From Owenweeksia sp. (lineage in GTDB: Bacteria > Bacteroidota > Bacteroidia > Flavobacteriales > Schleiferiaceae): a DNA stretch of 64,000 nt. The translations under genes and the position numbers were made by a program. Position 1 is the stretch's first letter; every line of letters starts with the position of its first letter. The DNA lies in NCBI GenBank assembly GCA_002695025.1, contig NZNV01000017.1:558001-622000 (forward strand). Reading direction: 5' to 3'. Under the pieces are notes generated by a model. The model saw nothing but the letters and a program-made list of their open reading frames with translations, was not told where the DNA came from and did no database searches. This document shows positions 1 to 64,000 of the stretch, piece after piece.

Positions 1-2871
1 AATGATAGTGTCTATAGGATGGAAGTTTGTATCGGCAAAAGGTCGGGATATGGTACCTACATAAAGTACTTCAGGGGCGTTCCCGGATCTTTTCAATTGC
101 ATGCGTATACGCTTATTGCCCTGCGGAAGATCAGAGAAGGTAGGTGATATGGCGATAAGAGTATTGGAAAAGCCACCATTGTTCATGTAGAGGCAATTGG
201 GTTCGGAATAAGAGTCCAGGGTGTTAAGGGTCTTAACCTCTGCCGTTGGCCCCAGGGCTATCACATCCCAGCAGTAAGGCGCCTCCCCATCTACATCTGC
301 ATCATAATCTGTAAAATAAGGAGCGGTATAAGGGGCGCAGAGCGTAGTGAAATTATAGGCCAGGGAATAATCGCTGGAGTCTGAAGCACCGCATTTGGCT
401 TTTACGAGGAATTGGTAATCGGTAAAAGCCTGAAGGGTATCAAGGGTAAGGCTGGTTCCACTTACGGAAATTTTAGTACCACCTGTGCTGGAAGGCCCTT
501 GATAAAAACCGGATCGTCCAAACCATACCTCGTAGGTTTGGGGAGTTCCTGTTCCGCCCCAGCTTATAGTTGCGCTGGTGTCACTGATGGTTGAAATGTC
601 AATATTGGTGATCATGATGCAACTGGGTGCCTCATCCACAGAGAACTCATCAATAGCAATATCGGCTCCGCCAAACCCGGCACTCACCGTCCTGAAACGG
701 ACCTGTGTGGTACCCAGGGTATCGGGTAAGGCTACCCCTATTTTAGAGTAAGGTGAGCTGGAAGCTAACTGCGGCTGTACCGTAATGTGGAGCAATGGCC
801 CCCAGGTTACACTGTCCACACGGTATTCCACGTGCAGATCGGTCATATTGGTTCCGTAGCGGTGGAAATAGAATTCCAGGTATGGGTTGGTGAGATAAGT
901 GAGATCCAGGTAGGGAGACATGACTGTAGCGGTGTCAAAGCGATTGCCCAGGCTGCTGTGTGTAAACAGGTAGTTTCCGGAACCTGAAACATCGGAATCG
1001 GGACCGGTAAAGCTGCTGGGTGTTGAACCCTCACCCACACTCCAACTGTAATTGTGGTAGTTGTCAGGGTTACGGCTCCAGCAATTATTGATGCGATCAT
1101 CGGTATTGGAATACCCTTCTCCAGCCAACCAGCTTGGTCCGTCAAAATTCTCGTAATACGGAGTGGGTAAACTGCCACAGGAGGTTCGAAAGATAAAGGG
1201 TCCCGACCAATAGCTGAATCCGCTGGCGCAGCTATCAACCAGGTAAACATCATATTCGGTATCCGAGTTAAGGTTGGTCAATACCATTGAAGTGGCCGTG
1301 GTATAAACAGAATCATAGGTTCCTCCATTATCCCTGAAACCTTTGGGACCATAAATAACCTTGGTTTTTAATCCTGCACCATTCAACCAGTTTATATGGG
1401 CACTGACGCTATCCTTTTGCACAAGGTTAATGGAGGTGATAGGGGGAGCCAAACAATCCGTTTTAAACTCATAGTTGAAATTATCAATGTAGAGGTTGGC
1501 GTAGGGATCTGAGCTATTTCCTGAGATCAATGCTATATGATGGTGGTCAGAAGGTATAAGGCTGGTGTCCAGTGCTATAATGTATTCGAGATAGGATGGG
1601 TAATTCCTGTCTGGATTGGAAGAAAGGAGGTAAATGCTATCCTGCTGAACAAAAGTTTCGGGGTGCAGCGGAGAGGTTACAGTACCGATGATCAGGGAGC
1701 TGTTACCTCTGGTTGATGAGGCCACAAAACGCAGTTGATGCTCATCGGCATCCAGGTCCGAGAAGGGCGGGGAGCAGGTCATGGTAAGGTTTCCGGCTGC
1801 ATTGTTGCCATTGTTTTGAAAATAAAGCACATGAGGTGCTGAAAAAGGTACGGTTCGGGCCCGTTGATCCACCCGGATATAGTTTTGATCATCTCCTTTC
1901 AAAACGTTTCTCCAACATTCGGCTTCCATTCCGGAAGCATCCTTATCAAAACTTGTGGTATAAGGCGCGGTGAAGGGGCTACAAAGAGTTTTAAAAGTGT
2001 ACCGGATGGAGAATTCACTTCTTCCGTTGCTTTGTGCGTTACAATTAACGGCAGTCAGATATTCATACTCTGTATTGGGAAGCAGAGGTTGAATGGTAAA
2101 AGGATTACTGCCTGTGGCGGTGGTGGCAGTAGCCTGGTTAAAGCCTTCAGGCCCCCATCGGAAATCAAAAACGCTGTTGGTGTCATTAAAGCTTATGGTA
2201 GCCGAAGTATCACTGATGTACGTTACTACGGGGTTGGTGGTGATCGGACAATCCGGGATGGTGTCGTATTTGAAATTGTCTATCCGTATGCCGGAGAATG
2301 TAAACTGGTTGCCATGCATGAAGGCTACGTGCTGGCCTGTTCCGTTGTAGCTTTGGTTGTCAAAGTACACCACGTATTGCTGGAAGTTTCTTTCCAGAAC
2401 AAAGGTATCGGCAGGGTGAAAGTTATAAGGTGAAGTATTGTTATCTACGGTACCTACAATCAGTTGCTCACCGGGCATGTCGGACCAGGCAAAGAAACTT
2501 GTCATTTTCTGGCCTGTTGTAAAATCCGAAAAGTGAGGGGAGATAGCCAGTACGGTATCTATACCGCTGGAATAAATCTCCAGTGAGGTAGGGGGAGAAA
2601 CTTTCGAAGGAGGATAATCAGTGGTATTAACCCCATTACTGAAGGGGAGTCCTGAATTATAGATTTCCCAACAATGTGGAAGTACATATACATCGGAAGT
2701 GTCAAAGTCATTAAAATATCCAATTGTATAACTGCAGGAAGAGCTAATTGCCGGGAACATTTTGAAGTTCTGTTCAGTTTGCCCTCCCGCAGATTTATTG
2801 TGCGATTGAAATTGTGCAATGGTCCAGAGAGAGACCACTGAAACAACAAGTGTCAGGAGAAATCTTTGCAT
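1..2871 (-). CDS. large secreted multidomain protein with fibronectin-III-like and MAM-like repeats, 3' end outside window
   Basis: The reading frame is open for 957 codons, from ATG at 2871 to the left edge, with no stop, so the C-terminus is missing. The protein begins with a signal peptide (MQRFLLTLVV, then a hydrophobic stretch to about residue 20). It then alternates two kinds of unit: beta-sandwich segments that each open with a Cys-x-Pro-type start and contain a W or CW (for example CSPFTAPYTTSFD, CGSLPTPYYENFDG, CAPYTAPYFTDYD), and fibronectin-III-like segments of the form ISDTSATISW...NTEYEY. The segment near residues 590-740 resembles a MAM domain (STPSSFTGPDSD, then paired strands). 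Such proteins in Bacteroidota are usually T9SS cargo that is surface-bound or released, so a sorting domain is expected beyond the edge, but that is inference. The ligand is unknown. The gene stands alone behind a leader hairpin. Confidence 0.85.
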   Translation of the reverse strand, partial: MQRFLLTLVVSVVSLWTIAQFQSHNKSAGGQTEQNFKMFPAISSSCSYTIGYFNDFDTSDVYVLPHCWEIYNSGLPFSNGVNTTDYPPSKVSPPTSLEIYSSGIDTVLAISPHFSDFTTGQKMTSFFAWSDMPGEQLIVGTVDNNTSPYNFHPADTFVLERNFQQYVVYFDNQSYNGTGQHVAFMHGNQFTFSGIRIDNFKYDTIPDCPITTNPVVTYISDTSATISFNDTNSVFDFRWGPEGFNQATATTATGSNPFTIQPLLPNTEYEYLTAVNCNAQSNGRSEFSIRYTFKTLCSPFTAPYTTSFDKDASGMEAECWRNVLKGDDQNYIRVDQRARTVPFSAPHVLYFQNNGNNAAGNLTMTCSPPFSDLDADEHQLRFVASSTRGNSSLIIGTVTSPLHPETFVQQDSIYLLSSNPDRNYPSYLEYIIALDTSLIPSDHHHIALISGNSSDPYANLYIDNFNYEFKTDCLAPPITSINLVQKDSVSAHINWLNGAGLKTKVIYGPKGFRDNGGTYDSVYTTATSMVLTNLNSDTEYDVYLVDSCASGFSYWSGPFIFRTSCGSLPTPYYENFDGPSWLAGEGYSNTDDRINNCWSRNPDNYHNYSWSVGEGSTPSSFTGPDSDVSGSGNYLFTHSSLGNRFDTATVMSPYLDLTYLTNPYLEFYFHRYGTNMTDLHVEYRVDSVTWGPLLHITVQPQLASSSPYSKIGVALPDTLGTTQVRFRTVSAGFGGADIAIDEFSVDEAPSCIMITNIDISTISDTSATISWGGTGTPQTYEVWFGRSGFYQGPSSTGGTKISVSGTSLTLDTLQAFTDYQFLVKAKCGASDSSDYSLAYNFTTLCAPYTAPYFTDYDADVDGEAPYCWDVIALGPTAEVKTLNTLDSYSEPNCLYMNNGGFSNTLIAISPTFSDLPQGNKRIRMQLKRSGNAPEVLYVGTISRPFADTNFHPIDTII

Positions 2872-2880
2872 AATTATTCG

Positions 2881-2921
2881 TTTTAGTTTTAGCTCCCCTC
2901 CCTTGAGGAGATGAACTAAAA
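2881..2921 (-). promoter_or_regulatory. imperfect hairpin in the leader of the large secreted protein gene
   Basis: TTTTAGTT (2881-2888) pairs with AACTAAAA (2914-2921). Inside it, TCCCCTC (2894-2900) pairs with GAGGAGA (2905-2911), with one G-T wobble, around a 4-nt loop. The structure ends 9 nt upstream of the ATG at 2871. It may act as an RNA element that controls ribosome access or stability, or as a protein-binding site. No experiment or known family supports either reading. Confidence 0.35.
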
Positions 2922-3063
2922 GTAGGCAGGAGTATGCGTTATTCCATTATTATGCATATAGACACGATATATATATGATGTTTCAAGTATTTGTTTATCA
3001 GTGAACTAAATTTAAATCATTGCGAATAAAGAAAGGGTGTAAAACAAGGCTTTGGGGAAATAA

Positions 3064-3091
3064 AAAACGGGATCTACCCAGATCCCGTTTT
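3064..3091 (-). terminator. intrinsic terminator of the SDR gene
   Basis: A perfect 12-bp inverted repeat (AAAACGGGATCT / AGATCCCGTTTT) has a 4-nt loop and, read on the minus strand, ends in a run of six T. It lies about 25 nt after the SDR stop codon. The outer A/T pairs make it potentially bidirectional. Confidence 0.85.
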
Positions 3092-3116
3092 GTCAAATTT
3101 CAAATGGTAATACCAT

Positions 3117-3836
3117 TTAACTGCGAGGAGGCTGAGATGGTCTCACTTCAATTTTACTAGGTAAAGCCCGGGGGTTCATTTGAAGAAGATCAATAACCAT
3201 TTGCCCCAGATCTTCCGGTTGTATCTTCCAGCTGTCATTCTCATTCGGTTGATTGTTATTGAAATGAGAAGCCACGGAACCAGGCATAATGGTGGTTACC
3301 TTAATGCCGTAATGCCTAAGGTCCAGCATAATGGATTGCGTAAAGCCGGTAAGCCCAAATTTACTGGCGTTGTAAGCACTGCCTTTAGGAAAGAAATTGG
3401 CTCCGGCCAGGCTGGAAATGGTGATGATATATCCACGCGATTCGCGCAAGGCATTCAGGGAGGCCTTTACACTATTGAAGACCCCGGTAAGGTTAGTGTC
3501 AATAGTATCCTGCCACAGTTCGGGACTCATATCCTCAATGGAGGCAAAATGGCCAACCCCTGCGTTGGCAATGAGGATATCCAAACGCCCCCAGGTGGAA
3601 ATAACCTTTTCAACGGCTTTGGTTTGCTGCGAAAGGTCCTTTACATCGGCCATAAGGCCAATGGCTTTTCCTCCGCCCAGGGCGTTTAATTTTTCAGCGG
3701 CTTTATCAGCAGCTTCAGAATTACGGCTGGTAATGGCAACGTTTACGTTTTGTTGTACAAGTGAAGAGGCAATGCCGTAGCCTATGCCTTTACTGCCTCC
3801 CGTAATGAGGGCAGTTTTGTTTTGTAATGATTGCAT
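3117..3836 (-). CDS. SDR family NAD(P)-dependent oxidoreductase
   Basis: A 239-aa classical short-chain dehydrogenase/reductase. The Rossmann nucleotide-binding motif TGGSKGIG is at residues 12-19, the structural NAG is at 91-93, a catalytic Ser lies in TISSLAG (about 141), and the YxxxK pair is Y155 and K159. It resembles FabG-type 3-oxoacyl reductases and general SDRs. The C-terminus is short and specific to this protein, and the substrate cannot be assigned. It is probably cytosolic because no signal peptide is present. Downstream is a strong terminator; upstream, the DUF72 gene ends 30 nt before its start, so the two may be co-transcribed. Confidence 0.9.
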   Translation of the reverse strand: MQSLQNKTALITGGSKGIGYGIASSLVQQNVNVAITSRNSEAADKAAEKLNALGGGKAIGLMADVKDLSQQTKAVEKVISTWGRLDILIANAGVGHFASIEDMSPELWQDTIDTNLTGVFNSVKASLNALRESRGYIITISSLAGANFFPKGSAYNASKFGLTGFTQSIMLDLRHYGIKVTTIMPGSVASHFNNNQPNENDSWKIQPEDLGQMVIDLLQMNPRALPSKIEVRPSQPPRS

Positions 3837-3866
3837 TATGGTGGTTGTTGGTGAAAATTCTGAGTG

Positions 3867-4763
3867 TTAAAGATCAAGTTTACCGGACTTGTCGTCCGGC
3901 CTTTCAGGAACCTTAATGGATGTCCCCAGTCGTTTGTTCAGCTTCTCAATAAAATGAGCTGCCAGTAGAGGTGATTCTTTTTCTATGTTTTGGTGGATAA
4001 AGAAGTAAATACCCTTTATTCCTTTTTCTGTCCAGTCTTCCAGCTTATCCACCCACTCTTCCAGACGGGTGTAATCGGATGTTATGTTGGCCCCCACGTA
4101 ACGAACAAAAGCGTAAGGCGTGGTGAGGCGCATGTGCAACATATCCCTCCGGCCGGCAGTATCTACAATAATATTGGTGGTATTATAAGCTTCCAGCATA
4201 TTGTATATTTCCGTGGCTACCGGCTCTTTAAACCATTCGTCATTCCGTACTTCAACGGCTAGCGGAGCATTTTTGGGAAAGTCCTTGAGAAAGCCTTCTA
4301 TCCTGTCAATATCCTTCGGTTTAAAATCATCACGAAGTTGCAGGAACATCATTCCCAATTGACCCTCAAGGGCCAGGGTGGCGTTTACTACATTTTCGGT
4401 AACCTCTTCCGCGTCCTTCAGTCTCTTCCAGTGGCTGATCTCCTGGTTCAGCTTAGGAAAGAATTTAAAGTCAGAAGGAGTTTTAGCGGTCCATTTTTCG
4501 TATTGATCCGGGCCGTAAGGCCTGTAAAAAGTAGCGTTCAACTCAATAGAATTGAATTGCCGTGAATAATACTCCAGTTCATCCTTGGTGCCCCGAGGGT
4601 AAAAACCTTTCAGATCAGAGCGGTTCCATTTGGCGCACCCGATATAGATCTCCGGTTTATTTTTTTTATCACCCTGTTCTTTCAGTACCCGGGCGGTTTC
4701 CGGATGATCGTCTGGAAGAGTGAAGTCAACGGTTTCGGGATTATTTACTTTACCGAATTTCAT
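3867..4763 (-). CDS. DUF72 (YecE-like) domain protein
   Basis: A 298-aa protein with the TIM-barrel-like DUF72 signature. It shows YIGCAKWNRSDLKGFYPRG near residue 41, FNSIELNATFYRPY near 70, MMFLQLRDDF near 138, LAVEVRNDEWF near 168, and a conserved MRLTTPYAFVRYVG strand. Length is close to the family norm (about 240-300). The biochemical role of the family is unknown. It follows the DnaE-like gene on the same strand by 83 nt, in a gap that contains a perfect palindrome and a weak promoter-like box. It could therefore be a third member of the translesion operon or have its own promoter. Confidence 0.88.
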   Translation of the reverse strand: MKFGKVNNPETVDFTLPDDHPETARVLKEQGDKKNKPEIYIGCAKWNRSDLKGFYPRGTKDELEYYSRQFNSIELNATFYRPYGPDQYEKWTAKTPSDFKFFPKLNQEISHWKRLKDAEEVTENVVNATLALEGQLGMMFLQLRDDFKPKDIDRIEGFLKDFPKNAPLAVEVRNDEWFKEPVATEIYNMLEAYNTTNIIVDTAGRRDMLHMRLTTPYAFVRYVGANITSDYTRLEEWVDKLEDWTEKGIKGIYFFIHQNIEKESPLLAAHFIEKLNKRLGTSIKVPERPDDKSGKLDL

Positions 4764-4785
4764 GAAGTGTCATTTTTAGGTTCCC

Positions 4786-4805
4786 CAATATTACTAATAA
4801 TTAGT
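4786..4805 (-). promoter_or_regulatory. palindrome with possible -7 box upstream of the DUF72 gene
   Basis: ACTAATAATTAGT at 4793-4805 is a perfect palindrome with 6-nt arms around one central base. It abuts TAATATTG on the minus strand (4786-4793), which matches 7 of 8 positions of TAnnTTTG. The arrangement fits an operator over a promoter 23-42 nt upstream of the DUF72 ATG. Half-site spacing differs from the dinB tandem boxes, so it is not the same operator. Confidence 0.35.
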
Positions 4806-4846
4806 CCTTTTGATACATTTTGGATAATCGAATTTAAACAGAAAAC

Positions 4847-7804
4847 TCAGGCAGTTTGCAGACTGGTATAGGCCAGTTTTTCCATGTGGACTACTTCCAG
4901 GCTTATAAAATCATAGTCCTCAATAACCTTTCCCTGCAGCAGGTAAATACCTTTTCCCTGGAAGCGGTAGCGTGCAGCCACCTGAGGAAAGTGGATGGTA
5001 TCAATAAAATTACCACACTCGTCCAGGAAAGTACCGAACTGCATGTGCCGGCTGTTCTTTTCACGGGTAGTCAGGTTTTTGGTATGTACCAGGTACCCCA
5101 GCATGCGGACGTTTTTTCCTACGTAATGAGGCAGGTCATGGGCCATAATGATGTTTTCAGGTTTACCGGCTATAAGGTCAAAAGGGGAGCTTAAGGGAAA
5201 ACCCAACAGTTCTATTTCATCGTAAGCGTCCTCGTGCGCCTCATGTTCCAGTTCAGGCAATGCATAAGAGGGCGCTTTAACGCGGAAGAGGTCACTTACA
5301 GGGGCCGATTTCCTGGCGTTACCTAAAAGGAAATGGGCTTCCCACAATAGTTCTTTTTTGTCTTTGCCGGTAAAGCGAAAAGCGTGGATGCGGATGAGCA
5401 GGATAAGTTGTTCCAGGGATATTTCCACACGATCCACAAAATTCTGGAGGTCTTCAAAAGGGCCGTAACGTTCCCGGTTTTGCAGGAAGCTTTCCGCTAC
5501 CCTCGTTTCCAGCTCATGCAGCAGGTTGATACCCAGGAAAACGTGCTTCCCTTTCAGAGTGGTTTCCCAGCTGCTATGGTTGATGCAGGGTGGTTCAATA
5601 ATGGCCCCGTGCAGGCGGGCTTCGTTGATGTACACTTCGGTGCGGTAAAAACCGCCACCATTGTTGATGGTAGCCACCATATATTCCAGTGGGTAATGGG
5701 CCTTAAGGTAAAGGCTCTGGTAGCTTTCCACGGCATAAGAAGCGGAATGTCCTTTGGCAAAGGCAAAATTTCCGAAGCTTTCTATTTGCCGCCATACCTC
5801 CTGTGTGGTATCCGGGTCATAACCGAATTTTTCGCAATTGCTAAAAAAGGTATCCCGTACTTTCCAGAACTCATTGCGCTCCCTGAATTTCCATGACATT
5901 CCTCTGCGTAGGATATCCGCTTCAGCCAGGTTCAGGCCGGCAAAGTGGTGCGCTACTTTCAGCACGTCTTCCTGGTATACCATTACCCCGTAAGTCCCTT
6001 CCAGTATCTCTTTTAGCTTTGGGTGGATGTAGTTACGGGTTTCCGGTTGGCGGAAGCGTTTGATGTATTCCTGCATCATCCCGGATTTAGCAACGCCCGG
6101 CCGTATGATGGAACTGGCGGCTACCAGCCCCAGGTAATGATCTGCCCGGAGCTTGGTAAGTAAGCCCCGCATGGCGGGAGACTCTACGTAAAAACACGCC
6201 ATGGTCTTGCCTTCCCTTAGCAAGGCCTTAACCTTTTCATCGTGGAAAAAAGGCTCAACATTATGGATATCCGGTAATTCTTTTTCGGGCTGATTATGCC
6301 GGATAATGCTCAACGCATCCTTGATTTTACCCAGGCCTCGTTGCCCGAGTATATCAAACTTGGAAAGCCCTATGTCTTCAGCAGAATACATATCGAATTG
6401 GGTGGTGCGGTAACCTTTGGGCGGTAAAAAAGTACCTCCGCAGTAATGGATGTCGTCATGCGGAATGAGGATGCCGCTGGAGTGTACACTCATGTGGTTG
6501 GGAAAATCAGCTATATAACTCCCGTATCTTAAAACCAGCTGGGCCATGCTGTCCGGGTGCTGCGGACGATACCGCGGATGACTGATCTGGTCTATTTCAC
6601 GGGCCGGAAGTCCCATTACCTTGCCCAGCTCCCGCACTACGGCCCGGCTTTTAAAAGTAGTATGAGATCCCAGTAAGGCAGCTTCCGGGTAACGATTAAA
6701 GATGTAGCGGGTAACATCTTCGCGGTCACGCCACGAAAAATCCATGTCAAAATCAGGCGGATGCCTGCGCTTAGGGTTCATAAACCGTTCAAAGTAGAGG
6801 TCCAGTTCTATGGGGTCTACATCGGTTATGCGCAAGAGATAGGCCACCATGCTATTGGCTCCGCTACCACGGCCTACGTAGAAATAACCCTTGTGTCGAG
6901 CATAACGGATGATATCGTGGTTAATGAGAAAATAACTGTAAAACCCACGGGCTTCAATTACCTCCAGCTCATTTTCCATGCGTTCCAGCTTATCCGCTCC
7001 AGGATTCTCACCATAGCGGTAGCGTAAACCTTCTTCACAGAGGTGGCGTATCAGTTCCCGGTCTTCAACCAAAGTGAGTTTAAAGGTTTTGCGGTTGAGG
7101 GATTTCTGGTAGTCTTTAAAGATGAACTCAATGCTGCATTCGCTTAAAATGCGGTTGGTATTGTGGATAAGCTGTGGAAAATCTCCAAAGGCTTTTTCAA
7201 GTGCAGCGGGACTGTAAAAACGGTCGTGGTGACTGGTTTGCTCGGAATCCGGTAATTTACTGAGCAGAGTGTTTTGGTCAATGGCACGCAGCAAGCGGTG
7301 GGCATTGTAATCTTTTTTCTGAAAGAAGGTGGAGGGCTGCAGGATCACCACTTTGGATAGTTGATTTCGCCAGGGGGAGAACTGCAGTTTGATAAGCTGC
7401 GAAGAACGCACCCCTATATATTCATACTCCCGTAAGGAACGGGTAGGGGCGTTGGTGATCGGGTAAACCACGTATACATTGCGGAAAGACTCCGGTGCTT
7501 CCGCAGGAAAGGCCACAGCATTTTCAAGATGTAGTGAAAGGTGGGCATTGATTTCCCGGAAACCTTCGTTGTTTTTCGCCAGCGCCACAAAGCAGGGGTC
7601 GATGCCATTTCGGAAATCGACCCCTACCACGGGCTGTACCTCTTTTGCGTTTGACAGCCGGATAAATTCAAGACACCCGGCTGTACTGTTGATATCGGTT
7701 AAGGTCAGGCGAGGTATACGGTGTTCTGCCGCCCAGTTTACAAGCTGTTCCGGCCGCAGGGTGCCGTAACGAAAGCTGTAAAATGAATGGCAGTTCAAGT
7801 ACAT
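4847..7804 (-). CDS. dnaE2: DNA polymerase III alpha-subunit family, DnaE2-like translesion polymerase
   Basis: A 985-aa C-family polymerase, shorter than a replicative Bacteroidota DnaE. The order is: an N-terminal PHP domain (NCHSFYSFRYG at 4-14, TDINS at 36-40); the palm with GRGSGANS (311-318) and PDFDMDF (350-356, catalytic D351 and D353); a third carboxylate region near GLSKFDILG; a helix-hairpin-helix region; and a C-terminal OB fold (NVRMLGYLVHTKNLTTREK). Several PHP metal positions are changed (TDH to TDI, and the first His is lost), so proofreading or phosphoesterase activity is unlikely. The start lies 4 nt after the dinB stop, implying coupled translation and joint action in mutagenic lesion bypass. 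The symbol is by resemblance; a second DnaE paralogue of another subclass is possible. Confidence 0.88.
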   Translation of the reverse strand: MYLNCHSFYSFRYGTLRPEQLVNWAAEHRIPRLTLTDINSTAGCLEFIRLSNAKEVQPVVGVDFRNGIDPCFVALAKNNEGFREINAHLSLHLENAVAFPAEAPESFRNVYVVYPITNAPTRSLREYEYIGVRSSQLIKLQFSPWRNQLSKVVILQPSTFFQKKDYNAHRLLRAIDQNTLLSKLPDSEQTSHHDRFYSPAALEKAFGDFPQLIHNTNRILSECSIEFIFKDYQKSLNRKTFKLTLVEDRELIRHLCEEGLRYRYGENPGADKLERMENELEVIEARGFYSYFLINHDIIRYARHKGYFYVGRGSGANSMVAYLLRITDVDPIELDLYFERFMNPKRRHPPDFDMDFSWRDREDVTRYIFNRYPEAALLGSHTTFKSRAVVRELGKVMGLPAREIDQISHPRYRPQHPDSMAQLVLRYGSYIADFPNHMSVHSSGILIPHDDIHYCGGTFLPPKGYRTTQFDMYSAEDIGLSKFDILGQRGLGKIKDALSIIRHNQPEKELPDIHNVEPFFHDEKVKALLREGKTMACFYVESPAMRGLLTKLRADHYLGLVAASSIIRPGVAKSGMMQEYIKRFRQPETRNYIHPKLKEILEGTYGVMVYQEDVLKVAHHFAGLNLAEADILRRGMSWKFRERNEFWKVRDTFFSNCEKFGYDPDTTQEVWRQIESFGNFAFAKGHSASYAVESYQSLYLKAHYPLEYMVATINNGGGFYRTEVYINEARLHGAIIEPPCINHSSWETTLKGKHVFLGINLLHELETRVAESFLQNRERYGPFEDLQNFVDRVEISLEQLILLIRIHAFRFTGKDKKELLWEAHFLLGNARKSAPVSDLFRVKAPSYALPELEHEAHEDAYDEIELLGFPLSSPFDLIAGKPENIIMAHDLPHYVGKNVRMLGYLVHTKNLTTREKNSRHMQFGTFLDECGNFIDTIHFPQVAARYRFQGKGIYLLQGKVIEDYDFISLEVVHMEKLAYTSLQTA

Positions 7805-7808
7805 AGGT

Positions 7809-9035
7809 TCAGGCTCTTCGGTGTGCTAATATTATGGGAGGCATACCGTTGAAGGGGTTCATACGGCCCAGGCCCGTACTCTCCATGGTACGCGCTCTTT
7901 TCACGGCATTTAGCCCAAAACGGTTGCGCACGTGGTCCATAGCCTGGTACAGGCGGATCATTTCCGCATTATCCTCAAACATATTGATCTGATGACCTCC
8001 ACCCACCAGGTGGCTGAAACGCAAGCCTACCAGACGCACCAGCAGTCGTTTGTGGTATAGCTTTTCAAAAAGCTCCTTGGTATAGGCAATCAATTGGTGG
8101 TCATTAGCGGTGTAGGGTATGCGTTTTTGCAGGGTATAGGTGTTGAAATCAGAGTACCGGACCTTAACAGTTACGCAGGCAGTAAGCTTGTTGCCTTGGC
8201 GTAACTGAAAGGCCAGGTTCTCTGCCATGGCGATGAGTAGAGTTTCAAGTTTCTCGACATGGGTTGTATCTTCCTGGAAAGTACGTTCCAGTGAAATGGA
8301 TTTCTTTTCATGGTAGGCAATTACCGGTGCGTTGCAGATACCGTTGGCTTTTTTCCAGAGTACCACTCCATTTTTGCCCATGGCTTTTTCCATGAGCTGT
8401 ACCGGCATTTGCTGCAGGGTGCGGATCTTTTTAATACCCATACGGCTGAGCATGAGGGTGGTTTTTTCGCCTACCATTGGTATTTTCTGTACCGAAAGGG
8501 GGGAGAGAAAGGGTATTTCTTCTCCCCGGGGTACTTCTTTGCGGTTATTAGGTTTGGCTTCTCCGGTAGCTACTTTGGCCACGGTCTTATTGATGGAGAG
8601 CCCGAAGGAAATGGGTAAGCCGGTTTCTTTGATAATGGTGTCCCGTATTTCAGAGGTAAGCTTAAAACAACCAAAGAACTTATCCATACCGGTAAGGTCC
8701 AGGTAAAATTCATCAATGGAGGTTTTTTCAAAGAGTGGTACTTCCTGCCTGATGATCTCTGTGATGATATTGGAATATTTGGTATACCGGCTGGAATCGC
8801 CTTTGATGACAATGGCGTTTGGGCATAGTTGAAGAGCCATTCGCATGGGCATGGCGGAGTGGACCCCAAATTTACGGGCTTCGTAGCTGCATGAAGCTAC
8901 CACACCCCGGCTTCCGGTGCCTCCTACGAGTACGGGTTTGTCGTTTAAACGTCTGTCTGCCAGTCTTTCCACAGATACAAAAAAGCTATCTAAGTCTAAA
9001 TGAGCAATCGTTTTATTTCCTCCTGATGATGTCAT
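7809..9035 (-). CDS. dinB: DNA polymerase IV, Y-family translesion polymerase
   Basis: A 408-aa Y-family polymerase. The first catalytic carboxylate is D14 in AHLDLDSFF, with F19 in the steric-gate position. CSYEARKFGVHSAMPM is at about 49-64, and the second catalytic pair D108-E109 lies in SIDEFYLD. The little-finger domain follows. HQINMFED (about 350) resembles a beta-clamp-binding peptide, and RFGLNAVKRARTM is the C-terminal motif shared with UmuC/ImuB-like proteins. The annotated ATG at 9035 is 3 nt from a tandem palindrome. An AGGAGG lies just inside the frame, before ATTGCTCATTTA, so a downstream non-ATG start is possible. It is the first gene of an operon with the DnaE-like gene. Confidence 0.92.
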   Translation of the reverse strand: MTSSGGNKTIAHLDLDSFFVSVERLADRRLNDKPVLVGGTGSRGVVASCSYEARKFGVHSAMPMRMALQLCPNAIVIKGDSSRYTKYSNIITEIIRQEVPLFEKTSIDEFYLDLTGMDKFFGCFKLTSEIRDTIIKETGLPISFGLSINKTVAKVATGEAKPNNRKEVPRGEEIPFLSPLSVQKIPMVGEKTTLMLSRMGIKKIRTLQQMPVQLMEKAMGKNGVVLWKKANGICNAPVIAYHEKKSISLERTFQEDTTHVEKLETLLIAMAENLAFQLRQGNKLTACVTVKVRYSDFNTYTLQKRIPYTANDHQLIAYTKELFEKLYHKRLLVRLVGLRFSHLVGGGHQINMFEDNAEMIRLYQAMDHVRNRFGLNAVKRARTMESTGLGRMNPFNGMPPIILAHRRA

Positions 9036-9038
9036 TTG

Positions 9039-9071
9039 TCTAATATTATTAGAACTCTAACAAAATTAGAA
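9039..9071 (-). promoter_or_regulatory. tandem palindromic operator-like boxes upstream of dinB-dnaE2
   Basis: Two 16-nt boxes lie head to tail with one base between them. On the minus strand they read TTCTAATTTTGTTAGA (9056-9071) and TTCTAATAATATTAGA (9039-9054). Both fit TTCTAA-N5-TTAGA, a dyad of TCTAA and TTAGA with identical spacing, and the period is 17 nt. They lie between the best promoter box and the start codon, which is where a repressor would block transcription. The likely role is DNA-damage control of the translesion operon; the regulator is not in the window. Confidence 0.65.
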
Positions 9072-9086
9072 ATAAAACAGAAAGCA

Positions 9087-9113
9087 CAAAAGTATTTTAC
9101 CCTCAGAAAGGGT
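9087..9113 (-). promoter_or_regulatory. candidate dinB promoter with inverted repeat in its spacer
   Basis: The minus strand reads TACTTTTG at 9087-9094, an exact match to TAnnTTTG. A T-run lies about 20 nt upstream instead of a clear -33 TTG. The spacer contains an inverted repeat ACCCT-N5-AGGGT (9099-9113), either a second operator or a weak terminator for the preceding efflux operon. Confidence 0.5.
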
Positions 9114-9188
9114 GAAAAAAATTCATTGGTCTGTAAATGAGCTTACTATTTTTTCAACTCAGGGAAAAAGGAGATTTGGGGAGGTAGC

Positions 9189-10652
9189 TTAGTAATCGTA
9201 GATTATAGGGCGCTGATTTACAAAGTCATAGAGTGTAAGCCTGCGCACGGTATAGTAAGAAGCCCAGTAGGATCGGAGGGCGCCCAGATAGCTTTTGCGG
9301 GCACTGTCTTTCTCACTTTGTGCCAGGTTAAGATCGGTAATGCTGATCTTACCGGTAAGGTAACGCTGCTTGGTTACCTCGTAACGTTTTTGGGCTACGG
9401 TATCGGCTTTAGCGGCTATTTCCAACTGAGCCAGTTGCATATTAAAGCGCATTACCTGCAGATATACTTCCTGCTCAAAATTCACCTCGTCCTGTTGTAC
9501 GTTCACTTCCACGAGATCGCGGTTAGCCTTGGCCCTGCGTACCTGTGCCTTGGCGTTTCCCCAATCTACAATAGGTATGCTAATGCCCACCGATACCCGG
9601 TTTTGCTGGGAAAAGGGTGATAGGTATACCTGTTCAAAGTCATTATCCTGTTTATTGAGCCCGAAGTTGGCCTGCAGGTTAAAATTATACCCGCTCTGTC
9701 CACGGGCGGCAGCCACAGCCTGTTCGGCTTCCAGCCTGCGCCTCCTGAATTCCAATACTGCCTGGCGGTTATTACGTGCTTCTTCCAATGCACGGTCTAC
9801 CGGGATCTCTACCGTAGGCACATCGGTGGGGATGGATAACTTAAGGTCAGTATCGGTAGGAATGCCCAGGTAACGTTTGAGGTCCTGGGTGGCGATTTCA
9901 TAATTAAGGTTGGCCGAGCGCAGGGAGTTGCGGGCGTTCAAGAGGTTGAGTTCTATCTGCAGCAAATCGTTCTCCGCTATCTTCCCTAGGTTGTAACGGC
10001 CTTTGGATATTTGGTAGAGCGTATCGTTATTGGATACGTTGAACATAGCGATCTGCCAGTTGATGGAAGCCTCCAATGCGTTAAAATACAGTTCTGTAGC
10101 CTCGGCTGAGATGCTTTCCATATCCTCATGGAAAGCGCGTTGCGATTCCTTGTATACGATGGGTTGAATACGGTTATTCCACTTCAGTTCATTGTACAGC
10201 ATCATAGGCTGTGAGTAGTTGAGCGAAACCGGTACCGAGAAGTAATCCAGCCTGCGCACGGGATTGTAAATATCCGTACGCTGCAGGGAAGAGGATACGG
10301 AGAAGTTACCTCCCGTAAGCAATACCCGCTGATTAAGAGACAGTGAGGCATCCAGCAACAACTGCTCGCTCTGCGGAAAAGCGTAGGTTCCATCATCCTG
10401 TAAAACCCGTGCTATGGATTTGCTGTACTCGGGTAAGGTTCCATTCAGGCGTAACTGGGGCATATTGGATGCCCGGAACTGGCGAAAGTTCCAGTATTCA
10501 TTCTCGGCCTGGTTTACTGCGCGGTAGTAGGAGGGAGATTTTTCTTTGGCGCGTTGTATGGTTTCCTTCAACGAAAGCGACTCTGTCTGCTCCTGCGCTA
10601 CAGACGAAAGACAGGCTAATCCAAATAAAAAGAGCAGGATGATTTTATTCAT
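9189..10652 (-). CDS. TolC family outer-membrane efflux protein
   Basis: The mature protein is about 470 aa after the signal peptide MNKIILLFLFGLACLSSVAQ. I place the start at 10652, where the ATG overlaps the TAA of the permease gene (TTATGAATAA). An in-frame ATG at 10667 adds only MNPCV and spoils the signal peptide. The frame shows the TolC/OEP pattern of two similar halves: long amphipathic helices rich in A, L, E and R (for example NDLLQIELNLLNARNSLRSA, then later ITDLNLAQSEKDSARKSYLGAL) and short beta stretches (VSVGISIPIVDWG). It supplies the outer-membrane tunnel for the adaptor and permease encoded just upstream, in adaptor-permease-TolC order. No clear terminator follows. Confidence 0.92.
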   Translation of the reverse strand: MNKIILLFLFGLACLSSVAQEQTESLSLKETIQRAKEKSPSYYRAVNQAENEYWNFRQFRASNMPQLRLNGTLPEYSKSIARVLQDDGTYAFPQSEQLLLDASLSLNQRVLLTGGNFSVSSSLQRTDIYNPVRRLDYFSVPVSLNYSQPMMLYNELKWNNRIQPIVYKESQRAFHEDMESISAEATELYFNALEASINWQIAMFNVSNNDTLYQISKGRYNLGKIAENDLLQIELNLLNARNSLRSANLNYEIATQDLKRYLGIPTDTDLKLSIPTDVPTVEIPVDRALEEARNNRQAVLEFRRRRLEAEQAVAAARGQSGYNFNLQANFGLNKQDNDFEQVYLSPFSQQNRVSVGISIPIVDWGNAKAQVRRAKANRDLVEVNVQQDEVNFEQEVYLQVMRFNMQLAQLEIAAKADTVAQKRYEVTKQRYLTGKISITDLNLAQSEKDSARKSYLGALRSYWASYYTVRRLTLYDFVNQRPIIYDY

Positions 10653-11988
10653 AACGCAGGGATTCAACGGGGTTTTGCATGGCTGCCCTCCGGGCCGGTG
10701 AGAGTCCGAAGATGAGGCCCGTGGCCGAGGCTACACCAAAGGAAATGAAAATAGCAAAGGGCGATACCAGGGTTTTGATATCCGTAAATTCGGAGATGAG
10801 GTAGGAGGCAGCAACTCCCAACACAATGCCTATTACCCCGCCACTGAGGCTGATCAGCAAGGCCTCAAATAAAAACTGGCTGATAATGTCGTTCTTTTTG
10901 GCCCCTATGGCCAGACGGGTACCGATCTCACGGGTGCGCTCCAGAACGGAGGCCAGCATAATGTTCATAATACCAATACCGCCTACCAACAGTGAAATAC
11001 CGGCAATGGCGCTCAATACAATGTTGAAGATGTCCTTGGTTTTTTGTTGTTGTTCCAGCAATTGCTGGGGGATGGTGATCTCAAAGTCCACCACATTATT
11101 GTGCTTACGCTTCAGCATACGGCTGATCACTTCTGCACTGGCGTTGAGAAATTCACTCTTATCTACCTGTACCACCATGCGGTCTATCTGGTGATAATTA
11201 AAAGTGGAGGAACTCTCTTCCTCCTCATCATCGGATGATCCGCGCCTTTGCTTTTCCCCGGCCAGTAGCAGGGCACGGTTCTTATAGCGTATGAGTACCG
11301 TTTGTATAGGAGCATAAATATCCATGTTGTAATCGCGGATACCCAGGTTATCAATGGCTTTCTGTGAAATGCTCTTTTCTTCCGTCACCCCGATTACGGT
11401 AAGCCATTGGTTGCCCACTTTCAGCTCTTTGCCAATGGGATCGTCACCCGTAAAGAATTTCTTCTGCACCCCGTTGCCGATAATACATACGGCTTCGGCA
11501 TTTTCCAGTTGTAAAGCTGAGAAGTACTGCCCTTTGCGGATGTGGATATTGGAAATGTCAAAAAAGGAAGGCGTAACCCCGATGAGTTTGGCACTACGCT
11601 GCTTACCCTGGTTAATAACAAAGGTTTCGATGATGATCTCGGGACTGATGCCGGATACCTGGGGGATAATAGTTTGTATGCTGTGTACATCCTTTAGGTC
11701 GAGGCCCTTGGAGAATTTCTTTTCTGCCGCTATCCGGGTTTCTTCACCTACTTCACCTTCTTCCTGTTCTATTACCGGACGGATCTCTATGTTATTCACC
11801 CCAACCAGTTCGATCTGGCTGAGTATTTCCTCCTTGGCTCCCTTGCCAATGGCCAGCATGGTGATAACGGCCGCCACGCCAAATATGATCCCCAGGGCCG
11901 TCAGTATGGAGCGTACCTGGTTGGCGCGGATAGCATCAAAGGCTATCTTCAGGTTGATGAGACTCCGTTCACTCCACAGGAATTTCAT
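10645..11988 (-). CDS. MacB-like ABC transporter permease
   Basis: A 447-aa permease. A cytoplasmic start leads into TM1 (NQVRSILTALGIIFGVAAVITMLAIGKG), followed by a large periplasmic MacB-PCD domain of about 220 residues and three C-terminal FtsX-type helices (ISLLVGGIGIMNIMLASVLERTREIGTRLAIGA, LISLSGGVIGIVLGVAASYLI, FAIFISFGVASATGLIFGLSPA). The N-terminal ATPase domain of true MacB is absent, and no ATPase gene lies in the operon. It must therefore use an ATP-binding protein encoded elsewhere. It overlaps the adaptor gene by 4 nt (ATGA type). Substrates of such systems include macrolides, lipopeptides and siderophores; none can be chosen here. Confidence 0.92.
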   Translation of the reverse strand: MKFLWSERSLINLKIAFDAIRANQVRSILTALGIIFGVAAVITMLAIGKGAKEEILSQIELVGVNNIEIRPVIEQEEGEVGEETRIAAEKKFSKGLDLKDVHSIQTIIPQVSGISPEIIIETFVINQGKQRSAKLIGVTPSFFDISNIHIRKGQYFSALQLENAEAVCIIGNGVQKKFFTGDDPIGKELKVGNQWLTVIGVTEEKSISQKAIDNLGIRDYNMDIYAPIQTVLIRYKNRALLLAGEKQRRGSSDDEEEESSSTFNYHQIDRMVVQVDKSEFLNASAEVISRMLKRKHNNVVDFEITIPQQLLEQQQKTKDIFNIVLSAIAGISLLVGGIGIMNIMLASVLERTREIGTRLAIGAKKNDIISQFLFEALLISLSGGVIGIVLGVAASYLISEFTDIKTLVSPFAIFISFGVASATGLIFGLSPARRAAMQNPVESLRYE

Positions 11989-13250
11989 GGGCGGGCGCTC
12001 GCTGAAGCAGTTAAGGTCTGGATTTCCTGGGTACGGGCAGAAGCTGGTTCGGAAAGGTATACTTCATCCCCTTCCTGAATACCTTCTTCTATGATCACAA
12101 ATTCATCGTTGGCTACTCCCAGCCTTACTTCTTTTTTAGTCACGCTAACTCCGTTCTTTAAATACACAAAGCTCACATTGTCAGAGGCGTAAACCGCTTC
12201 CAGAGGGATTTGCAGGACTTTGGGTATCTCATTAGTGAGTATCTGATTGCTGGTAGTCATCCCCGGGCGGTAGGTAGAATCGCTTTCGTTCACCGAGATC
12301 TCCACTTCAAAAACCTTGGTATCCGCTCCTTTACGGGTTTCTCCCACGTTGGCCACTTTGGTTACGGTTCCGCTGAGCTGTATATCGGGAAAGGCATCCA
12401 GGCCCAACACCACTTTTTGTCCGGTTTTAACCTTACGGATATCTACTTCGTTGATATAGGTTTTGGACAGCATCTCGCTGAGGTCGGGGAGGGTGGCTAC
12501 AGCAGGATCCCAGGGCGAAATGGTGGAACCTGTTTTGCGTTTATCACCGTCCCATTCGCGTTTGTAAATCACCATACCTGTTTTTGGGGCTTTAATGGTA
12601 AACTGACCCATAAGTTCCTGCAATTTTTCCAGCCGGTTCTTTTTTTGCTGGAGTTCGGCTCCCGCTTCCACCATCTTGGCCGTACTTTGTCTTTTCTTGA
12701 TACTGTAGTTCTCCTTGGCCTGTTCCAGGTCCTGCTCCAGTTTTTCCAGATCCAGTTTCAGGCGTTGTATGGTGGCGGGGGGTTCGTAGGCACTTTGTTC
12801 CAGTTCAATTCCTTTCTGTTTGATCTGGAAGGCCAGGTTGGCCAGTTCATTGCGTTTTTCGCGCAGGGTAAGAGAGGTATCCAGTTTAGTTTGGGTATAC
12901 TGGCTTTCCGCTTTTTCCAGTTCTACCATCACATCATTGATCTTGGTATTGATGTCTGATTTATCGAGGCTGCATACAAAGTCGCCTTCCTCTACATAGG
13001 AACCTTCAGGTATGATTTCAGATATCTGCACATTATACAAGCCGTAACGTTGCAGGCCATTAGGCCCCAAAATATCTTCTGAGTTCTTGGCGATCAATTC
13101 ACCGGAGCTTACCACAAGGTCTTGGAAATCATCAACAAAGGCCGTAGCGGTAATTTCCTTTTCCTCCTCGCTGTCACCGGAAAAAGACCAGGCCAGTACG
13201 ATCAGTGCGATTACGGCAACAATAATGAAAGGAAGGTATTTTTTATTCAT
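11985..13250 (-). CDS. efflux periplasmic adaptor (HlyD/MacA family)
   Basis: A 421-aa adaptor with one N-terminal membrane anchor (KYLPFIIVAVIALIVLAWSFSG). The lipoyl-like half motif GSYVEEGDFVCSLDKSDI and a long alpha hairpin rich in K, E, Q and L (about residues 100-215) come next. The second lipoyl half (IKAPKTGMVIYKREWDGDKRK) and the beta-barrel and membrane-proximal domains (GQKVVLGLDAFPDIQLSGTVTKVANVG) follow. The hairpin is expected to dock on TolC and the base on the permease. It is the first gene of the three-gene efflux operon, with a promoter-like box 48 nt upstream. Confidence 0.92.
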   Translation of the reverse strand: MNKKYLPFIIVAVIALIVLAWSFSGDSEEEKEITATAFVDDFQDLVVSSGELIAKNSEDILGPNGLQRYGLYNVQISEIIPEGSYVEEGDFVCSLDKSDINTKINDVMVELEKAESQYTQTKLDTSLTLREKRNELANLAFQIKQKGIELEQSAYEPPATIQRLKLDLEKLEQDLEQAKENYSIKKRQSTAKMVEAGAELQQKKNRLEKLQELMGQFTIKAPKTGMVIYKREWDGDKRKTGSTISPWDPAVATLPDLSEMLSKTYINEVDIRKVKTGQKVVLGLDAFPDIQLSGTVTKVANVGETRKGADTKVFEVEISVNESDSTYRPGMTTSNQILTNEIPKVLQIPLEAVYASDNVSFVYLKNGVSVTKKEVRLGVANDEFVIIEEGIQEGDEVYLSEPASARTQEIQTLTASASARP

Positions 13251-13297
13251 GTCCCTGGGTCAAAGTTTATGGGAGAGGCTAATATAAATTTTTGATG

Positions 13298-13305
13298 CAA
13301 ATTTA
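13298..13305 (-). promoter_or_regulatory. candidate -7 box of the efflux operon
   Basis: The minus strand reads TAAATTTG, an exact TAnnTTTG match, 48 nt before the adaptor ATG. The nearest upstream TTG (in TTTTTG) is only 14 nt away, closer than usual, so the -33 element is uncertain. The rest of the 13251-13390 gap is A/T-rich with nothing else recognisable. Confidence 0.4.
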
Positions 13306-13390
13306 AGGGGTGCTTCATTCAAAAAGCCCTTGTTTTAACAGTCTTTACAATAGAATTAACAAAATTCACAAAGAAAAATTGTGCAAACTT

Positions 13391-13735
13391 TCAACGGTAA
13401 AGAGAGGCCCAGTAGATGAGGATCAGCTGCATAGGAAGCCTTAAAATGAGTAACCATGTTGGCAGGCCCAAACGTGCCTTGTGTTCAACGAGTTGGTAGA
13501 TGTTGGCAGGAAAAACAAGGATCAAAAGGATCATAATACCCCATGCTGCTGCCGGGCGCAGTTGCGGAAACCAAAGGCTGGCACCTAAAACTATTTCGGC
13601 CACTCCACTCCCTAAAACTACAGCTTTGGGCCATGGAATAAAAGGAGGAACAATGCGCTGGTAAATCCGGGGAATACTAAAATGGGTGATGCCGGCTGCT
13701 ATGTACAGCAGCGACATGATGTATAAATCGGGCAT
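13391..13735 (-). CDS. DoxX-like four-helix membrane protein
   Basis: A 114-aa, very hydrophobic protein with four predicted membrane helices: LYIMSLLYIAAGITHF, AVVLGSGVAEIVLGASLW, AWGIMILLILVFPANIYQL and WLLILRLPMQLILIYWASL. The helix-1 motif AGITHF and the GVAEIVLG segment resemble DoxX-like proteins. The function of these small DoxX-like proteins is not settled; relatives have been tied to thiosulfate:quinone oxidoreductase and oxidative stress. It begins one nucleotide after the stop of the ThuA gene, so it is almost certainly co-transcribed with it. Confidence 0.8.
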   Translation of the reverse strand: MPDLYIMSLLYIAAGITHFSIPRIYQRIVPPFIPWPKAVVLGSGVAEIVLGASLWFPQLRPAAAWGIMILLILVFPANIYQLVEHKARLGLPTWLLILRLPMQLILIYWASLYR

Positions 13736-13736
13736 T

Positions 13737-14774
13737 TCAATTCTTTACAAACCGGATCCTTTTCACCTGCCTGGGGGCCGTAACAACCAAAAAATAGTCT
13801 CCTGAACTTAGCTGTCCCACATTTAGGATGCGGAGGTCTTTATCATACTTGTTGATAAGCATAACCCGCACTCCTGAGGAGTTGAGTATCTCTACGTTTA
13901 CCCAGTCTTTGGGTAGGTTTTCCAGGATAAGTTCTTCATCAACCGGTATGGGGTATAAGTCAAACAGCTTTTTATCAAAGCGGTTTCCCTTGCTTAAAGA
14001 GCCATCGGTTGCCCAAAGTATAGCATCACGTATCAGGTTGTGAAAAGCCGTGTCACCAGTGTAATTGCTGTTATCATGCCCCAGGGCCGTATAAAAAACC
14101 GTTCCGCCTTCCGGTAATACGCGGTACCAGGCCATAGGCCGTATACTGTCATAAGGATTGGTTTGTCCGTTGGGACCTACCGTGGCCTCTACCTTTAATA
14201 AGGGAACATTATCCGAATTATAATAACCATTTCCCCAGTAGTAATATTCCTCGGCTTTTATCCAGGGAGAAGGCAGATTTTCGGTTATCTCGTTAAAACC
14301 TATCACGGTCATCTCATAAGTAGGGGTGCCCGTTACGTGATGGGGGTTGGCTTGTACACTGGCCCCCAGCGTTTCCGCATACCAGTCCCAGCTACCGGTA
14401 TTGGAGCCGTTGGCGGAGGAATGCCGGTACGTATCAGAGGCAGAATGGATCCCCATCAGGGAGCCGCCTTGTTGCACGTATGCTTCCAGGTTGGCTCTTT
14501 GCAGGGAATCCAGAATAGCATCACCGGAAGTGTTGGCAAAAACCACGGCCGCATACTCAGATAAACCGGTAAGCGTGTTGAAAGCGTCTCCGGTTTGATC
14601 ATCATCCACCATAAAATTGTTCTTGCTGCCCATAGTCTGGAACATGGCCAGGGAATTCTGGCGTGTATTGTGATCAAAGCCCGAGGTTTCAGTGTAGTGG
14701 AGTATCCTGAAGGCGGGTTGGGCCAAAGCCAGGTGGATAAGAAGAGCGAAAAGCAGGGTAAAAGGTGTTTTCAT
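13737..14774 (-). CDS. ThuA domain protein with T9SS type A sorting domain
   Basis: A 345-aa exported protein. Signal peptide (MKTPFTLLFALLIHLALAQ) is followed by a ThuA domain of about 230 residues (ILHYTETSGFDHNTR, GGSLMGIHSASDTY, MAWYRVLPEGGTVFYTALGHDN, AILWATDG). The last 75 residues are a T9SS C-terminal sorting domain (FDLYPIPVDEELILENL ... LSSGDYFLVVTAPRQVKRIRFVKN). ThuA domains have a class I glutamine-amidotransferase-like fold and occur in secreted sugar-utilisation proteins of Bacteroidota; the reaction here is unknown. It should be cleaved and exported to the surface or medium. A 13-nt palindrome lies 23 nt upstream of the ATG. Confidence 0.88.
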   Translation of the reverse strand: MKTPFTLLFALLIHLALAQPAFRILHYTETSGFDHNTRQNSLAMFQTMGSKNNFMVDDDQTGDAFNTLTGLSEYAAVVFANTSGDAILDSLQRANLEAYVQQGGSLMGIHSASDTYRHSSANGSNTGSWDWYAETLGASVQANPHHVTGTPTYEMTVIGFNEITENLPSPWIKAEEYYYWGNGYYNSDNVPLLKVEATVGPNGQTNPYDSIRPMAWYRVLPEGGTVFYTALGHDNSNYTGDTAFHNLIRDAILWATDGSLSKGNRFDKKLFDLYPIPVDEELILENLPKDWVNVEILNSSGVRVMLINKYDKDLRILNVGQLSSGDYFLVVTAPRQVKRIRFVKN

Positions 14775-14796
14775 AACGGGAGCTTTATATAGTAAC

Positions 14797-14809
14797 TCAT
14801 AAGTTATGA
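14797..14809. promoter_or_regulatory. 13-nt palindrome upstream of the ThuA gene
   Basis: TCATAAGTTATGA is a perfect palindrome with 6-nt arms around one base. It lies in the 60-nt gap between ppa and the ThuA gene, close enough to the start to be an operator. Short A/T-rich palindromes also arise by chance. Confidence 0.3.
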
Positions 14810-14834
14810 AATTGATTATAAGCCAAAGGATGGC

Positions 14835-15380
14835 CTATAAAGTGGGAGCAATTTCACGGGCATAAAGATCCAGGGCTTCCCGCAGGATATGCATGGCTGT
14901 TGATTTATCCTGGAACTCTTCCACGATCACTTCTTTATTTTCGAGTTTTTTATAGTCTTCAAAAAAGCTGCGCAATTCGCGAATGGTGTGTTCCGGGAGT
15001 TCGGAAATATCCTCAAAATGGTTTACGGCCGGGTCACCCGCTGCTACGGCAATGATCTTGTCATCGGCCTCGCCATTGTCCAGCATCCACATTACTCCTA
15101 TGATCTTAGCATGGACCAGGCAAAGTGGGGTCACTTCAATCTGTGACATAATGAGGATATCCAAAGGGTCTTTATCGTCACAGTAGGTTTGCGGAATAAA
15201 GCCGTAGTTGGCAGGGTAGTACATGGCTGAGTAAAGCACCCGGTCCAGCTTCAGCAGGCCGCTCTCTTTATCCAGCTCATACTTGGCCCGGCTTTGTTTG
15301 GGGATCTCTATAATACCGTTGATGAAACCTTGTTCGTCATAAGCCGTAGCCGTATGATGCCAGGGGTTGAAATAGCGCAT
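14835..15380 (-). CDS. ppa: inorganic pyrophosphatase (family I)
   Basis: A 181-aa soluble family I pyrophosphatase, which hydrolyses PPi to two phosphates and drives biosynthetic reactions. Visible active-site elements are the substrate-binding segment [17 protein letters not shown] (about 26-42), [24 protein letters not shown] (metal-binding aspartates in DDKDPLD) and [12 protein letters not shown] (about 100-111). It starts 1 nt after the stop of the M15 peptidase gene, indicating a two-gene operon. Confidence 0.93.
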
Positions 15381-15381
15381 T

Positions 15382-16092
15382 TTAATAGTTTAAAAAGGAT
15401 TCCGGAACTTCTATTCCGGTTACATAATTGTTGATCACATCCAGTTGACGGGCGTACTGGCTACCATGAAAACCACGTATGTCGTCATACCTAATGATGT
15501 GGGTATAGGCTCTTTGCATACGGCTGGCCAGCGGATAATAGCTCCAGTGCCATTTTTCTTCGCGGTAACCCGCATCCCGGTATGCGTTAAAAGCGGTATA
15601 AGGTTGAAAGAAGCCGTACTTATGAGCGTTGGCTTGCAGCCATTGGTACACCTTTAAACCTTCCCCACTTTCAAAATAGGAGTTATTAAGGTTGTTAAGG
15701 TCGAAGTCGGTACCCCAGTGGTGGCGGCTGGTGCCCGGCATGCTGCTGTATTGCAAAATACGTTCGGCCCGCGTTTCTTCGGCACCACCAAAGTTACTCC
15801 ACTTATTGTTCCATATACCTTCCTGATAGTTTTTGTTGCGGGTGGCGGAGATGATCACCAGGTTAATATCGTCCCGCCTGGCATCTTTCCACATATCCTT
15901 AAAAGCATCGTACACTTCTTCACGGAGGTAAGCTTCTTCCTTGGTAGTGTACTTGCTGCGCAGCTCTTCAAAATCATCGTGTCGGGCAGGGTTAAAATCA
16001 CCGATCAGTTCGGCTTTGGTATACACCGGTTTGTCTTTTACCGGGGATGGGGTAAACATAAAAGACAGGAGGATCAGGAAAGTGTATTTCAT
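15382..16092 (-). CDS. M15 family (VanY-type) metallopeptidase
   Basis: A 236-aa protein with a short hydrophobic N-terminus ([16 protein letters not shown]), probably a signal peptide. The zinc-peptidase motifs are present: [11 protein letters not shown] (about 122-132, the SxHxxGxAxD-type motif with His and Asp ligands) and EKWHWSY (about 178-184, the ExxH motif). The family are D,D- or L,D-carboxypeptidases that trim peptidoglycan stem peptides, and a periplasmic or envelope site is expected. It is the first gene of an operon with ppa, just downstream of the icd terminator. Confidence 0.88.
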
Positions 16093-16108
16093 AAAGCGGT
16101 AAAATTAA

Positions 16109-16134
16109 AAAACCCGGCATCACAGCCGGGTTTT
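16109..16134 (-). terminator. intrinsic terminator of icd
   Basis: The 10-bp inverted repeat AAAACCCGGC / GCCGGGTTTT has a 6-nt loop and, on the minus strand, continues into TTTTTTAATTTT. It lies 24 nt after the icd stop and separates icd from the M15-ppa operon. Confidence 0.85.
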
Positions 16135-16157
16135 AAGTGCTTATATTTTAAACTCTG

Positions 16158-18416
<2,259 letters not shown>

Positions 18417-18437
18417 TTACCTGGTATATAATGCAGG

Positions 18438-18465
18438 TAAAACTAATACGCTGAAATTTTTTCAA
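18438..18465 (-). promoter_or_regulatory. candidate icd promoter
   Basis: The minus strand has TTG (18463-18465), a 17-nt spacer and TAGTTTTA (18438-18445, 7 of 8 to TAnnTTTG), 43 nt before the icd ATG. A further exact match, TATTTTTG, lies upstream near 18473-18480. Confidence 0.4.
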
Positions 18466-18503
18466 GGGATGGCAAAAATAACAACTCTGATGTGAAGAAT
18501 TGT

Positions 18504-20282
18504 TTACTCTACGTCAAGATCCAGCTTTTGCTTAAGCAATAAGAGATTAGGATTCTTGGCCACCATGTACTGGAACTTTTCTTCTGCACTGTAAGGCTCC
18601 AGGTTTTTGGCACTCTTCGCGATCTTTACCGTGAACTGCAATGAAAAGTTGTTGAGCTTTTCGCGCAGGAACATAATAATGTCCCTTTTTTCCTCCTCAA
18701 AGAAGGACTGCTGGATCTCACTTTCCAGTTCCAGTTCCACCGTGAAATTTTCCTTTAAGCGCAGGGTTTTATTGTTGAGGCTACCATATACCTTTTGTTT
18801 TTGCATGCCCCGCAACATTTCCATGTATTCATTCCAGAGATTCTTCAGCTGGGTTTCATTAAAGTCTTCTTTGGGAAGGCCCGGCTGAACGGCTGTTTCA
18901 TCTTCCTCGGACTCGTTCTCTTCCTTTTTGGCGAGATTGTCTTCAATTGTATCACTGATGGAGAACGAACTGCGCTTGGTCCTGGATTTCAGACGGGAGT
19001 AAGAAGGCTCCTTTTCTGCAGCTGGTGCGTTTGCAACAGCTTCTTCCGGGTATTTTTCTTTTTCCGCCTGTGTTTCTTGCTTTTTGCCTAGCTCACGCTG
19101 GAGTACTTCAGCTGCGTGTGAAGCGTCCGCTTTTTTGGTTTCAACAGCCGGGGTTGGTGTAGGAGCGGGAGCTGGCTCCGGTGTTTTTTTTACGGTCTGG
19201 TGATCAGATTTTTTTTTTTCGCTCACACCGTTTTCAGCGTGGGCCATTTGCAGCAGTGAAAGCTCAACCAAAAGCCGTGGGTTGTTGCTGCCTTTATAGC
19301 GTACATCGCATTCATTCAAAAGCTTGAGGGCTTTTAGAGCAAAGGTAGTATCTACATTTTGGGCCTGGTCGCGGTAACGTTGCCTGGTGGTTTCCGCCAC
19401 TTCCAGCAATTCAAGGGTTTTAGGGTCTTTGCAAACCAGAAGATCGCGGAAATGCCCGGCCAGCCCATTGAGGTATAGGTGACCGTCAAAACCATTGTCC
19501 AATATGTCATTGAACAGCAACAGCAAGCCGGCTGAATCACCATTTTGGATAAGGTCTACCGTGCGGAAGTAATAATCATAATCCAGTATCCGCAGGTTGT
19601 CGATCACATCCTTATAGCTAATATTTTGCCCGGAGAAGGAAACAATACGGTCAAAGATAGAAAGCGCATCGCGCAGGGCACCATCAGATTTTTGTGCAAT
19701 AATGTGAAGTGCTTCCGGTTCTGCCTGTACGCCTTCCTGTTGAGCAACAGATTGTAGGTGTCCGGCAATATCCTCTACCGTTATCCGCTTGAAATCAAAG
19801 ATCTGGCAACGGCTTAATATAGTAGGTATGATCTTGTGCTTCTCGGTAGTAGCCAGTATAAAGATAGCGTGCTTGGGAGGTTCTTCCAATGTTTTCAGGA
19901 AAGCGTTGAAAGCCGCCTGGGAAAGCATGTGTACCTCGTCAATGATATACACCTTGTAATTACCAGCTTGTGGTGCAAATCGTACCTGGTCTATCAGGTT
20001 GCGGATATCATCCACGGAGTTGTTGGAGGCTGCATCCAGTTCAAATATATTGAAGGCAAAATCCTGTTCAGCATCCGCACCGTCTTCGGTGTTGATCATG
20101 CGGGCCAGGATACGCGCGCAGGTAGTTTTTCCTACCCCTCTGGGTCCGGTAAACAGCAGTGCCTGTGCCAAATGATTTTGTTTGATGGCATTCAGCAAAG
20201 TACGGGTAACGTGCTGTTGCCCTACAACTTCTTCAAAGTTCTGGGGACGGTATTTACGGGCGGAAACAATAAAATTCTCCAT
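18504..20282 (-). CDS. dnaX: DNA polymerase III subunit gamma/tau
   Basis: The clamp-loader ATPase of the replisome, 592 aa from the ATG at 20282, where the conserved MENFIVSARKYRPQNFEEVVGQ begins. An in-frame ATG at 20324 would add 14 unconserved residues. Walker A GPRGVGKT is near residue 45, Walker B IIDEVHML near 112, and sensor ATTEKHKIIPTILSRCQ near 143; then come the lid and collar domains. A low-complexity P, E and K-rich linker (about 355-450) leads to a tau-like C-terminal domain. The four-cysteine zinc module normally placed between Walker A and the DAASNNSVDDIR motif is missing; that stretch reads RMINTEDGADAEQDFAFN. Confidence 0.94.
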   Translation of the reverse strand: MENFIVSARKYRPQNFEEVVGQQHVTRTLLNAIKQNHLAQALLFTGPRGVGKTTCARILARMINTEDGADAEQDFAFNIFELDAASNNSVDDIRNLIDQVRFAPQAGNYKVYIIDEVHMLSQAAFNAFLKTLEEPPKHAIFILATTEKHKIIPTILSRCQIFDFKRITVEDIAGHLQSVAQQEGVQAEPEALHIIAQKSDGALRDALSIFDRIVSFSGQNISYKDVIDNLRILDYDYYFRTVDLIQNGDSAGLLLLFNDILDNGFDGHLYLNGLAGHFRDLLVCKDPKTLELLEVAETTRQRYRDQAQNVDTTFALKALKLLNECDVRYKGSNNPRLLVELSLLQMAHAENGVSEKKKSDHQTVKKTPEPAPAPTPTPAVETKKADASHAAEVLQRELGKKQETQAEKEKYPEEAVANAPAAEKEPSYSRLKSRTKRSSFSISDTIEDNLAKKEENESEEDETAVQPGLPKEDFNETQLKNLWNEYMEMLRGMQKQKVYGSLNNKTLRLKENFTVELELESEIQQSFFEEEKRDIIMFLREKLNNFSLQFTVKIAKSAKNLEPYSAEEKFQYMVAKNPNLLLLKQKLDLDVE

Positions 20283-20289
20283 GGAGGCA

Positions 20290-20297
20290 CAAATATA
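20290..20297 (-). promoter_or_regulatory. candidate -7 box of dnaX very close to the start
   Basis: The minus strand reads TATATTTG, an exact TAnnTTTG match, ending 7 nt before the chosen dnaX ATG. If used, the mRNA would be leaderless or nearly so, which would also exclude the upstream ATG at 20324. The nearest TTG is 24 nt upstream. Confidence 0.35.
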
Positions 20298-20392
20298 TAC
20301 AGTCCTGGAGAGTAGGGGAAGCAATGTTGATAAATTGGAAAACTCCCTTAGGTTTATGGTTTACCTACTGATATCGGCTGCCTGTAAAACCT

Positions 20393-20400
20393 TATCTTTG
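20393..20400 (+). promoter_or_regulatory. candidate -7 box of ychF
   Basis: TATCTTTG is an exact TAnnTTTG match, 22 nt before the ychF ATG in the 140-nt divergent dnaX/ychF gap. No convincing -33 TTG is seen at 17-23 nt spacing. Confidence 0.45.
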
Positions 20401-20422
20401 CCGCCTTAAAAATTACAGCCCC

Positions 20423-21514
20423 ATGAAGTGTGGAATTGTAGGACTTCCCAACGTAGGTAAATCTACTTTATTCAACTGTTTATCCAATGCCAAGGCGCAA
20501 TCGGCTAACTTTCCGTTTTGTACCATAGAACCCAATGTAGGAACCGTAACCGTTCCCGACCCCCGTTTGTATAAGCTGGAAGAAATGGTGAAACCTGAGC
20601 GTGTGGTGCCAGCCACCGTAGAGATCGTGGATATTGCCGGCCTGGTGAAAGGGGCCAGTAAAGGAGAGGGTCTCGGTAACCAGTTTCTAGGGAATATCCG
20701 GGAATGCTCCGCCATCATTCACGTTTTACGCTGTTTTGAGAATGACAATATTACCCATGTTGAGGGTAGTATTGATCCCATCCGCGATAAGGAAACCATT
20801 GATATTGAGTTGCAACTCAAGGATCTTGATACCCTTGAAAAACGTATTGACAAGCACAAGAAGGCATCCAAGGGTGGCAATAAGGCAGAAGTGAAGAACG
20901 TGGAAACCCTGGAGAGCCTGAAAGCTTACCTGGAGAGTGGAAAGAGTGTACGTACTTTTCCCCGTGACGAGGAGCAGGATGAACTGATCAGCGATTGCCA
21001 GTTCCTTACCGATAAGCCCATTTTATACGTGTGTAATGTTGATGAAAGTTCAGCCAAGACCGGCAACGCCCTGGTAGAAAAGGTACGTGAGGCTGTGGCG
21101 GATGAAAATGCCGAAGTGATCTTCCTGGCTGCCGCTACCGAAGCTGACATTGCCGAACTGGAAGATTATGAAGAACGTCAGATGTTCCTGGAAGACATCG
21201 GTCTTGAAGAGCCCGGGGTAAACCGGGTGATCAGGGCGGCTTATAAGCTTTTGAACTTACAAACCTATTTTACAGCCGGAGTAAAGGAAGTGAGGGCCTG
21301 GACCATACAAAAAGGATTTACCGCTCCACAGGCTGCAGGCGTTATCCACACCGATTTCGAGAAAGGTTTTATCCGCGCGGAAGTGATCAAATACAAGGAT
21401 TACGTGGACCTGGGTTCCGAAAGCGCGGTTAAAAATGCCGGAAAGATGGGCGTGGAAGGCAAGGAATACGTGGTGGAAGACGGTGACATTATGCATTTCA
21501 GGTTCAACGTATAA
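20423..21514 (+). CDS. ychF: redox-regulated ATPase/GTPase YchF (Obg family)
   Basis: A 363-aa, full-length P-loop protein of the TRAFAC/Obg group. G1 is [12 protein letters not shown] (residues 6-17), G3 is [19 protein letters not shown] near 67-85, and the NxxE-type G4, typical of YchF in place of NKxD, is CNVDESS near 206. A C-terminal TGS domain follows ([42 protein letters not shown]). YchF binds ribosomes and prefers ATP in studied homologues. The gene stands alone, divergent from dnaX. Confidence 0.96.
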
Positions 21515-21641
21515 GATCCGTATACACCTGTACCAAGCCTCTTTCTTAATAACCTGTTAAAAACTGACTGCGCGCATGCTGCCTGAGCTTGACGCATATT
21601 TTCTATTTTTAGCCGTTCTCTAACCTTGGACTCGAGATTTT

Positions 21642-23504
21642 ATGGCAGCTGAAAATTATACGGAGGAGAATATACGCTCTCTTGACTGGAAAGAGCACAT
21701 CCGCCTGAGGCCCGGTATGTATATCGGGAAGCTTGGTGATGGTTCTTCCTCGGATGACGGTATTTATATCCTTTTGAAGGAGGTTATCGATAACTCCATT
21801 GATGAGTTTGTGATGGGCTCCGGGAAAACCGTTGAGATCAACGTTCGCGATGGAGAAGTGAGTGTTCGCGACTACGGCCGTGGTATTCCCCTGGGTAAGA
21901 TGGTTGATGTGGTCTCCAAGATCAATACCGGTGCTAAATATGACAGCAAAGCCTTTAAGAAATCCGTAGGACTGAACGGGGTAGGTGCCAAGGCGGTGAA
22001 TGCTCTTTCCGAAAGCTTTATGGTACAAGCTATCCGTGACGGCAGAACTAAAATAGCACACTTCAAGAAGGGAGAGCTTATTGAAGAAGAAGAGGAGAAG
22101 GACACAAGCCTGAGAAAAGGTACCAAGATCGTTTTTCGTCCGGATGCCTCCATCTTCAAGAATTACCGTTATGCCACGGAGTACATCCAGAAAATGCTCT
22201 GGAACTATGCCTATCTCAATCCCGGCCTTACGCTGGTGTTCAACGGTGAAAAGATCTATTCAGAGAACGGTCTTAAAGACCTTTTGAAAGATAATCTGGA
22301 CGGGGAGATCCTGCACGACATTATTCACCTTAGGGGAGATGATATTGAGCTGGCCCTAACTCATACCGAAAAGAGCCAGAGTGACCAGTATTACTCTTTT
22401 GTGAACGGCCAGCATACCACTCAGGGTGGTACCCATCAGGCAGCCCTTCGGGAAGCCCTGGTGAGGACCCTGCGCGACTTTTACAATAAGAACTTTGACG
22501 CTTCCGATATACGTGAGTCTGTTGTGGCGGCCATCAGTATCAAGGTTATTGAACCCGTTTTTGAATCACAGACCAAAACCAAGCTGGGTTCAATGGATAT
22601 GGGGCCTGATCTGCCTACCGTAAGAACGTACATAAACGATTTTGTAAAGCGGCAACTGGACAATTTCCTCCATAAGAACGAAGGAATAGCCGAGACTATT
22701 TACAAGAAGATATTACGGGCCGAAAAGGAACGTAAAGAACTAAGCGGGATCAAGAAACTGGCCCGCGAAAGAGCTAAAAAGGCAAGCCTGCACAACCGTA
22801 AACTCCGCGATTGCCGTGCTCATTACAATGATCAGAAGAACGATCATCGGTTGGAAACCACCCTCTTTATTACTGAGGGTGATTCGGCTTCCGGCTCCAT
22901 CACCAAATCGCGCAACGTAAACACCCAGGCGGTATTCAGCCTTAAAGGTAAGCCCCTGAATTGTTATGGACTTACCAAAAAGGTGGTGTACGAAAACGAG
23001 GAATTCAATCTTTTACAGGCGGCTCTCAATATTGAAGACGGACTGGAAGACCTGCGTTATAACAACGTGGTAATTGCTACGGATGCGGATGTGGATGGAA
23101 TGCACATACGCTTGCTGCTCATCACCTTCTTCCTGCAGTTCTTTCCGGAACTGGTTAAGAAAGAACACCTCTTTATTCTGCAAACCCCTTTATTCAGGGT
23201 TCGTAATAAAAAGGAAACCCATTATTGCTATAGCGAAGAAGAAAAGCGAGCTGCCTTGCTTAAACTGGGAGCTAAGGCTGAAGTTACCCGTTTCAAAGGT
23301 TTGGGAGAGATATCGCCTGATGAGTTCAAGCATTTTATAGGAGAAGATATACGCCTGGATCCGGTCATGTTAACCAAGGAAGCTACCATAGAAGAACTGC
23401 TTGGTTTTTATATGGGCAAGAATACCCCGCAGCGGCAGGAGTTTATCATTGAAAACCTACGCATTGAAAAAGACGTGCTGGAAGAAGAAACGGCCGAAAA
23501 ATGA
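21642..23504 (+). CDS. parE: DNA topoisomerase IV subunit B
   Basis: A 620-aa type IIA topoisomerase ATPase subunit. It has the GHKL ATP site ([10 protein letters not shown] near 46, DYGRGIP near 81, [14 protein letters not shown] near 110), a transducer domain, and a TOPRIM domain with [14 protein letters not shown] near 408 and [12 protein letters not shown] near 481. Identity as ParE rather than GyrB is supported by the parC gene in the same operon and by its length without the GyrB insertion. It decatenates daughter chromosomes together with ParC. The stop overlaps the next gene by 4 nt (ATGA). Confidence 0.93.
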
Positions 23505-23974
23505 GGATTAACTCTGACCGAAATAAAAAGGTACTAGGCTTTGTATATGTCCTTTGTTTACTGGCACTTCTTTTTGACTTTTTGCTGATCAATATTGACG
23601 GATCATTGGGAGAGTTGTCCGAATCATTTAAGCTTACCCCTTTTGCGGTTGGCATACTGTTGTTTATCATTTACCGGGGGCTTCCGGTGTTTCATTACGA
23701 TAGTGATGGGGAGGTGCTCAACTTTACAGCTTCAGAACCTAATTTGCGGTGGTTGGGAGGTGTCACCAGGAGACATTTTGAATTCCCCAAGCGCAAGCTG
23801 GAGAATTTCAATATTCGTTCCTACCCATTGCGTAGAGTGCTTACCGTTGGCATACGTAGTAAAGAAGGAGGCATCCGTAAACAGAGAGCAACTATATCCT
23901 ACTTAAATTCGCGGGAGTTAAAAGACCTTAAACGTTCACTGAAAGGAGTTTTGGAAAAAAATAAGCAAGATTAA
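23501..23974 (+). CDS. two-helix membrane protein of unknown function between parE and parC
   Basis: A 157-aa protein with two predicted membrane helices ([20 protein letters not shown] at about 11-30 and [19 protein letters not shown] at about 48-66). A basic cytoplasmic C-terminal part follows, with beta-strand character ([36 protein letters not shown]) that loosely resembles a PH-like domain. I do not recognise a named family. It overlaps parE by 4 nt and parC by 1 nt (TAATG), so its translation is tied to both topoisomerase subunits. A role in placing or regulating topoisomerase IV at the membrane is possible but unproven. Confidence 0.85.
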
Positions 23975-26565
23975 TGGACGAGATACCATCTTCCGGTGAG
24001 AATTCATCCAGGGCCAAAGAGGCTACCATCACCCGCGTTTCGGGGATGTATGAGGATTATTTTCTGGATTATGCTTCTTACGTAATATTGGAAAGGGCGG
24101 TTCCGGCCCTTAATGACGGCTTTAAGCCGGTGCAAAGACGTATCCTGCATGCCATGCGTGAAATGGAGGATGGACGTTACCACAAAGTGGCCAATATCAT
24201 CGGGCAAACCATGAAGTACCACCCTCATGGTGACGCTTCTATTGGCGATGCCCTGGTACAGGTAGGGCAAAAAGATCTTTTGATAGATACCCAGGGTAAC
24301 TGGGGAAATATACTTACCGGTGACCGGGCTGCTGCCCCCAGGTATATCGAAGCGCGTTTGACCAAGTTTGCGCTGGAAGTGGTTTTTTCGCCCAAGGTTA
24401 CGGAATGGCAGGCCAGTTATGATGGACGTGCCAAAGAACCGGTCCATTTCCCGGTTAAATTTCCCTTGCTATTGGCCCAGGGAGTGGAAGGTATTGCGGT
24501 AGGCTTGTCCACCAAAATATTACCACACAATTTCCTGGAGCTGATCGATGCTTCCATCAAGATCCTTAAGGGGCGGAGTTTTACACTGTTCCCGGATTTT
24601 CCTACCGGTGGTATTGCCGATTTTTCCAATTACCAGGATGGAGTGCGGGGAGGTCGTGTTCGCGTCAGAGCCAAGATATCCATTGATGATAAGAAAACCC
24701 TCATCATCACCGAGATACCCTACGGTACTACTACTACCAGCCTTATTGACAGTATCCTTAAAGCTAACGATAAAGGCAAGATCAAGATCCGCAAGATAGA
24801 GGATAATACGGCCGAGAATGTGGAGATACAGGTACACCTGCCGGCAGGAGTTTCACCGGATAAAATGGTGGATGCGCTCTACGCTTTTACGGATTGCGAA
24901 GTATCCATTTCACCGCTGGCCTGCACCATTGATGAAGACCGTCCCGAATTCCTGGACGTTAAGGAGATGCTCAGGCGCTCCACGCAACGTACGGTGGATG
25001 TATTGAAACAAGAACTGGAGATCCAGCTAATGGAACTCCAGGAGCAATGGCACTTTGCGAGCCTGGAAAAGATATTTATAGAAGAGAAGATTTACCGCGA
25101 TATCGAAGAAGCGGAAACCTGGGAGGAGGTACTAGCCTTTATTCGCAAGGGGTTGAAACCACACATTAAAAACCTTATCCGGGAGGTTACCGATGAAGAT
25201 ATTGTGCGCCTTACCGAAATCCGGATCAAGCGGATATCCAAGTTTGATAAGAGCAAGGCGGATGAGCATATCCTGAACCTGGAAGACCGCATTGCAGAAG
25301 TAAAGCATCACCTGGAAAACCTGGTAGATTATGCCATTGCCTGGTTTAAGATGCTTAAGGATAAATATGGTAAGGGCCGCGAACGGAAAACCGAGATCCG
25401 TTTGTTTGAAGATATTGATGCCGTGAAAGTGGCCATATCCAATACCAAATTATACGTAAACCGTGAAGAGGGCTTTATTGGTACCTCGCTTAAAAAGGAT
25501 GAGTTTGTAACCGACTGTTCGGATATAGACGATATCATCGTATTCCTGAATGATGGGAAAATGATGGTGACCAAAGTGGATGCCAAGACCTATATCGGCA
25601 AGAATATTATTCATGTAGCGGTATGGAAGAAAGGGGATAAACGTACGGTATACAATATGATCTACCGTGACGGGCCCAAAGGGAATACCTACATGAAAAG
25701 GTTTACCGTTACCAGCATAACCCGTAATAAGGAGTACGACCTTACTGCTGGCAAAAAGGGATCAGAAGTCATTTATTTTACGGCTAACCCCAATGGGGAG
25801 GCCGAGGTGGTAACCGTTCACCTGCGCGCCTTGCAGAAGCTGCGCAAATTGAAGTTTGACATCGACTTTTCGGACCTGGCCATTAAAGGTAGGGCGGCCA
25901 AGGGAAACCAGGTTACCAAATACCCCATTAAAAAAGTGGAGATCAAGGAAGAAGGGGTATCCACGCTGGCTCCTCGCAGGATATGGTTTGATGATACCGT
26001 AAACCGGCTGAATGCAGATGCCCGGGGAGAGTTGCTGGGTAGTTTCCGTGGTGAAGACCGTATCCTGGAGATCAGTCAATCCGGCCATTATCGGCTCCTG
26101 GGCTTTGACCTCAGTACCAAGTTTGAGGAGGATATGATCCATATCGAAAAATTCAGGCCCGATATTCCCGTTTCTGTCGTATACTATGATGGAGAGAAGG
26201 AACTTTACTATGTGAAGCGCTTTATCCCGGAGCATAGTGATAAGAAAGAGCTCTTTATTAGTGATGCCGAAGGATCTTTCCTGGAATTAGCCGTAACGCA
26301 CAAGCAACCTTTTGTGCAGATTGTGTTCAAAAAGGTGAAAGGAAAACAAAAGGACAATGAAACAGTGGACCTTAGCGAGTTTATAGCCGTAAAAGGCCTT
26401 AAAGCTCAGGGCAATCAGCTTACCCGTTACCCGGTTAAGCAGATCAACATCCTGGAAGCCGAAGAGCCCGAAGCGGAGATTGATGAAAACGAGGAGATGC
26501 AGGATGAGGAATCCGCGTCTCAGCGGGATGAGGATGGAGATTCTCAGATATCCCTTGAACTATAA
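23974..26565 (+). CDS. parC: DNA topoisomerase IV subunit A
   Basis: An 863-aa DNA-cleaving subunit. It has the winged-helix core with the QRRILHAMREMEDGRYHKVANIIGQTMKYHPHGDASIGDAL region, and the catalytic tyrosine in RAAAPRYIEARL (about residue 128). The tower and coiled-coil domain and a degenerate C-terminal beta-pinwheel follow (repeats such as KGRAAKGNQVTKYPIKKVEI and KGLKAQGNQLTRYPVKQINI). An acidic tail of about 40 residues (EEPEAEIDENEEMQDEE) ends the protein. No canonical seven-residue GyrA box was found, in line with ParC. It partners ParE. Confidence 0.94.
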   Translation: MDEIPSSGENSSRAKEATITRVSGMYEDYFLDYASYVILERAVPALNDGFKPVQRRILHAMREMEDGRYHKVANIIGQTMKYHPHGDASIGDALVQVGQKDLLIDTQGNWGNILTGDRAAAPRYIEARLTKFALEVVFSPKVTEWQASYDGRAKEPVHFPVKFPLLLAQGVEGIAVGLSTKILPHNFLELIDASIKILKGRSFTLFPDFPTGGIADFSNYQDGVRGGRVRVRAKISIDDKKTLIITEIPYGTTTTSLIDSILKANDKGKIKIRKIEDNTAENVEIQVHLPAGVSPDKMVDALYAFTDCEVSISPLACTIDEDRPEFLDVKEMLRRSTQRTVDVLKQELEIQLMELQEQWHFASLEKIFIEEKIYRDIEEAETWEEVLAFIRKGLKPHIKNLIREVTDEDIVRLTEIRIKRISKFDKSKADEHILNLEDRIAEVKHHLENLVDYAIAWFKMLKDKYGKGRERKTEIRLFEDIDAVKVAISNTKLYVNREEGFIGTSLKKDEFVTDCSDIDDIIVFLNDGKMMVTKVDAKTYIGKNIIHVAVWKKGDKRTVYNMIYRDGPKGNTYMKRFTVTSITRNKEYDLTAGKKGSEVIYFTANPNGEAEVVTVHLRALQKLRKLKFDIDFSDLAIKGRAAKGNQVTKYPIKKVEIKEEGVSTLAPRRIWFDDTVNRLNADARGELLGSFRGEDRILEISQSGHYRLLGFDLSTKFEEDMIHIEKFRPDIPVSVVYYDGEKELYYVKRFIPEHSDKKELFISDAEGSFLELAVTHKQPFVQIVFKKVKGKQKDNETVDLSEFIAVKGLKAQGNQLTRYPVKQINILEAEEPEAEIDENEEMQDEESASQRDEDGDSQISLEL

Positions 26566-26576
26566 CAACATTTACA

Positions 26577-28193
26577 ATGAAAAAACTAGTACTAGCAGGT
26601 TTGTTGCTTTCAGCCGCCTGCACAGTATCCGTAGCACAAGATAGTCTGGCCATGAATAAGTTGGGCCATTTGTCCTATCCCGTGCAACTTAACGATGTAT
26701 GGGGATATACGGATGCAGGAGGTAATGAGTATGCCCTGGTAGGAGCACGGAGTGGATTCTCCATAGTGGACGTTACCAACCCGGCTACACCGGTTGAATT
26801 GCATTTTATCCCCGGAGTATATTCTACCTGGAGGGATATCAAGACCTGGAGTCATTATGCTTATGTGGTACACGATGGATATTCTTCAGGGACACCGGAC
26901 GGAATAATGATCGTGGATATGGACAGCGTAAATATGCCTAACCCTAAATTCGATCGTTTTTATCACGCTAACTCAGACTTACCCGGCAACCCGTTTCTGC
27001 AAAGGGCACACAATATTTACATTGATGAAAATGGTATTCTCTATGTTTTTGGAGCCGGTAATATCGGTAATGGGGGTGCCCTGATGTTTGATCTTAAACC
27101 GGATCCTGAAAACCCTGCTTATATCGGGGCTTTTGATACATACTACCTGCACGATGGGATGGTACGGGGTGATACGCTCTGGGGTGGAGCCATTAATGAT
27201 GATAAGCTGGTGGTTGTGGACGTATCCAACAAAAGCAATCCACAGATATTGGGTGATATCATCACTCCTAATGCATTTACGCACAACTGCTGGGTGTCTG
27301 ATGACAATCAAACGGTTTATACTACTGATGAAATATCCGGAGCCTACGTAGCTGCTTATGATGTGTCTGATCCGGCCAATATCTCGGAACGTGACCGCAT
27401 CCGAATCAGTTATGGCGGAACAGATGTAATTCCGCACAACACGCATGTATTGGGCGATTTTCTCGTTACCTCATATTATACTTCCGGTGTACAGATCGTG
27501 GATGCTACCATGCCTGACATCCTCATTGAAACTGCGTATTACGATACTTCACCACTTACTGGAAACGGCTATAACGGAGCCTGGGGAGCCTATCCTTTTT
27601 TGCCCAGCGGTAACATCCTGGTTACCGATATTGAACAGGGACTTTTTATCTTGAACAGCACCTATCCCAAAGGATGTTATTTCACGGGCCTGGTAAAGGA
27701 TTCGATTACCCAAAACCCTATACCCAATGCTGATCTTGTTATGCTGAATATTAATGATACCCTGCGGGCCAATATTTTCGGAGAGTTCCGCACCGGAACA
27801 ACCGATGCCGCTATTTACCCGGTGGTGGTCAGCAAACCTGGCTATTATACGGATACCGTTGATGTGGTACTGACCAATGGCCTGGAAACACATGTTGAAA
27901 TAGCCCTTTTACCGTTGGGTTTCTCCCTGGAAGAAGGTAGTTTGAAATCACCGGTACGGCTAAGCCCCAACCCGGCAGCGGGATTCTTTGATCTTGATCT
28001 TTCCGGTGTTGATGGCGAACGGGCTACCCTTCAGGTGTACGATATGCGAGGTTCCCTGATGATGGAAAAAACCGTAAACCTCTCGGAGAATACTGCTCAT
28101 GTTGAGCACGGTCTTCCTAATGGTGCTTATATAGTACAGCTGCAAACTCCACAGGCTTTATTTGAACCCACAAGGCTGATCATTCAGAAATAG
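26577..28193 (+). CDS. choice-of-anchor B family secreted protein with T9SS sorting domain
   Basis: A 538-aa exported protein. Signal peptide (MKKLVLAGLLLSAACTVSVAQ) is followed by a beta-propeller-like domain of about 340 residues with repeated DVWGYTDAGGNEYALVG / GFSIVDVTNPATPVE / HNIYIDENGILYVFG blocks, the hallmark of choice-of-anchor B proteins. A carboxypeptidase-regulatory-like beta domain comes next (YFTGLVKDSITQNPIPNADLVM, about 365-445). The last 75 residues are a type A sorting domain (LSPNPAAGFFDLDLSG ... LPNGAYIVQL). The function is unknown and surface location is expected. It begins 11 nt after parC, so it may be read from the same transcript. Confidence 0.9.
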   Translation: MKKLVLAGLLLSAACTVSVAQDSLAMNKLGHLSYPVQLNDVWGYTDAGGNEYALVGARSGFSIVDVTNPATPVELHFIPGVYSTWRDIKTWSHYAYVVHDGYSSGTPDGIMIVDMDSVNMPNPKFDRFYHANSDLPGNPFLQRAHNIYIDENGILYVFGAGNIGNGGALMFDLKPDPENPAYIGAFDTYYLHDGMVRGDTLWGGAINDDKLVVVDVSNKSNPQILGDIITPNAFTHNCWVSDDNQTVYTTDEISGAYVAAYDVSDPANISERDRIRISYGGTDVIPHNTHVLGDFLVTSYYTSGVQIVDATMPDILIETAYYDTSPLTGNGYNGAWGAYPFLPSGNILVTDIEQGLFILNSTYPKGCYFTGLVKDSITQNPIPNADLVMLNINDTLRANIFGEFRTGTTDAAIYPVVVSKPGYYTDTVDVVLTNGLETHVEIALLPLGFSLEEGSLKSPVRLSPNPAAGFFDLDLSGVDGERATLQVYDMRGSLMMEKTVNLSENTAHVEHGLPNGAYIVQLQTPQALFEPTRLIIQK

Positions 28194-28230
28194 AGAAATT
28201 TTCAGGATATTTCCGTGCTGAAATGATCCT

Positions 28231-29415
28231 ATGAATATCTTGTATCAACTTCTGGAACTCCTTGAGCTTATCATTCTGATCATCATAGGAGTACAGGTAT
28301 TCTACCTCGCGTGTTTTGCGGTCGGCAGTCTTTTTCGCTACCGTCCAAAACTCAAGCCATCCGGTGTCCGGCATAAAATAGCCGTGATCATACCGGGTTA
28401 TAAAGAAGACAGGATCATAATAGATACGGCTGTTCAGTCCCTGAAACAAACCTACCCCAAAGAACTCTACGAGGTAGTGATCTGTGCGGACAGCTTTAAG
28501 GAAGAAACCATCCTTGAGTTGCAAACCCTGGACGTAAGGGTGATGGAAGTGAAGTTTGAGAATTCCACCAAAGCTAAAAGTGTAAACAAGGCACTGGCGC
28601 TGCTTAGTCCTCAGCAGCCTGATATTGCCGTGATCCTGGACTCGGATAACGTGATGGCTCCTGATTTCCTGGAAAAGATCAATGCTGCTTATTCTTCCGG
28701 CTATAAAGTGATACAAGGGCACCGCACCGCCAAGAACCAGGATACGAGTTTTGCGCTGCTCGATGCCATCAATGAAGAGATTGGGAACAGCATATTCCGT
28801 AAAGGCCACCGGGTGTGGGGAGTTAGCTCTGCACTCATAGGTTCTGCCATGGCTTTTGATTTTAACTATTTCCGCTCGGTAATGGCGGATATAGAAGATG
28901 TGGCGGGTGAGGACAAGCTGGTGGAGTTGAAAGTACTTAAAGATCGCCATACCATTGAATACCTGGAAGATGCCCTGGTGTATGACGAGAAAGTATCCAA
29001 CGCTCAGAATTTCAGTAAACAGCGTACCCGGTGGGTAGGGGTGCAGATCTACTTTTTCCGGAATTACTTTTTAGATGGGGTGAAGGAGTTTGTGACCGAA
29101 GGTAATTTCGATTATTTTGATAAAGCCTTCCAAATGTTCCTGGTGCCTAAGGTGCTGCTGATCGGGATATTGGGGTTAATGGGAATGTTGAGCCTTTTTA
29201 CCCCGGTGCACCCTCTGTGGCTGGTTCTAATGGTAGCCTATTTTACAGCTCTGCTGCTGGCCGTACCCGGCCGGTTTTACAATATACAGCTATTGAAGGC
29301 ACTCCTGAATATTCCCAAAGCCATTCTGTTTATGGTATTCTCCATACTGCGGATCCGGAAATCAACCGCCTCCAAATTTGAGGTTACAGAGAAAAATGTG
29401 ACTTCCCGAAACTAA
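28231..29415 (+). CDS. family 2 glycosyltransferase, membrane-bound
   Basis: A 394-aa GT2 enzyme. N-terminal membrane helix (LLELIILIIIGVQVFYLACFAVG), then the GT-A domain (KIAVIIPGYKED, nucleotide-sugar-binding DSDN near 131-134), the QRTRW motif (near 267-271) found in processive beta-glycosyltransferases, and C-terminal helices (VLLIGILGLMGMLSLF, LWLVLMVAYFTALLLAV). It probably adds sugar, possibly repeatedly, to a lipid-linked glycan at the inner membrane. It is the first gene of the polysaccharide region and ends 4 nt inside the convergent acyltransferase gene. Confidence 0.88.
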   Translation: MNILYQLLELLELIILIIIGVQVFYLACFAVGSLFRYRPKLKPSGVRHKIAVIIPGYKEDRIIIDTAVQSLKQTYPKELYEVVICADSFKEETILELQTLDVRVMEVKFENSTKAKSVNKALALLSPQQPDIAVILDSDNVMAPDFLEKINAAYSSGYKVIQGHRTAKNQDTSFALLDAINEEIGNSIFRKGHRVWGVSSALIGSAMAFDFNYFRSVMADIEDVAGEDKLVELKVLKDRHTIEYLEDALVYDEKVSNAQNFSKQRTRWVGVQIYFFRNYFLDGVKEFVTEGNFDYFDKAFQMFLVPKVLLIGILGLMGMLSLFTPVHPLWLVLMVAYFTALLLAVPGRFYNIQLLKALLNIPKAILFMVFSILRIRKSTASKFEVTEKNVTSRN

Positions 29416-30026
29416 ACTTTTTCCCAGCTTTGAGTCTCGGAATTGTAGTGCTTGATCACCCGGGCAGGGTTGCCTACAGCAATGCTAAACGGAGGAATAT
29501 CTTTGGTGACAACTGCTCCTGCAGCTACCACAGAATGCTTCCCTATGGTAGTTCCGGCCGTGATCACCGCATTGGCCCCGATCCAGCAATCGTCCTCAAT
29601 AGTAATCTGTTTGGTGGTAACCGGCTGCAGATGAATAGGTGTGTGTACATCCTCGTACACGTGATTAAGTCCTGACATTACGATATTTTGTGCCAGTATC
29701 ACGTGGTTACCGATGGTAACCGGGCCGATCACCACATTGCCTATGCCAATGCGCGTGTGATTGCCAATATGCACTTCGCCTACCCCGTTGTTTACCGTAG
29801 CAAAGTCCTCTACGGTAGAGTAGTCACCCAGAGAAAAGGCATTAAAGGGTAGCACATCCATGCGGGTTCTACGGCACACCGTAGCGCCCTTACCTTTTTT
29901 ATGGACAAAGGGGTTTACAAACCATTGGACCCATAGGCGCGGGCGTGCCTGATTTTTAGGGATAAGCAGGTAATGAATAAATTTCTTCAGCCGCTCATTC
30001 CGTTTTATGGTTTCCTTAATTCCCAT
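29412..30026 (-). CDS. hexapeptide-repeat acyltransferase (LbH family)
   Basis: About 204 aa from the ATG at 30026 (MGIKETIKRNERLKKF). A longer in-frame start at 30065 lies deep inside the upstream gene. The C-terminal two thirds form a left-handed beta-helix with hexapeptide repeats (IGNHTRIGIGNVVIGPVTIG, then IGANAVITAGTTIGKHSVVAAGAVV). It closes with the VGNPARVIK tail typical of maltose/galactoside/serine O-acetyltransferases and colanic-acid acetyltransferases. It probably O-acetylates a sugar of the surface polysaccharide using acetyl-CoA. It overlaps the preceding glycosyltransferase gene by 11 nt. Confidence 0.87.
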   Translation of the reverse strand: MGIKETIKRNERLKKFIHYLLIPKNQARPRLWVQWFVNPFVHKKGKGATVCRRTRMDVLPFNAFSLGDYSTVEDFATVNNGVGEVHIGNHTRIGIGNVVIGPVTIGNHVILAQNIVMSGLNHVYEDVHTPIHLQPVTTKQITIEDDCWIGANAVITAGTTIGKHSVVAAGAVVTKDIPPFSIAVGNPARVIKHYNSETQSWEKV

Positions 30027-31230
30027 GGTATGACTCGGTATTGAGAATAGCTTTATACATAGCATTTACACTATTTTCCCAGGTGTGCTGCAGTGCAAAT
30101 TCCCTTCTCTGTTGGTGTAGTTGCGGACTGTCTTCCTGTAATGCTTTATCTATAAGCCTGAGGTAATCATCCAGACCGCGACCCAGGTATACATGCTGCT
30201 TAAAAGCATCCATGGTTTCCGTGGCGGTGGCCACGGTTGGGGTGCCCATAGCCAGGTACTCATCTATTTTGCGGGGGTAATTCCCAATGGTTACCTCGTT
30301 GAACTTTTGTGGGTTCAGGGCAACGTCAAAACCTTTCAGGTATGAAGAGAGGCTTTCCATGGGTTTGGAACCCAGAAAATGGACGTTTTCCATGGTATGC
30401 AAATCAGAGGCTTTGAAGTACTCGTCTTCCGGCCCTATAAGCACCAGTTGCCATTCCGGGCGTGCCTTAGCAATACCTTCCAGTAATTCAATATCCAGCC
30501 GCAGGTTCAGAAGCGCGCCAATGTAGCCAATGCGAGGATGAGGTATATGTTCCAGCTCTTGCGGAACATTCCCGGTATCATCAACATCAAAAAGGCTGAA
30601 ATCACAACCTTGTCCGATGTAATGGGAATTGGGATTGTATTGGCGGGCCAGGTTGTTCAGATAAATGGAATTGGAAACCACCAGGTCGCTTTTTTTCATG
30701 AGAGCCGGCTCCAGCCGTAGGCCGTGTTTTTTCCAGTAGTCCACCGCCAGAAAGTAATCACGGGTATAGTAAATGGAAACCATAGGCTGCAGCAGATCCT
30801 TCAGGTAAAAGCTTCGGAACATGTCACCATCGTTAAAAAGGATATAGTCCTTAAGTGAAAGTTCCTGTATCGCCTGCTGTATCTCACTGGCATAAATACG
30901 GTTATTCCTTTTGTTGAGCCCATCGTAAAAACCGCCATCGGGCAACATATTAAGAGACTCAATGATCCGGGTAGGGGTGAACACCCAAAGGTTGTCCGTT
31001 ACCTTTTCAAGCTTCTTTTGCTTACCGTTTAAAATAGCTTCCCTGCGATCAATGATGTATTTTTCTGCCGGCCTTTTGCGTAGCAGGGTAATACGGTCAA
31101 CCGGAGGGTTAATATACAGCACCCGGTTATTCCTGGATATTTCTTCCGCAATGTCTATACAGTTGCTCCCAATAGGGTTATCCCAGGGTTGCTGGCCAAC
31201 TATTATAAAGTCCCGTTTGTCGATTAGCAT
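30016..31230 (-). CDS. family 1/4 glycosyltransferase (GT-B fold)
   Basis: A 404-aa GT-B enzyme. The N-terminal half (DFIIVGQQPWDNPIGSNCIDIAEEI) is typical of a clade found in exopolysaccharide loci. The C-terminal half has the GT1/GT4 sequence PHPRIGYIGALLNLRLDIELLEGIAKARPEWQLVLIGP, then the donor-binding region FNEVTIGNYPRKIDEYLAMGTPTVATATETM. The sugar specificity cannot be read. It forms a two-gene unit with the acyltransferase and is divergent from the flippase gene. Confidence 0.88.
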   Translation of the reverse strand: MLIDKRDFIIVGQQPWDNPIGSNCIDIAEEISRNNRVLYINPPVDRITLLRKRPAEKYIIDRREAILNGKQKKLEKVTDNLWVFTPTRIIESLNMLPDGGFYDGLNKRNNRIYASEIQQAIQELSLKDYILFNDGDMFRSFYLKDLLQPMVSIYYTRDYFLAVDYWKKHGLRLEPALMKKSDLVVSNSIYLNNLARQYNPNSHYIGQGCDFSLFDVDDTGNVPQELEHIPHPRIGYIGALLNLRLDIELLEGIAKARPEWQLVLIGPEDEYFKASDLHTMENVHFLGSKPMESLSSYLKGFDVALNPQKFNEVTIGNYPRKIDEYLAMGTPTVATATETMDAFKQHVYLGRGLDDYLRLIDKALQEDSPQLHQQRREFALQHTWENSVNAMYKAILNTESYHGN

Positions 31231-31234
31231 CGGC

Positions 31235-31282
31235 TTTTGAAGATGATTAAGGCTTATCCTTTACATTTACCATCCAAATATA
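31235..31282. promoter_or_regulatory. overlapping divergent promoter region between glycosyltransferase and flippase genes
   Basis: The minus strand reads TATATTTG at 31275-31282 (exact TAnnTTTG), facing the glycosyltransferase. The plus strand has TTTTG (31235-31239), a 22-nt spacer and TACATTTA (31262-31269, 7 of 8), facing the flippase. The two would compete or share regulation within 62 nt. Confidence 0.45.
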
Positions 31283-31292
31283 GAATTAAAAG

Positions 31293-32624
31293 GTGATAGG
31301 CCGTTTTAAGAAACTTCTGAGAACCAATAAATCGTTGTCGCTCATCAGTAGCGGAACAGCAGCGATACTCGGGCTTATTACGTTTGGCTTGCTGGCACGC
31401 TCGTTTTCCATGTCGGAACTGGGATACTGGGGATTCTTTATGACGGTGTATACCCTTTTTGATATGCTCCGGGCAGGTTTGATCAGTAACGCCCTGATCA
31501 AAAGGATCAATGAATGTGATACTGAAGAGGATGCGGCTGTAGTGATCGGGTCCGGGTGGAAACTAAGCCTTTTGATCACGATCATTGGCTCGGCAGCTAT
31601 AGCGCTTACCTTTTACATTATTTATTATTTCACCCAGGACGAAAGTTACCGCTACCTCTTCCAGTGGTTTGTGCCTATAGCCCTGCTGAGCTTACCTCAC
31701 TCTATGGCAGTGTGGATACTGAATGCCTACGTTCGTTTTGACCGCATTGTATGGATACGCTTTTTCCTGCAAGGGTCCTTTTTGCTGGGCGTAGTATACC
31801 AGTTTTACCTGCAGCCCGGCCTTAACTTTATACTTATTTGTTATTTACTGTCCAACCTGTTGCCTGCTTTACTGGTTATGGTTACCGGCTGGAGTAAGCT
31901 TCGTTATTTCCACCGGGGTAACCGCGATATGGACCGATCCCTTCTCAATTTCGGGAAGTTCAGCATGGCCAGCATGGTGGGAAGTAACTTCCTTCGTAGT
32001 TCCGATACCTTTATAATCATGTCCATTTTAGGACCTGGAGCTAATGCTGTTTATAGTGTAGCGGAACGCCTTATAGGCTTGTTTGATATTCCTCTAAGGG
32101 CTTTCGTAGCCATAGCCTTCCCCCAACTCGCTAAAAAATATGCGGTAGGCTGGAAGCAGGAGTTTGAACACGACCTGGAAAAAGATTCCGGCTTCTCCAC
32201 TTTATTACTTCTGCCCATCAGTATACTGGTATTCATTTTTGCCGAGCCACTGGTCATTGCCCTGGGTGGTGAAGAATACCAGAGCAGTGCAGATGTGTTA
32301 AGGATGTTCGCCATTTACACCGCCCTTACACCACTGGACCGTTTTACGGGTATAGCATTGGACGTTATCAACCGCCCTGATCTTAACTTCTATAAGGTGG
32401 TGCTTATGCTAACGGCCAATGTGGTGGGAGATATCCTGGTTCTCCAATTTTCGGAAAAACTGGTTTGGGTAGCCTTTATTTCAATCATAACCTTTGGTAC
32501 GGGTATCCTTTTTGGGTTCTTATTCCTTCGCCAACACATCTCGATCCATCTTAGGAATGTAGTCCAAAAGGGTGGTTATGAGTTTGTAAGACTTGTTAAA
32601 AAGTATGTTGGCAACTCCAACTAA
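31293..32624 (+). CDS. Wzx-type polysaccharide flippase (MATE/MVF-like superfamily)
   Basis: A 443-aa polytopic membrane protein with about 12 predicted helices and a GTG start (MIGRFKKLLRTNKSLSLISSG). Family features are the N-terminal LITFGLLARSFSMSELGYWGFF, the cytoplasmic loop NFGKFSMASMVGSNFLRSSDTFIIMSILG, and the late LLLPISILVFIFAEPLVIALGGEEYQSSADVLRMFAIYTAL. It is expected to turn undecaprenyl-PP-linked oligosaccharide across the inner membrane, supplying the Wzy-like polymerase encoded at 39.0-40.5 kb. It ends just before a palindrome that precedes the sigma-54 regulator gene. Confidence 0.88.
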   Translation: MIGRFKKLLRTNKSLSLISSGTAAILGLITFGLLARSFSMSELGYWGFFMTVYTLFDMLRAGLISNALIKRINECDTEEDAAVVIGSGWKLSLLITIIGSAAIALTFYIIYYFTQDESYRYLFQWFVPIALLSLPHSMAVWILNAYVRFDRIVWIRFFLQGSFLLGVVYQFYLQPGLNFILICYLLSNLLPALLVMVTGWSKLRYFHRGNRDMDRSLLNFGKFSMASMVGSNFLRSSDTFIIMSILGPGANAVYSVAERLIGLFDIPLRAFVAIAFPQLAKKYAVGWKQEFEHDLEKDSGFSTLLLLPISILVFIFAEPLVIALGGEEYQSSADVLRMFAIYTALTPLDRFTGIALDVINRPDLNFYKVVLMLTANVVGDILVLQFSEKLVWVAFISIITFGTGILFGFLFLRQHISIHLRNVVQKGGYEFVRLVKKYVGNSN

Positions 32625-32631
32625 TTGATTT

Positions 32632-32646
32632 TTGGAAAAATTCCAA
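32632..32646. promoter_or_regulatory. 15-nt palindrome upstream of the sigma-54 regulator gene
   Basis: TTGGAAAAATTCCAA is a perfect inverted repeat with 6-nt arms and a 3-nt spacer, 8 nt after the flippase stop and 52 nt before the regulator ATG. A partial copy, ATTCCAAAG, occurs at about 32682-32690. It could be an operator for the downstream signalling and export operon. It is too short for a terminator and lacks a T-run. Confidence 0.4.
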
Positions 32647-32698
32647 TTCTGAGATTTTGATGCCATCTTTGGGAGAACTAAAATTCCAAAGTCAGTCC

Positions 32699-34045
32699 AT
32701 GGATATTCTAAAAATCTTTGTGGTAGATGATAATGAGCTGTACTCAAAAATGGCTCAGCACCACCTCTCCCTCAATCCTGACAACGAAGTGGAAGTTTTT
32801 AGGGGCGGTAAGGAATGCCTGGACAATCTCTACAAAAAACCCAATCTGATTTTTTTGGATTACTCTTTGCCTCAGATGTCCGGGATTGAGATCCTCAGAA
32901 AAATTAAAGAAACACACCCGGAAATTCCCGTGATAATTGTTAGCGGCCAAGAAGATGTAAGTACAGCGGTAAACCTTCTGAAGGAGGGAGCCTATGATTA
33001 TATCGTAAAGGATGAAAATGCCAAGGAGCGGATGTGGAATGCTTCCAACCATGTGCGGGAAAATGCCCGTCTTCGTGATGAACTGGATAAGCTCCGCGAA
33101 GAAGTGAACCAGAAGTATGACTTCTCCAATATTAAAGGGAATAGCCAAGCGATAAAAAATGTATTCAAGCTCATTGAAAAAGCGGCTCAAACTAATATTA
33201 CGGTATCAGTAACCGGTGAAACGGGAACTGGTAAAGAGTTGGTAGCTAAGGCTATACACTATAACTCTAAATTCCATAAAAAGTCGTTGGTGGCCGTTAA
33301 CATCGCAGCTATCCCCCACGATCTGCTGGAAAGCGAACTATTTGGTCATGAAAAGGGAGCCTTTACCGGTGCCATTAACAAGCGTATTGGAAAATTTGAG
33401 GAGGCTAACGGAGGCACCATCTTTTTGGATGAAATAGGCGAAATGGACCTGCAGCTTCAGGCCAAACTATTAAGGGTATTACAGGAAAAGGAAGTAACCC
33501 GTATTGGAAGCAATCAACCCATTAAGATCAACGCCCGCATTATTGTGGCTACCCACCGCAATCTGGCCGAAGAGGTAAAAGCCGGTAATTTCAGGGAAGA
33601 CCTATACTACCGCCTGCTGGGTTTGCCGATAGAGCTTCCTCCTTTACGTGAGCGGGAAAACGATATTGTGTTATTGGCCAAATACTTTGTGGATGATTTT
33701 GCCCGTGAGAATAAAATGGGAAAGATCCAGATAACGCCTGAAGCACAGAAGAAAATGATGAATTACCGCTGGCCCGGTAACGTCAGGGAATTGAAAGCGG
33801 TAATGGAGCTGGCTGCTGTTATGGCGGATGATGGTAAGATCGAAGAACGTAACATCAACTTCAACTCCACTAGCAGTATGGATAACCTGATCACGGAAGA
33901 GACTACCCTTAAAGACTATACCGCCCGTATTATCCAGCATTTCCTGGATAAATATGATCGCAACGTAGTGAAGGTGGCCAAAAAGCTGGATATAGGTAAA
34001 AGCACCATTTACCGGATGATAAAAAACGATGAATTAACTATTTAA
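32699..34045 (+). CDS. sigma-54-dependent response regulator (NtrC family)
   Basis: About 448 aa from ATG at 32699; upstream in-frame starts at 32657 (TTG) and 32660 (ATG) add residues not seen in the family. The receiver domain has D10, D11 and phosphoacceptor D54 (IFLDYSLP). A short coiled linker leads to an AAA+ domain with Walker A GETGTGKE (about 170) and [15 protein letters not shown], the loop that contacts sigma-54. The Walker [13 protein letters not shown] and a C-terminal Fis-type helix-turn-helix ([19 protein letters not shown]) complete it. All key residues look intact, so it should activate sigma-54 promoters when phosphorylated. No -24/-12 promoter was found nearby, so its targets may be elsewhere. 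Confidence 0.93.
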
Positions 34046-34062
34046 GATAAACTTGAATTGAA

Positions 34063-34410
34063 ATGTCTGACAAAATTTACGATTTAAGTCAATTAGAGGA
34101 ACTGGCAGGAGGAAGCGAGGAATTTGTCAACAGTATGGTTGATACTTTCCTGGAGCACACCCCTTCACAGCTGGAAGAAATGAAAAAAGCTTTCAGTGGC
34201 AAGGACTGGACTACCATGGGCGCTATTGCCCATAAAATAAAACCCAATATCGACCTTTTCGGGATAAAATCAATCTACACGGATATACGTGAAATTGAGA
34301 GTAAAGGTAAAAATGGGGTGGAGGATGCAGCCCTGACGGAACAAATTTCAAAAGTGGATAGCGTGTTGCGAACAGCCTTTGAGCAGTTACGCAGCCGCAC
34401 AAACGGTTAA
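34063..34410 (+). CDS. Hpt domain phosphotransfer protein
   Basis: A 115-aa single-domain histidine phosphotransfer protein. The phospho-accepting histidine is H57 in AIAHKIKPNIDLFGI, within the usual four-helix sequence (EEFVNSMVDTFLEHTPSQLEEMKKAF before it). It would carry phosphate between a hybrid kinase and receiver domains. Its neighbours are an NtrC-type regulator 17 nt upstream and a single-domain receiver 6 nt downstream, either of which could be its partner. No kinase lies in the window. Confidence 0.88.
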   Translation: MSDKIYDLSQLEELAGGSEEFVNSMVDTFLEHTPSQLEEMKKAFSGKDWTTMGAIAHKIKPNIDLFGIKSIYTDIREIESKGKNGVEDAALTEQISKVDSVLRTAFEQLRSRTNG

Positions 34411-34416
34411 AGGCTC

Positions 34417-34788
34417 ATGAAACAGGTACTGATTATAGATGACGAACCCATCATGAGAAAACTGCTGGAGCAGATCCTCAAGGATAAATACGAAGTTATT
34501 TCACTTGAAAACGGCAGGGAAGGGCTGGAATGGATGTATTCCGGCAATATTCCGGACCTTGTGGTAGCGGATCTGAATATGCCCGAGATCAACGGCTTTG
34601 AATACATCAAAAAGGTGCGTGAAAGCGGCTTTTTCAACGATGTTCCTTTAATAGTACTCTCTGGTGAGGAAAGCAGTTCAGAACGTATCAAGTGCCTTAA
34701 ACTGGGCGCCAATGATTACCTCATTAAGCCATTTAATCCCGAAGAACTGGGGTTGCGCATTGACAACCTAATCAGCCTTAGGTCTTGA
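34417..34788 (+). CDS. single-domain response regulator (receiver)
   Basis: A 123-aa CheY-like receiver with D8 and D9 (IIDDEP), phosphoacceptor D52 (VVADLNMPEINGFEY), the conserved Ser in IVLSGEE and the Lys in YLIKPFNPEEL. It has no output domain. Its TGA overlaps the TTG start of the next gene (TTGA), so the two proteins are made together. A direct contact with the receiver-like domain of that sugar transferase is a reasonable guess. Confidence 0.9.
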   Translation: MKQVLIIDDEPIMRKLLEQILKDKYEVISLENGREGLEWMYSGNIPDLVVADLNMPEINGFEYIKKVRESGFFNDVPLIVLSGEESSSERIKCLKLGANDYLIKPFNPEELGLRIDNLISLRS

Positions 34789-35924
34789 AACATATCCTTT
34801 ACATAGGGGATGAACCATCTGTAGTGGAGCGCTACAGCAAGGTAGAGGGAGCAAAGCTGCACCAGGTTAAAAATGTGGTGGGCTTTCATAACCTTCTGGA
34901 AAATCTGAGCCAGTATGATATGATACTGGCCGAATACCATTTGAAAGGATTAAAGGGAGACGGAATTTTCACCCGTTATAAAGAACTGCTTAACAATCTT
35001 AAAGTGCCTTTTACCTTGATTGACCGCGACCTGGAACTGGGCAAACGAAAGGAATTTCTGAAGGAAGGTATTACCGAACTGTATGAGCCGGGCCTGAGTG
35101 AAGAAATAGTGGTGGAACGCATAGACTTCCTGAAGCAAATGCTGGAAGCCAAGCTGGGAGACGCCAGACAGATGAAGTATGAGGAGTATAAAATACCCGT
35201 GGCCAAAAGGGTTTTTGACATCGTGGTGGCCGGATTGGCTCTCCTGGTACTTTCTCCCTTATTGATCCTGGTGATCATTGCGCTCCGGCTGGAGTCCAGG
35301 GGTCCCATTTTCTACGTATCTAAAAGGGTGGGTACCGGTTATAAGGTTTTTGACTTTTATAAGTTCCGCTCTATGTACGTTGATGCGGCCGAAAGGTTGA
35401 AGGAGGTGCAACATCTCAACCAATACTCAAAGCCTGATAATACGGATAGTCTGAGGAAGGAATACAGGTCTTTATTAGGTTCGCCCACGCTTATCTATAA
35501 GGACGGCACTCCCATGAGCGAGGAGGAATACCTTGAGCTTAAACGTAAGCAACAAGCCGGAACCTTTATCAAAATAGCCAATGACCCACGGGTTACCAAG
35601 GTGGGCAAGTTTATCCGCAATACCAGTGTAGATGAATTACCACAATTGTTTAATGTACTCAAAGGGGATATGTCCATTGTAGGTAACCGCCCTTTGCCCT
35701 TGTACGAAGCGGAGCAACTTACCTCTGATGACTGGGGTGAACGTTTCCTGGCTCCGGCAGGCATTACCGGGCTTTGGCAGGTGGAAAAACGCGGAAAAGG
35801 TGAAATGTCTGAGGAAGAGCGTAAGGCTCTGGATAATAAGTACGCCAAGAATTTCAGCTTTTGGAATGATATAAGATTGATCCTCAAGACGATACCGGCA
35901 TTGTTTCAAAAAGAAAATGTTTGA
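34785..35924 (+). CDS. degenerate receiver domain fused to a priming sugar-phosphate transferase
   Basis: A 379-aa fusion. Residues 1-120 follow the receiver fold (KHILYIGDEPSVVERY, YDMILAEYHLKG, VPFTLIDRD, ELYEPG). The phosphoacceptor Asp is E50, the Ser/Thr position is D80 and the Lys position is E101, so phosphorylation is not expected. Residues from about 127 form a monotopic phosphoglycosyl transferase: KRVFDIVVAGLALLVLSPLLILVIIAL membrane hairpin, KFRSMYVDA, SVDELPQLFNVLKGDMSIVGNRPLP with the catalytic Asp-Glu, and ITGLWQV. An insert of about 60 residues follows KFRSM. It should transfer sugar-1-phosphate to undecaprenyl phosphate to start repeat-unit synthesis. The start is TTG, overlapping the upstream receiver gene. 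Confidence 0.9.
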   Translation: MKHILYIGDEPSVVERYSKVEGAKLHQVKNVVGFHNLLENLSQYDMILAEYHLKGLKGDGIFTRYKELLNNLKVPFTLIDRDLELGKRKEFLKEGITELYEPGLSEEIVVERIDFLKQMLEAKLGDARQMKYEEYKIPVAKRVFDIVVAGLALLVLSPLLILVIIALRLESRGPIFYVSKRVGTGYKVFDFYKFRSMYVDAAERLKEVQHLNQYSKPDNTDSLRKEYRSLLGSPTLIYKDGTPMSEEEYLELKRKQQAGTFIKIANDPRVTKVGKFIRNTSVDELPQLFNVLKGDMSIVGNRPLPLYEAEQLTSDDWGERFLAPAGITGLWQVEKRGKGEMSEEERKALDNKYAKNFSFWNDIRLILKTIPALFQKENV

Positions 35925-36719
35925 ATGTTTGTTAAAAAGTGCTTACATAGAAGCTTATTGACCGCCTGGATGACCTTTACCTTTATAGGGATGGTTGCAC
36001 AGTTACAGGCACAAACGGATACAAGTAGTGTATCAGCCGATCTGGCTGCTGACAGTCTCACTCCTGTGGATATCAACATTCTCGATTATCTGCCGCCTTT
36101 ACCTGTGCTTATCGATTCCGCTATGAGGCATGCTCCTGAAAAGGACTATTACGAAGCGCTTATAGAATCAGCAGAGTATGACGTGGTCATCGAAAAGAAA
36201 GGCTGGGCCAAAGATATTCGTTTTGTGGCCGGCTACAACTGGTCTTACGGAAACCAGGTGATCATCCAGGGAATTTCCACGGGTGGCAATCAAATCAATG
36301 AGGGATATAATTATGGCGTGGGCCTTACTATACCCCTCAGCAGCTGGTACGGCCGGAACGATCGTATAAAACGGGCCGAGGCCATTATGGAAAGCCAGGA
36401 AGCCAAATACAATGAAGCGGAGCGCCAGGTTCGTGAAAGAGTGATTGAAACCTATAATGAACTGCTGCTGTTGCAGCGCTTACTTGATATTATCTCGGAA
36501 GCTAAAGAATCATCCAGGCTCATCTCGGATATGGCCGAAGAACGATTCCGGGATGGAGAGTTGTCTCTGGATCAATTGGGACAAACGGCTGAGCTAAAGG
36601 CACGCTATGCTTCGGAATATGAACAATTGCGTACCCAGTTCAGCAATGCGTATACCCGACTTGAACGTTTAGTGGGAGTGCCATTCAGTAAATTCAAATT
36701 CACAAAATACACCAAATGA
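35925..36719 (+). CDS. half-length TolC-like outer-membrane protein in the polysaccharide export operon
   Basis: A 264-aa exported protein with a signal peptide (LLTAWMTFTFIGMVAQLQAQ). It then carries one TolC/OEP repeat: helices starting LPVLIDSAMRHAPEKDYYEALIESAEYDV, beta strands (FVAGYNWSYG and YNYGVGLTIPLSSWYGRN) and a long helical hairpin (RVIETYNELLLLQRLLDII, then LSLDQLGQTAELKARYASEY). Full TolC proteins have two such repeats (about 450 aa), so this is half size and would need more subunits per pore. It begins directly after the transferase stop (TGAATG) and overlaps the co-polymerase by 4 nt. It may replace the usual Wza/OPX exporter. Confidence 0.82.
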   Translation: MFVKKCLHRSLLTAWMTFTFIGMVAQLQAQTDTSSVSADLAADSLTPVDINILDYLPPLPVLIDSAMRHAPEKDYYEALIESAEYDVVIEKKGWAKDIRFVAGYNWSYGNQVIIQGISTGGNQINEGYNYGVGLTIPLSSWYGRNDRIKRAEAIMESQEAKYNEAERQVRERVIETYNELLLLQRLLDIISEAKESSRLISDMAEERFRDGELSLDQLGQTAELKARYASEYEQLRTQFSNAYTRLERLVGVPFSKFKFTKYTK

Positions 36720-38926
36720 GTTTAGTACAGTTTTTCAGGGTATTAAACCGGAACCTTAACCTGTTCCTGCTGTGCTCTATTGTATTGGCTGTAGTGGTAT
36801 TTTTCCTTACCCGTAACCTTCCTAAAGAATACCAGTCCGAAACGGAGGTATACACCGGTATTGCATCCGGGCTTAATGTGGCTTCCGTAGAGAACTCTGC
36901 CCTCGACTTCTTTGCCACCAGTAACGAGTATGATAACCTGATCAATATTATTCAGTCCAAGCAAACTTTGGTTGAGGTTGGTGAACGCTTATTGTACCGC
37001 CACATGATGCTGGACAGCGCTGATCCACGTTTTATCAGCGAGGAAAACTGGGGGCATTTTCGTTATAAGATGCCTCAGGAACTGGAAGATTCCCTCCTGG
37101 TACCCGGTTCCATGAACGAAACCCTGGAGAATATACGGGAGTATAAACAGAAAAACTACGACTCCTACCTGGTAAAGCTCACTTTTGAAGACGGAGGCTC
37201 ACCCTACAGCTATAAATCCATTCAACGGATCAACGTATACCGGCTGCAAAACTCTGACCTTATCAAGATCAGCTACACCTGGTCCGATCCGGGAATTGTA
37301 CAAAGCACCCTGGAAATCCTCAACGATGTGTTTACCGATAAGATGGCCCAGATCAAAATGGGGCAATCCAGTGACGTAATAGAGTATTTCCAGGAACAGG
37401 TAAAATTAGCCAGTCAGCGGTTACAGGTAGCCGAAACCAAGCTGAAGGATTTCCGCATCAAGAACCGCATTATCAATTACCAGGAACAAACCAAGTCCAT
37501 CGCTACCTTAAAGGAAATGATGGAGGATGAATACCAGAAGGAACTGGCGGTAAAAGCCGCTGCCGAAGCCTCCGTGCAAAAGCTTGAAAAACAGCTGGAA
37601 CTCAATAAAGAGATCATTAAGTTCAGTGATGATATCCTCGAAAAGCGCAAGCAGCTGGCTGACCTTAAATTTAAGATTGCTCAACTGGAGGTGTACTATA
37701 AGGACGCCCGGGAGCTGGAAAAATTAAAAAACGAAGCCGAACGCCTGGAAGCCTCCTTGAATAATACGGTTGAAAAGCGTTACCAGTACGGTAAAACTAC
37801 CGAAGGTGTACCCCTCCGAGATGTATTGCAGGAATGGCTTAGTTATACCTTGGCTTTGGATGAGGCTAATGCCCGACTGGAGGTTTTTGAAACCCGTAAA
37901 ACCTATTTCCGCTCTGTATATGATGAGTTTGCCCCTCTTGGTTCTGAGATAGCGCGTATGGAGCGCGAAATTGCGGTGGAAGAGAGGCATTACCTGGAAC
38001 TGTTGCACAGTATGAATATGGCCATGATGCGCCAGCAAAGTGAAACCCTGGCCACTGGTGGTCTGGTAGTAACGGTGCCACCCAGTTACCCGCTTCAGCC
38101 CCAGAAATCCAAATCGATGTTATTGGTACTGGTAGCGGCAGTAATAGGCTTTATTGTACCCTTCAGTATTGTGATCATTATGGAGTTCCTGGATAACACC
38201 ATACGCCATCCGGAAAGAGCGGAGGAGTTAACCGGTTTAAAACTGCTGGGTGCGTTCCCGGACCTGATGGAATACAGTAAGAACAAGAACGTAGACATGG
38301 TCTGGCTCAGGGAAAAAGCATTGGGACTGATGAGCCAGAATACCCGATTGGAAATGCGAAACCTGGGAGTGTCCAATAAAAAGCCCAAGTTTGTAGTGGT
38401 TTTCAGCACACGTGAAAATGATGGTAAAGTATTCATTACTCACGAGTTGGCCAATGAGCTGGTTTCTATGAATTTTAAGGTGTTGGTCATCAGTCATAAA
38501 CCTGATGGTAGGGAAGCTTTTTATGATTCCGCCAGCTATGAGGGAGGACGTGAATTCCTTAAGACCCGCTCTTTTGAAGATCTGATACCGGCCGGCTATA
38601 CACCTTCGGTTTACGACTTTGTATTTATAACCTTCCAAAGTGTGCTTACCGAGCAATACCCGTTAGATCTGACCGAAAAGGCTGATATGGCTTTTTGTGT
38701 GATCTCGGCCCACCGTTCATGGAACAAAGCTGATCGTTTTGCCATGAAGGAGTTTGTGAATACGCTTAATGTTCCGCCTCGCCTTATCGTAAACGGTGTG
38801 GATCCTGATTATATGGATGCCGTACTCGGAGACATTAAGAAATCCCGTTCCTTCCTGCGGAGGTTTATGAAAATGATCTTTACCCTGGAGTTCCATTCCA
38901 AGGGCTTCAGATCACGCAATAAGTAA
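36716..38926 (+). CDS. polysaccharide co-polymerase (GumC/Wzc-like) with degenerate BY-kinase domain
   Basis: A 736-aa protein. TM1 is at about 15-32 (LFLLCSIVLAVVVFFL). A periplasmic Wzz-like region with long coiled coils (about 225-440) follows, then the P-rich segment PPSYPLQPQKSKS and TM2 at 469-489. A C-terminal cytoplasmic domain shaped like a bacterial tyrosine kinase ends it. Its nucleotide motifs are broken: the Walker A position reads STRENDGKV (564-572, no GKS/T), the A' motif reads VLVISHKPDGR (no Asp), and Walker B reads YDFVFITFQS (no Asp). The tail has no tyrosine cluster. It probably sets chain length or links to export without kinase activity. Confidence 0.9.
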   Translation: MSLVQFFRVLNRNLNLFLLCSIVLAVVVFFLTRNLPKEYQSETEVYTGIASGLNVASVENSALDFFATSNEYDNLINIIQSKQTLVEVGERLLYRHMMLDSADPRFISEENWGHFRYKMPQELEDSLLVPGSMNETLENIREYKQKNYDSYLVKLTFEDGGSPYSYKSIQRINVYRLQNSDLIKISYTWSDPGIVQSTLEILNDVFTDKMAQIKMGQSSDVIEYFQEQVKLASQRLQVAETKLKDFRIKNRIINYQEQTKSIATLKEMMEDEYQKELAVKAAAEASVQKLEKQLELNKEIIKFSDDILEKRKQLADLKFKIAQLEVYYKDARELEKLKNEAERLEASLNNTVEKRYQYGKTTEGVPLRDVLQEWLSYTLALDEANARLEVFETRKTYFRSVYDEFAPLGSEIARMEREIAVEERHYLELLHSMNMAMMRQQSETLATGGLVVTVPPSYPLQPQKSKSMLLVLVAAVIGFIVPFSIVIIMEFLDNTIRHPERAEELTGLKLLGAFPDLMEYSKNKNVDMVWLREKALGLMSQNTRLEMRNLGVSNKKPKFVVVFSTRENDGKVFITHELANELVSMNFKVLVISHKPDGREAFYDSASYEGGREFLKTRSFEDLIPAGYTPSVYDFVFITFQSVLTEQYPLDLTEKADMAFCVISAHRSWNKADRFAMKEFVNTLNVPPRLIVNGVDPDYMDAVLGDIKKSRSFLRRFMKMIFTLEFHSKGFRSRNK

Positions 38927-39046
38927 GACGTTTACCTTTCTGTATAAGAATTTGCGTATAGTGCTTTTCAGTAAAAGTATCGAGTTGACCAAGCTTAGCT
39001 TAAAGACCGGATAAGCTGTATCCCCGATAAGAATTAAGAATAAGGT

Positions 39047-40519
39047 TTACTTGGTATTGGCTTTTCTTCCTCCTCGTGGAGTAGGTTTATTATCAGGAAG
39101 TTCATACCAGCCTTCCTCGTTCCAGTAGCGCATATTGTACACGAAAACGATGGCTATAAAGGTGGTAATGGAAACCGGGAACTGGGTAAGTACGGAGTTC
39201 CCGTAATTGGCCATCAGTATACCCGCGTAGCCCGCCAGTATGGCCATGGAAATATTTCTGCGCTCCATATCCGGGAACCGCCACATGAACATAACGCCCC
39301 GCACGAGGATAAATATCCACATGCCCACGTAAAAGATCCGGCCGATAAGTCCTGTTTCAGCACGGATACGGGTATATAGTCCGTCAGGCTCAAAATTGGC
39401 CAGCCAGGTGCCCGGTGAAAAGCGTTGTCCCCATGAACCCACCGTTCCCATACCGCCTCCAAAGGGTTTATCACGGAGGTATTCGGTAAGTCTGGCACGG
39501 TTACGCAATCGGGTGTTCAGCGAAGCATCTTTAGGGTCAAGGGCCGTACGCAGCCGGTTTATATCGTAATTGGCATTTCCTATGGTGGTGTATTTCAGGA
39601 AAATAAAGGCACTCAATAATATGGCTCCGCCAATAGAAAGCATCCTGAAATTACGGGTCATGATAAGGTAAAGGATACCTCCTATACCCGGTACAGCCAA
39701 GGCACCACGGGTACCACTGAGCATAAGAGCATAAAAGGAAAAAAGTCCCAGGACCACGTAAAATATCCTGCGGCCCATACTCCAGGGACCTAAGCAGAGA
39801 ATAAAACTCATGATGGATATTTGTCCCATGGCGGCCCCAAAGGTTCCTGCGTCAAAATAATAGGAGAAGATGCGAAGTTTTCCGAATAATACGTGGGTAA
39901 CTGCAGCTCCTTCATCCAGCCAACGCTGTTCATAAGAGTCCACACCGAAGAACTTTTGTTTCATGGCCCAGAGAATGGCAAATACAGACATACCCAGCCA
40001 GATATTGAAGAACTGAAACCAGTCCTTCCGATCGGTAAACAGTATAAAACACAGCCCAACCAGCAGTAACTGGTATAAGGCTACACCCCGCATGGAGTAG
40101 AACCAGGCGGCAAAGCTATACGCCTGAGGGTTGAATATCTGCAGGATAATGTAAGCCATCCAAATAGCCATGAGAAGCACCACTTCATTGGCGGCAAGTG
40201 AGAAATCCACCTTTTTCCAGTGCTTGAGGGCCAGCACCACATAGGTGAAAACCAGCACTATATCTATGGTGAGTCCGAATGGGAAGCTGGAAGGCACATA
40301 CCGGCCCAGGATGGGCAGTATGAATGACATGATCAGCACAAAGTAGATCCCGAATTTGGGGAAACGAAAGAAGATCACGAAAAAGATGATCATAAAAGGG
40401 ATGGCAACGGCCGCACCGGCCACTATCAAGCCCTTGGTAACCATGAGGTATCCCGTTACCGCAGCCATCAGGGCGGAGATAACGTATTTTATAAGATCAC
40501 TGGTAAATAAACGTCCCAA
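39047..40519 (-). CDS. O-antigen polymerase/ligase family (Wzy-like) membrane protein
   Basis: A 490-aa protein with about ten to twelve predicted membrane helices and a basic tail (TPRGGRKANTK). The family region is the large periplasmic loop NTRLRNRARLTEYLRDKPFGGGMGTVG, then NFEPDGLYTRIRAETGLIGRIFYVGMWIF, typical of the O-antigen ligase/polymerase superfamily. In this locus it most likely polymerises repeat units flipped by the Wzx-type protein; a ligase role cannot be excluded. It follows the unknown exported protein by 5 nt on the same strand and converges with the co-polymerase operon. The 120-nt convergent gap shows no strong terminator. Confidence 0.87.
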   Translation of the reverse strand: MGRLFTSDLIKYVISALMAAVTGYLMVTKGLIVAGAAVAIPFMIIFFVIFFRFPKFGIYFVLIMSFILPILGRYVPSSFPFGLTIDIVLVFTYVVLALKHWKKVDFSLAANEVVLLMAIWMAYIILQIFNPQAYSFAAWFYSMRGVALYQLLLVGLCFILFTDRKDWFQFFNIWLGMSVFAILWAMKQKFFGVDSYEQRWLDEGAAVTHVLFGKLRIFSYYFDAGTFGAAMGQISIMSFILCLGPWSMGRRIFYVVLGLFSFYALMLSGTRGALAVPGIGGILYLIMTRNFRMLSIGGAILLSAFIFLKYTTIGNANYDINRLRTALDPKDASLNTRLRNRARLTEYLRDKPFGGGMGTVGSWGQRFSPGTWLANFEPDGLYTRIRAETGLIGRIFYVGMWIFILVRGVMFMWRFPDMERRNISMAILAGYAGILMANYGNSVLTQFPVSITTFIAIVFVYNMRYWNEEGWYELPDNKPTPRGGRKANTK

Positions 40520-40524
40520 GCGGA

Positions 40525-41298
40525 TCAGGTTTTGAAATCAAAACTAGGCGGTAAACGTATAAATTCGGAAAAGTTTTCGATGTCCGTCTCGTAATACAGG
40601 TAATCAAACAAACCCTCATTGATATACATGGACTGCCCGTTGATGGTAAAGTCCTTTCTAACACCTTCCACATCACGAAAAACCTTATGCAGCGAAAAGA
40701 ACTGGAAGCGGATCCGGTCCATTACGGTAAAAGGCTGGATCATAGCCACAAATTCACGGTCAAAATTTTCATTTACGGCTACTTTACCCCTTATGGCGCT
40801 CATCACTTTGGACTTATTTATATTCCGGATAGTGCCGGCATCCAGCAGATTTATGGTAATAAGCTGCACAGCCGTATCCTTTAAATTGTCCAGGGCATCC
40901 AGGGCATTTTTGTTAAAGAGATAATAACTTACATGGGTGGTGTTTTTCCAGCCTTTTTGGGTGAATTCATATTTATAGAACCCATCGGAAAAGATCTTGA
41001 CCAACAATACTAAGGTATCCTTGCCGTAGAGTGTGGGATAGATCCTGAACTCCTCAAAATTGTCCGACCCCAGGCGGTGTGGCTTCTCCTTGTAAAACTT
41101 CTTATCGGTAGAAATGTGGCGCTCCGGAATGGTCTTTTTAGCTGATGTCCATTGACCGTCAATGGAGTACATCCAACCGGTAACATCCTTTTTCAGAACC
41201 GAGAACGGGCGTCTGGAAAATTGAGGCAAGGGATTGTTATCACGTAGTTGGGCAGATAGCTGGAGGCTAACAAACAGCAGGAAAACAGTTAAGCGCAT
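40525..41298 (-). CDS. exported protein of unknown function, co-transcribed with the Wzy-like gene
   Basis: A 257-aa protein with a signal peptide (MRLTVFLLFVSLQLSAQ) and no further membrane helix. I recognise no family. The mature part is mixed alpha/beta with many aromatic residues (GWMYSIDGQWTSAKK, DNFEEFRIYPTLYGKDTLVLLVKIFSDGFYKYEF, SMYINEGLFDYLYYETDIENFSEFI). Because it is first in a two-gene operon with the polymerase, an envelope role in polysaccharide assembly or attachment is inferred. An exact -7 box lies 26 nt upstream. Confidence 0.82.
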   Translation of the reverse strand: MRLTVFLLFVSLQLSAQLRDNNPLPQFSRRPFSVLKKDVTGWMYSIDGQWTSAKKTIPERHISTDKKFYKEKPHRLGSDNFEEFRIYPTLYGKDTLVLLVKIFSDGFYKYEFTQKGWKNTTHVSYYLFNKNALDALDNLKDTAVQLITINLLDAGTIRNINKSKVMSAIRGKVAVNENFDREFVAMIQPFTVMDRIRFQFFSLHKVFRDVEGVRKDFTINGQSMYINEGLFDYLYYETDIENFSEFIRLPPSFDFKT

Positions 41299-41323
41299 AA
41301 ACTTTTCAAGAAATGAATATGAA

Positions 41324-41331
41324 CAAAAATA
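41324..41331 (-). promoter_or_regulatory. candidate -7 box for the exported protein and Wzy-like operon
   Basis: The minus strand reads TATTTTTG, an exact TAnnTTTG match, 26 nt before the ATG at 41298. A T-run rather than TTG stands about 18 nt upstream. Confidence 0.4.
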
Positions 41332-41366
41332 GGAATATACCCCGCTAAAGATTGTTCCTAAAAAAT

Positions 41367-41374
41367 TATTTTTG
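41367..41374 (+). promoter_or_regulatory. candidate -7 box for the glycosyltransferase run
   Basis: TATTTTTG is an exact TAnnTTTG match. It includes the TTG codon at 41372, the farthest upstream possible start of the following gene, which argues that translation begins farther downstream. No -33 element is at normal spacing; a TTG lies only 12 nt upstream. Confidence 0.4.
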
Positions 41375-41398
41375 AAATGCTATTCAACAATCTGCCTT

Positions 41399-42316
41399 TT
41401 GAACACTGTTCCGGCTACACCTTTGGTTTCATTCTTAACGGTTAATTACCGCCAGCCGGAGGTTACCCTGCAACTTTTACGATCACTCCAAAAACTGGAT
41501 TACCCTAAATGGGAAATTATTGTGGTGGAGAACGGAGATGAGGATAGTGCCCTCAGCGGGCCTCTGGCGAATGATCCGCGTGCTACCTATTATGCCACCC
41601 ACCAGAACCTCGGTTTTGCAGGAGGCAATAATGCCGGCCTTCATTTGTGTAAAGGGGAATACACCCTATTTATCAATAACGATACGGAGGTAGAACCTGA
41701 TTTTCTGAGTTCGTTAATAAGTTTCGTGGTGAAGCAACCAAAACTGGGTATGCTAAGCCCTAAAATTTGTTTTTACCAGCAGCCGGATACAATTCAGTAT
41801 GCCGGTTTTTATCCCATGAGTACTATAACCATCCGCAACTCAGGTATCGGTTGGATGGAGAAGGACCTTGGGCAATACAATGATGTACGTACTACGGCTT
41901 ATATCCACGGGGCTGCCATGCTGGTGCCGCGTAAGGTGATTGATGAAGTAGGTGTAATGTACGAGGATTACTTCCTGTACTACGAGGAATACGATTGGTG
42001 TGAGCGAATAAAGCAGGCCGGGTACGAAATATGGTATTACGGAGCCTCTACGGTATACCATAAAGAGTCTGTTAGTACCGGGCAGGACAGTCCTTTAAAG
42101 ATCTATTACCTTACCCGCAACCGCTTGCTGTTTGCTCGCAGAAATTACCCAGCCTGGCGCAGCGCCCTGGCTTTTCTGTATTTTGGCCTGGTGGCCGTAC
42201 CCAAAAACACGTTACAATGGTTCCTGAAAGGAAGGAAAGACCTGGCTATGGCCTTTTTAAAAGGATTCTGGTGGAACCTAACCCATAAAGCAAAACCTCG
42301 TGAGAATAGGAATTGA
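41399..42316 (+). CDS. family 2 glycosyltransferase (rhamnosyltransferase-like)
   Basis: About 305 aa from TTG at 41399 (MNTVPATPLVSFLTVNY). No in-frame ATG exists near the conserved N-terminus, and the TTG at 41372 lies within a promoter-like box; TTG at 41423 is a third choice. The GT-A domain has VVENGDED, the LGFAGGNNAGL segment, metal-binding NNDTEVEPDF (DxE type) and YEEYDWCERIKQAGYEIWY, all typical of the WbbL/rhamnosyltransferase group of GT2. It is probably cytosolic or peripheral to the membrane. The next gene starts 17 nt before its stop. Confidence 0.88.
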   Translation: MNTVPATPLVSFLTVNYRQPEVTLQLLRSLQKLDYPKWEIIVVENGDEDSALSGPLANDPRATYYATHQNLGFAGGNNAGLHLCKGEYTLFINNDTEVEPDFLSSLISFVVKQPKLGMLSPKICFYQQPDTIQYAGFYPMSTITIRNSGIGWMEKDLGQYNDVRTTAYIHGAAMLVPRKVIDEVGVMYEDYFLYYEEYDWCERIKQAGYEIWYYGASTVYHKESVSTGQDSPLKIYYLTRNRLLFARRNYPAWRSALAFLYFGLVAVPKNTLQWFLKGRKDLAMAFLKGFWWNLTHKAKPRENRN

Positions 42317-43439
42317 GGCCCAGCGCATTTTCAGGGAACATAAGCACGGGATGGATTTCGTGGCTCTGGAAATGATCCGCAAGCTACAAGAGATAGACAC
42401 GCATAATGAGTACGTGATCTTTGTAAATGAAGGGCCGGATACCGCCTGTTTGCAGGAAACCCCTAATTGTAAGATAGAAGTTTTTGGCGGGCCTTACCCG
42501 CTCTGGGAACAGGTGAAACTGCCAAAGGCGGCCCACAAGGCCGGGGTTGACCTTTTACATTGTACTTCCAATACAGCTCCGGTAAATTGCCCGGTTCCTC
42601 TGGTAGTTACCATTCACGATATTATTTATTTTGAAACTCACCCGCTGCGTGCCAAAGGCTACAGTTCCTACCAGAAATTCGGGAACCTATACCGCAGGGC
42701 GGTGGTAAAACGAATATTGGATAAGGCACGTGTGATCATTACTGTTTCCAACTATGAAAAGGAGCGTTTTCACAACTTCCTTGACCTGCCGGATGAGCAG
42801 GTGAGGGTAGTGTATAACGGAGTAGGTGAGCATTTCAGAAAGATAGAAGACCACGACCAACTGGAAAAGATCCGCAGCCAATACGGTCTGCCACAGAAAT
42901 TCTTCCTGTTCCTGGGAAATACCGATCCTAAAAAAAACACCCGCAATACCGTAAAGGCTTACGCACGATACTGTGAGAAATATGGCCAGGATCATAAACT
43001 GGTTATCGGGGACCTGGACCCTGAGATCATTCGTGGCTTTTTAGCGGAAGATGGTTTGGAGCGTTTCTTTCAACAGATCCACTTTACCGGCTATATCAAT
43101 AATAAGGACTTGCCGGCTGTGATCAACCTGGCGGATATCTTCCTGTATCCCAGTAAACGGGAGAGTTTTGGTATCCCCGTACTGGAAGGGATGGCCTCAG
43201 GAACACCGGTTATAATCAGCAATACATCTTCTATGCCCGAAGTGGGAGGAGAGGCCGCTCTTTTCGTAGATCCAGAAGTACCGGGTCAGATCACGGAGGG
43301 AATTCATAAATTGCTGGGTGATGCGGTTCTTCGCCAGCAAAACATTGCCAAAGGGCTGGAGCGGGCCCGGTCTTTTAGCTGGACCCAAACCGCTCAGAGT
43401 GTACTGGAGATATACAAAGAAGTAGTAAAAGCCCCCTGA
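42300..43439 (+). CDS. family 4 glycosyltransferase (GT-B fold)
   Basis: A 379-aa retaining GT4 enzyme with a GTG start that overlaps the previous gene by 17 nt. The N-terminal acceptor domain has MRIGIEAQRIFREHKHGMDFVALEMI. The C-terminal domain has FFLFLGNTDPKKNTRNTVKAYA and the EX7E region SKRESFGIPVLEGMASGTPVIISN, followed by PEVGGEAALFVDPE. This is close to the mannosyl- and rhamnosyltransferases of O-antigen loci; the donor sugar is not readable. It is part of a run of four overlapping or adjacent glycosyltransferase genes. Confidence 0.92.
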   Translation: MRIGIEAQRIFREHKHGMDFVALEMIRKLQEIDTHNEYVIFVNEGPDTACLQETPNCKIEVFGGPYPLWEQVKLPKAAHKAGVDLLHCTSNTAPVNCPVPLVVTIHDIIYFETHPLRAKGYSSYQKFGNLYRRAVVKRILDKARVIITVSNYEKERFHNFLDLPDEQVRVVYNGVGEHFRKIEDHDQLEKIRSQYGLPQKFFLFLGNTDPKKNTRNTVKAYARYCEKYGQDHKLVIGDLDPEIIRGFLAEDGLERFFQQIHFTGYINNKDLPAVINLADIFLYPSKRESFGIPVLEGMASGTPVIISNTSSMPEVGGEAALFVDPEVPGQITEGIHKLLGDAVLRQQNIAKGLERARSFSWTQTAQSVLEIYKEVVKAP

Positions 43440-43442
43440 GAT

Positions 43443-44288
43443 ATGTACCATTTTGTTCCACCCAAACGCATTCGCAAGTTCCAGAAGTACAACTATGTAA
43501 AGTTTGAGGATGTGCCAGCTGCCGATTTTGATGCTATACGCACGAAGATGGAGAAACTGCAAAGTGATGAGCCATTGGTTACCGTGGGGCTTATAGCTTA
43601 TAACGAACAAAATTATATACTGGCTACGTTGGCGAGCCTGGCCGAAACACGTTGCCCCTTTCCCATTGAGATCATTGTGGTGAATAACAATTCAACCGAT
43701 GATACCCAGAAATTCATTGACCGTTGCGGAGTGAAGGGGGTCAGGGAAACCCGGCAGGGCTATCCTTTTGCCCGGCAAGCTGGTCTGCACGCAGCCAGGG
43801 GCAAGTACTTTATTTCCGGTGATACCGATACCATATACACCTCACGGTGGGTAGAGCTTATGGTAAGGCCTATGCAGCGTAATCCTTTTATTGTTTGCAC
43901 CTACAGTTTGCACGCTTTTTACCGTGACGACAATAAATACCCCGTGGGTTTACAGTTCTATCAGTACGCTAAGCTCATAGGTATTTATTCCAAGGACGTA
44001 TCCCGTCCCCAACTCAACTGTGGTGGAGCCAGTATGGCTTTTCCGGTGGAAACAGCCATGAAATTCGGAGGCTATAATACCCAGTTGGTCCGGGGGTCAG
44101 ACGGTTATATGGCTCTGCAACTTTCCGATTACGGCAAAATAAAAATGGTAGCCGATCAGCAAGCCGTGATCTATACCAATATGCGTAGGACCGATAATGA
44201 CGGCAGCCTTATACAAGCTTTCTGGATCCGCTTTAAATACAATATCCGCTACATCTTCTCCAACTTCACCAAACAAAAGGAACGCTGA
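43443..44288 (+). CDS. family 2 glycosyltransferase
   Basis: A 281-aa GT2 enzyme. After an N-terminal extension of about 40 residues (MYHFVPPKRIRKFQKYNYVKFEDV) the GT-A fold begins: LVTVGLIAYNEQNYILATLASL, VVNNNSTDDTQKFI, and the metal-binding DTDT near residue 129. SRPQLNCGGASMAFPVE and RGSDGYMALQL follow. It has no clear membrane helix. The ATG lies 3 nt after the GT4 stop and its TGA overlaps the next ATG (TGATG), so the run is translated as one unit. Confidence 0.9.
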   Translation: MYHFVPPKRIRKFQKYNYVKFEDVPAADFDAIRTKMEKLQSDEPLVTVGLIAYNEQNYILATLASLAETRCPFPIEIIVVNNNSTDDTQKFIDRCGVKGVRETRQGYPFARQAGLHAARGKYFISGDTDTIYTSRWVELMVRPMQRNPFIVCTYSLHAFYRDDNKYPVGLQFYQYAKLIGIYSKDVSRPQLNCGGASMAFPVETAMKFGGYNTQLVRGSDGYMALQLSDYGKIKMVADQQAVIYTNMRRTDNDGSLIQAFWIRFKYNIRYIFSNFTKQKER

Positions 44289-45457
44289 TGGAAGTACTCT
44301 TCTGGTTGTTGATAGCCCTGGTTTTTTATACGTACGTGGGTTATGGTATATTGTTGTTCTTCCTGGTTCGGATCAAGCGCCTCTTAGGTGGCGATAAGTT
44401 TAAATTCGATCCTGCTTTTGAGCCGGATGTAACACTGGTTATCCCTTCCTATAACGAAGAAAGTATTATCCTGAAAAAGGCTGAGAACAGCCTTGCTCTG
44501 GACTATCCCAGGGAAAAACTCCGCATCCTTTTTATTACTGATGGGAGTACCGACAATACCCCTAACCTTTTACGCGGGTTAGAAGGAATAGAAGTGCTGC
44601 ATGAAGATCGCAGGGCCGGTAAATCGGCTGCTGAAAACCGGGCCATGACCTATGTAAAAAGCCCTATAGTGGTTTTCTGCGATGCGAATACCATGTTAAA
44701 TAAGGAAAGCATCCGTGAACTGGTAAAATATTACCAGTATCCGCAAATAGGCGGGGTTTCCGGTGAAAAACGGGTAATGAGCAAAGAGGCTGATACAGCC
44801 AGTGCGGCAGGGGAGGGAATGTACTGGAAATATGAATCCACCCTTAAAAAGTGGGATTTTGAGTTATACTCTATTGTAGGTGCTGCGGGTGAATTGGTTT
44901 CTTTTCGCAGCAACCTGATGACTGATCTTGAAGAAGACACCATACTGGATGACTTCATGCAGAGCCTGAGGATCTGTGAAAAAGGATATCGCTTTGCCTA
45001 CGAGCCTAAGGCCTATGCTATGGAAACCGCCAGTGAAGATGTAAAGGAAGAACTTAAGCGTAAGATCAGGATTGCGGCAGGAGGATGGCAATCCATGAGC
45101 CGTTTAACCGGCTTACTCAACCCCTTCAAAAACTTCACCCTGAGTTTCCAATATGTGTCGCACCGCGTCCTCCGCTGGTCCGTTTCTGCTTTTGCCTTAC
45201 CTCTTATTTTTCTACTAAACGTCTGGTTGTCCTATCAGGAAAATCTTACGTATCAGTTTATTCTGGTTCTTCAGCTGTTATTTTATGGCATGGGTATTTT
45301 AGGGTGGTCGCTTGAGAATAGGCAAATTAGGATCAAAATTTTATTTATCCCCTACTATTTCATTATTATGAATTATGCGGTATTTGTAGGATTTTTCAGA
45401 TGGGTAAACAAGACTCAGAAATCTACTTGGGAAAGAGCAAAAAGAGCTGAAGTTTAA
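44288..45457 (+). CDS. family 2 glycosyltransferase, membrane-bound
   Basis: A 389-aa enzyme. N-terminal helix (LFWLLIALVFYTYVGYGILLFFLV) precedes a GT-A domain with DVTLVIPSYNEES, ITDGSTDNTPNLL, VFCDANTMLN, and KIRIAAGGWQSM, the motif equivalent to QxxRW in cellulose-synthase-like GT2 enzymes. Two or three C-terminal helices follow (VSAFALPLIFLLNVWL, YQFILVLQLLFYGMGIL, YYFIIMNYAVFVGFFRW). It may extend a polymer or add a branch at the membrane. It is the last gene of the four-gene glycosyltransferase run. Confidence 0.9.
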   Translation: MEVLFWLLIALVFYTYVGYGILLFFLVRIKRLLGGDKFKFDPAFEPDVTLVIPSYNEESIILKKAENSLALDYPREKLRILFITDGSTDNTPNLLRGLEGIEVLHEDRRAGKSAAENRAMTYVKSPIVVFCDANTMLNKESIRELVKYYQYPQIGGVSGEKRVMSKEADTASAAGEGMYWKYESTLKKWDFELYSIVGAAGELVSFRSNLMTDLEEDTILDDFMQSLRICEKGYRFAYEPKAYAMETASEDVKEELKRKIRIAAGGWQSMSRLTGLLNPFKNFTLSFQYVSHRVLRWSVSAFALPLIFLLNVWLSYQENLTYQFILVLQLLFYGMGILGWSLENRQIRIKILFIPYYFIIMNYAVFVGFFRWVNKTQKSTWERAKRAEV

Positions 45458-45513
45458 ATAGTTATGGAGTAAGTATTTTTCGATTAACGGCATGGTCAAC
45501 TCTGTCACATCCG

Positions 45514-45521
45514 TATCTTTG
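45514..45521 (+). promoter_or_regulatory. candidate -7 box of the LruC-domain gene
   Basis: TATCTTTG is an exact TAnnTTTG match, 27 nt before the chosen ATG at 45549. A TGG stands 18 nt upstream in place of TTG. Confidence 0.45.
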
Positions 45522-45548
45522 TAAGACATTTAAGTGACCCCTATTGCC

Positions 45549-47570
45549 ATGAAAAAACACATTCTTTTACCGCTACTGTTAGGTGTTGCAACCTTTACAG
45601 CTTGTAAGAAAGACGCAAATACCAACAATACTTCTCCCTCTTCCACTGTGGCTGATAACTTTGATTATTCCACCACGCGTGAGATCGAAACTAACTTTAA
45701 CGTTAAGAATGTGGAGAACCAGCCTGATCGTGGGGTGAAATTTGAAATTTATACTCCTGACGGTGAGCGCAAGTTGTTTACCGGAGCTACGGATGCCAAT
45801 GGGGCTATGAATACCGTTTTTAGGGCGCCTTCGTACCTGGATGAAGTGATGATCCGTATTACCAACCGTATTGGTCTGGCCAACGGACAGCTTATTCCTA
45901 TTAGCGGAAAGACCATCAGTGGTAACTTCGGGGGAAATGCACCACGTAGCGGAAAACGTAAATTTTCGGGTACTAAGGCCATTACACCGGCCGGGGGTAA
46001 CTGGTATTTCATCGGAACCTATGATTCACAAGGTGTACCCGATTATCTGGAGTCTTCCGCTGATGTTGTAGATGCAGCCTACCTGAATGATATTTCTTCT
46101 GCTCTTCCCGAATTCCTTAATATCCCTGTCAATAAGCCCACTCTGCTGGCGCCTACCAACTCCTATGATGTGGTACTTACCGGCCAGGCTGATGTGTGGA
46201 TTACCTTTATCGGTGAAGGTGCCGGAGCTCTTAATACCTTTGGATACTATAAGTATGACCCCAATAATCCGCCCACTGCTGCTAACCAGATAGATTCTAT
46301 TTTCTGTCTCTTCCCCAATGCTTCCCGCCTTAATTCCGGTGGAGGTTTACAGGCAGGTGACAAGATTAAATTGGGAAATTTTCCCGCAGGAACCGGTATT
46401 GGCTGGGTAATGTTGGCTAACGGGTGGAACGCCTCCACTCAAACCATCAAGGCTTCCAGTCCTACGCAAACCCGTTTTTATTCTACCTATTCCTTTAATC
46501 CTGAAGGTAATGCCAATTTAAGGCAGCATAATGTTCAGTTGGTGGATGCTAACCGTAAGCACATTATCGTAGGTTTTGAAGATATCCGCAGGGATTTCAG
46601 TACGGATAATGACTTTAATGACTTCCTGATGTACGTTACTGTAAGCCCGTTCAGCAACGTGGATATTACCAATATCCCCCAGCCGGAATACTGTACACTG
46701 GATGATGATGGGGATGGCGTGGCTAACTGTGATGAAGATTATCGCAATGATCCTGATCGTGCGTTTGATAATTATACGTCCGGAACCCTGGCTTATGAAG
46801 ATCTCTGGCCTGGTAAAGGTGACTATGATTTCAACGATCTTGTAGTGGATTACCTGACCAACCAGGTGACCAACGCCAGCAACAATATTAAAGACATTAA
46901 GACTACGTATACGCTTAAAGCGCTGGGTGGTGAACTGCACCAGGGTTTTGGGGTAAAGATCGATGGACTCAGCCCTTCTGCGGTGCAGAGTGTAAGCGGT
47001 TCACAGATCACCCAGGGACGCGCTACCTTATCAGGTAATGGAACGGAAGCCGGCCAGAGTGATGCGGTGATCATTGTGTACGATGAGGCTTTTGATCATA
47101 TGCAGCACGTAAGTGGAGAGTCATTTATCAATACCATTCCCGGAAACACAACCGTGGCTCCCGCAGAATTCCAGCTGGATATGACTATGGTATCAGCCGT
47201 AAACCCGGCAACTATTGGTTTGCCTCCTTATAATCCCTTCCTGTTCCTGAGAGATTCAAGACATGGAGGTGTAGGCCCTGAGCGTTACGAGGTGCACCTG
47301 CCGGACATGGAACCTACCGATAAAGTTTTTTCGTCCATGTTTGGAGAAGTGGACGATGATTCCGATCCTAATACCAGCAGGTACTACAAAACACAGAGTA
47401 ACCTGCCCTGGGCACTGCACATTGACGGAACATTTGATTATCCCAGTGAAAAGAATTCAATCTCCGATACCTACCTGAATTTCAATGACTGGGCAACCAG
47501 CGGAGGACTTAACTTCAGTGACTGGTATCTGAACCTTCAAGGTTACCGTGACGGTTCAAAGGTTTACTAG
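45549..47570 (+). CDS. LruC domain-containing surface lipoprotein
   Basis: About 673 aa from ATG at 45549; the GTG at 45534 would add MTPIA before the signal peptide. The N-terminus MKKHILLPLLLGVATFTACKKD is a lipoprotein signal with the acylated Cys followed by KKD. A segment with DxDxDG-like calcium-binding character comes next (DDDGDGVANCDEDYRNDPDRAFDNY). The LruC signature follows: LAYEDLWPGKGDYDFNDLVVDY, then beta-rich repeats ending with DTYLNFNDWATSGGLNFSDWY. The domain is known from Leptospira and Bacteroidota surface proteins; its function is unclear. The gene follows the glycosyltransferase run but has its own promoter-like box and terminator. Confidence 0.88.
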   Translation: MKKHILLPLLLGVATFTACKKDANTNNTSPSSTVADNFDYSTTREIETNFNVKNVENQPDRGVKFEIYTPDGERKLFTGATDANGAMNTVFRAPSYLDEVMIRITNRIGLANGQLIPISGKTISGNFGGNAPRSGKRKFSGTKAITPAGGNWYFIGTYDSQGVPDYLESSADVVDAAYLNDISSALPEFLNIPVNKPTLLAPTNSYDVVLTGQADVWITFIGEGAGALNTFGYYKYDPNNPPTAANQIDSIFCLFPNASRLNSGGGLQAGDKIKLGNFPAGTGIGWVMLANGWNASTQTIKASSPTQTRFYSTYSFNPEGNANLRQHNVQLVDANRKHIIVGFEDIRRDFSTDNDFNDFLMYVTVSPFSNVDITNIPQPEYCTLDDDGDGVANCDEDYRNDPDRAFDNYTSGTLAYEDLWPGKGDYDFNDLVVDYLTNQVTNASNNIKDIKTTYTLKALGGELHQGFGVKIDGLSPSAVQSVSGSQITQGRATLSGNGTEAGQSDAVIIVYDEAFDHMQHVSGESFINTIPGNTTVAPAEFQLDMTMVSAVNPATIGLPPYNPFLFLRDSRHGGVGPERYEVHLPDMEPTDKVFSSMFGEVDDDSDPNTSRYYKTQSNLPWALHIDGTFDYPSEKNSISDTYLNFNDWATSGGLNFSDWYLNLQGYRDGSKVY

Positions 47571-47607
47571 TGGAGAGACAACTTATTTGTTGATTTTTTA
47601 GGAATTA

Positions 47608-47637
47608 GCCTCGGTTTTTACCGGGGCTGTTTTTTTA
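47608..47637 (+). terminator. intrinsic terminator of the LruC-domain gene
   Basis: AGCCTCGGT / ACCGGGGCT form a 9-bp stem with one wobble pair and a TTTT loop, followed by G and seven T. It lies 37 nt after the stop. Confidence 0.88.
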
Positions 47638-47735
47638 GATGGACGTCACCTGCATTTTGGTACGTTTTATGCTTTTTGCTATACTAATAGATAGCAGGAA
47701 TCTGTTTGTTTTAGATGATGTTTTGGTGAATGGAT

Positions 47736-47765
47736 GAAGCCTCGGTGAAGAAATACCGGGGCTTC
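47736..47765 (-). terminator. second related hairpin in the convergent gap, probable terminator for the LOG gene
   Basis: GAAGCCTCGGT (47736-47746) pairs with ACCGGGGCTTC (47755-47765), 11 bp with one wobble pair and an 8-nt loop. The stem repeats that of the terminator 130 nt away. It lies 15 nt past the LOG stop but lacks a T-run on the minus strand, so termination efficiency is uncertain. Confidence 0.5.
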
Positions 47766-47780
47766 TTCGTTTCTGTTCTA

Positions 47781-48506
47781 TCAGAAGTTAGGCTTCAACA
47801 TATAGCGGCCGTAGAACTCGTCAATTACCTGTACGGCTTCTTCAGCAGTATCCACCAACTTAAAGAGATTGAGGTCTTCGGCACTTACGTTATTTTCCTT
47901 TTCCAACAATACCGTTTTTACCCAATCCATTAGGCCGCCCCAAAAATCACGGCCCAGGAGTACAATGGGAAAACGTCCTATCTTAAACGTTTGTATGAGC
48001 GTGATAGCCTCAAAAAGTTCATCCAACGTGCCGAAACCTCCCGGCATTACAATAAATCCCTGGGAGTATTTTACAAACATCACCTTACGCACAAAAAAGT
48101 AATCGAAGTTGAGGTTCTTATCGTGGTCAATGTATTGGTTGGGTTGCTGTTCAAAGGGCAATTCAATATTTAGACCCACCGAAATACCACCTCCACGCTG
48201 AGCGCCTTTATTGGCGGCTTCCATTATACCGGGACCGCCCCCGGTAATAACCCCGTATCCCTTCTGGGTTAGCTGGAAAGCAATATTCTGGGCCAGCTGG
48301 TAGTATTTATGATCCGGTTTAGTACGGGCCGATCCGAAGATGGATACACAAGGCCCGATGCGGGAGAGTGATTCGTAACCGTTTACAAACTCACTCATGA
48401 TCTTGAAAATGGCCCAACTGTCATTGGTGCGTATTTCGTTCCAGTTCTTAGGCTCAAAAGCCCTTTTTATCTTCTCGTCAAACTGTCCGTTGTCGTTCTT
48501 ACTCAT
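47781..48506 (-). CDS. LOG family protein (nucleoside 5'-monophosphate phosphoribohydrolase-like)
   Basis: A 241-aa Rossmann-like protein of the LOG/TIGR00730 family. Signatures are CVSIFGSARTKPDHKYYQLA, GYGVITGGGPGIMEAANKGAQRGGG and the catalytic MPGGFGTLDELFEAITLIQT. Homologues cleave cytokinin riboside 5'-monophosphate or other nucleotide N-glycosidic bonds, and the bacterial role is often nucleotide salvage. It lies 17 nt downstream of uvrA on the same strand, so it is probably the last gene of that unit. Confidence 0.92.
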   Translation of the reverse strand: MSKNDNGQFDEKIKRAFEPKNWNEIRTNDSWAIFKIMSEFVNGYESLSRIGPCVSIFGSARTKPDHKYYQLAQNIAFQLTQKGYGVITGGGPGIMEAANKGAQRGGGISVGLNIELPFEQQPNQYIDHDKNLNFDYFFVRKVMFVKYSQGFIVMPGGFGTLDELFEAITLIQTFKIGRFPIVLLGRDFWGGLMDWVKTVLLEKENNVSAEDLNLFKLVDTAEEAVQVIDEFYGRYMLKPNF

Positions 48507-48523
48507 ACTTTTACTTAGCTCGG

Positions 48524-51367
48524 TTAGCGCTCAAGTTCCGCTTTCAGGAATTTACCGGTGTAACTGTTCTTATGGGTAATGATCTCTTCAGGGGTGCCTT
48601 CAAATACTACGGTGCCACCGCCTTCACCGCCTTCAGGACCGATATCTATAATATGATCGGCCAGTTTGATCACGTCCATATTATGTTCAATTACCAACAC
48701 GGTATTGCCTTTATTCACCAACTTATCCAGTACCTCCATCAGAACGCGTACATCTTCAAAATGGAGTCCGGTGGTTGGCTCGTCCAATATATATAAAGTT
48801 TTGCCGGTATCACGCTTGCTCAGCTCTGTAGCCAATTTAACCCTTTGTGCTTCTCCTCCGGAGAGAGTAGTAGACTGCTGACCGAGGGTTATATAGCCCA
48901 GGCCCACGTCACGCAGCGTACGGAGTTTATTGTAGATCTTGGGGATGCTTTCAAAAAACTCCACGGCATTGTTTACGCTCATATCCAATACGTCTGCAAT
49001 GGATTTGCCTTTGTAGCGTATCTCCAGGGTCTCACGGTTAAAACGCTTACCCTGACAAGTTTCGCAGGGAACGTAGACGTCCGGCAGAAAATTCATTTCA
49101 ATAACCCGTATCCCCGCTCCTTCACAGGTTTCACAACGGCCTCCTTTCACATTAAAGGAAAAGCGTCCTGGTTTGTAACCCCGTACTTTAGCCTCCGGCA
49201 GGTTGGAGAAAAGATCCCGGATATGCGACAGCACCCCGGTATAGGTAGCGGGATTGGAACGGGGCGTGCGCCCGATGGGCGATTGATCTATGTCAATAAC
49301 CTTATCAATGTGCTTCAGACCCGTTACAGATTTATGCTCCAGCGGCTTTTTAACTGAATCATAGAAGTATTGGCTCAGGCAAGGATACAGTGTTTCGTTC
49401 ACCAGGGTGGATTTACCGCTACCTGAAACCCCGGTAACCACAATCAGTTGCCCCAGGGGGAATTGTACCGTTACGTTCTTGAGGTTGTGCCCATTGGCAC
49501 CCTTAAGCACAATTTCTTTACCGCTACCTTTTCTGCGTTCCTTTGGAACAGGGATTTCTTTTTCACCGTTCAGGTATTGGGCTGTAAGGCTATTGCTGTT
49601 AAGGATGTCCCGCAAGGATCCTTTGGCTACCACTTCACCGCCACGTCTGCCGGCAAAAGGACCTATATCATATATATAATCCGCATTTTCGATCATATCC
49701 CGGTCATGCTCAACCACAATAACCGAGTTGCCAACATCCCTTAGTTCTTTAAGAGAGTCAATGAGCTTATGGTTATCCCGTTGGTGTAGACCGATGCTGG
49801 GCTCATCCAGGATGTACAGCACGTTTACCAGTTGTGAACCGATCTGGGTAGCCAGGCGGATACGTTGCGCTTCGCCCCCGGAAAGGCTTCTTGAAGGACG
49901 ATTAAGACTGAGGTAATCCAGGCCCACGTCCAGGAGGAAAGAAGAGCGGGTACGCAGTTCTTTTAGTATTTCACGGGCAATCACCTTTTGGTTCTCGTCC
50001 ATCTCCTCCTCAATATTTTCAAACCAATTGGAAAGTCGGCTGATGCTCATCCGGGCCAGGTCCGCAATACTGGCTTCACCAATGCGGAAATATCGGGCCT
50101 CTTTTTTAAGCCGGTCACCCTCACAGGAGGGGCAGGTAACCTTATTCATAAAACCCTCGGCCCACCGCTTAATGGATTTGCTTTTGGTTTCTTCGCTCTG
50201 GTTTTGGATGAAGTTGATGATCCCCTCAAAATTAATGCTGTATTTACGGGTGATACCAAGGTTTTTATTCTCTACCTCAAAAGCTTCATCCGAGCCGTAA
50301 AGGATCACATCCATACCTTCTTTGGGGATATCCTTTACCGGTGTGGAAATGTCAAAACCGTATTTATCACCAATGATCTCAATCTGGTTAAAGATCCAGG
50401 TACGCTTGTATTCCCCAAGAGGAGCCAGGCCTCCTCTACGAATGGAGAGTTCTGGTTTGGGGATAACCTTTTCCATATCTATTTCCGAAACCTCTCCCAA
50501 GCCGTTACAATGCGGACAGGCTCCTTTTGGAGAGTTAAAGGAGAAGGTGTTGGGTTCCGGCTCTGGGTAGGAGATGCCGCTGGTAGGGCACATAAGGTTT
50601 CGGCTGAAAAACTGGGGGTTTTCAGCTCCCTGTTCCAATACCATCATGACACCCTGGCCCTGTTGTAAGGCTACAATAATGGACTCTTTAAGGCGCTTTT
50701 CATCCTTGCTATCCACCTGCAGGCGGTCCACCACAACCTCAATATCATGGGTTTTGTAGCGGTCCAGTTTCATCCCTTTGGTTACATCCACAATTTCACC
50801 GTCTACCCGTGCCTTTAGGAAGCCCTGTTTGATGATGTGCTCAAAAAGTTCTCGGTAATGCCCCTTCCGTGAACGGATGAGCGGGGCCAGTATACTCACC
50901 TTTTTACCGTCAAATTTTTCAATGATCAGTTCCCGGATCTTTTCATCCGTATAACTTACCATTTTCTCTCCCGTATTATAAGAGTAGGCGGTAGAAGCGC
51001 GGGCAAAAAGCAAACGCAGGAAATCGTAGATCTCCGTAACCGTACCTACGGTGGAACGCGGGTTTTTGGAGGTGGTCTTTTGTTCAATGGAAATAACCGG
51101 GCTCAGACCGTTGATCTTGTCCACGTCTGGCCGTTCCAGGTTGCCCAGGAACTGGCGGGCATAGGCCGAAAAAGTTTCGATATACCTGCGCTGACCTTCT
51201 GCGTAAATAGTGTCAAACGCCAGAGATGACTTACCACTCCCGCTCAGGCCGGTTATTACCACCAATTGGTTGCGGGGAATGGTTACATCAATGTTTTTGA
51301 GATTATGTACACGGGCTCCGAGAACCTCTATTTGCTCTACTTCCGTAAGCTGTTGATCTTCCGTCAT
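48524..51367 (-). CDS. uvrA: excinuclease ABC subunit A
   Basis: A 947-aa nucleotide-excision-repair damage-recognition ATPase. It has two ABC modules with Walker A GLSGSGKSSLAFDT (about 42-55) and GVSGSGKSTLVNETLYP (about 636). Signature helices are SLSGGEAQRIRLATQI and TLSGGEAQRVKLATEL, each followed by ILDEPSIGLHQRD or ILDEPTTGLHFED. The C-terminal zinc finger CETCEGAG ... CETCQGKR is intact. In the first zinc site one CxxC pair reads CPTS, a variation I believe is usual in Bacteroidota. It is downstream of a lytic transglycosylase gene (63-nt gap). Confidence 0.96.
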   Translation of the reverse strand: MTEDQQLTEVEQIEVLGARVHNLKNIDVTIPRNQLVVITGLSGSGKSSLAFDTIYAEGQRRYIETFSAYARQFLGNLERPDVDKINGLSPVISIEQKTTSKNPRSTVGTVTEIYDFLRLLFARASTAYSYNTGEKMVSYTDEKIRELIIEKFDGKKVSILAPLIRSRKGHYRELFEHIIKQGFLKARVDGEIVDVTKGMKLDRYKTHDIEVVVDRLQVDSKDEKRLKESIIVALQQGQGVMMVLEQGAENPQFFSRNLMCPTSGISYPEPEPNTFSFNSPKGACPHCNGLGEVSEIDMEKVIPKPELSIRRGGLAPLGEYKRTWIFNQIEIIGDKYGFDISTPVKDIPKEGMDVILYGSDEAFEVENKNLGITRKYSINFEGIINFIQNQSEETKSKSIKRWAEGFMNKVTCPSCEGDRLKKEARYFRIGEASIADLARMSISRLSNWFENIEEEMDENQKVIAREILKELRTRSSFLLDVGLDYLSLNRPSRSLSGGEAQRIRLATQIGSQLVNVLYILDEPSIGLHQRDNHKLIDSLKELRDVGNSVIVVEHDRDMIENADYIYDIGPFAGRRGGEVVAKGSLRDILNSNSLTAQYLNGEKEIPVPKERRKGSGKEIVLKGANGHNLKNVTVQFPLGQLIVVTGVSGSGKSTLVNETLYPCLSQYFYDSVKKPLEHKSVTGLKHIDKVIDIDQSPIGRTPRSNPATYTGVLSHIRDLFSNLPEAKVRGYKPGRFSFNVKGGRCETCEGAGIRVIEMNFLPDVYVPCETCQGKRFNRETLEIRYKGKSIADVLDMSVNNAVEFFESIPKIYNKLRTLRDVGLGYITLGQQSTTLSGGEAQRVKLATELSKRDTGKTLYILDEPTTGLHFEDVRVLMEVLDKLVNKGNTVLVIEHNMDVIKLADHIIDIGPEGGEGGGTVVFEGTPEEIITHKNSYTGKFLKAELER

Positions 51368-51430
51368 AAAAGGCTGTACCTCTATAAAGAGTGCAAAAAT
51401 AAAGGAACCAGCTGGGGTGTGGAAATGTTT

Positions 51431-52453
51431 TTACTCGGAATCCGGAACGTCTGTAGTATCCGAAATAGCTTCCGGTACATCCTTATCCGATTCAAAATCC
51501 TCCGGCAACATAGCGGTTTCATCATCCAGCCAGTAATAGCCCTTTTTAGGGATCTGTATCTGGTAGGTCTTACCCGATGGATTGGGCAGGTATTCATACC
51601 GTAACCAGGGGTTATGGTATTTCAGGATACGGTAATTGATACCCAGTTTACGGGCAAAATCACCGAATTCCTCTACAGCCGTATCCAACTTAAGCGTATA
51701 CGTGGGAATGGGGTGGTATAAATCTTTCTCACGTACGTGGAAACCATATTTTTCCTGGTTTTCCATAATTTCCTTAACCGCCAGGATGCGGAAGATGTAA
51801 CGGGCCGTCTCACTGTTCAGGGTCAGGTCATAATAGCTTTTGGCTTTTTGACGCTCCATTTGTTTTTTGAGCCCGCTGATCCCCATGTTGTAGGAGGCAG
51901 CTGCCAGGGTCCAGTTCCCGAATTCATCGTAAGCTTCCCGCAAATATTTAGCAGCCGCTTCGGTAGAACGAGCCACATCGTAACGCTCATCCACTTCTTT
52001 GGTAATTTCAAGTCCGTAATGCTTACCGGTAGATTCCAGTATTTGCCAGAAACCGGTAGCACCGGCCGGTGAAACCACATTGCTATAACCACTTTCGATG
52101 AGAGAGAGGTATTTAAAATCATTGGGAATGCCGTATTTCTTCAGGATAGGCTCAATAATGTCTTCATAGCGCCTGGCACGCTTAATAAAAAGAAGGGTTT
52201 GCGATTGCCAGTAGGTATTTACATGCAATTCACGATCAAAACGCTCATGGATATCAGGATCTATAACCGGCACAAATTCACCGGCAAAGGTGATGTCTTC
52301 CGGCAGGGGAAGCGCATAGATATTGTAATCACGGAGAAAATTGGCCTTATGCACACCATCATCGGTATCTGTGGAGTAGGTGTAAAAAGTGAGGAAACGC
52401 AGGCTGATGATCAGCACAGCAATAAACCCTATGATTTGTAATGCTTTGTTCAT
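51431..52453 (-). CDS. lytic transglycosylase (SLT domain, MltD-like)
   Basis: A 340-aa protein with an N-terminal membrane anchor or signal (ALQIIGFIAVLIISLRFLTFY). The SLT domain carries the catalytic glutamate in KYLSLIESGYSNVVSPAGATGFWQI, then WTLAAASYNMGISGLKKQM and the C-terminal wall-active region. It cleaves peptidoglycan glycan strands to form 1,6-anhydromuramyl ends. There is no LysM repeat, unlike E. coli MltD; the tail (QIQIPKKGYYWLDDETA, then an acidic end) is different. Its ATG overlaps the rfbC stop by 4 nt. Confidence 0.92.
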   Translation of the reverse strand: MNKALQIIGFIAVLIISLRFLTFYTYSTDTDDGVHKANFLRDYNIYALPLPEDITFAGEFVPVIDPDIHERFDRELHVNTYWQSQTLLFIKRARRYEDIIEPILKKYGIPNDFKYLSLIESGYSNVVSPAGATGFWQILESTGKHYGLEITKEVDERYDVARSTEAAAKYLREAYDEFGNWTLAAASYNMGISGLKKQMERQKAKSYYDLTLNSETARYIFRILAVKEIMENQEKYGFHVREKDLYHPIPTYTLKLDTAVEEFGDFARKLGINYRILKYHNPWLRYEYLPNPSGKTYQIQIPKKGYYWLDDETAMLPEDFESDKDVPEAISDTTDVPDSE

Positions 52454-53001
52454 GAATACGTAAAAGGTGTTTTAAAATCCTTAAGCAGTTCACCTATCTT
52501 ATCCTTATCGGAAAGCTTTGGTTCTTCAACATTCCAATCGATGTTCAGTTCAGGGTCGTTCCACAACAGGCAGCCTTCCGAAGCCTTGTGATAGTAATTG
52601 GTGCATTTATAGCTGAATATGGTATCATCTTCAAGCGTAGCAAAGCCGTGGGCAAAACCTTCTGGTATCCAGAACATCTTCTTGTTTTCACCCGATAAAA
52701 GAACGCTGTGTTGTTGTCCGTAAGTGGGTGATCCTTTGCGGATGTCCACGGCCACATCCAATACCGAGCCACGAATTACGCGAACCAACTTACCCTGGGC
52801 ATACGGGGGTGCCTGAAAGTGTAAGCCTCGTAATACCCCTTTTGATGAGAGGGATTGATTATCCTGTACAAACTGCATATCGAGGCCCTCTTCAGCAAAG
52901 GCCCTTTGATTGTAGGATTCAAAAAAATGACCCCGGTGGTCACCAAAAACATCGGGGATAATTTCCACAAGATCGGGAATTGGGGTTTCAATTATTTTCA
53001 T
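52450..53001 (-). CDS. rfbC: dTDP-4-dehydrorhamnose 3,5-epimerase
   Basis: 183 aa from ATG at 53001 (MKIIETPIPDLVEIIPDVFGDHRGHFFES), the normal RmlC start. The longer frame adds 13 residues that overlap a promoter-like box. Cupin-fold landmarks are present: FVQDNQSLSSKGVLRGLHFQAPPYAQGKLVRVIRGSVLDVAVDIRKGSPTYG with the active-site His, FWIPEGFAHGFATLEDDTIFSYKCTNYY, and W in NDPELNIDW. It makes dTDP-4-dehydro-L-rhamnose for L-rhamnose in surface glycans, matching the glycosyltransferase locus 8 kb away. rfbA, rfbB and rfbD are not in the window. Confidence 0.94.
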   Translation of the reverse strand: MKIIETPIPDLVEIIPDVFGDHRGHFFESYNQRAFAEEGLDMQFVQDNQSLSSKGVLRGLHFQAPPYAQGKLVRVIRGSVLDVAVDIRKGSPTYGQQHSVLLSGENKKMFWIPEGFAHGFATLEDDTIFSYKCTNYYHKASEGCLLWNDPELNIDWNVEEPKLSDKDKIGELLKDFKTPFTYS

Positions 53002-53006
53002 CGGTG

Positions 53007-53014
53007 CAAAGTTA
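53007..53014 (-). promoter_or_regulatory. candidate -7 box of rfbC, nearly leaderless
   Basis: The minus strand reads TAACTTTG, an exact TAnnTTTG match, ending 5 nt before the rfbC ATG. If it is used, the transcript would start at or within a few bases of the start codon. Confidence 0.4.
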
Positions 53015-53034
53015 AGGCTTTGTGTTCTAAACCA

Positions 53035-53090
53035 TCCCAACGGTTCATCCCGGCATAGTGCGGTTCATCCTGAAGATCCTCCGGTTGGGA
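53035..53090. promoter_or_regulatory. direct repeats flanked by an inverted repeat between rfbC and the TonB receptor gene
   Basis: CGGTTCATCC occurs at 53041-53050 and again at 53061-53070, a 20-nt period. The pair is flanked by TCCCAAC (53035-53041) and GTTGGGA (53084-53090). Paired direct repeats of about 9-10 nt at about two helical turns are how many LytTR regulators bind, and a LytTR regulator gene lies in the receptor cluster. The repeats would sit about 65-95 nt upstream of the receptor transcript start. Confidence 0.5.
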
Positions 53091-53122
53091 GTTTTCTTTT
53101 TTCACAGGATCCCACACCCATC

Positions 53123-53130
53123 TACTTTCG
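53123..53130 (+). promoter_or_regulatory. candidate -7 box of the TonB receptor gene
   Basis: TACTTTCG matches TAnnTTTG at 7 of 8 positions, 15 nt before the ATG, with a T-run 19 nt upstream. Confidence 0.35.
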
Positions 53131-53145
53131 AACTAAAGTTTTAGC

Positions 53146-55281
53146 ATGAAAGCCACCATCGTTTTACTCTTCGTATTGTTCAGCATGGTTTTACCGGCCC
53201 AAACTATCATCAGTGGTACGGTAACAGACCGCAAAGGGCAGCCACTTCCCGGGGCCAACGTATACCTAAGGGGCACGTATGATGGTGCTTCCGCAGATAA
53301 GGCAGGTAACTTCAACTTTACCACGCAAAAGGATGGCGAGCAGGTGCTGGTAGTTTCAGCTATAGGTTTTCATACGTATGAAATGGCCATCTATTGTAAT
53401 GGGGCGATTAAGCAGGATGTTCAGCTAAAGGAAACCATCAGTGAACTGAACGCGGTGAACATTACGGCCGGAGCCATGGAAGCCAGTGATGAAAAGCGCT
53501 CTGTAGTGATAAAACCACTGGACATTGTTACCACCTCCGGGGCGTTGGGTGATATTGCTGGCGCTCTGAATACCCTACCGGGTACAGCTACCGTGGGTAA
53601 TGACGGTCGCCTCTTTGTAAGGGGAGGAGATGCTACGGAAACAGCCATTTTCTTTGACGGACTTAAGGTAAGTAATGCCTATGGTGCTTCTACCTCAGGC
53701 GTGCCTACCCGCACCCGTTTCAGCCCACAGCTTTTTAAAGGTACTTTCTTCAGTACCGGAGGTTATTCTGCGGAATTTGGTCAGGCTCTTTCTTCGGTTT
53801 TGGTTTTGAATACCGTGGATATGCCAGTGCGCAGCCAGACGGATATCAGCCTGATGACGGTAGGAGGGGGTTTAGCCCATACCCAAACCGGTGACAGGAC
53901 TTCCGGTAGTCTCTCTGTGTCCTATACAGATCTTAAACCCTACCAGGCTATTATTCCTCAGGATTTTGACTGGCAAAGAGCACCTTTTTCTTTTGCCGGA
54001 GAAGGACAGCTTCGTCATAAGATCGGTAAAAAGGGATTGGTAAAAGGTTTTTACAGTCACCAGCGTTCCGGGCTGGATATCTGGCAAAAAGTACCCGGTG
54101 AGGAAGGAAGGGGACAGCATATTCAAATAGCCAACCGTTACCATTTCGGCAATATCAGTCTAAAGCAAAGCCTCTCGGATAAGTGGTTACTGGAAGGAGG
54201 TAGTAGTCTTTCGTTCAATACGGATAAGCTGGAAATAGACACTTTACCCCTTGAGCGGCAAAAAGACCTGGCTCATTTTAAGGTAAAGGCTACCTATTTT
54301 CATAATGATCGCCTTCATCTTGTCAGTGGAGCAGAGCACTTTGTGCAGGATTACCGGGAAGCCCAGCCAGAGCAAAAACTGAAGCGCTCCTTCCGGGGAA
54401 ATCTCACCGCTGCCTTTAGTGAGTTAAACTATTATTTCTCTTCAGATTGGGCTGTGCGTGCCGGCTTGCGTGCGGAAGTGGATGCCTTGAACCATAATAG
54501 CTACGTTTCCCCACGGCTTTCCACGGCTTACAAACTCAATACGAAGTCCCAGCTTTCACTGGCTTATGGACGATTTAACCAGGATGCAGAAGATAGTTAC
54601 CGCATTTTAGAACAAGGTTTAGAACATACCATTGCCCGGCATTATGTGTTTAATTACCTCTTTACCAAAGCAGGTTATACCCTGCGTGCCGAAGCATTCT
54701 ATAAAGATTACGATCGTTTGATAACGGTAAACAGTTTGGGAATGCCAGCAAACCAGGGTTATGGCTGGGCCAGGGGATTGGATGTGTTTTTCCGTGATCA
54801 GGAAACCCTGAAGAATACCGATTACTGGATCACCTATTCACTGGTGGACAGCAAACGGAGGTACGATGCGTATGATGAGCTGGTACAACCTTCTTTTGCA
54901 CCCCGCCATAATGTAGCCGTGGTAGCTAAACACTTTGTTTCGTCCCTGAAATCCCAAATAGGAGGAAGCTGGAACTGGAATGATGGACTGGTGTACCACA
55001 ACCCCAATGAAGGTAGTGGCCAGAATTCCAAGACACCAGCCTACAGCAACCTGAGTGTAAGCTGGAGCTACCTGCATCGCCAGAATGTTATCCTGCATGC
55101 CGCTGTGACCAATGTGCTGGGACGCAATAATATTTTTGGTTATCGCTATGCCGATACACCTGATGCCTCCGGCAGCTTTCCTTCTCTGCCCATGACGCAG
55201 GGTGCCAAACGATTTTTCTTTATCGGCCTCTTTATCACTCTATCCGATGACAAAAAGGCCAATCAACTCAATAATTTATAA
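53146..55281 (+). CDS. TonB-dependent outer-membrane receptor with carboxypeptidase-regulatory-like domain
   Basis: 711 aa. Signal peptide (MKATIVLLFVLFSMVLPAQ) is followed by a carboxypeptidase-D-regulatory-like domain (ISGTVTDRKGQPLPGANVYLRG, about 24-105). The plug follows (LGDIAGALNTLPGTATVGNDGRLFVRGGDATETAIFFDGLKVSN), and then a beta barrel with alternating aromatic strands to the C-terminus (GAKRFFFIGLFITLSDD). It is short for a SusC-like protein and has no adjacent SusD, so it more likely handles a small ligand such as a metal chelate or peptide. It probably forms one unit with the small exported protein and the LytS/LytTR pair. Confidence 0.9.
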   Translation: MKATIVLLFVLFSMVLPAQTIISGTVTDRKGQPLPGANVYLRGTYDGASADKAGNFNFTTQKDGEQVLVVSAIGFHTYEMAIYCNGAIKQDVQLKETISELNAVNITAGAMEASDEKRSVVIKPLDIVTTSGALGDIAGALNTLPGTATVGNDGRLFVRGGDATETAIFFDGLKVSNAYGASTSGVPTRTRFSPQLFKGTFFSTGGYSAEFGQALSSVLVLNTVDMPVRSQTDISLMTVGGGLAHTQTGDRTSGSLSVSYTDLKPYQAIIPQDFDWQRAPFSFAGEGQLRHKIGKKGLVKGFYSHQRSGLDIWQKVPGEEGRGQHIQIANRYHFGNISLKQSLSDKWLLEGGSSLSFNTDKLEIDTLPLERQKDLAHFKVKATYFHNDRLHLVSGAEHFVQDYREAQPEQKLKRSFRGNLTAAFSELNYYFSSDWAVRAGLRAEVDALNHNSYVSPRLSTAYKLNTKSQLSLAYGRFNQDAEDSYRILEQGLEHTIARHYVFNYLFTKAGYTLRAEAFYKDYDRLITVNSLGMPANQGYGWARGLDVFFRDQETLKNTDYWITYSLVDSKRRYDAYDELVQPSFAPRHNVAVVAKHFVSSLKSQIGGSWNWNDGLVYHNPNEGSGQNSKTPAYSNLSVSWSYLHRQNVILHAAVTNVLGRNNIFGYRYADTPDASGSFPSLPMTQGAKRFFFIGLFITLSDDKKANQLNNL

Positions 55282-55299
55282 ACCCTAAACACTTACGTT

Positions 55300-55953
55300 A
55301 TGAAAGTTATTTCAATTGCTTTTGCCCTTATTCTAGGTTTCGGTTTTACCAGTGTGGCCCAGGAAGGGGCTTATACCGAGGCTATGCAAACCAATATTAA
55401 GGCTATGAAAGATGCCAGCGGTACACAAGACTACCAGGCTGTGGCCAATACCTTTAGCCGTATTTCGAAAATGAACAGCTCGGAATGGTTGCCTGCGTAT
55501 TATACCGGTTTTGTATACGTGATCATGAGTTTTCAATCCGGCCTTACAGATGATGAGCGCGATGCCTACCTGGATATAGCCGGAAAGTACGCGGACCAGG
55601 CTGCCGGAATTTCGGAGAACAATTCGGAGATCATCGCTTTACAGGGCTATGTGAAAATGGCCGAACTATCAGTAAAACCGGCCATCCGTGGGCCTTTCAT
55701 GAGTGGAACCATCATGAAACTCTTTGGGAAGGCTATGGAACTGGATCCCGAAAACCCACGCGCCATGCTGTTGATGGGGCGTATGAAATACGGTACTGCT
55801 CAGTTCTTTAAGTCTGGTACCGAAGAGGCCTGTGCGCTTATAAACGGCAGCCTTAAATTGTTTGAGAAGGAGCACGATCGTGGTATTCTGCCCCATTGGG
55901 GAAAACCTATGGCTGAACAGGTAAGTAAGAGTTGTAATTCCAGCCAGGAATAA
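55300..55953 (+). CDS. exported TPR-like protein of unknown function
   Basis: A 217-aa protein with a signal peptide (MKVISIAFALILGFGFTSVAQ). The rest is alpha-helical with TPR-like spacing (YTEAMQTNIKAMKDA, YQAVANTFSRISKMNSSEWLPAYYTGFVYVIMSF, then GTIMKLFGKAMELDPENPRAMLLMGRMKYGTA). The ELDPENPRAMLLMGRM segment is the clearest TPR-type match. It is probably periplasmic. It lies 18 nt after the receptor and 29 nt before the kinase, suggesting a sensing or adaptor role between them, which is inference. Confidence 0.83.
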   Translation: MKVISIAFALILGFGFTSVAQEGAYTEAMQTNIKAMKDASGTQDYQAVANTFSRISKMNSSEWLPAYYTGFVYVIMSFQSGLTDDERDAYLDIAGKYADQAAGISENNSEIIALQGYVKMAELSVKPAIRGPFMSGTIMKLFGKAMELDPENPRAMLLMGRMKYGTAQFFKSGTEEACALINGSLKLFEKEHDRGILPHWGKPMAEQVSKSCNSSQE

Positions 55954-55982
55954 ATGTAAATTTCAAAACGGAAAATCCAATC

Positions 55983-57044
55983 ATGCGTTTCAACGAATCA
56001 TTGCGGTCCTTTCGGGAGTTTGTCAATTACATAGTGATCAATACCGTCATAGCGTTGGCGATCACCTTTTTCTTTTGCGCATCCTGTTTCCTGGATCCAC
56101 AGGAATGGACCTATGCCGGGCGTTTATGGCTGTATTCATTTCTTATTTCCCTGGCTTTAAGCGGAGGTATTGGTGCGCTGGATGCACGTATTAATCGTTC
56201 ATTACCCTGGCATAAAGCACCCTTGAAAAGATTCCTGCTGGAATTACTTACGGTTACGGTATATTCCTTTGTAGCCTGCTTTGTGGTGGTTTTCCTTTTT
56301 CATTGGGTACTGGGTAATTTTACACTGGATAGCATTCCCTGGGAAGACCTCACGGAGCAAACCTACCGGCCTGTTATCATCGCTTATATCATCACCAGTT
56401 TTTTTGTGAGTCGCTCCTTTTTAATGGAATGGCGGCAGGCTGCCGTAGATGCCGAAAAGCTGAGGTCCGAGCGTTTTGCAGGGCAGTACCAGGTGTTGAA
56501 GGATCAGTTGAACCCGCATTTTCTGTTCAACTCGCTCAATGCCCTTTCCAATGTGGTGCATGAAGATCAGGAAAAGGCGGTTCAGTTTATCCAGCAGTTA
56601 TCGCGCTTTTACCGCTACATACTGGATGTACAGCATGAAGAAGTTGTGAGCTTGCAGCAGGAACTGGATTTTGCGCAACGTTACCTCTACCTTCAAAGCC
56701 TCCGTTTTGAGGATAAGTTGCAATCAGAGATTGACGTACGCGTACAGGAAGAAGATTGCATTCCTCCCCTGGCTATACAGATCTGTTTGGAAAACGTGAT
56801 AAAACACAATGAAATATCCAAGGATCACTCTTTGAAGGTTATTATCCGCAGAGAATCGGATCGCTTATGTATCTGTAATAACCTGCAGGTAAAAAACAAC
56901 CGCGTACCGGAGCCTTCGGGTATCGGGCTTACCAATATCCGGGAGCGCTACCGGATGCTGTCTGGCAGGGAAGTGGAAGTGGAAAAATCGCAAACGGAAT
57001 TCAGGGTTTACCTTCCCATCCTTAAATTGGGCCAGTCATTATGA
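55983..57044 (+). CDS. LytS/YehU-type sensor histidine kinase
   Basis: A 353-aa kinase. Four N-terminal membrane helices (VIALAITFFFCASCF, LYSFLISLALSGGIG, VTVYSFVACFVVVFLFHWV, IIAYIITSFFVSRSFL) have no large periplasmic loop. The HisKA_7TM-like His box is LNPHFLFNSLNALSN (H near 178). The ATPase domain has the N box ENVIKHNE and the G box SGIGLTNIRERY. It should phosphorylate the LytTR regulator encoded next, whose ATG overlaps its TGA (ATGA). The signal may be membrane-borne or come from the receptor and exported protein. Confidence 0.93.
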   Translation: MRFNESLRSFREFVNYIVINTVIALAITFFFCASCFLDPQEWTYAGRLWLYSFLISLALSGGIGALDARINRSLPWHKAPLKRFLLELLTVTVYSFVACFVVVFLFHWVLGNFTLDSIPWEDLTEQTYRPVIIAYIITSFFVSRSFLMEWRQAAVDAEKLRSERFAGQYQVLKDQLNPHFLFNSLNALSNVVHEDQEKAVQFIQQLSRFYRYILDVQHEEVVSLQQELDFAQRYLYLQSLRFEDKLQSEIDVRVQEEDCIPPLAIQICLENVIKHNEISKDHSLKVIIRRESDRLCICNNLQVKNNRVPEPSGIGLTNIRERYRMLSGREVEVEKSQTEFRVYLPILKLGQSL

Positions 57045-57799
57045 ATATACTGATCATAGAAGATGAAAGCCCGGCAGCAGAACGGCTCAGGCGTTTGCTG
57101 AAACCCCTGTTGCCGGATGCCTTTTTTCACGGTCCCCTGGATTCGGTACGATCAGCGGTAAACTGGCTGAACGATAATCCCAACCCGGACCTGATCTTCC
57201 TGGATATTCAACTGGCCGATGGTTTGAGCTTTGACATTTTCCGCCAGTATGATGTAAATACCCCGGTAATTTTCTGCACGGCCTATGATCAATATGCCAT
57301 CCGGGCTTTTAAGCTGAATAGCATCGACTACCTGCTGAAACCCATTGATCCTCATGACCTGGAAGGTGCTGTAACCAAATTCCTCCGGCAGCGCGAAACC
57401 AGGGCTCCGCATATTGATGTGGAATACCTGCAGCAAAGCATGCAGGTCCAGGAAAAGGTGTATAAGTCCCGATTCATTACCCGTATTGGCGACCAGCTAA
57501 AACCAGTGGAAGTAGAGGGGATATCACTGTTTTACAGTGCTGATAAAATTACGTTCATGCAACTGGAGAACGGCAGGCCGTATCCCCTGGATTACAGTCT
57601 TGACCAGGTGGAGGGGCTGGTAGATCCCCAACGTTTTTTCCGGGTGAACCGCAAATTCATCATTTCCATGTCCGGTATTGAAGATATCCGGACCTACAGC
57701 AGCAGCCGGCTAAAGCTGAAACTGAAGAACGTGGAGGATAAGGATGTGCTGGTAAGCCGTGAAAGGGTGAATGATTTTAAGAAATGGCTGGACCGCTGA
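57041..57799 (+). CDS. LytTR-family response regulator
   Basis: 252 aa. The receiver domain has E7, D8 (IIEDESPAAERLRRLL) and phosphoacceptor Asp in DLIFLDIQLADG near residue 54, with Lys in YLLKPIDPHDL. The C-terminal LytTR DNA-binding domain (about 140-252) has FITRIGDQLKPVEVEGISLFYSADKIT, RFFRVNRKFIISMSGI and SSRLKLKLKN. LytTR proteins bind paired direct repeats; such repeats are present at 53041-53070, upstream of the receptor. It forms a co-translated pair with the kinase. Confidence 0.94.
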   Translation: MNILIIEDESPAAERLRRLLKPLLPDAFFHGPLDSVRSAVNWLNDNPNPDLIFLDIQLADGLSFDIFRQYDVNTPVIFCTAYDQYAIRAFKLNSIDYLLKPIDPHDLEGAVTKFLRQRETRAPHIDVEYLQQSMQVQEKVYKSRFITRIGDQLKPVEVEGISLFYSADKITFMQLENGRPYPLDYSLDQVEGLVDPQRFFRVNRKFIISMSGIEDIRTYSSSRLKLKLKNVEDKDVLVSRERVNDFKKWLDR

Positions 57800-57861
57800 A
57801 TTCACAAAGGTTTTGCCTTTATTTGCGCAGTACATTCGTTAGTTACTAAACAAAAGGAGAT

Positions 57862-58968
57862 ATGAGACGAGTAATCAACGTTACAGTAGTCTTAATTGTA
57901 ATGGGTTTAATTTCACTGTCATTTACTTTTCCCAAAGAGGAGAAGAAGACTAAAAAGGTGAAAAATGTAATTCTTCTCATAGGTGACGGTATGGGCCTTT
58001 CCCAGATGTCATCCGCCTATTATTACCAGGATAAAACCCCTAATTTCAGTCGTTTTCCCTTTGTAGGTTTAAGTCGCACTTCGGCCTCTTCGCATAAAAT
58101 CACCGATTCTGCTGCCGGAGCCACGGCCTTGTCCAGCGGTAAAAAAACCTATAACGGGGCCATTGGCGTGGGTCCGGATACTAATGCCGTCAAGACCATC
58201 CTTGAATATTATCATGAGAAGGGTAACAGTACAGCGCTGATTGCTACTTCTTCCATTACACATGCTACACCCGCTTCGTTTTATGCCCATGTGGATTCAA
58301 GAAATAAGGCCCATGAAATTGCCACGTACATGGCACCTTCAGGAACCGATTTTTTTGCCGGGGGTGGACGCCAGTTCTTTGGCGGTGAAGAAATAGTAAA
58401 AGCCCTGACCGAAGAAGGTTACCTTATAGATACCAGTAAATTGGTACCGGCATCAGACCTGGACCCTGGCAGAAAATATGGCTTTTTATTGGCTAGTGAT
58501 GGTATGCCCCGCATGACGGAAGGCCGGGGTCCATTCCTGAAGAACGCTAGCGAGCTGGCGTTGGATTATCTTCAGAAAAAGGAGAAGCCCTTTTTCATGA
58601 TGATAGAAGGTTCCCAGATCGATTGGGGTGGACATGCCAATGAAGCAGATTACGTGGTTACCGAAGTATTGGATTTTGATGAGGTAATTGGCGCAGTACT
58701 GGATTTTGCAGAGAAGGACGGCCATACACTGGTTATTGTAACGGCAGACCATGAAACAGGCGGTTTCACCCTTTCCAGTGAATTGAAAAATGTGCCTTTT
58801 AAAGGCAAGCAAAATGATTATAATTCCATTGCACCAAGCTTTTCAACCGGTGGTCACAGTGCCGCTATGGTACCGGTATTGGCTTATGGCCCGGGTGCGG
58901 AAAACTTTGCCGGCATCTACCAGAATACTGAGATCCATGCAAAGATCATGGACCTGATCAGTAAATAA
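57862..58968 (+). CDS. alkaline phosphatase
   Basis: A 368-aa exported phosphomonoesterase with signal peptide (VINVTVVLIVMGLISLSFTF). Metal ligands and nucleophile are visible: ILLIGDGMGLSQM (Asp), ITDSAAGATALSSGKKTYNGAIG (nucleophile Ser in DSAAGATA), MMIEGSQIDWGGHAN, VTADHETGGF, and FSTGGHSAAMVPVLAYGPGAENF (His). It releases phosphate from organic monoesters in the periplasm or outside. It has an AAAAGGAG sequence 6 nt before the ATG, unusual in this Shine-Dalgarno-poor group. It converges directly with the next gene (no gap). Confidence 0.94.
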   Translation: MRRVINVTVVLIVMGLISLSFTFPKEEKKTKKVKNVILLIGDGMGLSQMSSAYYYQDKTPNFSRFPFVGLSRTSASSHKITDSAAGATALSSGKKTYNGAIGVGPDTNAVKTILEYYHEKGNSTALIATSSITHATPASFYAHVDSRNKAHEIATYMAPSGTDFFAGGGRQFFGGEEIVKALTEEGYLIDTSKLVPASDLDPGRKYGFLLASDGMPRMTEGRGPFLKNASELALDYLQKKEKPFFMMIEGSQIDWGGHANEADYVVTEVLDFDEVIGAVLDFAEKDGHTLVIVTADHETGGFTLSSELKNVPFKGKQNDYNSIAPSFSTGGHSAAMVPVLAYGPGAENFAGIYQNTEIHAKIMDLISK

Positions 58969-60672
58969 TTACCGTACTGATCTGAGTTTAATGGCACCAT
59001 TGCTCTCCAGGTTGGAGCGTATAGTGTATTGCTGTGTTTTTTTAGAGTCCTTGATAGCCAGCGACACAGTACAGGGCGGGCGCGTTCCCTCGCTGCGGGC
59101 AAATATCATCAGGTCGGATTCCGAACCCGGCACCAGGTCAACGGTTACAACGGTTGGCCGGGAGTCCAGCCCGTGATTAAATAGTATACAATTACCCCGG
59201 TAGTAGAGGGAAATAGTGTCCCCATCCACCTCCTGGTAGTCTTTCAGAATAACTTTTACAAAGCTGTCGCGGGTGGCAAAATCACCCTGGGTGTCAATTT
59301 TTCGCTTGTTTACTTCAGGGTCGCTGCGGGTTTCGTGGTAAGGAGTTTCCGGTTCGGGTTCCTTCACTTCTTCCACCTCTTCAGGCGGTAGAAGAGCTAC
59401 CCTTTCCGGTTTTTTATACTTACAAGGATCAATGGACTCCAGGTCAATGGTTTGCCCGGTACGTAAAAGAGCGGGATAACCTTCCGCAGTTTTGTAGGAT
59501 GTAAATACAAAGCGGTTATTCCAGTCCATATCCGGAAAAGCCATAGCCTGGAAGTTGGAGATAGCATCTCCCATTAGTTGCCGGGTCCAGCTTTGACCAA
59601 AATCCGAAGAGGTCATATAGGCAATAGGGTGTCCACTGGCCGAATCTGCTGGGTGCAGGTAGTACACCAGGTGCAACCGTCCGGAAATATCGGTTTTGAA
59701 TACGGGGCTTTTGGGAGCTGTAGAAGTACCTCCTTCCGAAAGAGGGGAGCTCTCTCCAAAGCGATACGTTTTCCACTGTTCACCTCCCTTTCTTTTTATA
59801 GAGAGTTGGTAATGAGGGTCACTTTGGTAATCCATAGGAGAAGAAGCAACCATAATGCTGCCGTCATTGGCTACCACCAGGTCACAATCGTAATAAACGG
59901 GTTCGGTGATTTTTTCAAAATGCCAGGTTTTAGCCCCCATCTTCTGCGAAGCCACTCCCAGGGAACCGCTCTCACTTCCTATAGCCACATGCACCGTATC
60001 CCCAAAACCGTAGGACACTGCACAGCCCACCGGGCGCTCACCAAAGGCAATGTCTGAGAACTGCCATAGTTTTCCGTTCCAAAAGGCATAGCGCGTAAAG
60101 GATTTACCAATGTTGTATACGAGGTGGATACGGTTTCCGCAGTCAATATCCAGGTCCATATCGGTACCCATCACCGGACCGGATATATTCTCATCCAGTA
60201 CTCTACGGGTCCATTTTTCACTGGCGCGGGAACGGTAGTAATGGTAAACAATACCTTTTGACCAGCGAAACTCACTTTCGGCCAGGAAAATATGCACCGA
60301 ACCACGGTTATCCGTGCCCATTACCGCGTTGTATACAGCCATAGGCTTTCGGGACGAAGAATCCCGGTGCCCATGAGTGTGCAGGACTTCTTCACTCCAG
60401 GTGATGCCGTTATTGGTGCTTTTGGCGTAGTGTACGTTATGGCCGTTGCTGAACAAGACATGCACTTCACTGCTCCAGCTTTCTACAATGGACCACTCCT
60501 GGCCGGCCATGGCCTTTTCATCTTCACTGACAAGTATTTGTTTGGCGGAAGTTCCCTGGTCCGTAACGGTAAGGGATGAATGTTCACCCGCTTGGGCCAT
60601 AATCCCAGGCCCTTGCACTATAAAACTTCCCGCAAAAAGAAGGGGAAGACGTAATAATTTCAATCTTCTCAT
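58969..60672 (-). CDS. exported beta-propeller (BNR/sialidase-like) protein with C-terminal beta domain
   Basis: About 567 aa from ATG at 60672, where the signal peptide begins (LKLLRLPLLFAGSFIVQGPGIMAQ). The longest frame starts at 60738 and the ATG at 60681 is also possible. The N-terminal part has repeats of BNR type (STNNGITWSEEVLHTHG, SSDFGQSWTRQLMG). Catalytic sialidase residues were not identified. An acidic, proline-rich linker (EEVEEVKEPEPETPYHE) joins a C-terminal domain (YQEVDGDTISLYYRGNCILFNHGLDSRPTVVTVDL) of a type common in secreted Bacteroidota proteins. No T9SS sorting domain is seen. Function unknown. Confidence 0.82.
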   Translation of the reverse strand: MRRLKLLRLPLLFAGSFIVQGPGIMAQAGEHSSLTVTDQGTSAKQILVSEDEKAMAGQEWSIVESWSSEVHVLFSNGHNVHYAKSTNNGITWSEEVLHTHGHRDSSSRKPMAVYNAVMGTDNRGSVHIFLAESEFRWSKGIVYHYYRSRASEKWTRRVLDENISGPVMGTDMDLDIDCGNRIHLVYNIGKSFTRYAFWNGKLWQFSDIAFGERPVGCAVSYGFGDTVHVAIGSESGSLGVASQKMGAKTWHFEKITEPVYYDCDLVVANDGSIMVASSPMDYQSDPHYQLSIKRKGGEQWKTYRFGESSPLSEGGTSTAPKSPVFKTDISGRLHLVYYLHPADSASGHPIAYMTSSDFGQSWTRQLMGDAISNFQAMAFPDMDWNNRFVFTSYKTAEGYPALLRTGQTIDLESIDPCKYKKPERVALLPPEEVEEVKEPEPETPYHETRSDPEVNKRKIDTQGDFATRDSFVKVILKDYQEVDGDTISLYYRGNCILFNHGLDSRPTVVTVDLVPGSESDLMIFARSEGTRPPCTVSLAIKDSKKTQQYTIRSNLESNGAIKLRSVR

Positions 60673-60774
60673 TTCAAACATCCTAATTAAAACGGGTGAA
60701 AGCTTGCTAACTGGTGTGGCAAAATTACGGAATCCCATAGATAAGGAAATTTCTTACCACGCTGAAATTCAGGC

Positions 60775-61428
60775 CTATGCTTTGCAAATAAACACCAAAG
60801 TTTTTAAGGTGGTTGGCAGCGCGTCTATTCCCTGTAATTCTTCTGTAAAATCCCTGATCTCAACTTCTTTAAAACCAGATGAGTCTAATAGATCCAGAAT
60901 GTTTTTCTCTTTGCGCAAATGAAAACCATAGCGTGTAAAGGGAATATTTTTCATGATTTCCTCTGGGCGTATAGCCAGGGCTAAGGTCCCTTTGGGTTTC
61001 AGGACCCGCCTGATCTCGCGCAATTCTTGCAGTGGGTCTGCCCAAAAGTAAATGGTGTTTACGGTAATTACATGATCAAAATAATGGTCATTGAAGGGAA
61101 GATTTTGGGCTTCAGCTTCTATAAAACGCATCCTGCCTTGCTCTACCCATTCAGCATTCAGCTGCTGTGCGGCTTCTACCATGGTGGCGGAATAATCCAC
61201 TCCCGTATACAAGCCATCGGGAGCTTTTTCAAGTATTTCCTGGGCAAAATGACCATTCCCCATGCCAATCTCCAGTACATGATGGCCAGCTTCAGGGCTC
61301 AGTTGAGCTATGGCAAAGCGGTTCATTCCGGCATTGCCATAATTCATTTGCCTGGCTACCTCCATCCCTGTTTCGCCCAGTGGCTTGCAAAGTTGGGAGG
61401 CTATCATTTTCTGGGTTTCCTGGTCCAT
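60775..61428 (-). CDS. class I SAM-dependent methyltransferase
   Basis: 217 aa with the Rossmann-type SAM site: motif I VLEIGMGNGHF (about 51-61), the acidic end of strand 2 in YTGVDYSATMVEAA, FIEAEAQNLPFNDHYFDHVITVNTIYFWADP and LKPKGTLALAIRP. This is the UbiE/Methyltransf_11 type. The substrate is unknown. It begins 1 nt after the VOC gene stop, making a two-gene operon. Confidence 0.9.
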   Translation of the reverse strand: MDQETQKMIASQLCKPLGETGMEVARQMNYGNAGMNRFAIAQLSPEAGHHVLEIGMGNGHFAQEILEKAPDGLYTGVDYSATMVEAAQQLNAEWVEQGRMRFIEAEAQNLPFNDHYFDHVITVNTIYFWADPLQELREIRRVLKPKGTLALAIRPEEIMKNIPFTRYGFHLRKEKNILDLLDSSGFKEVEIRDFTEELQGIDALPTTLKTLVFICKA

Positions 61429-61429
61429 G

Positions 61430-61804
61430 TTAGTCTATTACAGAAGTGATCCACCATGTATTACCCCAGGGGTCGCGTACTCCGCAGCTGCGGCCGTAAT
61501 CCTGGTCTTGTGGTTCCAGTAGTGAGGTGCAACCATTTTGCAGTGCCCGTTGGTAACATTCGTCCGCATTTTCCACGTAGATCATCATACCGGCCGGGCA
61601 GGGAGGATATTCAGCATTACTGCCACCTATCATCAATACACTTTCGTGTATCCATAGCTCGGCATGCATCAAACCTCCATCCTCGTGTTCATGGTACATT
61701 TTTTCCCTTGCGTTAAACACTTTCTTGGCAAAATCCAGGAATGTGCGGCCGTCCTTTAAGATAAGGTAGGGCATGAGTGCCTGGTATCCTTCGGGTAATT
61801 TCAT
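61430..61804 (-). CDS. VOC family protein (glyoxalase/PhnB-like)
   Basis: 124 aa from ATG at 61804 (MKLPEGYQALMPYLIL), where homologues normally begin; the longer frame from 61843 adds 13 residues. It has a paired beta-alpha-beta-beta-beta fold: MHAELWIHESVLMIGG, MMIYVENADECYQRALQNGCTSL, and YGRSCGVRDPWGNTWWI, the end motif of the YP/PhnB-like group. Members include metal-dependent enzymes and drug-binding proteins; the ligand here is not known. It is transcribed ahead of the methyltransferase gene. Confidence 0.88.
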   Translation of the reverse strand: MKLPEGYQALMPYLILKDGRTFLDFAKKVFNAREKMYHEHEDGGLMHAELWIHESVLMIGGSNAEYPPCPAGMMIYVENADECYQRALQNGCTSLLEPQDQDYGRSCGVRDPWGNTWWITSVID

Positions 61805-61876
61805 AGTTGGATCTATATAAATATGAGCCTCGAAATTACACAAATGATGGCGTTGTACTGTAGATGCAAACCGTTT

Positions 61877-61899
61877 TAATCCGGAAAATTACCGGATTA
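61877..61899 (-). terminator. hairpin at the end of recQ
   Basis: TAATCCGG (61877-61884) and CCGGATTA (61892-61899) form an 8-bp stem with a 7-nt loop that includes the recQ stop codon. There is no T-run after it on the minus strand, so it may be a weak or factor-assisted terminator. Confidence 0.4.
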
Positions 61900-64000
61900 A
61901 TTGGCCACGTCACTCATGAACTTGATGCGCATCAAGCGGAGCTCTTCCTCTTCGTAGTCGCCATCAAATTCTTCATAAGCTTCCTGTAGATCTTCGCTTT
62001 CGGCATCCATAAAGTAGTCGTGGATCTCTTCCATCTGCTCTTCATCAAGAATGCTTTCAATGGCGTAATCGATATTTACCTTGGTACCCGAATTTACAAT
62101 GTGTTCGATCTCGGTAAGCAGATCGTTCATGGAAAGTCCCTTGGCCGAGGCAATATCTTCCAGAGGCAATTTACGGTCCGTACTTTGGATGATGTATACC
62201 TTAAGACCGGATTTATTGACCACGGATTTTACCACAAAATCATCCGGCCGGTCAATGTTATTGTCCTCTACATACCGCTCTATCATTTCCACGAAAGGCT
62301 CACCAAACTTTTTGGCTTTACCTTCGCCCACACCGCTGATGTTTTTCAATTCCTCCAGCGTGGTGGGGTAGTTGATGGCCATTTCGTTCAGCGAATTTTC
62401 CTGGAAAACTGCGTAAGGAGGTACGCCTTTTTGTTTAGCCACCTTTCGGGTAAGTTCCTTGAGCATGTTGAACAACTCCTGGTCCAGGGCCGCACCGCCA
62501 GATTTCTGATCTGTTACAATGTCGTCCTCTTCATCTTCCGTATAATCGTGGTCTTCGGCCATCATAAAGCTATGCGGCTTATCCATAAAGGCTTTTCCTT
62601 CATCGGTAAGCAGCAACACCCCATATTTTTCAATGTCTTTTTTGATAAATCCGGCTACAATGGCCTGGCGGATAACGCTCATCCAGTGTTTGTCTTCCTT
62701 ATCAGCACCTTCATTGTACTGTTCCAGGTTTTCAGCCTTGTATTGCTTCAAAATAGTGGTGAGCTGCCCGGTAAGGATCTGGATAATGGGATGGGCCTTA
62801 AAACGTTCATTGGTAGCCTGTACGGTTTCCAGTACTAATTTTATATCGTCTTTGGCCTCGAATTTTTTGCGGGGATGACGGGTATTGTCATCATTCTCGG
62901 CTCCCGGTCCGTTTTCCTCGTCAAACTCCTCACCAAAATAATGCAGGATAAATTTCCTGCGGTTCATGCTGGTTTCGGCAAAGGATACCACTTCCTGAAG
63001 CAGTTGCATACCTACTTCCTGTTCGGAAACCGGTTTACCATGCAGGAATTTCTCCAGCTTTTCAATGTCTTTATAGGAATAAAAGGCAATGCAATTACCT
63101 TCTCCGCCATCACGTCCGGCACGCCCGGTTTCCTGGTAATAACTTTCCAGACTCTTGGGCATATCATAGTGGATCACAAAACGTACATCCGGTTTATCAA
63201 TCCCCATCCCGAAAGCAATGGTGGCAACGATGACATCCACTTCTTCCATCAGGAAGTCATCCTGGTGTTTTACGCGGCTCTTGGCGTCCAGGCCGGCATG
63301 ATAGGGAAGGGCCTTGATACCATTTACCTGTAGTGTTTGGGACAGTTCTTCCACCTTTTTACGGCTCAGGCAGTAAATAATGCCACTCTTGCCCATATGC
63401 CCCTTAATGAACTTAATGATATCACGATCAACGTTCTTGGTTTTGGGGCGTACTTCGTAATATAGGTTGGGCCGGTTAAATGAAGCCTTGAATACCCGGG
63501 CATTCTCCATACCCAGGTTTTTCTGAATATCATTCTGAACCTTGGGAGTAGCGGTGGCGGTAAGCGCTATGACTGGTTTCCGCCCGATCTTTTCCATGAT
63601 GCTGCGAAGGTTGCGGTATTCCGGCCTGAAGTCATGACCCCATTCCGAAATACAGTGCGCTTCATCTATGGCGAAGAAAGATACCGTTGACTGTTGAAGG
63701 AACTCTATGTTCTCTTCCTTGGTAAGCGATTCGGGCGCTACGTATAGCAGCTTGGTAGTACCATCAATAATATCACTTTTCACCTGGTCGGTTTCCCGTT
63801 TGGTGAGTGATGAGTTCAGTACGTGAGCTACTCCGTTGTTTTCTGAAATACCACGGATGCTGTCCACCTGGTTTTTCATGAGTGCAATAAGTGGTGATAC
63901 CACAATTGCAGTGCCTTCCTGCATAAGGGCCGGTAGCTGGTAGCATAATGACTTTCCTCCTCCCGTAGGCATGATAACGAAGGTATCATTACCTCCTATG
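61897..64000 (-). CDS. recQ: ATP-dependent DNA helicase RecQ, 5' end outside window
   Basis: About 700 residues are visible; the frame continues past the right edge, so the true start is not in the window and the Met at 63972 is internal (within IMPTGGGKSLCYQLPAL, Walker A). DEAH box (FFAIDEAHCISEWGHDF), TATATPKV, GIIYCLSRKKVEELS and the QETGRAGRDG motif VI are intact. A winged-helix RQC-like region, an HRDC domain (PTTLEELKNISGVGEGKAKKFG) and a further C-terminal helical domain follow. The four zinc-binding cysteines that normally follow the helicase core are absent: the site reads HYFGEEFDEENGPGAEN. It unwinds recombination and replication intermediates. Confidence 0.93.
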   Translation of the reverse strand, partial: IGGNDTFVIMPTGGGKSLCYQLPALMQEGTAIVVSPLIALMKNQVDSIRGISENNGVAHVLNSSLTKRETDQVKSDIIDGTTKLLYVAPESLTKEENIEFLQQSTVSFFAIDEAHCISEWGHDFRPEYRNLRSIMEKIGRKPVIALTATATPKVQNDIQKNLGMENARVFKASFNRPNLYYEVRPKTKNVDRDIIKFIKGHMGKSGIIYCLSRKKVEELSQTLQVNGIKALPYHAGLDAKSRVKHQDDFLMEEVDVIVATIAFGMGIDKPDVRFVIHYDMPKSLESYYQETGRAGRDGGEGNCIAFYSYKDIEKLEKFLHGKPVSEQEVGMQLLQEVVSFAETSMNRRKFILHYFGEEFDEENGPGAENDDNTRHPRKKFEAKDDIKLVLETVQATNERFKAHPIIQILTGQLTTILKQYKAENLEQYNEGADKEDKHWMSVIRQAIVAGFIKKDIEKYGVLLLTDEGKAFMDKPHSFMMAEDHDYTEDEEDDIVTDQKSGGAALDQELFNMLKELTRKVAKQKGVPPYAVFQENSLNEMAINYPTTLEELKNISGVGEGKAKKFGEPFVEMIERYVEDNNIDRPDDFVVKSVVNKSGLKVYIIQSTDRKLPLEDIASAKGLSMNDLLTEIEHIVNSGTKVNIDYAIESILDEEQMEEIHDYFMDAESEDLQEAYEEFDGDYEEEELRLMRIKFMSDVAN

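Follow-up and report, generated by a model that had tools for sequence, protein, structure and literature searches.

A degenerate receiver domain on a small phosphoglycosyl transferase and an adjacent single-domain response regulator as a candidate split switch for exopolysaccharide initiation in Bacteroidota

The window, by which we mean the whole 64,000-nucleotide stretch of Owenweeksia sp. DNA analysed here (contig NZNV01000017.1, positions 558,001 to 622,000), contains a gene for a monotopic phosphoglycosyl transferase (PGT) with an additional N-terminal domain (the N-domain). The 4-nt overlap between this gene and the one before it, which encodes a single-domain response regulator (sdRR), contains the TTG start of the former and the TGA stop of the latter. 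The pair lies among genes for a Wzx-like flippase, a sigma-54-type response regulator, an Hpt phosphotransfer protein, an outer membrane efflux-type protein and a Wzz-like chain-length determinant (Table 1). The last of these also matches TIGR03007 (E 1.9e-30), again below the cut-off of the model.

Table 1. Features of the locus and of its surroundings, with positions in the window.
Feature	Position	Strand	Evidence and remarks
LVIVD-repeat protein with Por secretion tail	26577-28193		On the margin of the polysaccharide cluster; present in relatives
Polysaccharide flippase (Wzx-like)	31293..32624	+	PF13440, E 6.6e-16
Sigma-54-type response regulator	32657..34045	+	PF00072, PF00158
Hpt phosphotransfer protein	34063..34410	+	PF01627, E 4e-7; same place in close relatives
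sdRR with Asp52, Ser82 and Lys104	34417..34788	+	PF00072, E 6.3e-29; directly upstream of transferase
Pseudo-receiver/PGT gene	34785-35924	+	379-aa open reading frame, TTG start
Predicted pseudo-receiver domain, residues 1-125 of transferase	34785..35159	+	AlphaFold2, Foldseek, VIA-align, hhalign
Glu50 codon (phosphoacceptor position)	34932..34934	+	Profile alignment to sdRR family
Monotopic PGT domain, residues 139-378	35199..35918	+	PF02397, PglC match
Insert, residues 209-261 (53 aa)	35409..35567	+	Alignment to WbaP; common to many relatives
Catalytic dyad Asp283-Glu284	35631..35636	+	Invariant in 52 alignment rows, window included
Outer membrane efflux-type protein (OEP)	35925..36719	+	PF02321, E 1.2e-24
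Chain-length determinant (Wzz-like)	36716..38926	+	PF02706, E 5.8e-5; PF13807, E 1.8e-4; both below cut-off
490-aa gene, Wzy-like by position	39047-40519		No Pfam match
257-aa protein	40525-41298	-	No Pfam match; adjoins the 490-aa gene in many close relatives

The C-terminal part of the transferase is a clear member of the Bac_transf family (PF02397; residues 141-374, E 2.9e-59, 200 bits against a cut-off of 27), whose solved relatives are WbaP and PglC. The model of the full-length protein has a pLDDT of 85.4 and superimposes on PglC (8e37) with a VIA-align Z of 20.6 (178 aligned residues, rmsd 2.3). The initial annotation had stated that the enzyme retains its catalytic Asp-Glu pair, and this holds in every row of the alignment. 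The D-x12-P motif of the re-entrant helix is also present, with D145 invariant and P158 found in at least 90% of the 52 rows; the roles of this motif and of the Asp-Glu dyad, the latter as in PglC, are described in excerpts of PMC12802240. Judged from its sequence, the enzyme is a small monotopic PGT with intact catalytic motifs, predicted to transfer a sugar-1-phosphate to undecaprenyl phosphate. The insert of about 60 residues that had been called unusual is real, since WbaP has only 14 residues opposite it, but it is ordinary for the family: the same region measures about 51-80 residues in one set of relatives and 15-24 in another.

Residues 1-128 on their own have no Pfam or NCBIfam match at E values up to 0.1, and the N-domain gives no PF00072 match within the same limit. 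The AlphaFold2 model of residues 1-137, made from 52 sequences, has a mean pLDDT of 90.4 and the strand and helix alternation of a (beta-alpha)5 receiver. All 50 Foldseek matches listed for this model are receiver proteins, led by the PmrA receiver (9of3, E 1.7e-6). Superposition with VIA-align gave Z values of 15.9 for the NtrC1 receiver 1zy2 (133 aligned, rmsd 3.4), 15.4 for PmrA 9of3 (117 aligned, rmsd 2.1) and 14.8 for PorX (128 aligned, rmsd 5.6). Comparison of the N-domain family profile with that of the sdRR family by hhalign covered 116 columns with a probability of 99.6 and an E value of 7.7e-24. By model and profile, then, residues 1-125 are predicted to adopt a CheY-like receiver fold, in agreement with the receiver pattern that had been noticed in the first 120 residues.

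The tblastn alignments of residues 6-202 with 470-residue PGTs had first suggested homology to the N-terminal part of large PGTs. This was rejected when hhalign comparison with 15 large PGTs returned a probability of 0.5. The transferase has no match to PF13727, the DUF of large PGTs, at E values up to 0.1, and its model contains no four-helix bundle; one long helix (139-170) precedes the catalytic part.

The sdRR encoded in the window carries the full canonical set of phosphorylation residues, which allows the N-domain to be read against it position by position. In the profile alignment of the two families, E50 of the transferase lies opposite Asp52 of the sdRR and D80 opposite Ser82, confirming the assignment of these two residues to the phosphoacceptor and Ser/Thr positions in the initial annotation. 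The third assignment, E101 at the Lys position, does not survive: the alignment is gap-free near the C-terminal strand and places P102 opposite Lys104, so that E101 probably lies one residue before the Lys position and P102 at it. The window N-domain thus has G8-D9, E50, D80 and P102 at the positions of the acidic pair, Asp, Ser/Thr and Lys, respectively. Because the phosphorylation residues are missing, we refer to it as a pseudo-receiver and not as a functional receiver.

We counted the residues at these positions in 144 N-domains, which include that of the window and represent 141 distinct domains, as three loci belong to both of the sets described below. The alignment of the first set left out sequences containing X, N-domains shorter than 100 residues and sdRRs shorter than 110 residues, and kept 81 N-domains from 89 rows and 74 sdRRs from 78. 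The acceptor column holds Glu in 85 of the 144 domains, Asp in 27 and neither in 32; the acidic leaning is weaker in the genome-sample set alone, with Glu in 22 and Asp in 16 of 63. Acidic residues stand in the Ser/Thr column of 11 domains and in the Lys column of nine. Even if E101 is kept in the Lys register, three acidic residues occur together in only three of the 144 N-domains (the window, L011 and L012; L numbers denote loci). Column information tells the same story, with 2.65 bits at Glu50, the sixth most conserved position of the domain, 0.81 at the Ser/Thr position and 0.66 at the Lys position, against 3.89, 3.47 and 4.11 bits in the matching columns of the sdRR family. These counts show that the trio of acidic residues is no conserved code, and the idea of a domain locked by charge at all three switch positions fails as well: only the acceptor tends to be acidic, while the other two vary freely. 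E50 is thus common in homologues, and D80 and E101 are not conserved. Relatives that differ from the window at D80 and E101 do not regain the canonical set either, for Asp, Ser/Thr and Lys occur together in none of the 144 fused domains. Since the columns vary and none of the domains keeps all three residues, loss of phosphorylation is, on the sequence counts, a family trait of the N-domain, accompanied by a preference for an acidic residue at the acceptor. The central claim of the initial annotation, a receiver fold without phosphorylation residues, fused to a priming transferase, is thereby supported by the model, the structure matches and the residue counts.

The sdRRs behave differently. 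Asp is kept in 70 of the 74 sdRRs of the first set and in 62 of the 67 from the genome samples, and Ser/Thr and Lys are kept in all 141 (three loci again being in both sets). In the nine sdRRs in which Asp is replaced, the substitute is Ser in five, Glu in three (L179, L218, L220) and Val in one. The five with Ser (L072, L073, L085, L088, from Pedobacter, and L148) also have an altered acidic pair, and they still adjoin the PGT. Because nine of the 141 sdRRs are without Asp, phosphorylation cannot be a universal rule of the system; such sdRRs favour a role as a subunit, perhaps made constitutive in some lineages, and argue against a phosphate sink. A further feature of the sdRR family is Trp39 in the second helix region, which is highly conserved (5.45 bits) and is a possible contact site.

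The sdRR and the transferase occur together in nearly all of the relatives examined. The first set comprises 85 loci found by similarity, with one genome counted twice (L038, L118). The sdRR adjoins the PGT in 78 of these, and in 81 after restoration of three (L086, L142 and L143) that were false negatives of the distance limit. Among the others, L095 is without upstream DNA and L076 and L084 are without an N-domain, leaving L070 as the real exception, with an N-domain present and no sdRR in the 1.8 kb upstream. In the first-set loci, an sdRR lies directly upstream of 73 of 86 PGT genes and of one of 857 other genes.

As the first-set loci were found by similarity, the count was repeated on evenly drawn genomes. 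Overlapping samples of the phylum (matches in 33 of 296 genomes) and of the class (matches in 60 of 395) gave 75 distinct matches, the window's own included. These were picked with a profile of N-domain PGTs at E values up to 1e-70, a procedure that favours such PGTs but not their neighbours. An N-domain was called where at least 95 residues precede the KRxxD motif, and 61 of the 63 domains so called besides the window match the first-set profile, the exceptions at E 1e-3 being L215 and L216. An sdRR lies upstream of all 64 N-domain PGTs, always within 220 nt, and of four of the 11 PGTs without an N-domain (L170-L172, and L162, in which the frame is broken); the association has a Fisher p of 1.7e-7, uncorrected for ancestry. 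The 64 paired loci come from 61 genomes and from 19 families besides that of the window. None of the 64 PGTs is fused to its sdRR in a single chain, each having a separate upstream sdRR frame. In three genomes such a PGT occurs twice, each time with an sdRR of its own (L152/L177, L148/L178 and L167/L179).

Control loci lack this arrangement. A receiver gene was found within 1 kb, or the shorter stretch available, upstream of none of 18 distant PGTs, most of them from other phyla (22 were taken, of which four had less than 40 nt of upstream sequence), and upstream of none of three other PGT regions, out of four, in the window's own genome. That genome has 77 PF00072 matches, 12 of which lie in frames of up to 190 residues, so the probability of chance adjacency is well under 1%. 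An sdRR is present upstream although the N-domain is absent in L170-L172, which belong to one genus, and in L091, which has a short N-terminal stretch only; because these four loci keep the sdRR, the sdRR may not need the pseudo-receiver. We also noted L180 and L181 along with this genus, each with an sdRR upstream and a PGT without a pseudo-receiver; in the one of these whose upstream genes were read, L180, the pair is closely preceded by a hybrid kinase that matches Hpt weakly.

The signalling genes further upstream are less constant. The order of sigma-54 regulator and Hpt ahead of the sdRR is kept in close relatives, but the sdRR-PGT pairing is also kept where the flanks show no relative of either protein by BLAST, the only search made there. 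We scanned 20 upstream proteins from 19 more distant loci. Hybrid kinases are found near the sdRR in L039, L042, L046, L141 and L180, and L058 has a protein combining a response regulator with Hpt. No kinase or Hpt was present among the proteins scanned in 13 of the 19 loci; three have a sigma-54 regulator (L044, L051, L138), and the upstream genes in the rest include uvrB, sugar dehydrogenases and DUF4842 proteins. In L071, L080 and L093, large DUF4842 proteins lie directly upstream of the sdRR. Given this variety of upstream genes, the constant partner of the sdRR is the PGT and no particular kinase. A search of the window for the sigma-54 promoter consensus returned two matches with one mismatch, where 4.0 are expected, and none near the operon.

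The two components evolve at different rates. Between the window and its nearest relative, dN is 0.267 for the N-domain, 0.072 for the PGT part and 0.024 for the sdRR, with synonymous sites saturated, which indicates that the N-domain changes fast under constraint and that the sdRR is very conserved. Together with the spread of the domain over many families, these figures support the view that its altered residues are not random decay. That the N-domain is a decaying passenger has negligible probability: its fast evolution and the one broken genome-sample gene (L162) would fit, but the domain is open in 64 genome-sample loci with a recognizable profile, its dN is far below the saturated dS, and it has conserved positions that include Tyr6, Gly8, Glu50, Tyr100 and Phe115.

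In a first tree of PGTs (103 rows, with a few hand-picked first-set rows and L070 left out), members without an N-domain lie among those that bear one, implying five changes, three of them forced by starred branches. A single origin of the group without an N-domain is not rejected (p-AU 0.187), and there are at most three independent pairs. A second tree of 148 rows, with all usable first-set rows and L070 included, gives two independent pairs on starred branches; N-domain and sdRR change jointly in the same way 1.8 times on average and in opposite ways 0 times, with pairs too few for significance. Both tree counts left out L162, for its broken frame, and L095, and the second also L059. In a covariation analysis of 135 sdRR/N-domain pairs, the highest-scoring column pairs show no clustering, and since shuffling, used as the control, destroys ancestry too, the signal could not be told apart from common descent. 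Distances between sdRRs and between N-domains correlate at 0.73, a value that includes any signal of species relationship.

The loss of phosphorylation residues in the N-domain, their retention in the sdRR, the intact catalytic motifs and the near-invariant pairing lead us to read the two proteins as a split switch, of which the sdRR would be the phosphorylatable half and the transferase the output half; we consider this division of roles probable. A phosphorelay, here probably running through the adjacent Hpt, would phosphorylate the sdRR on Asp52. The phosphorylated sdRR would then dock on the N-terminal pseudo-receiver of the transferase, and docking would change PGT activity, most likely by switching the enzyme on. 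Transfer of the sugar-1-phosphate to undecaprenyl phosphate would thus follow the signal, and the step under control would be the first committed one of a Wzx/Wzy-type exopolysaccharide pathway. The docking itself, its interface between the two receiver folds, the sense of the control and the role of the Hpt as donor are inferred. The canonical sdRR upstream, which the initial annotation missed, makes phosphorylation-dependent control in trans likelier than the phosphorylation-independent lock proposed there. A strict version of the split switch is opposed by L070, by L170-L172 and L091, and by the nine sdRRs without Asp. The more general proposal, that Bacteroidota gate exopolysaccharide initiation by a receiver/pseudo-receiver heterodimer that turns a small monotopic PGT on, is tentative, with the balance close to even.

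Three other arrangements of the same parts have to be weighed. The sdRR could serve the Hpt and the sigma-54 regulator as a phosphate sink or shuttle and have no effect on the transferase in spite of the common operon, with the pseudo-receiver serving a structural, membrane-docking or metabolite-sensing role comparable to that of the DUF in large PGTs. The presence of all three signalling proteins together in the window and in near relatives fits such a scheme, and excerpts of PMC10942596 report UMP sensing by the DUF of WbaP, a large PGT; the N-domain, however, shows no profile relationship to the N-terminal part of large PGTs. We regard a sink or shuttle as unlikely, since the sdRR remains beside the PGT in loci whose surroundings yielded no such Hpt or sigma-54 regulator, and also where it has lost its Asp, a change that one would expect to put an end to a sink.

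The acidic acceptor suggests a different possibility, in which the fused domain is a permanent phosphomimic that by itself holds the transferase in an active or dimeric state, and the sdRR acts on some other target. The prevalence of Glu at a well conserved acceptor column agrees with this, as do five domains that combine a Glu acceptor with retained Ser/Thr and Lys (L036, L149, L150, L185 and L203). The domains with neither Glu nor Asp, and the lower share of Glu in the genome samples, speak against it, and it leaves the pairing in 64 of 64 loci unexplained; we judge it improbable.

The loci that keep an sdRR without an N-domain (L170-L172 and L091) are what would be seen if the catalytic domain were the direct target of the sdRR, with the pseudo-receiver no more than a dispensable spacer or an aid to dimerization. 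In the genome samples, the presence of an sdRR follows that of the N-domain too closely for this reading to be more than a slim prospect: every N-domain PGT has one, and seven of the 11 PGTs without the domain are also without an sdRR.

The split switch remains the reading that we prefer, and the occurrence of the gene pair in many Bacteroidota families makes the question testable in common laboratory strains of, for example, Pedobacter and Mucilaginibacter. With such a switch, a degenerate receiver that is invisible to the domain libraries used (Pfam and NCBIfam) would acquire a function. Undecaprenyl phosphate is shared with peptidoglycan synthesis, and cells therefore gain by deciding on the start of exopolysaccharide synthesis at the first step.

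The closest known system is that of Myxococcus xanthus, in which the phosphorylated single-domain regulator EpsW activates the initiating PGT EpsZ, as supported by proximity labelling, heterologous expression and modelling (excerpts of PMC12802240, mBio 2025). Both systems tie a phosphorylatable single-domain regulator to an initiating monotopic PGT of a Wzx/Wzy-type pathway, although there proximity and stimulation were tested, and here the tie is gene adjacency alone, in another phylum. According to the same excerpts, EpsZ belongs to the large PGTs and contains a helix bundle and a DUF, whereas the enzyme described here is a small PGT with a pseudo-receiver. Against the EpsW model NF041866, which has a cut-off of 200 bits, the window sdRR reaches 81.3, and for this reason we do not call it EpsW. 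In those excerpts the authors further state that small PGTs are functional monomers, so that the mechanism may not involve dimers.

Other relatives share parts of the architecture. PglC (8e37) has the same catalytic fold and Asp-Glu dyad, but its chains of 205 residues leave no room for an N-terminal receiver. In WbaP (8t53; excerpts of PMC10942596), too, the same catalytic domain is preceded by a regulatory part; unlike WbaP and other large PGTs, the transferase of the window has neither PF13727 nor a four-helix bundle, and its N-domain is unrelated to them by profile. An architectural precedent is the occurrence of receiver domains in small monotopic PGTs, known to us through the citation of O'Toole et al. 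2021 (PNAS) in PMC12802240, in which a receiver-type domain shares a chain with the transferase as it does here. The fusion of a receiver with a monotopic PGT and the principle of control by an sdRR are each already known separately; we found no description of a module of canonical sdRR and pseudo-receiver-PGT in the literature searched, an incomplete collection. The authors of PMC12802240 suggest, in the excerpts, that control of initiation by a phosphorylated sdRR may be more widespread. If the split switch is correct, the strategy of EpsW/EpsZ would have a counterpart in a second phylum, with a regulatory domain unrelated to that of EpsZ.
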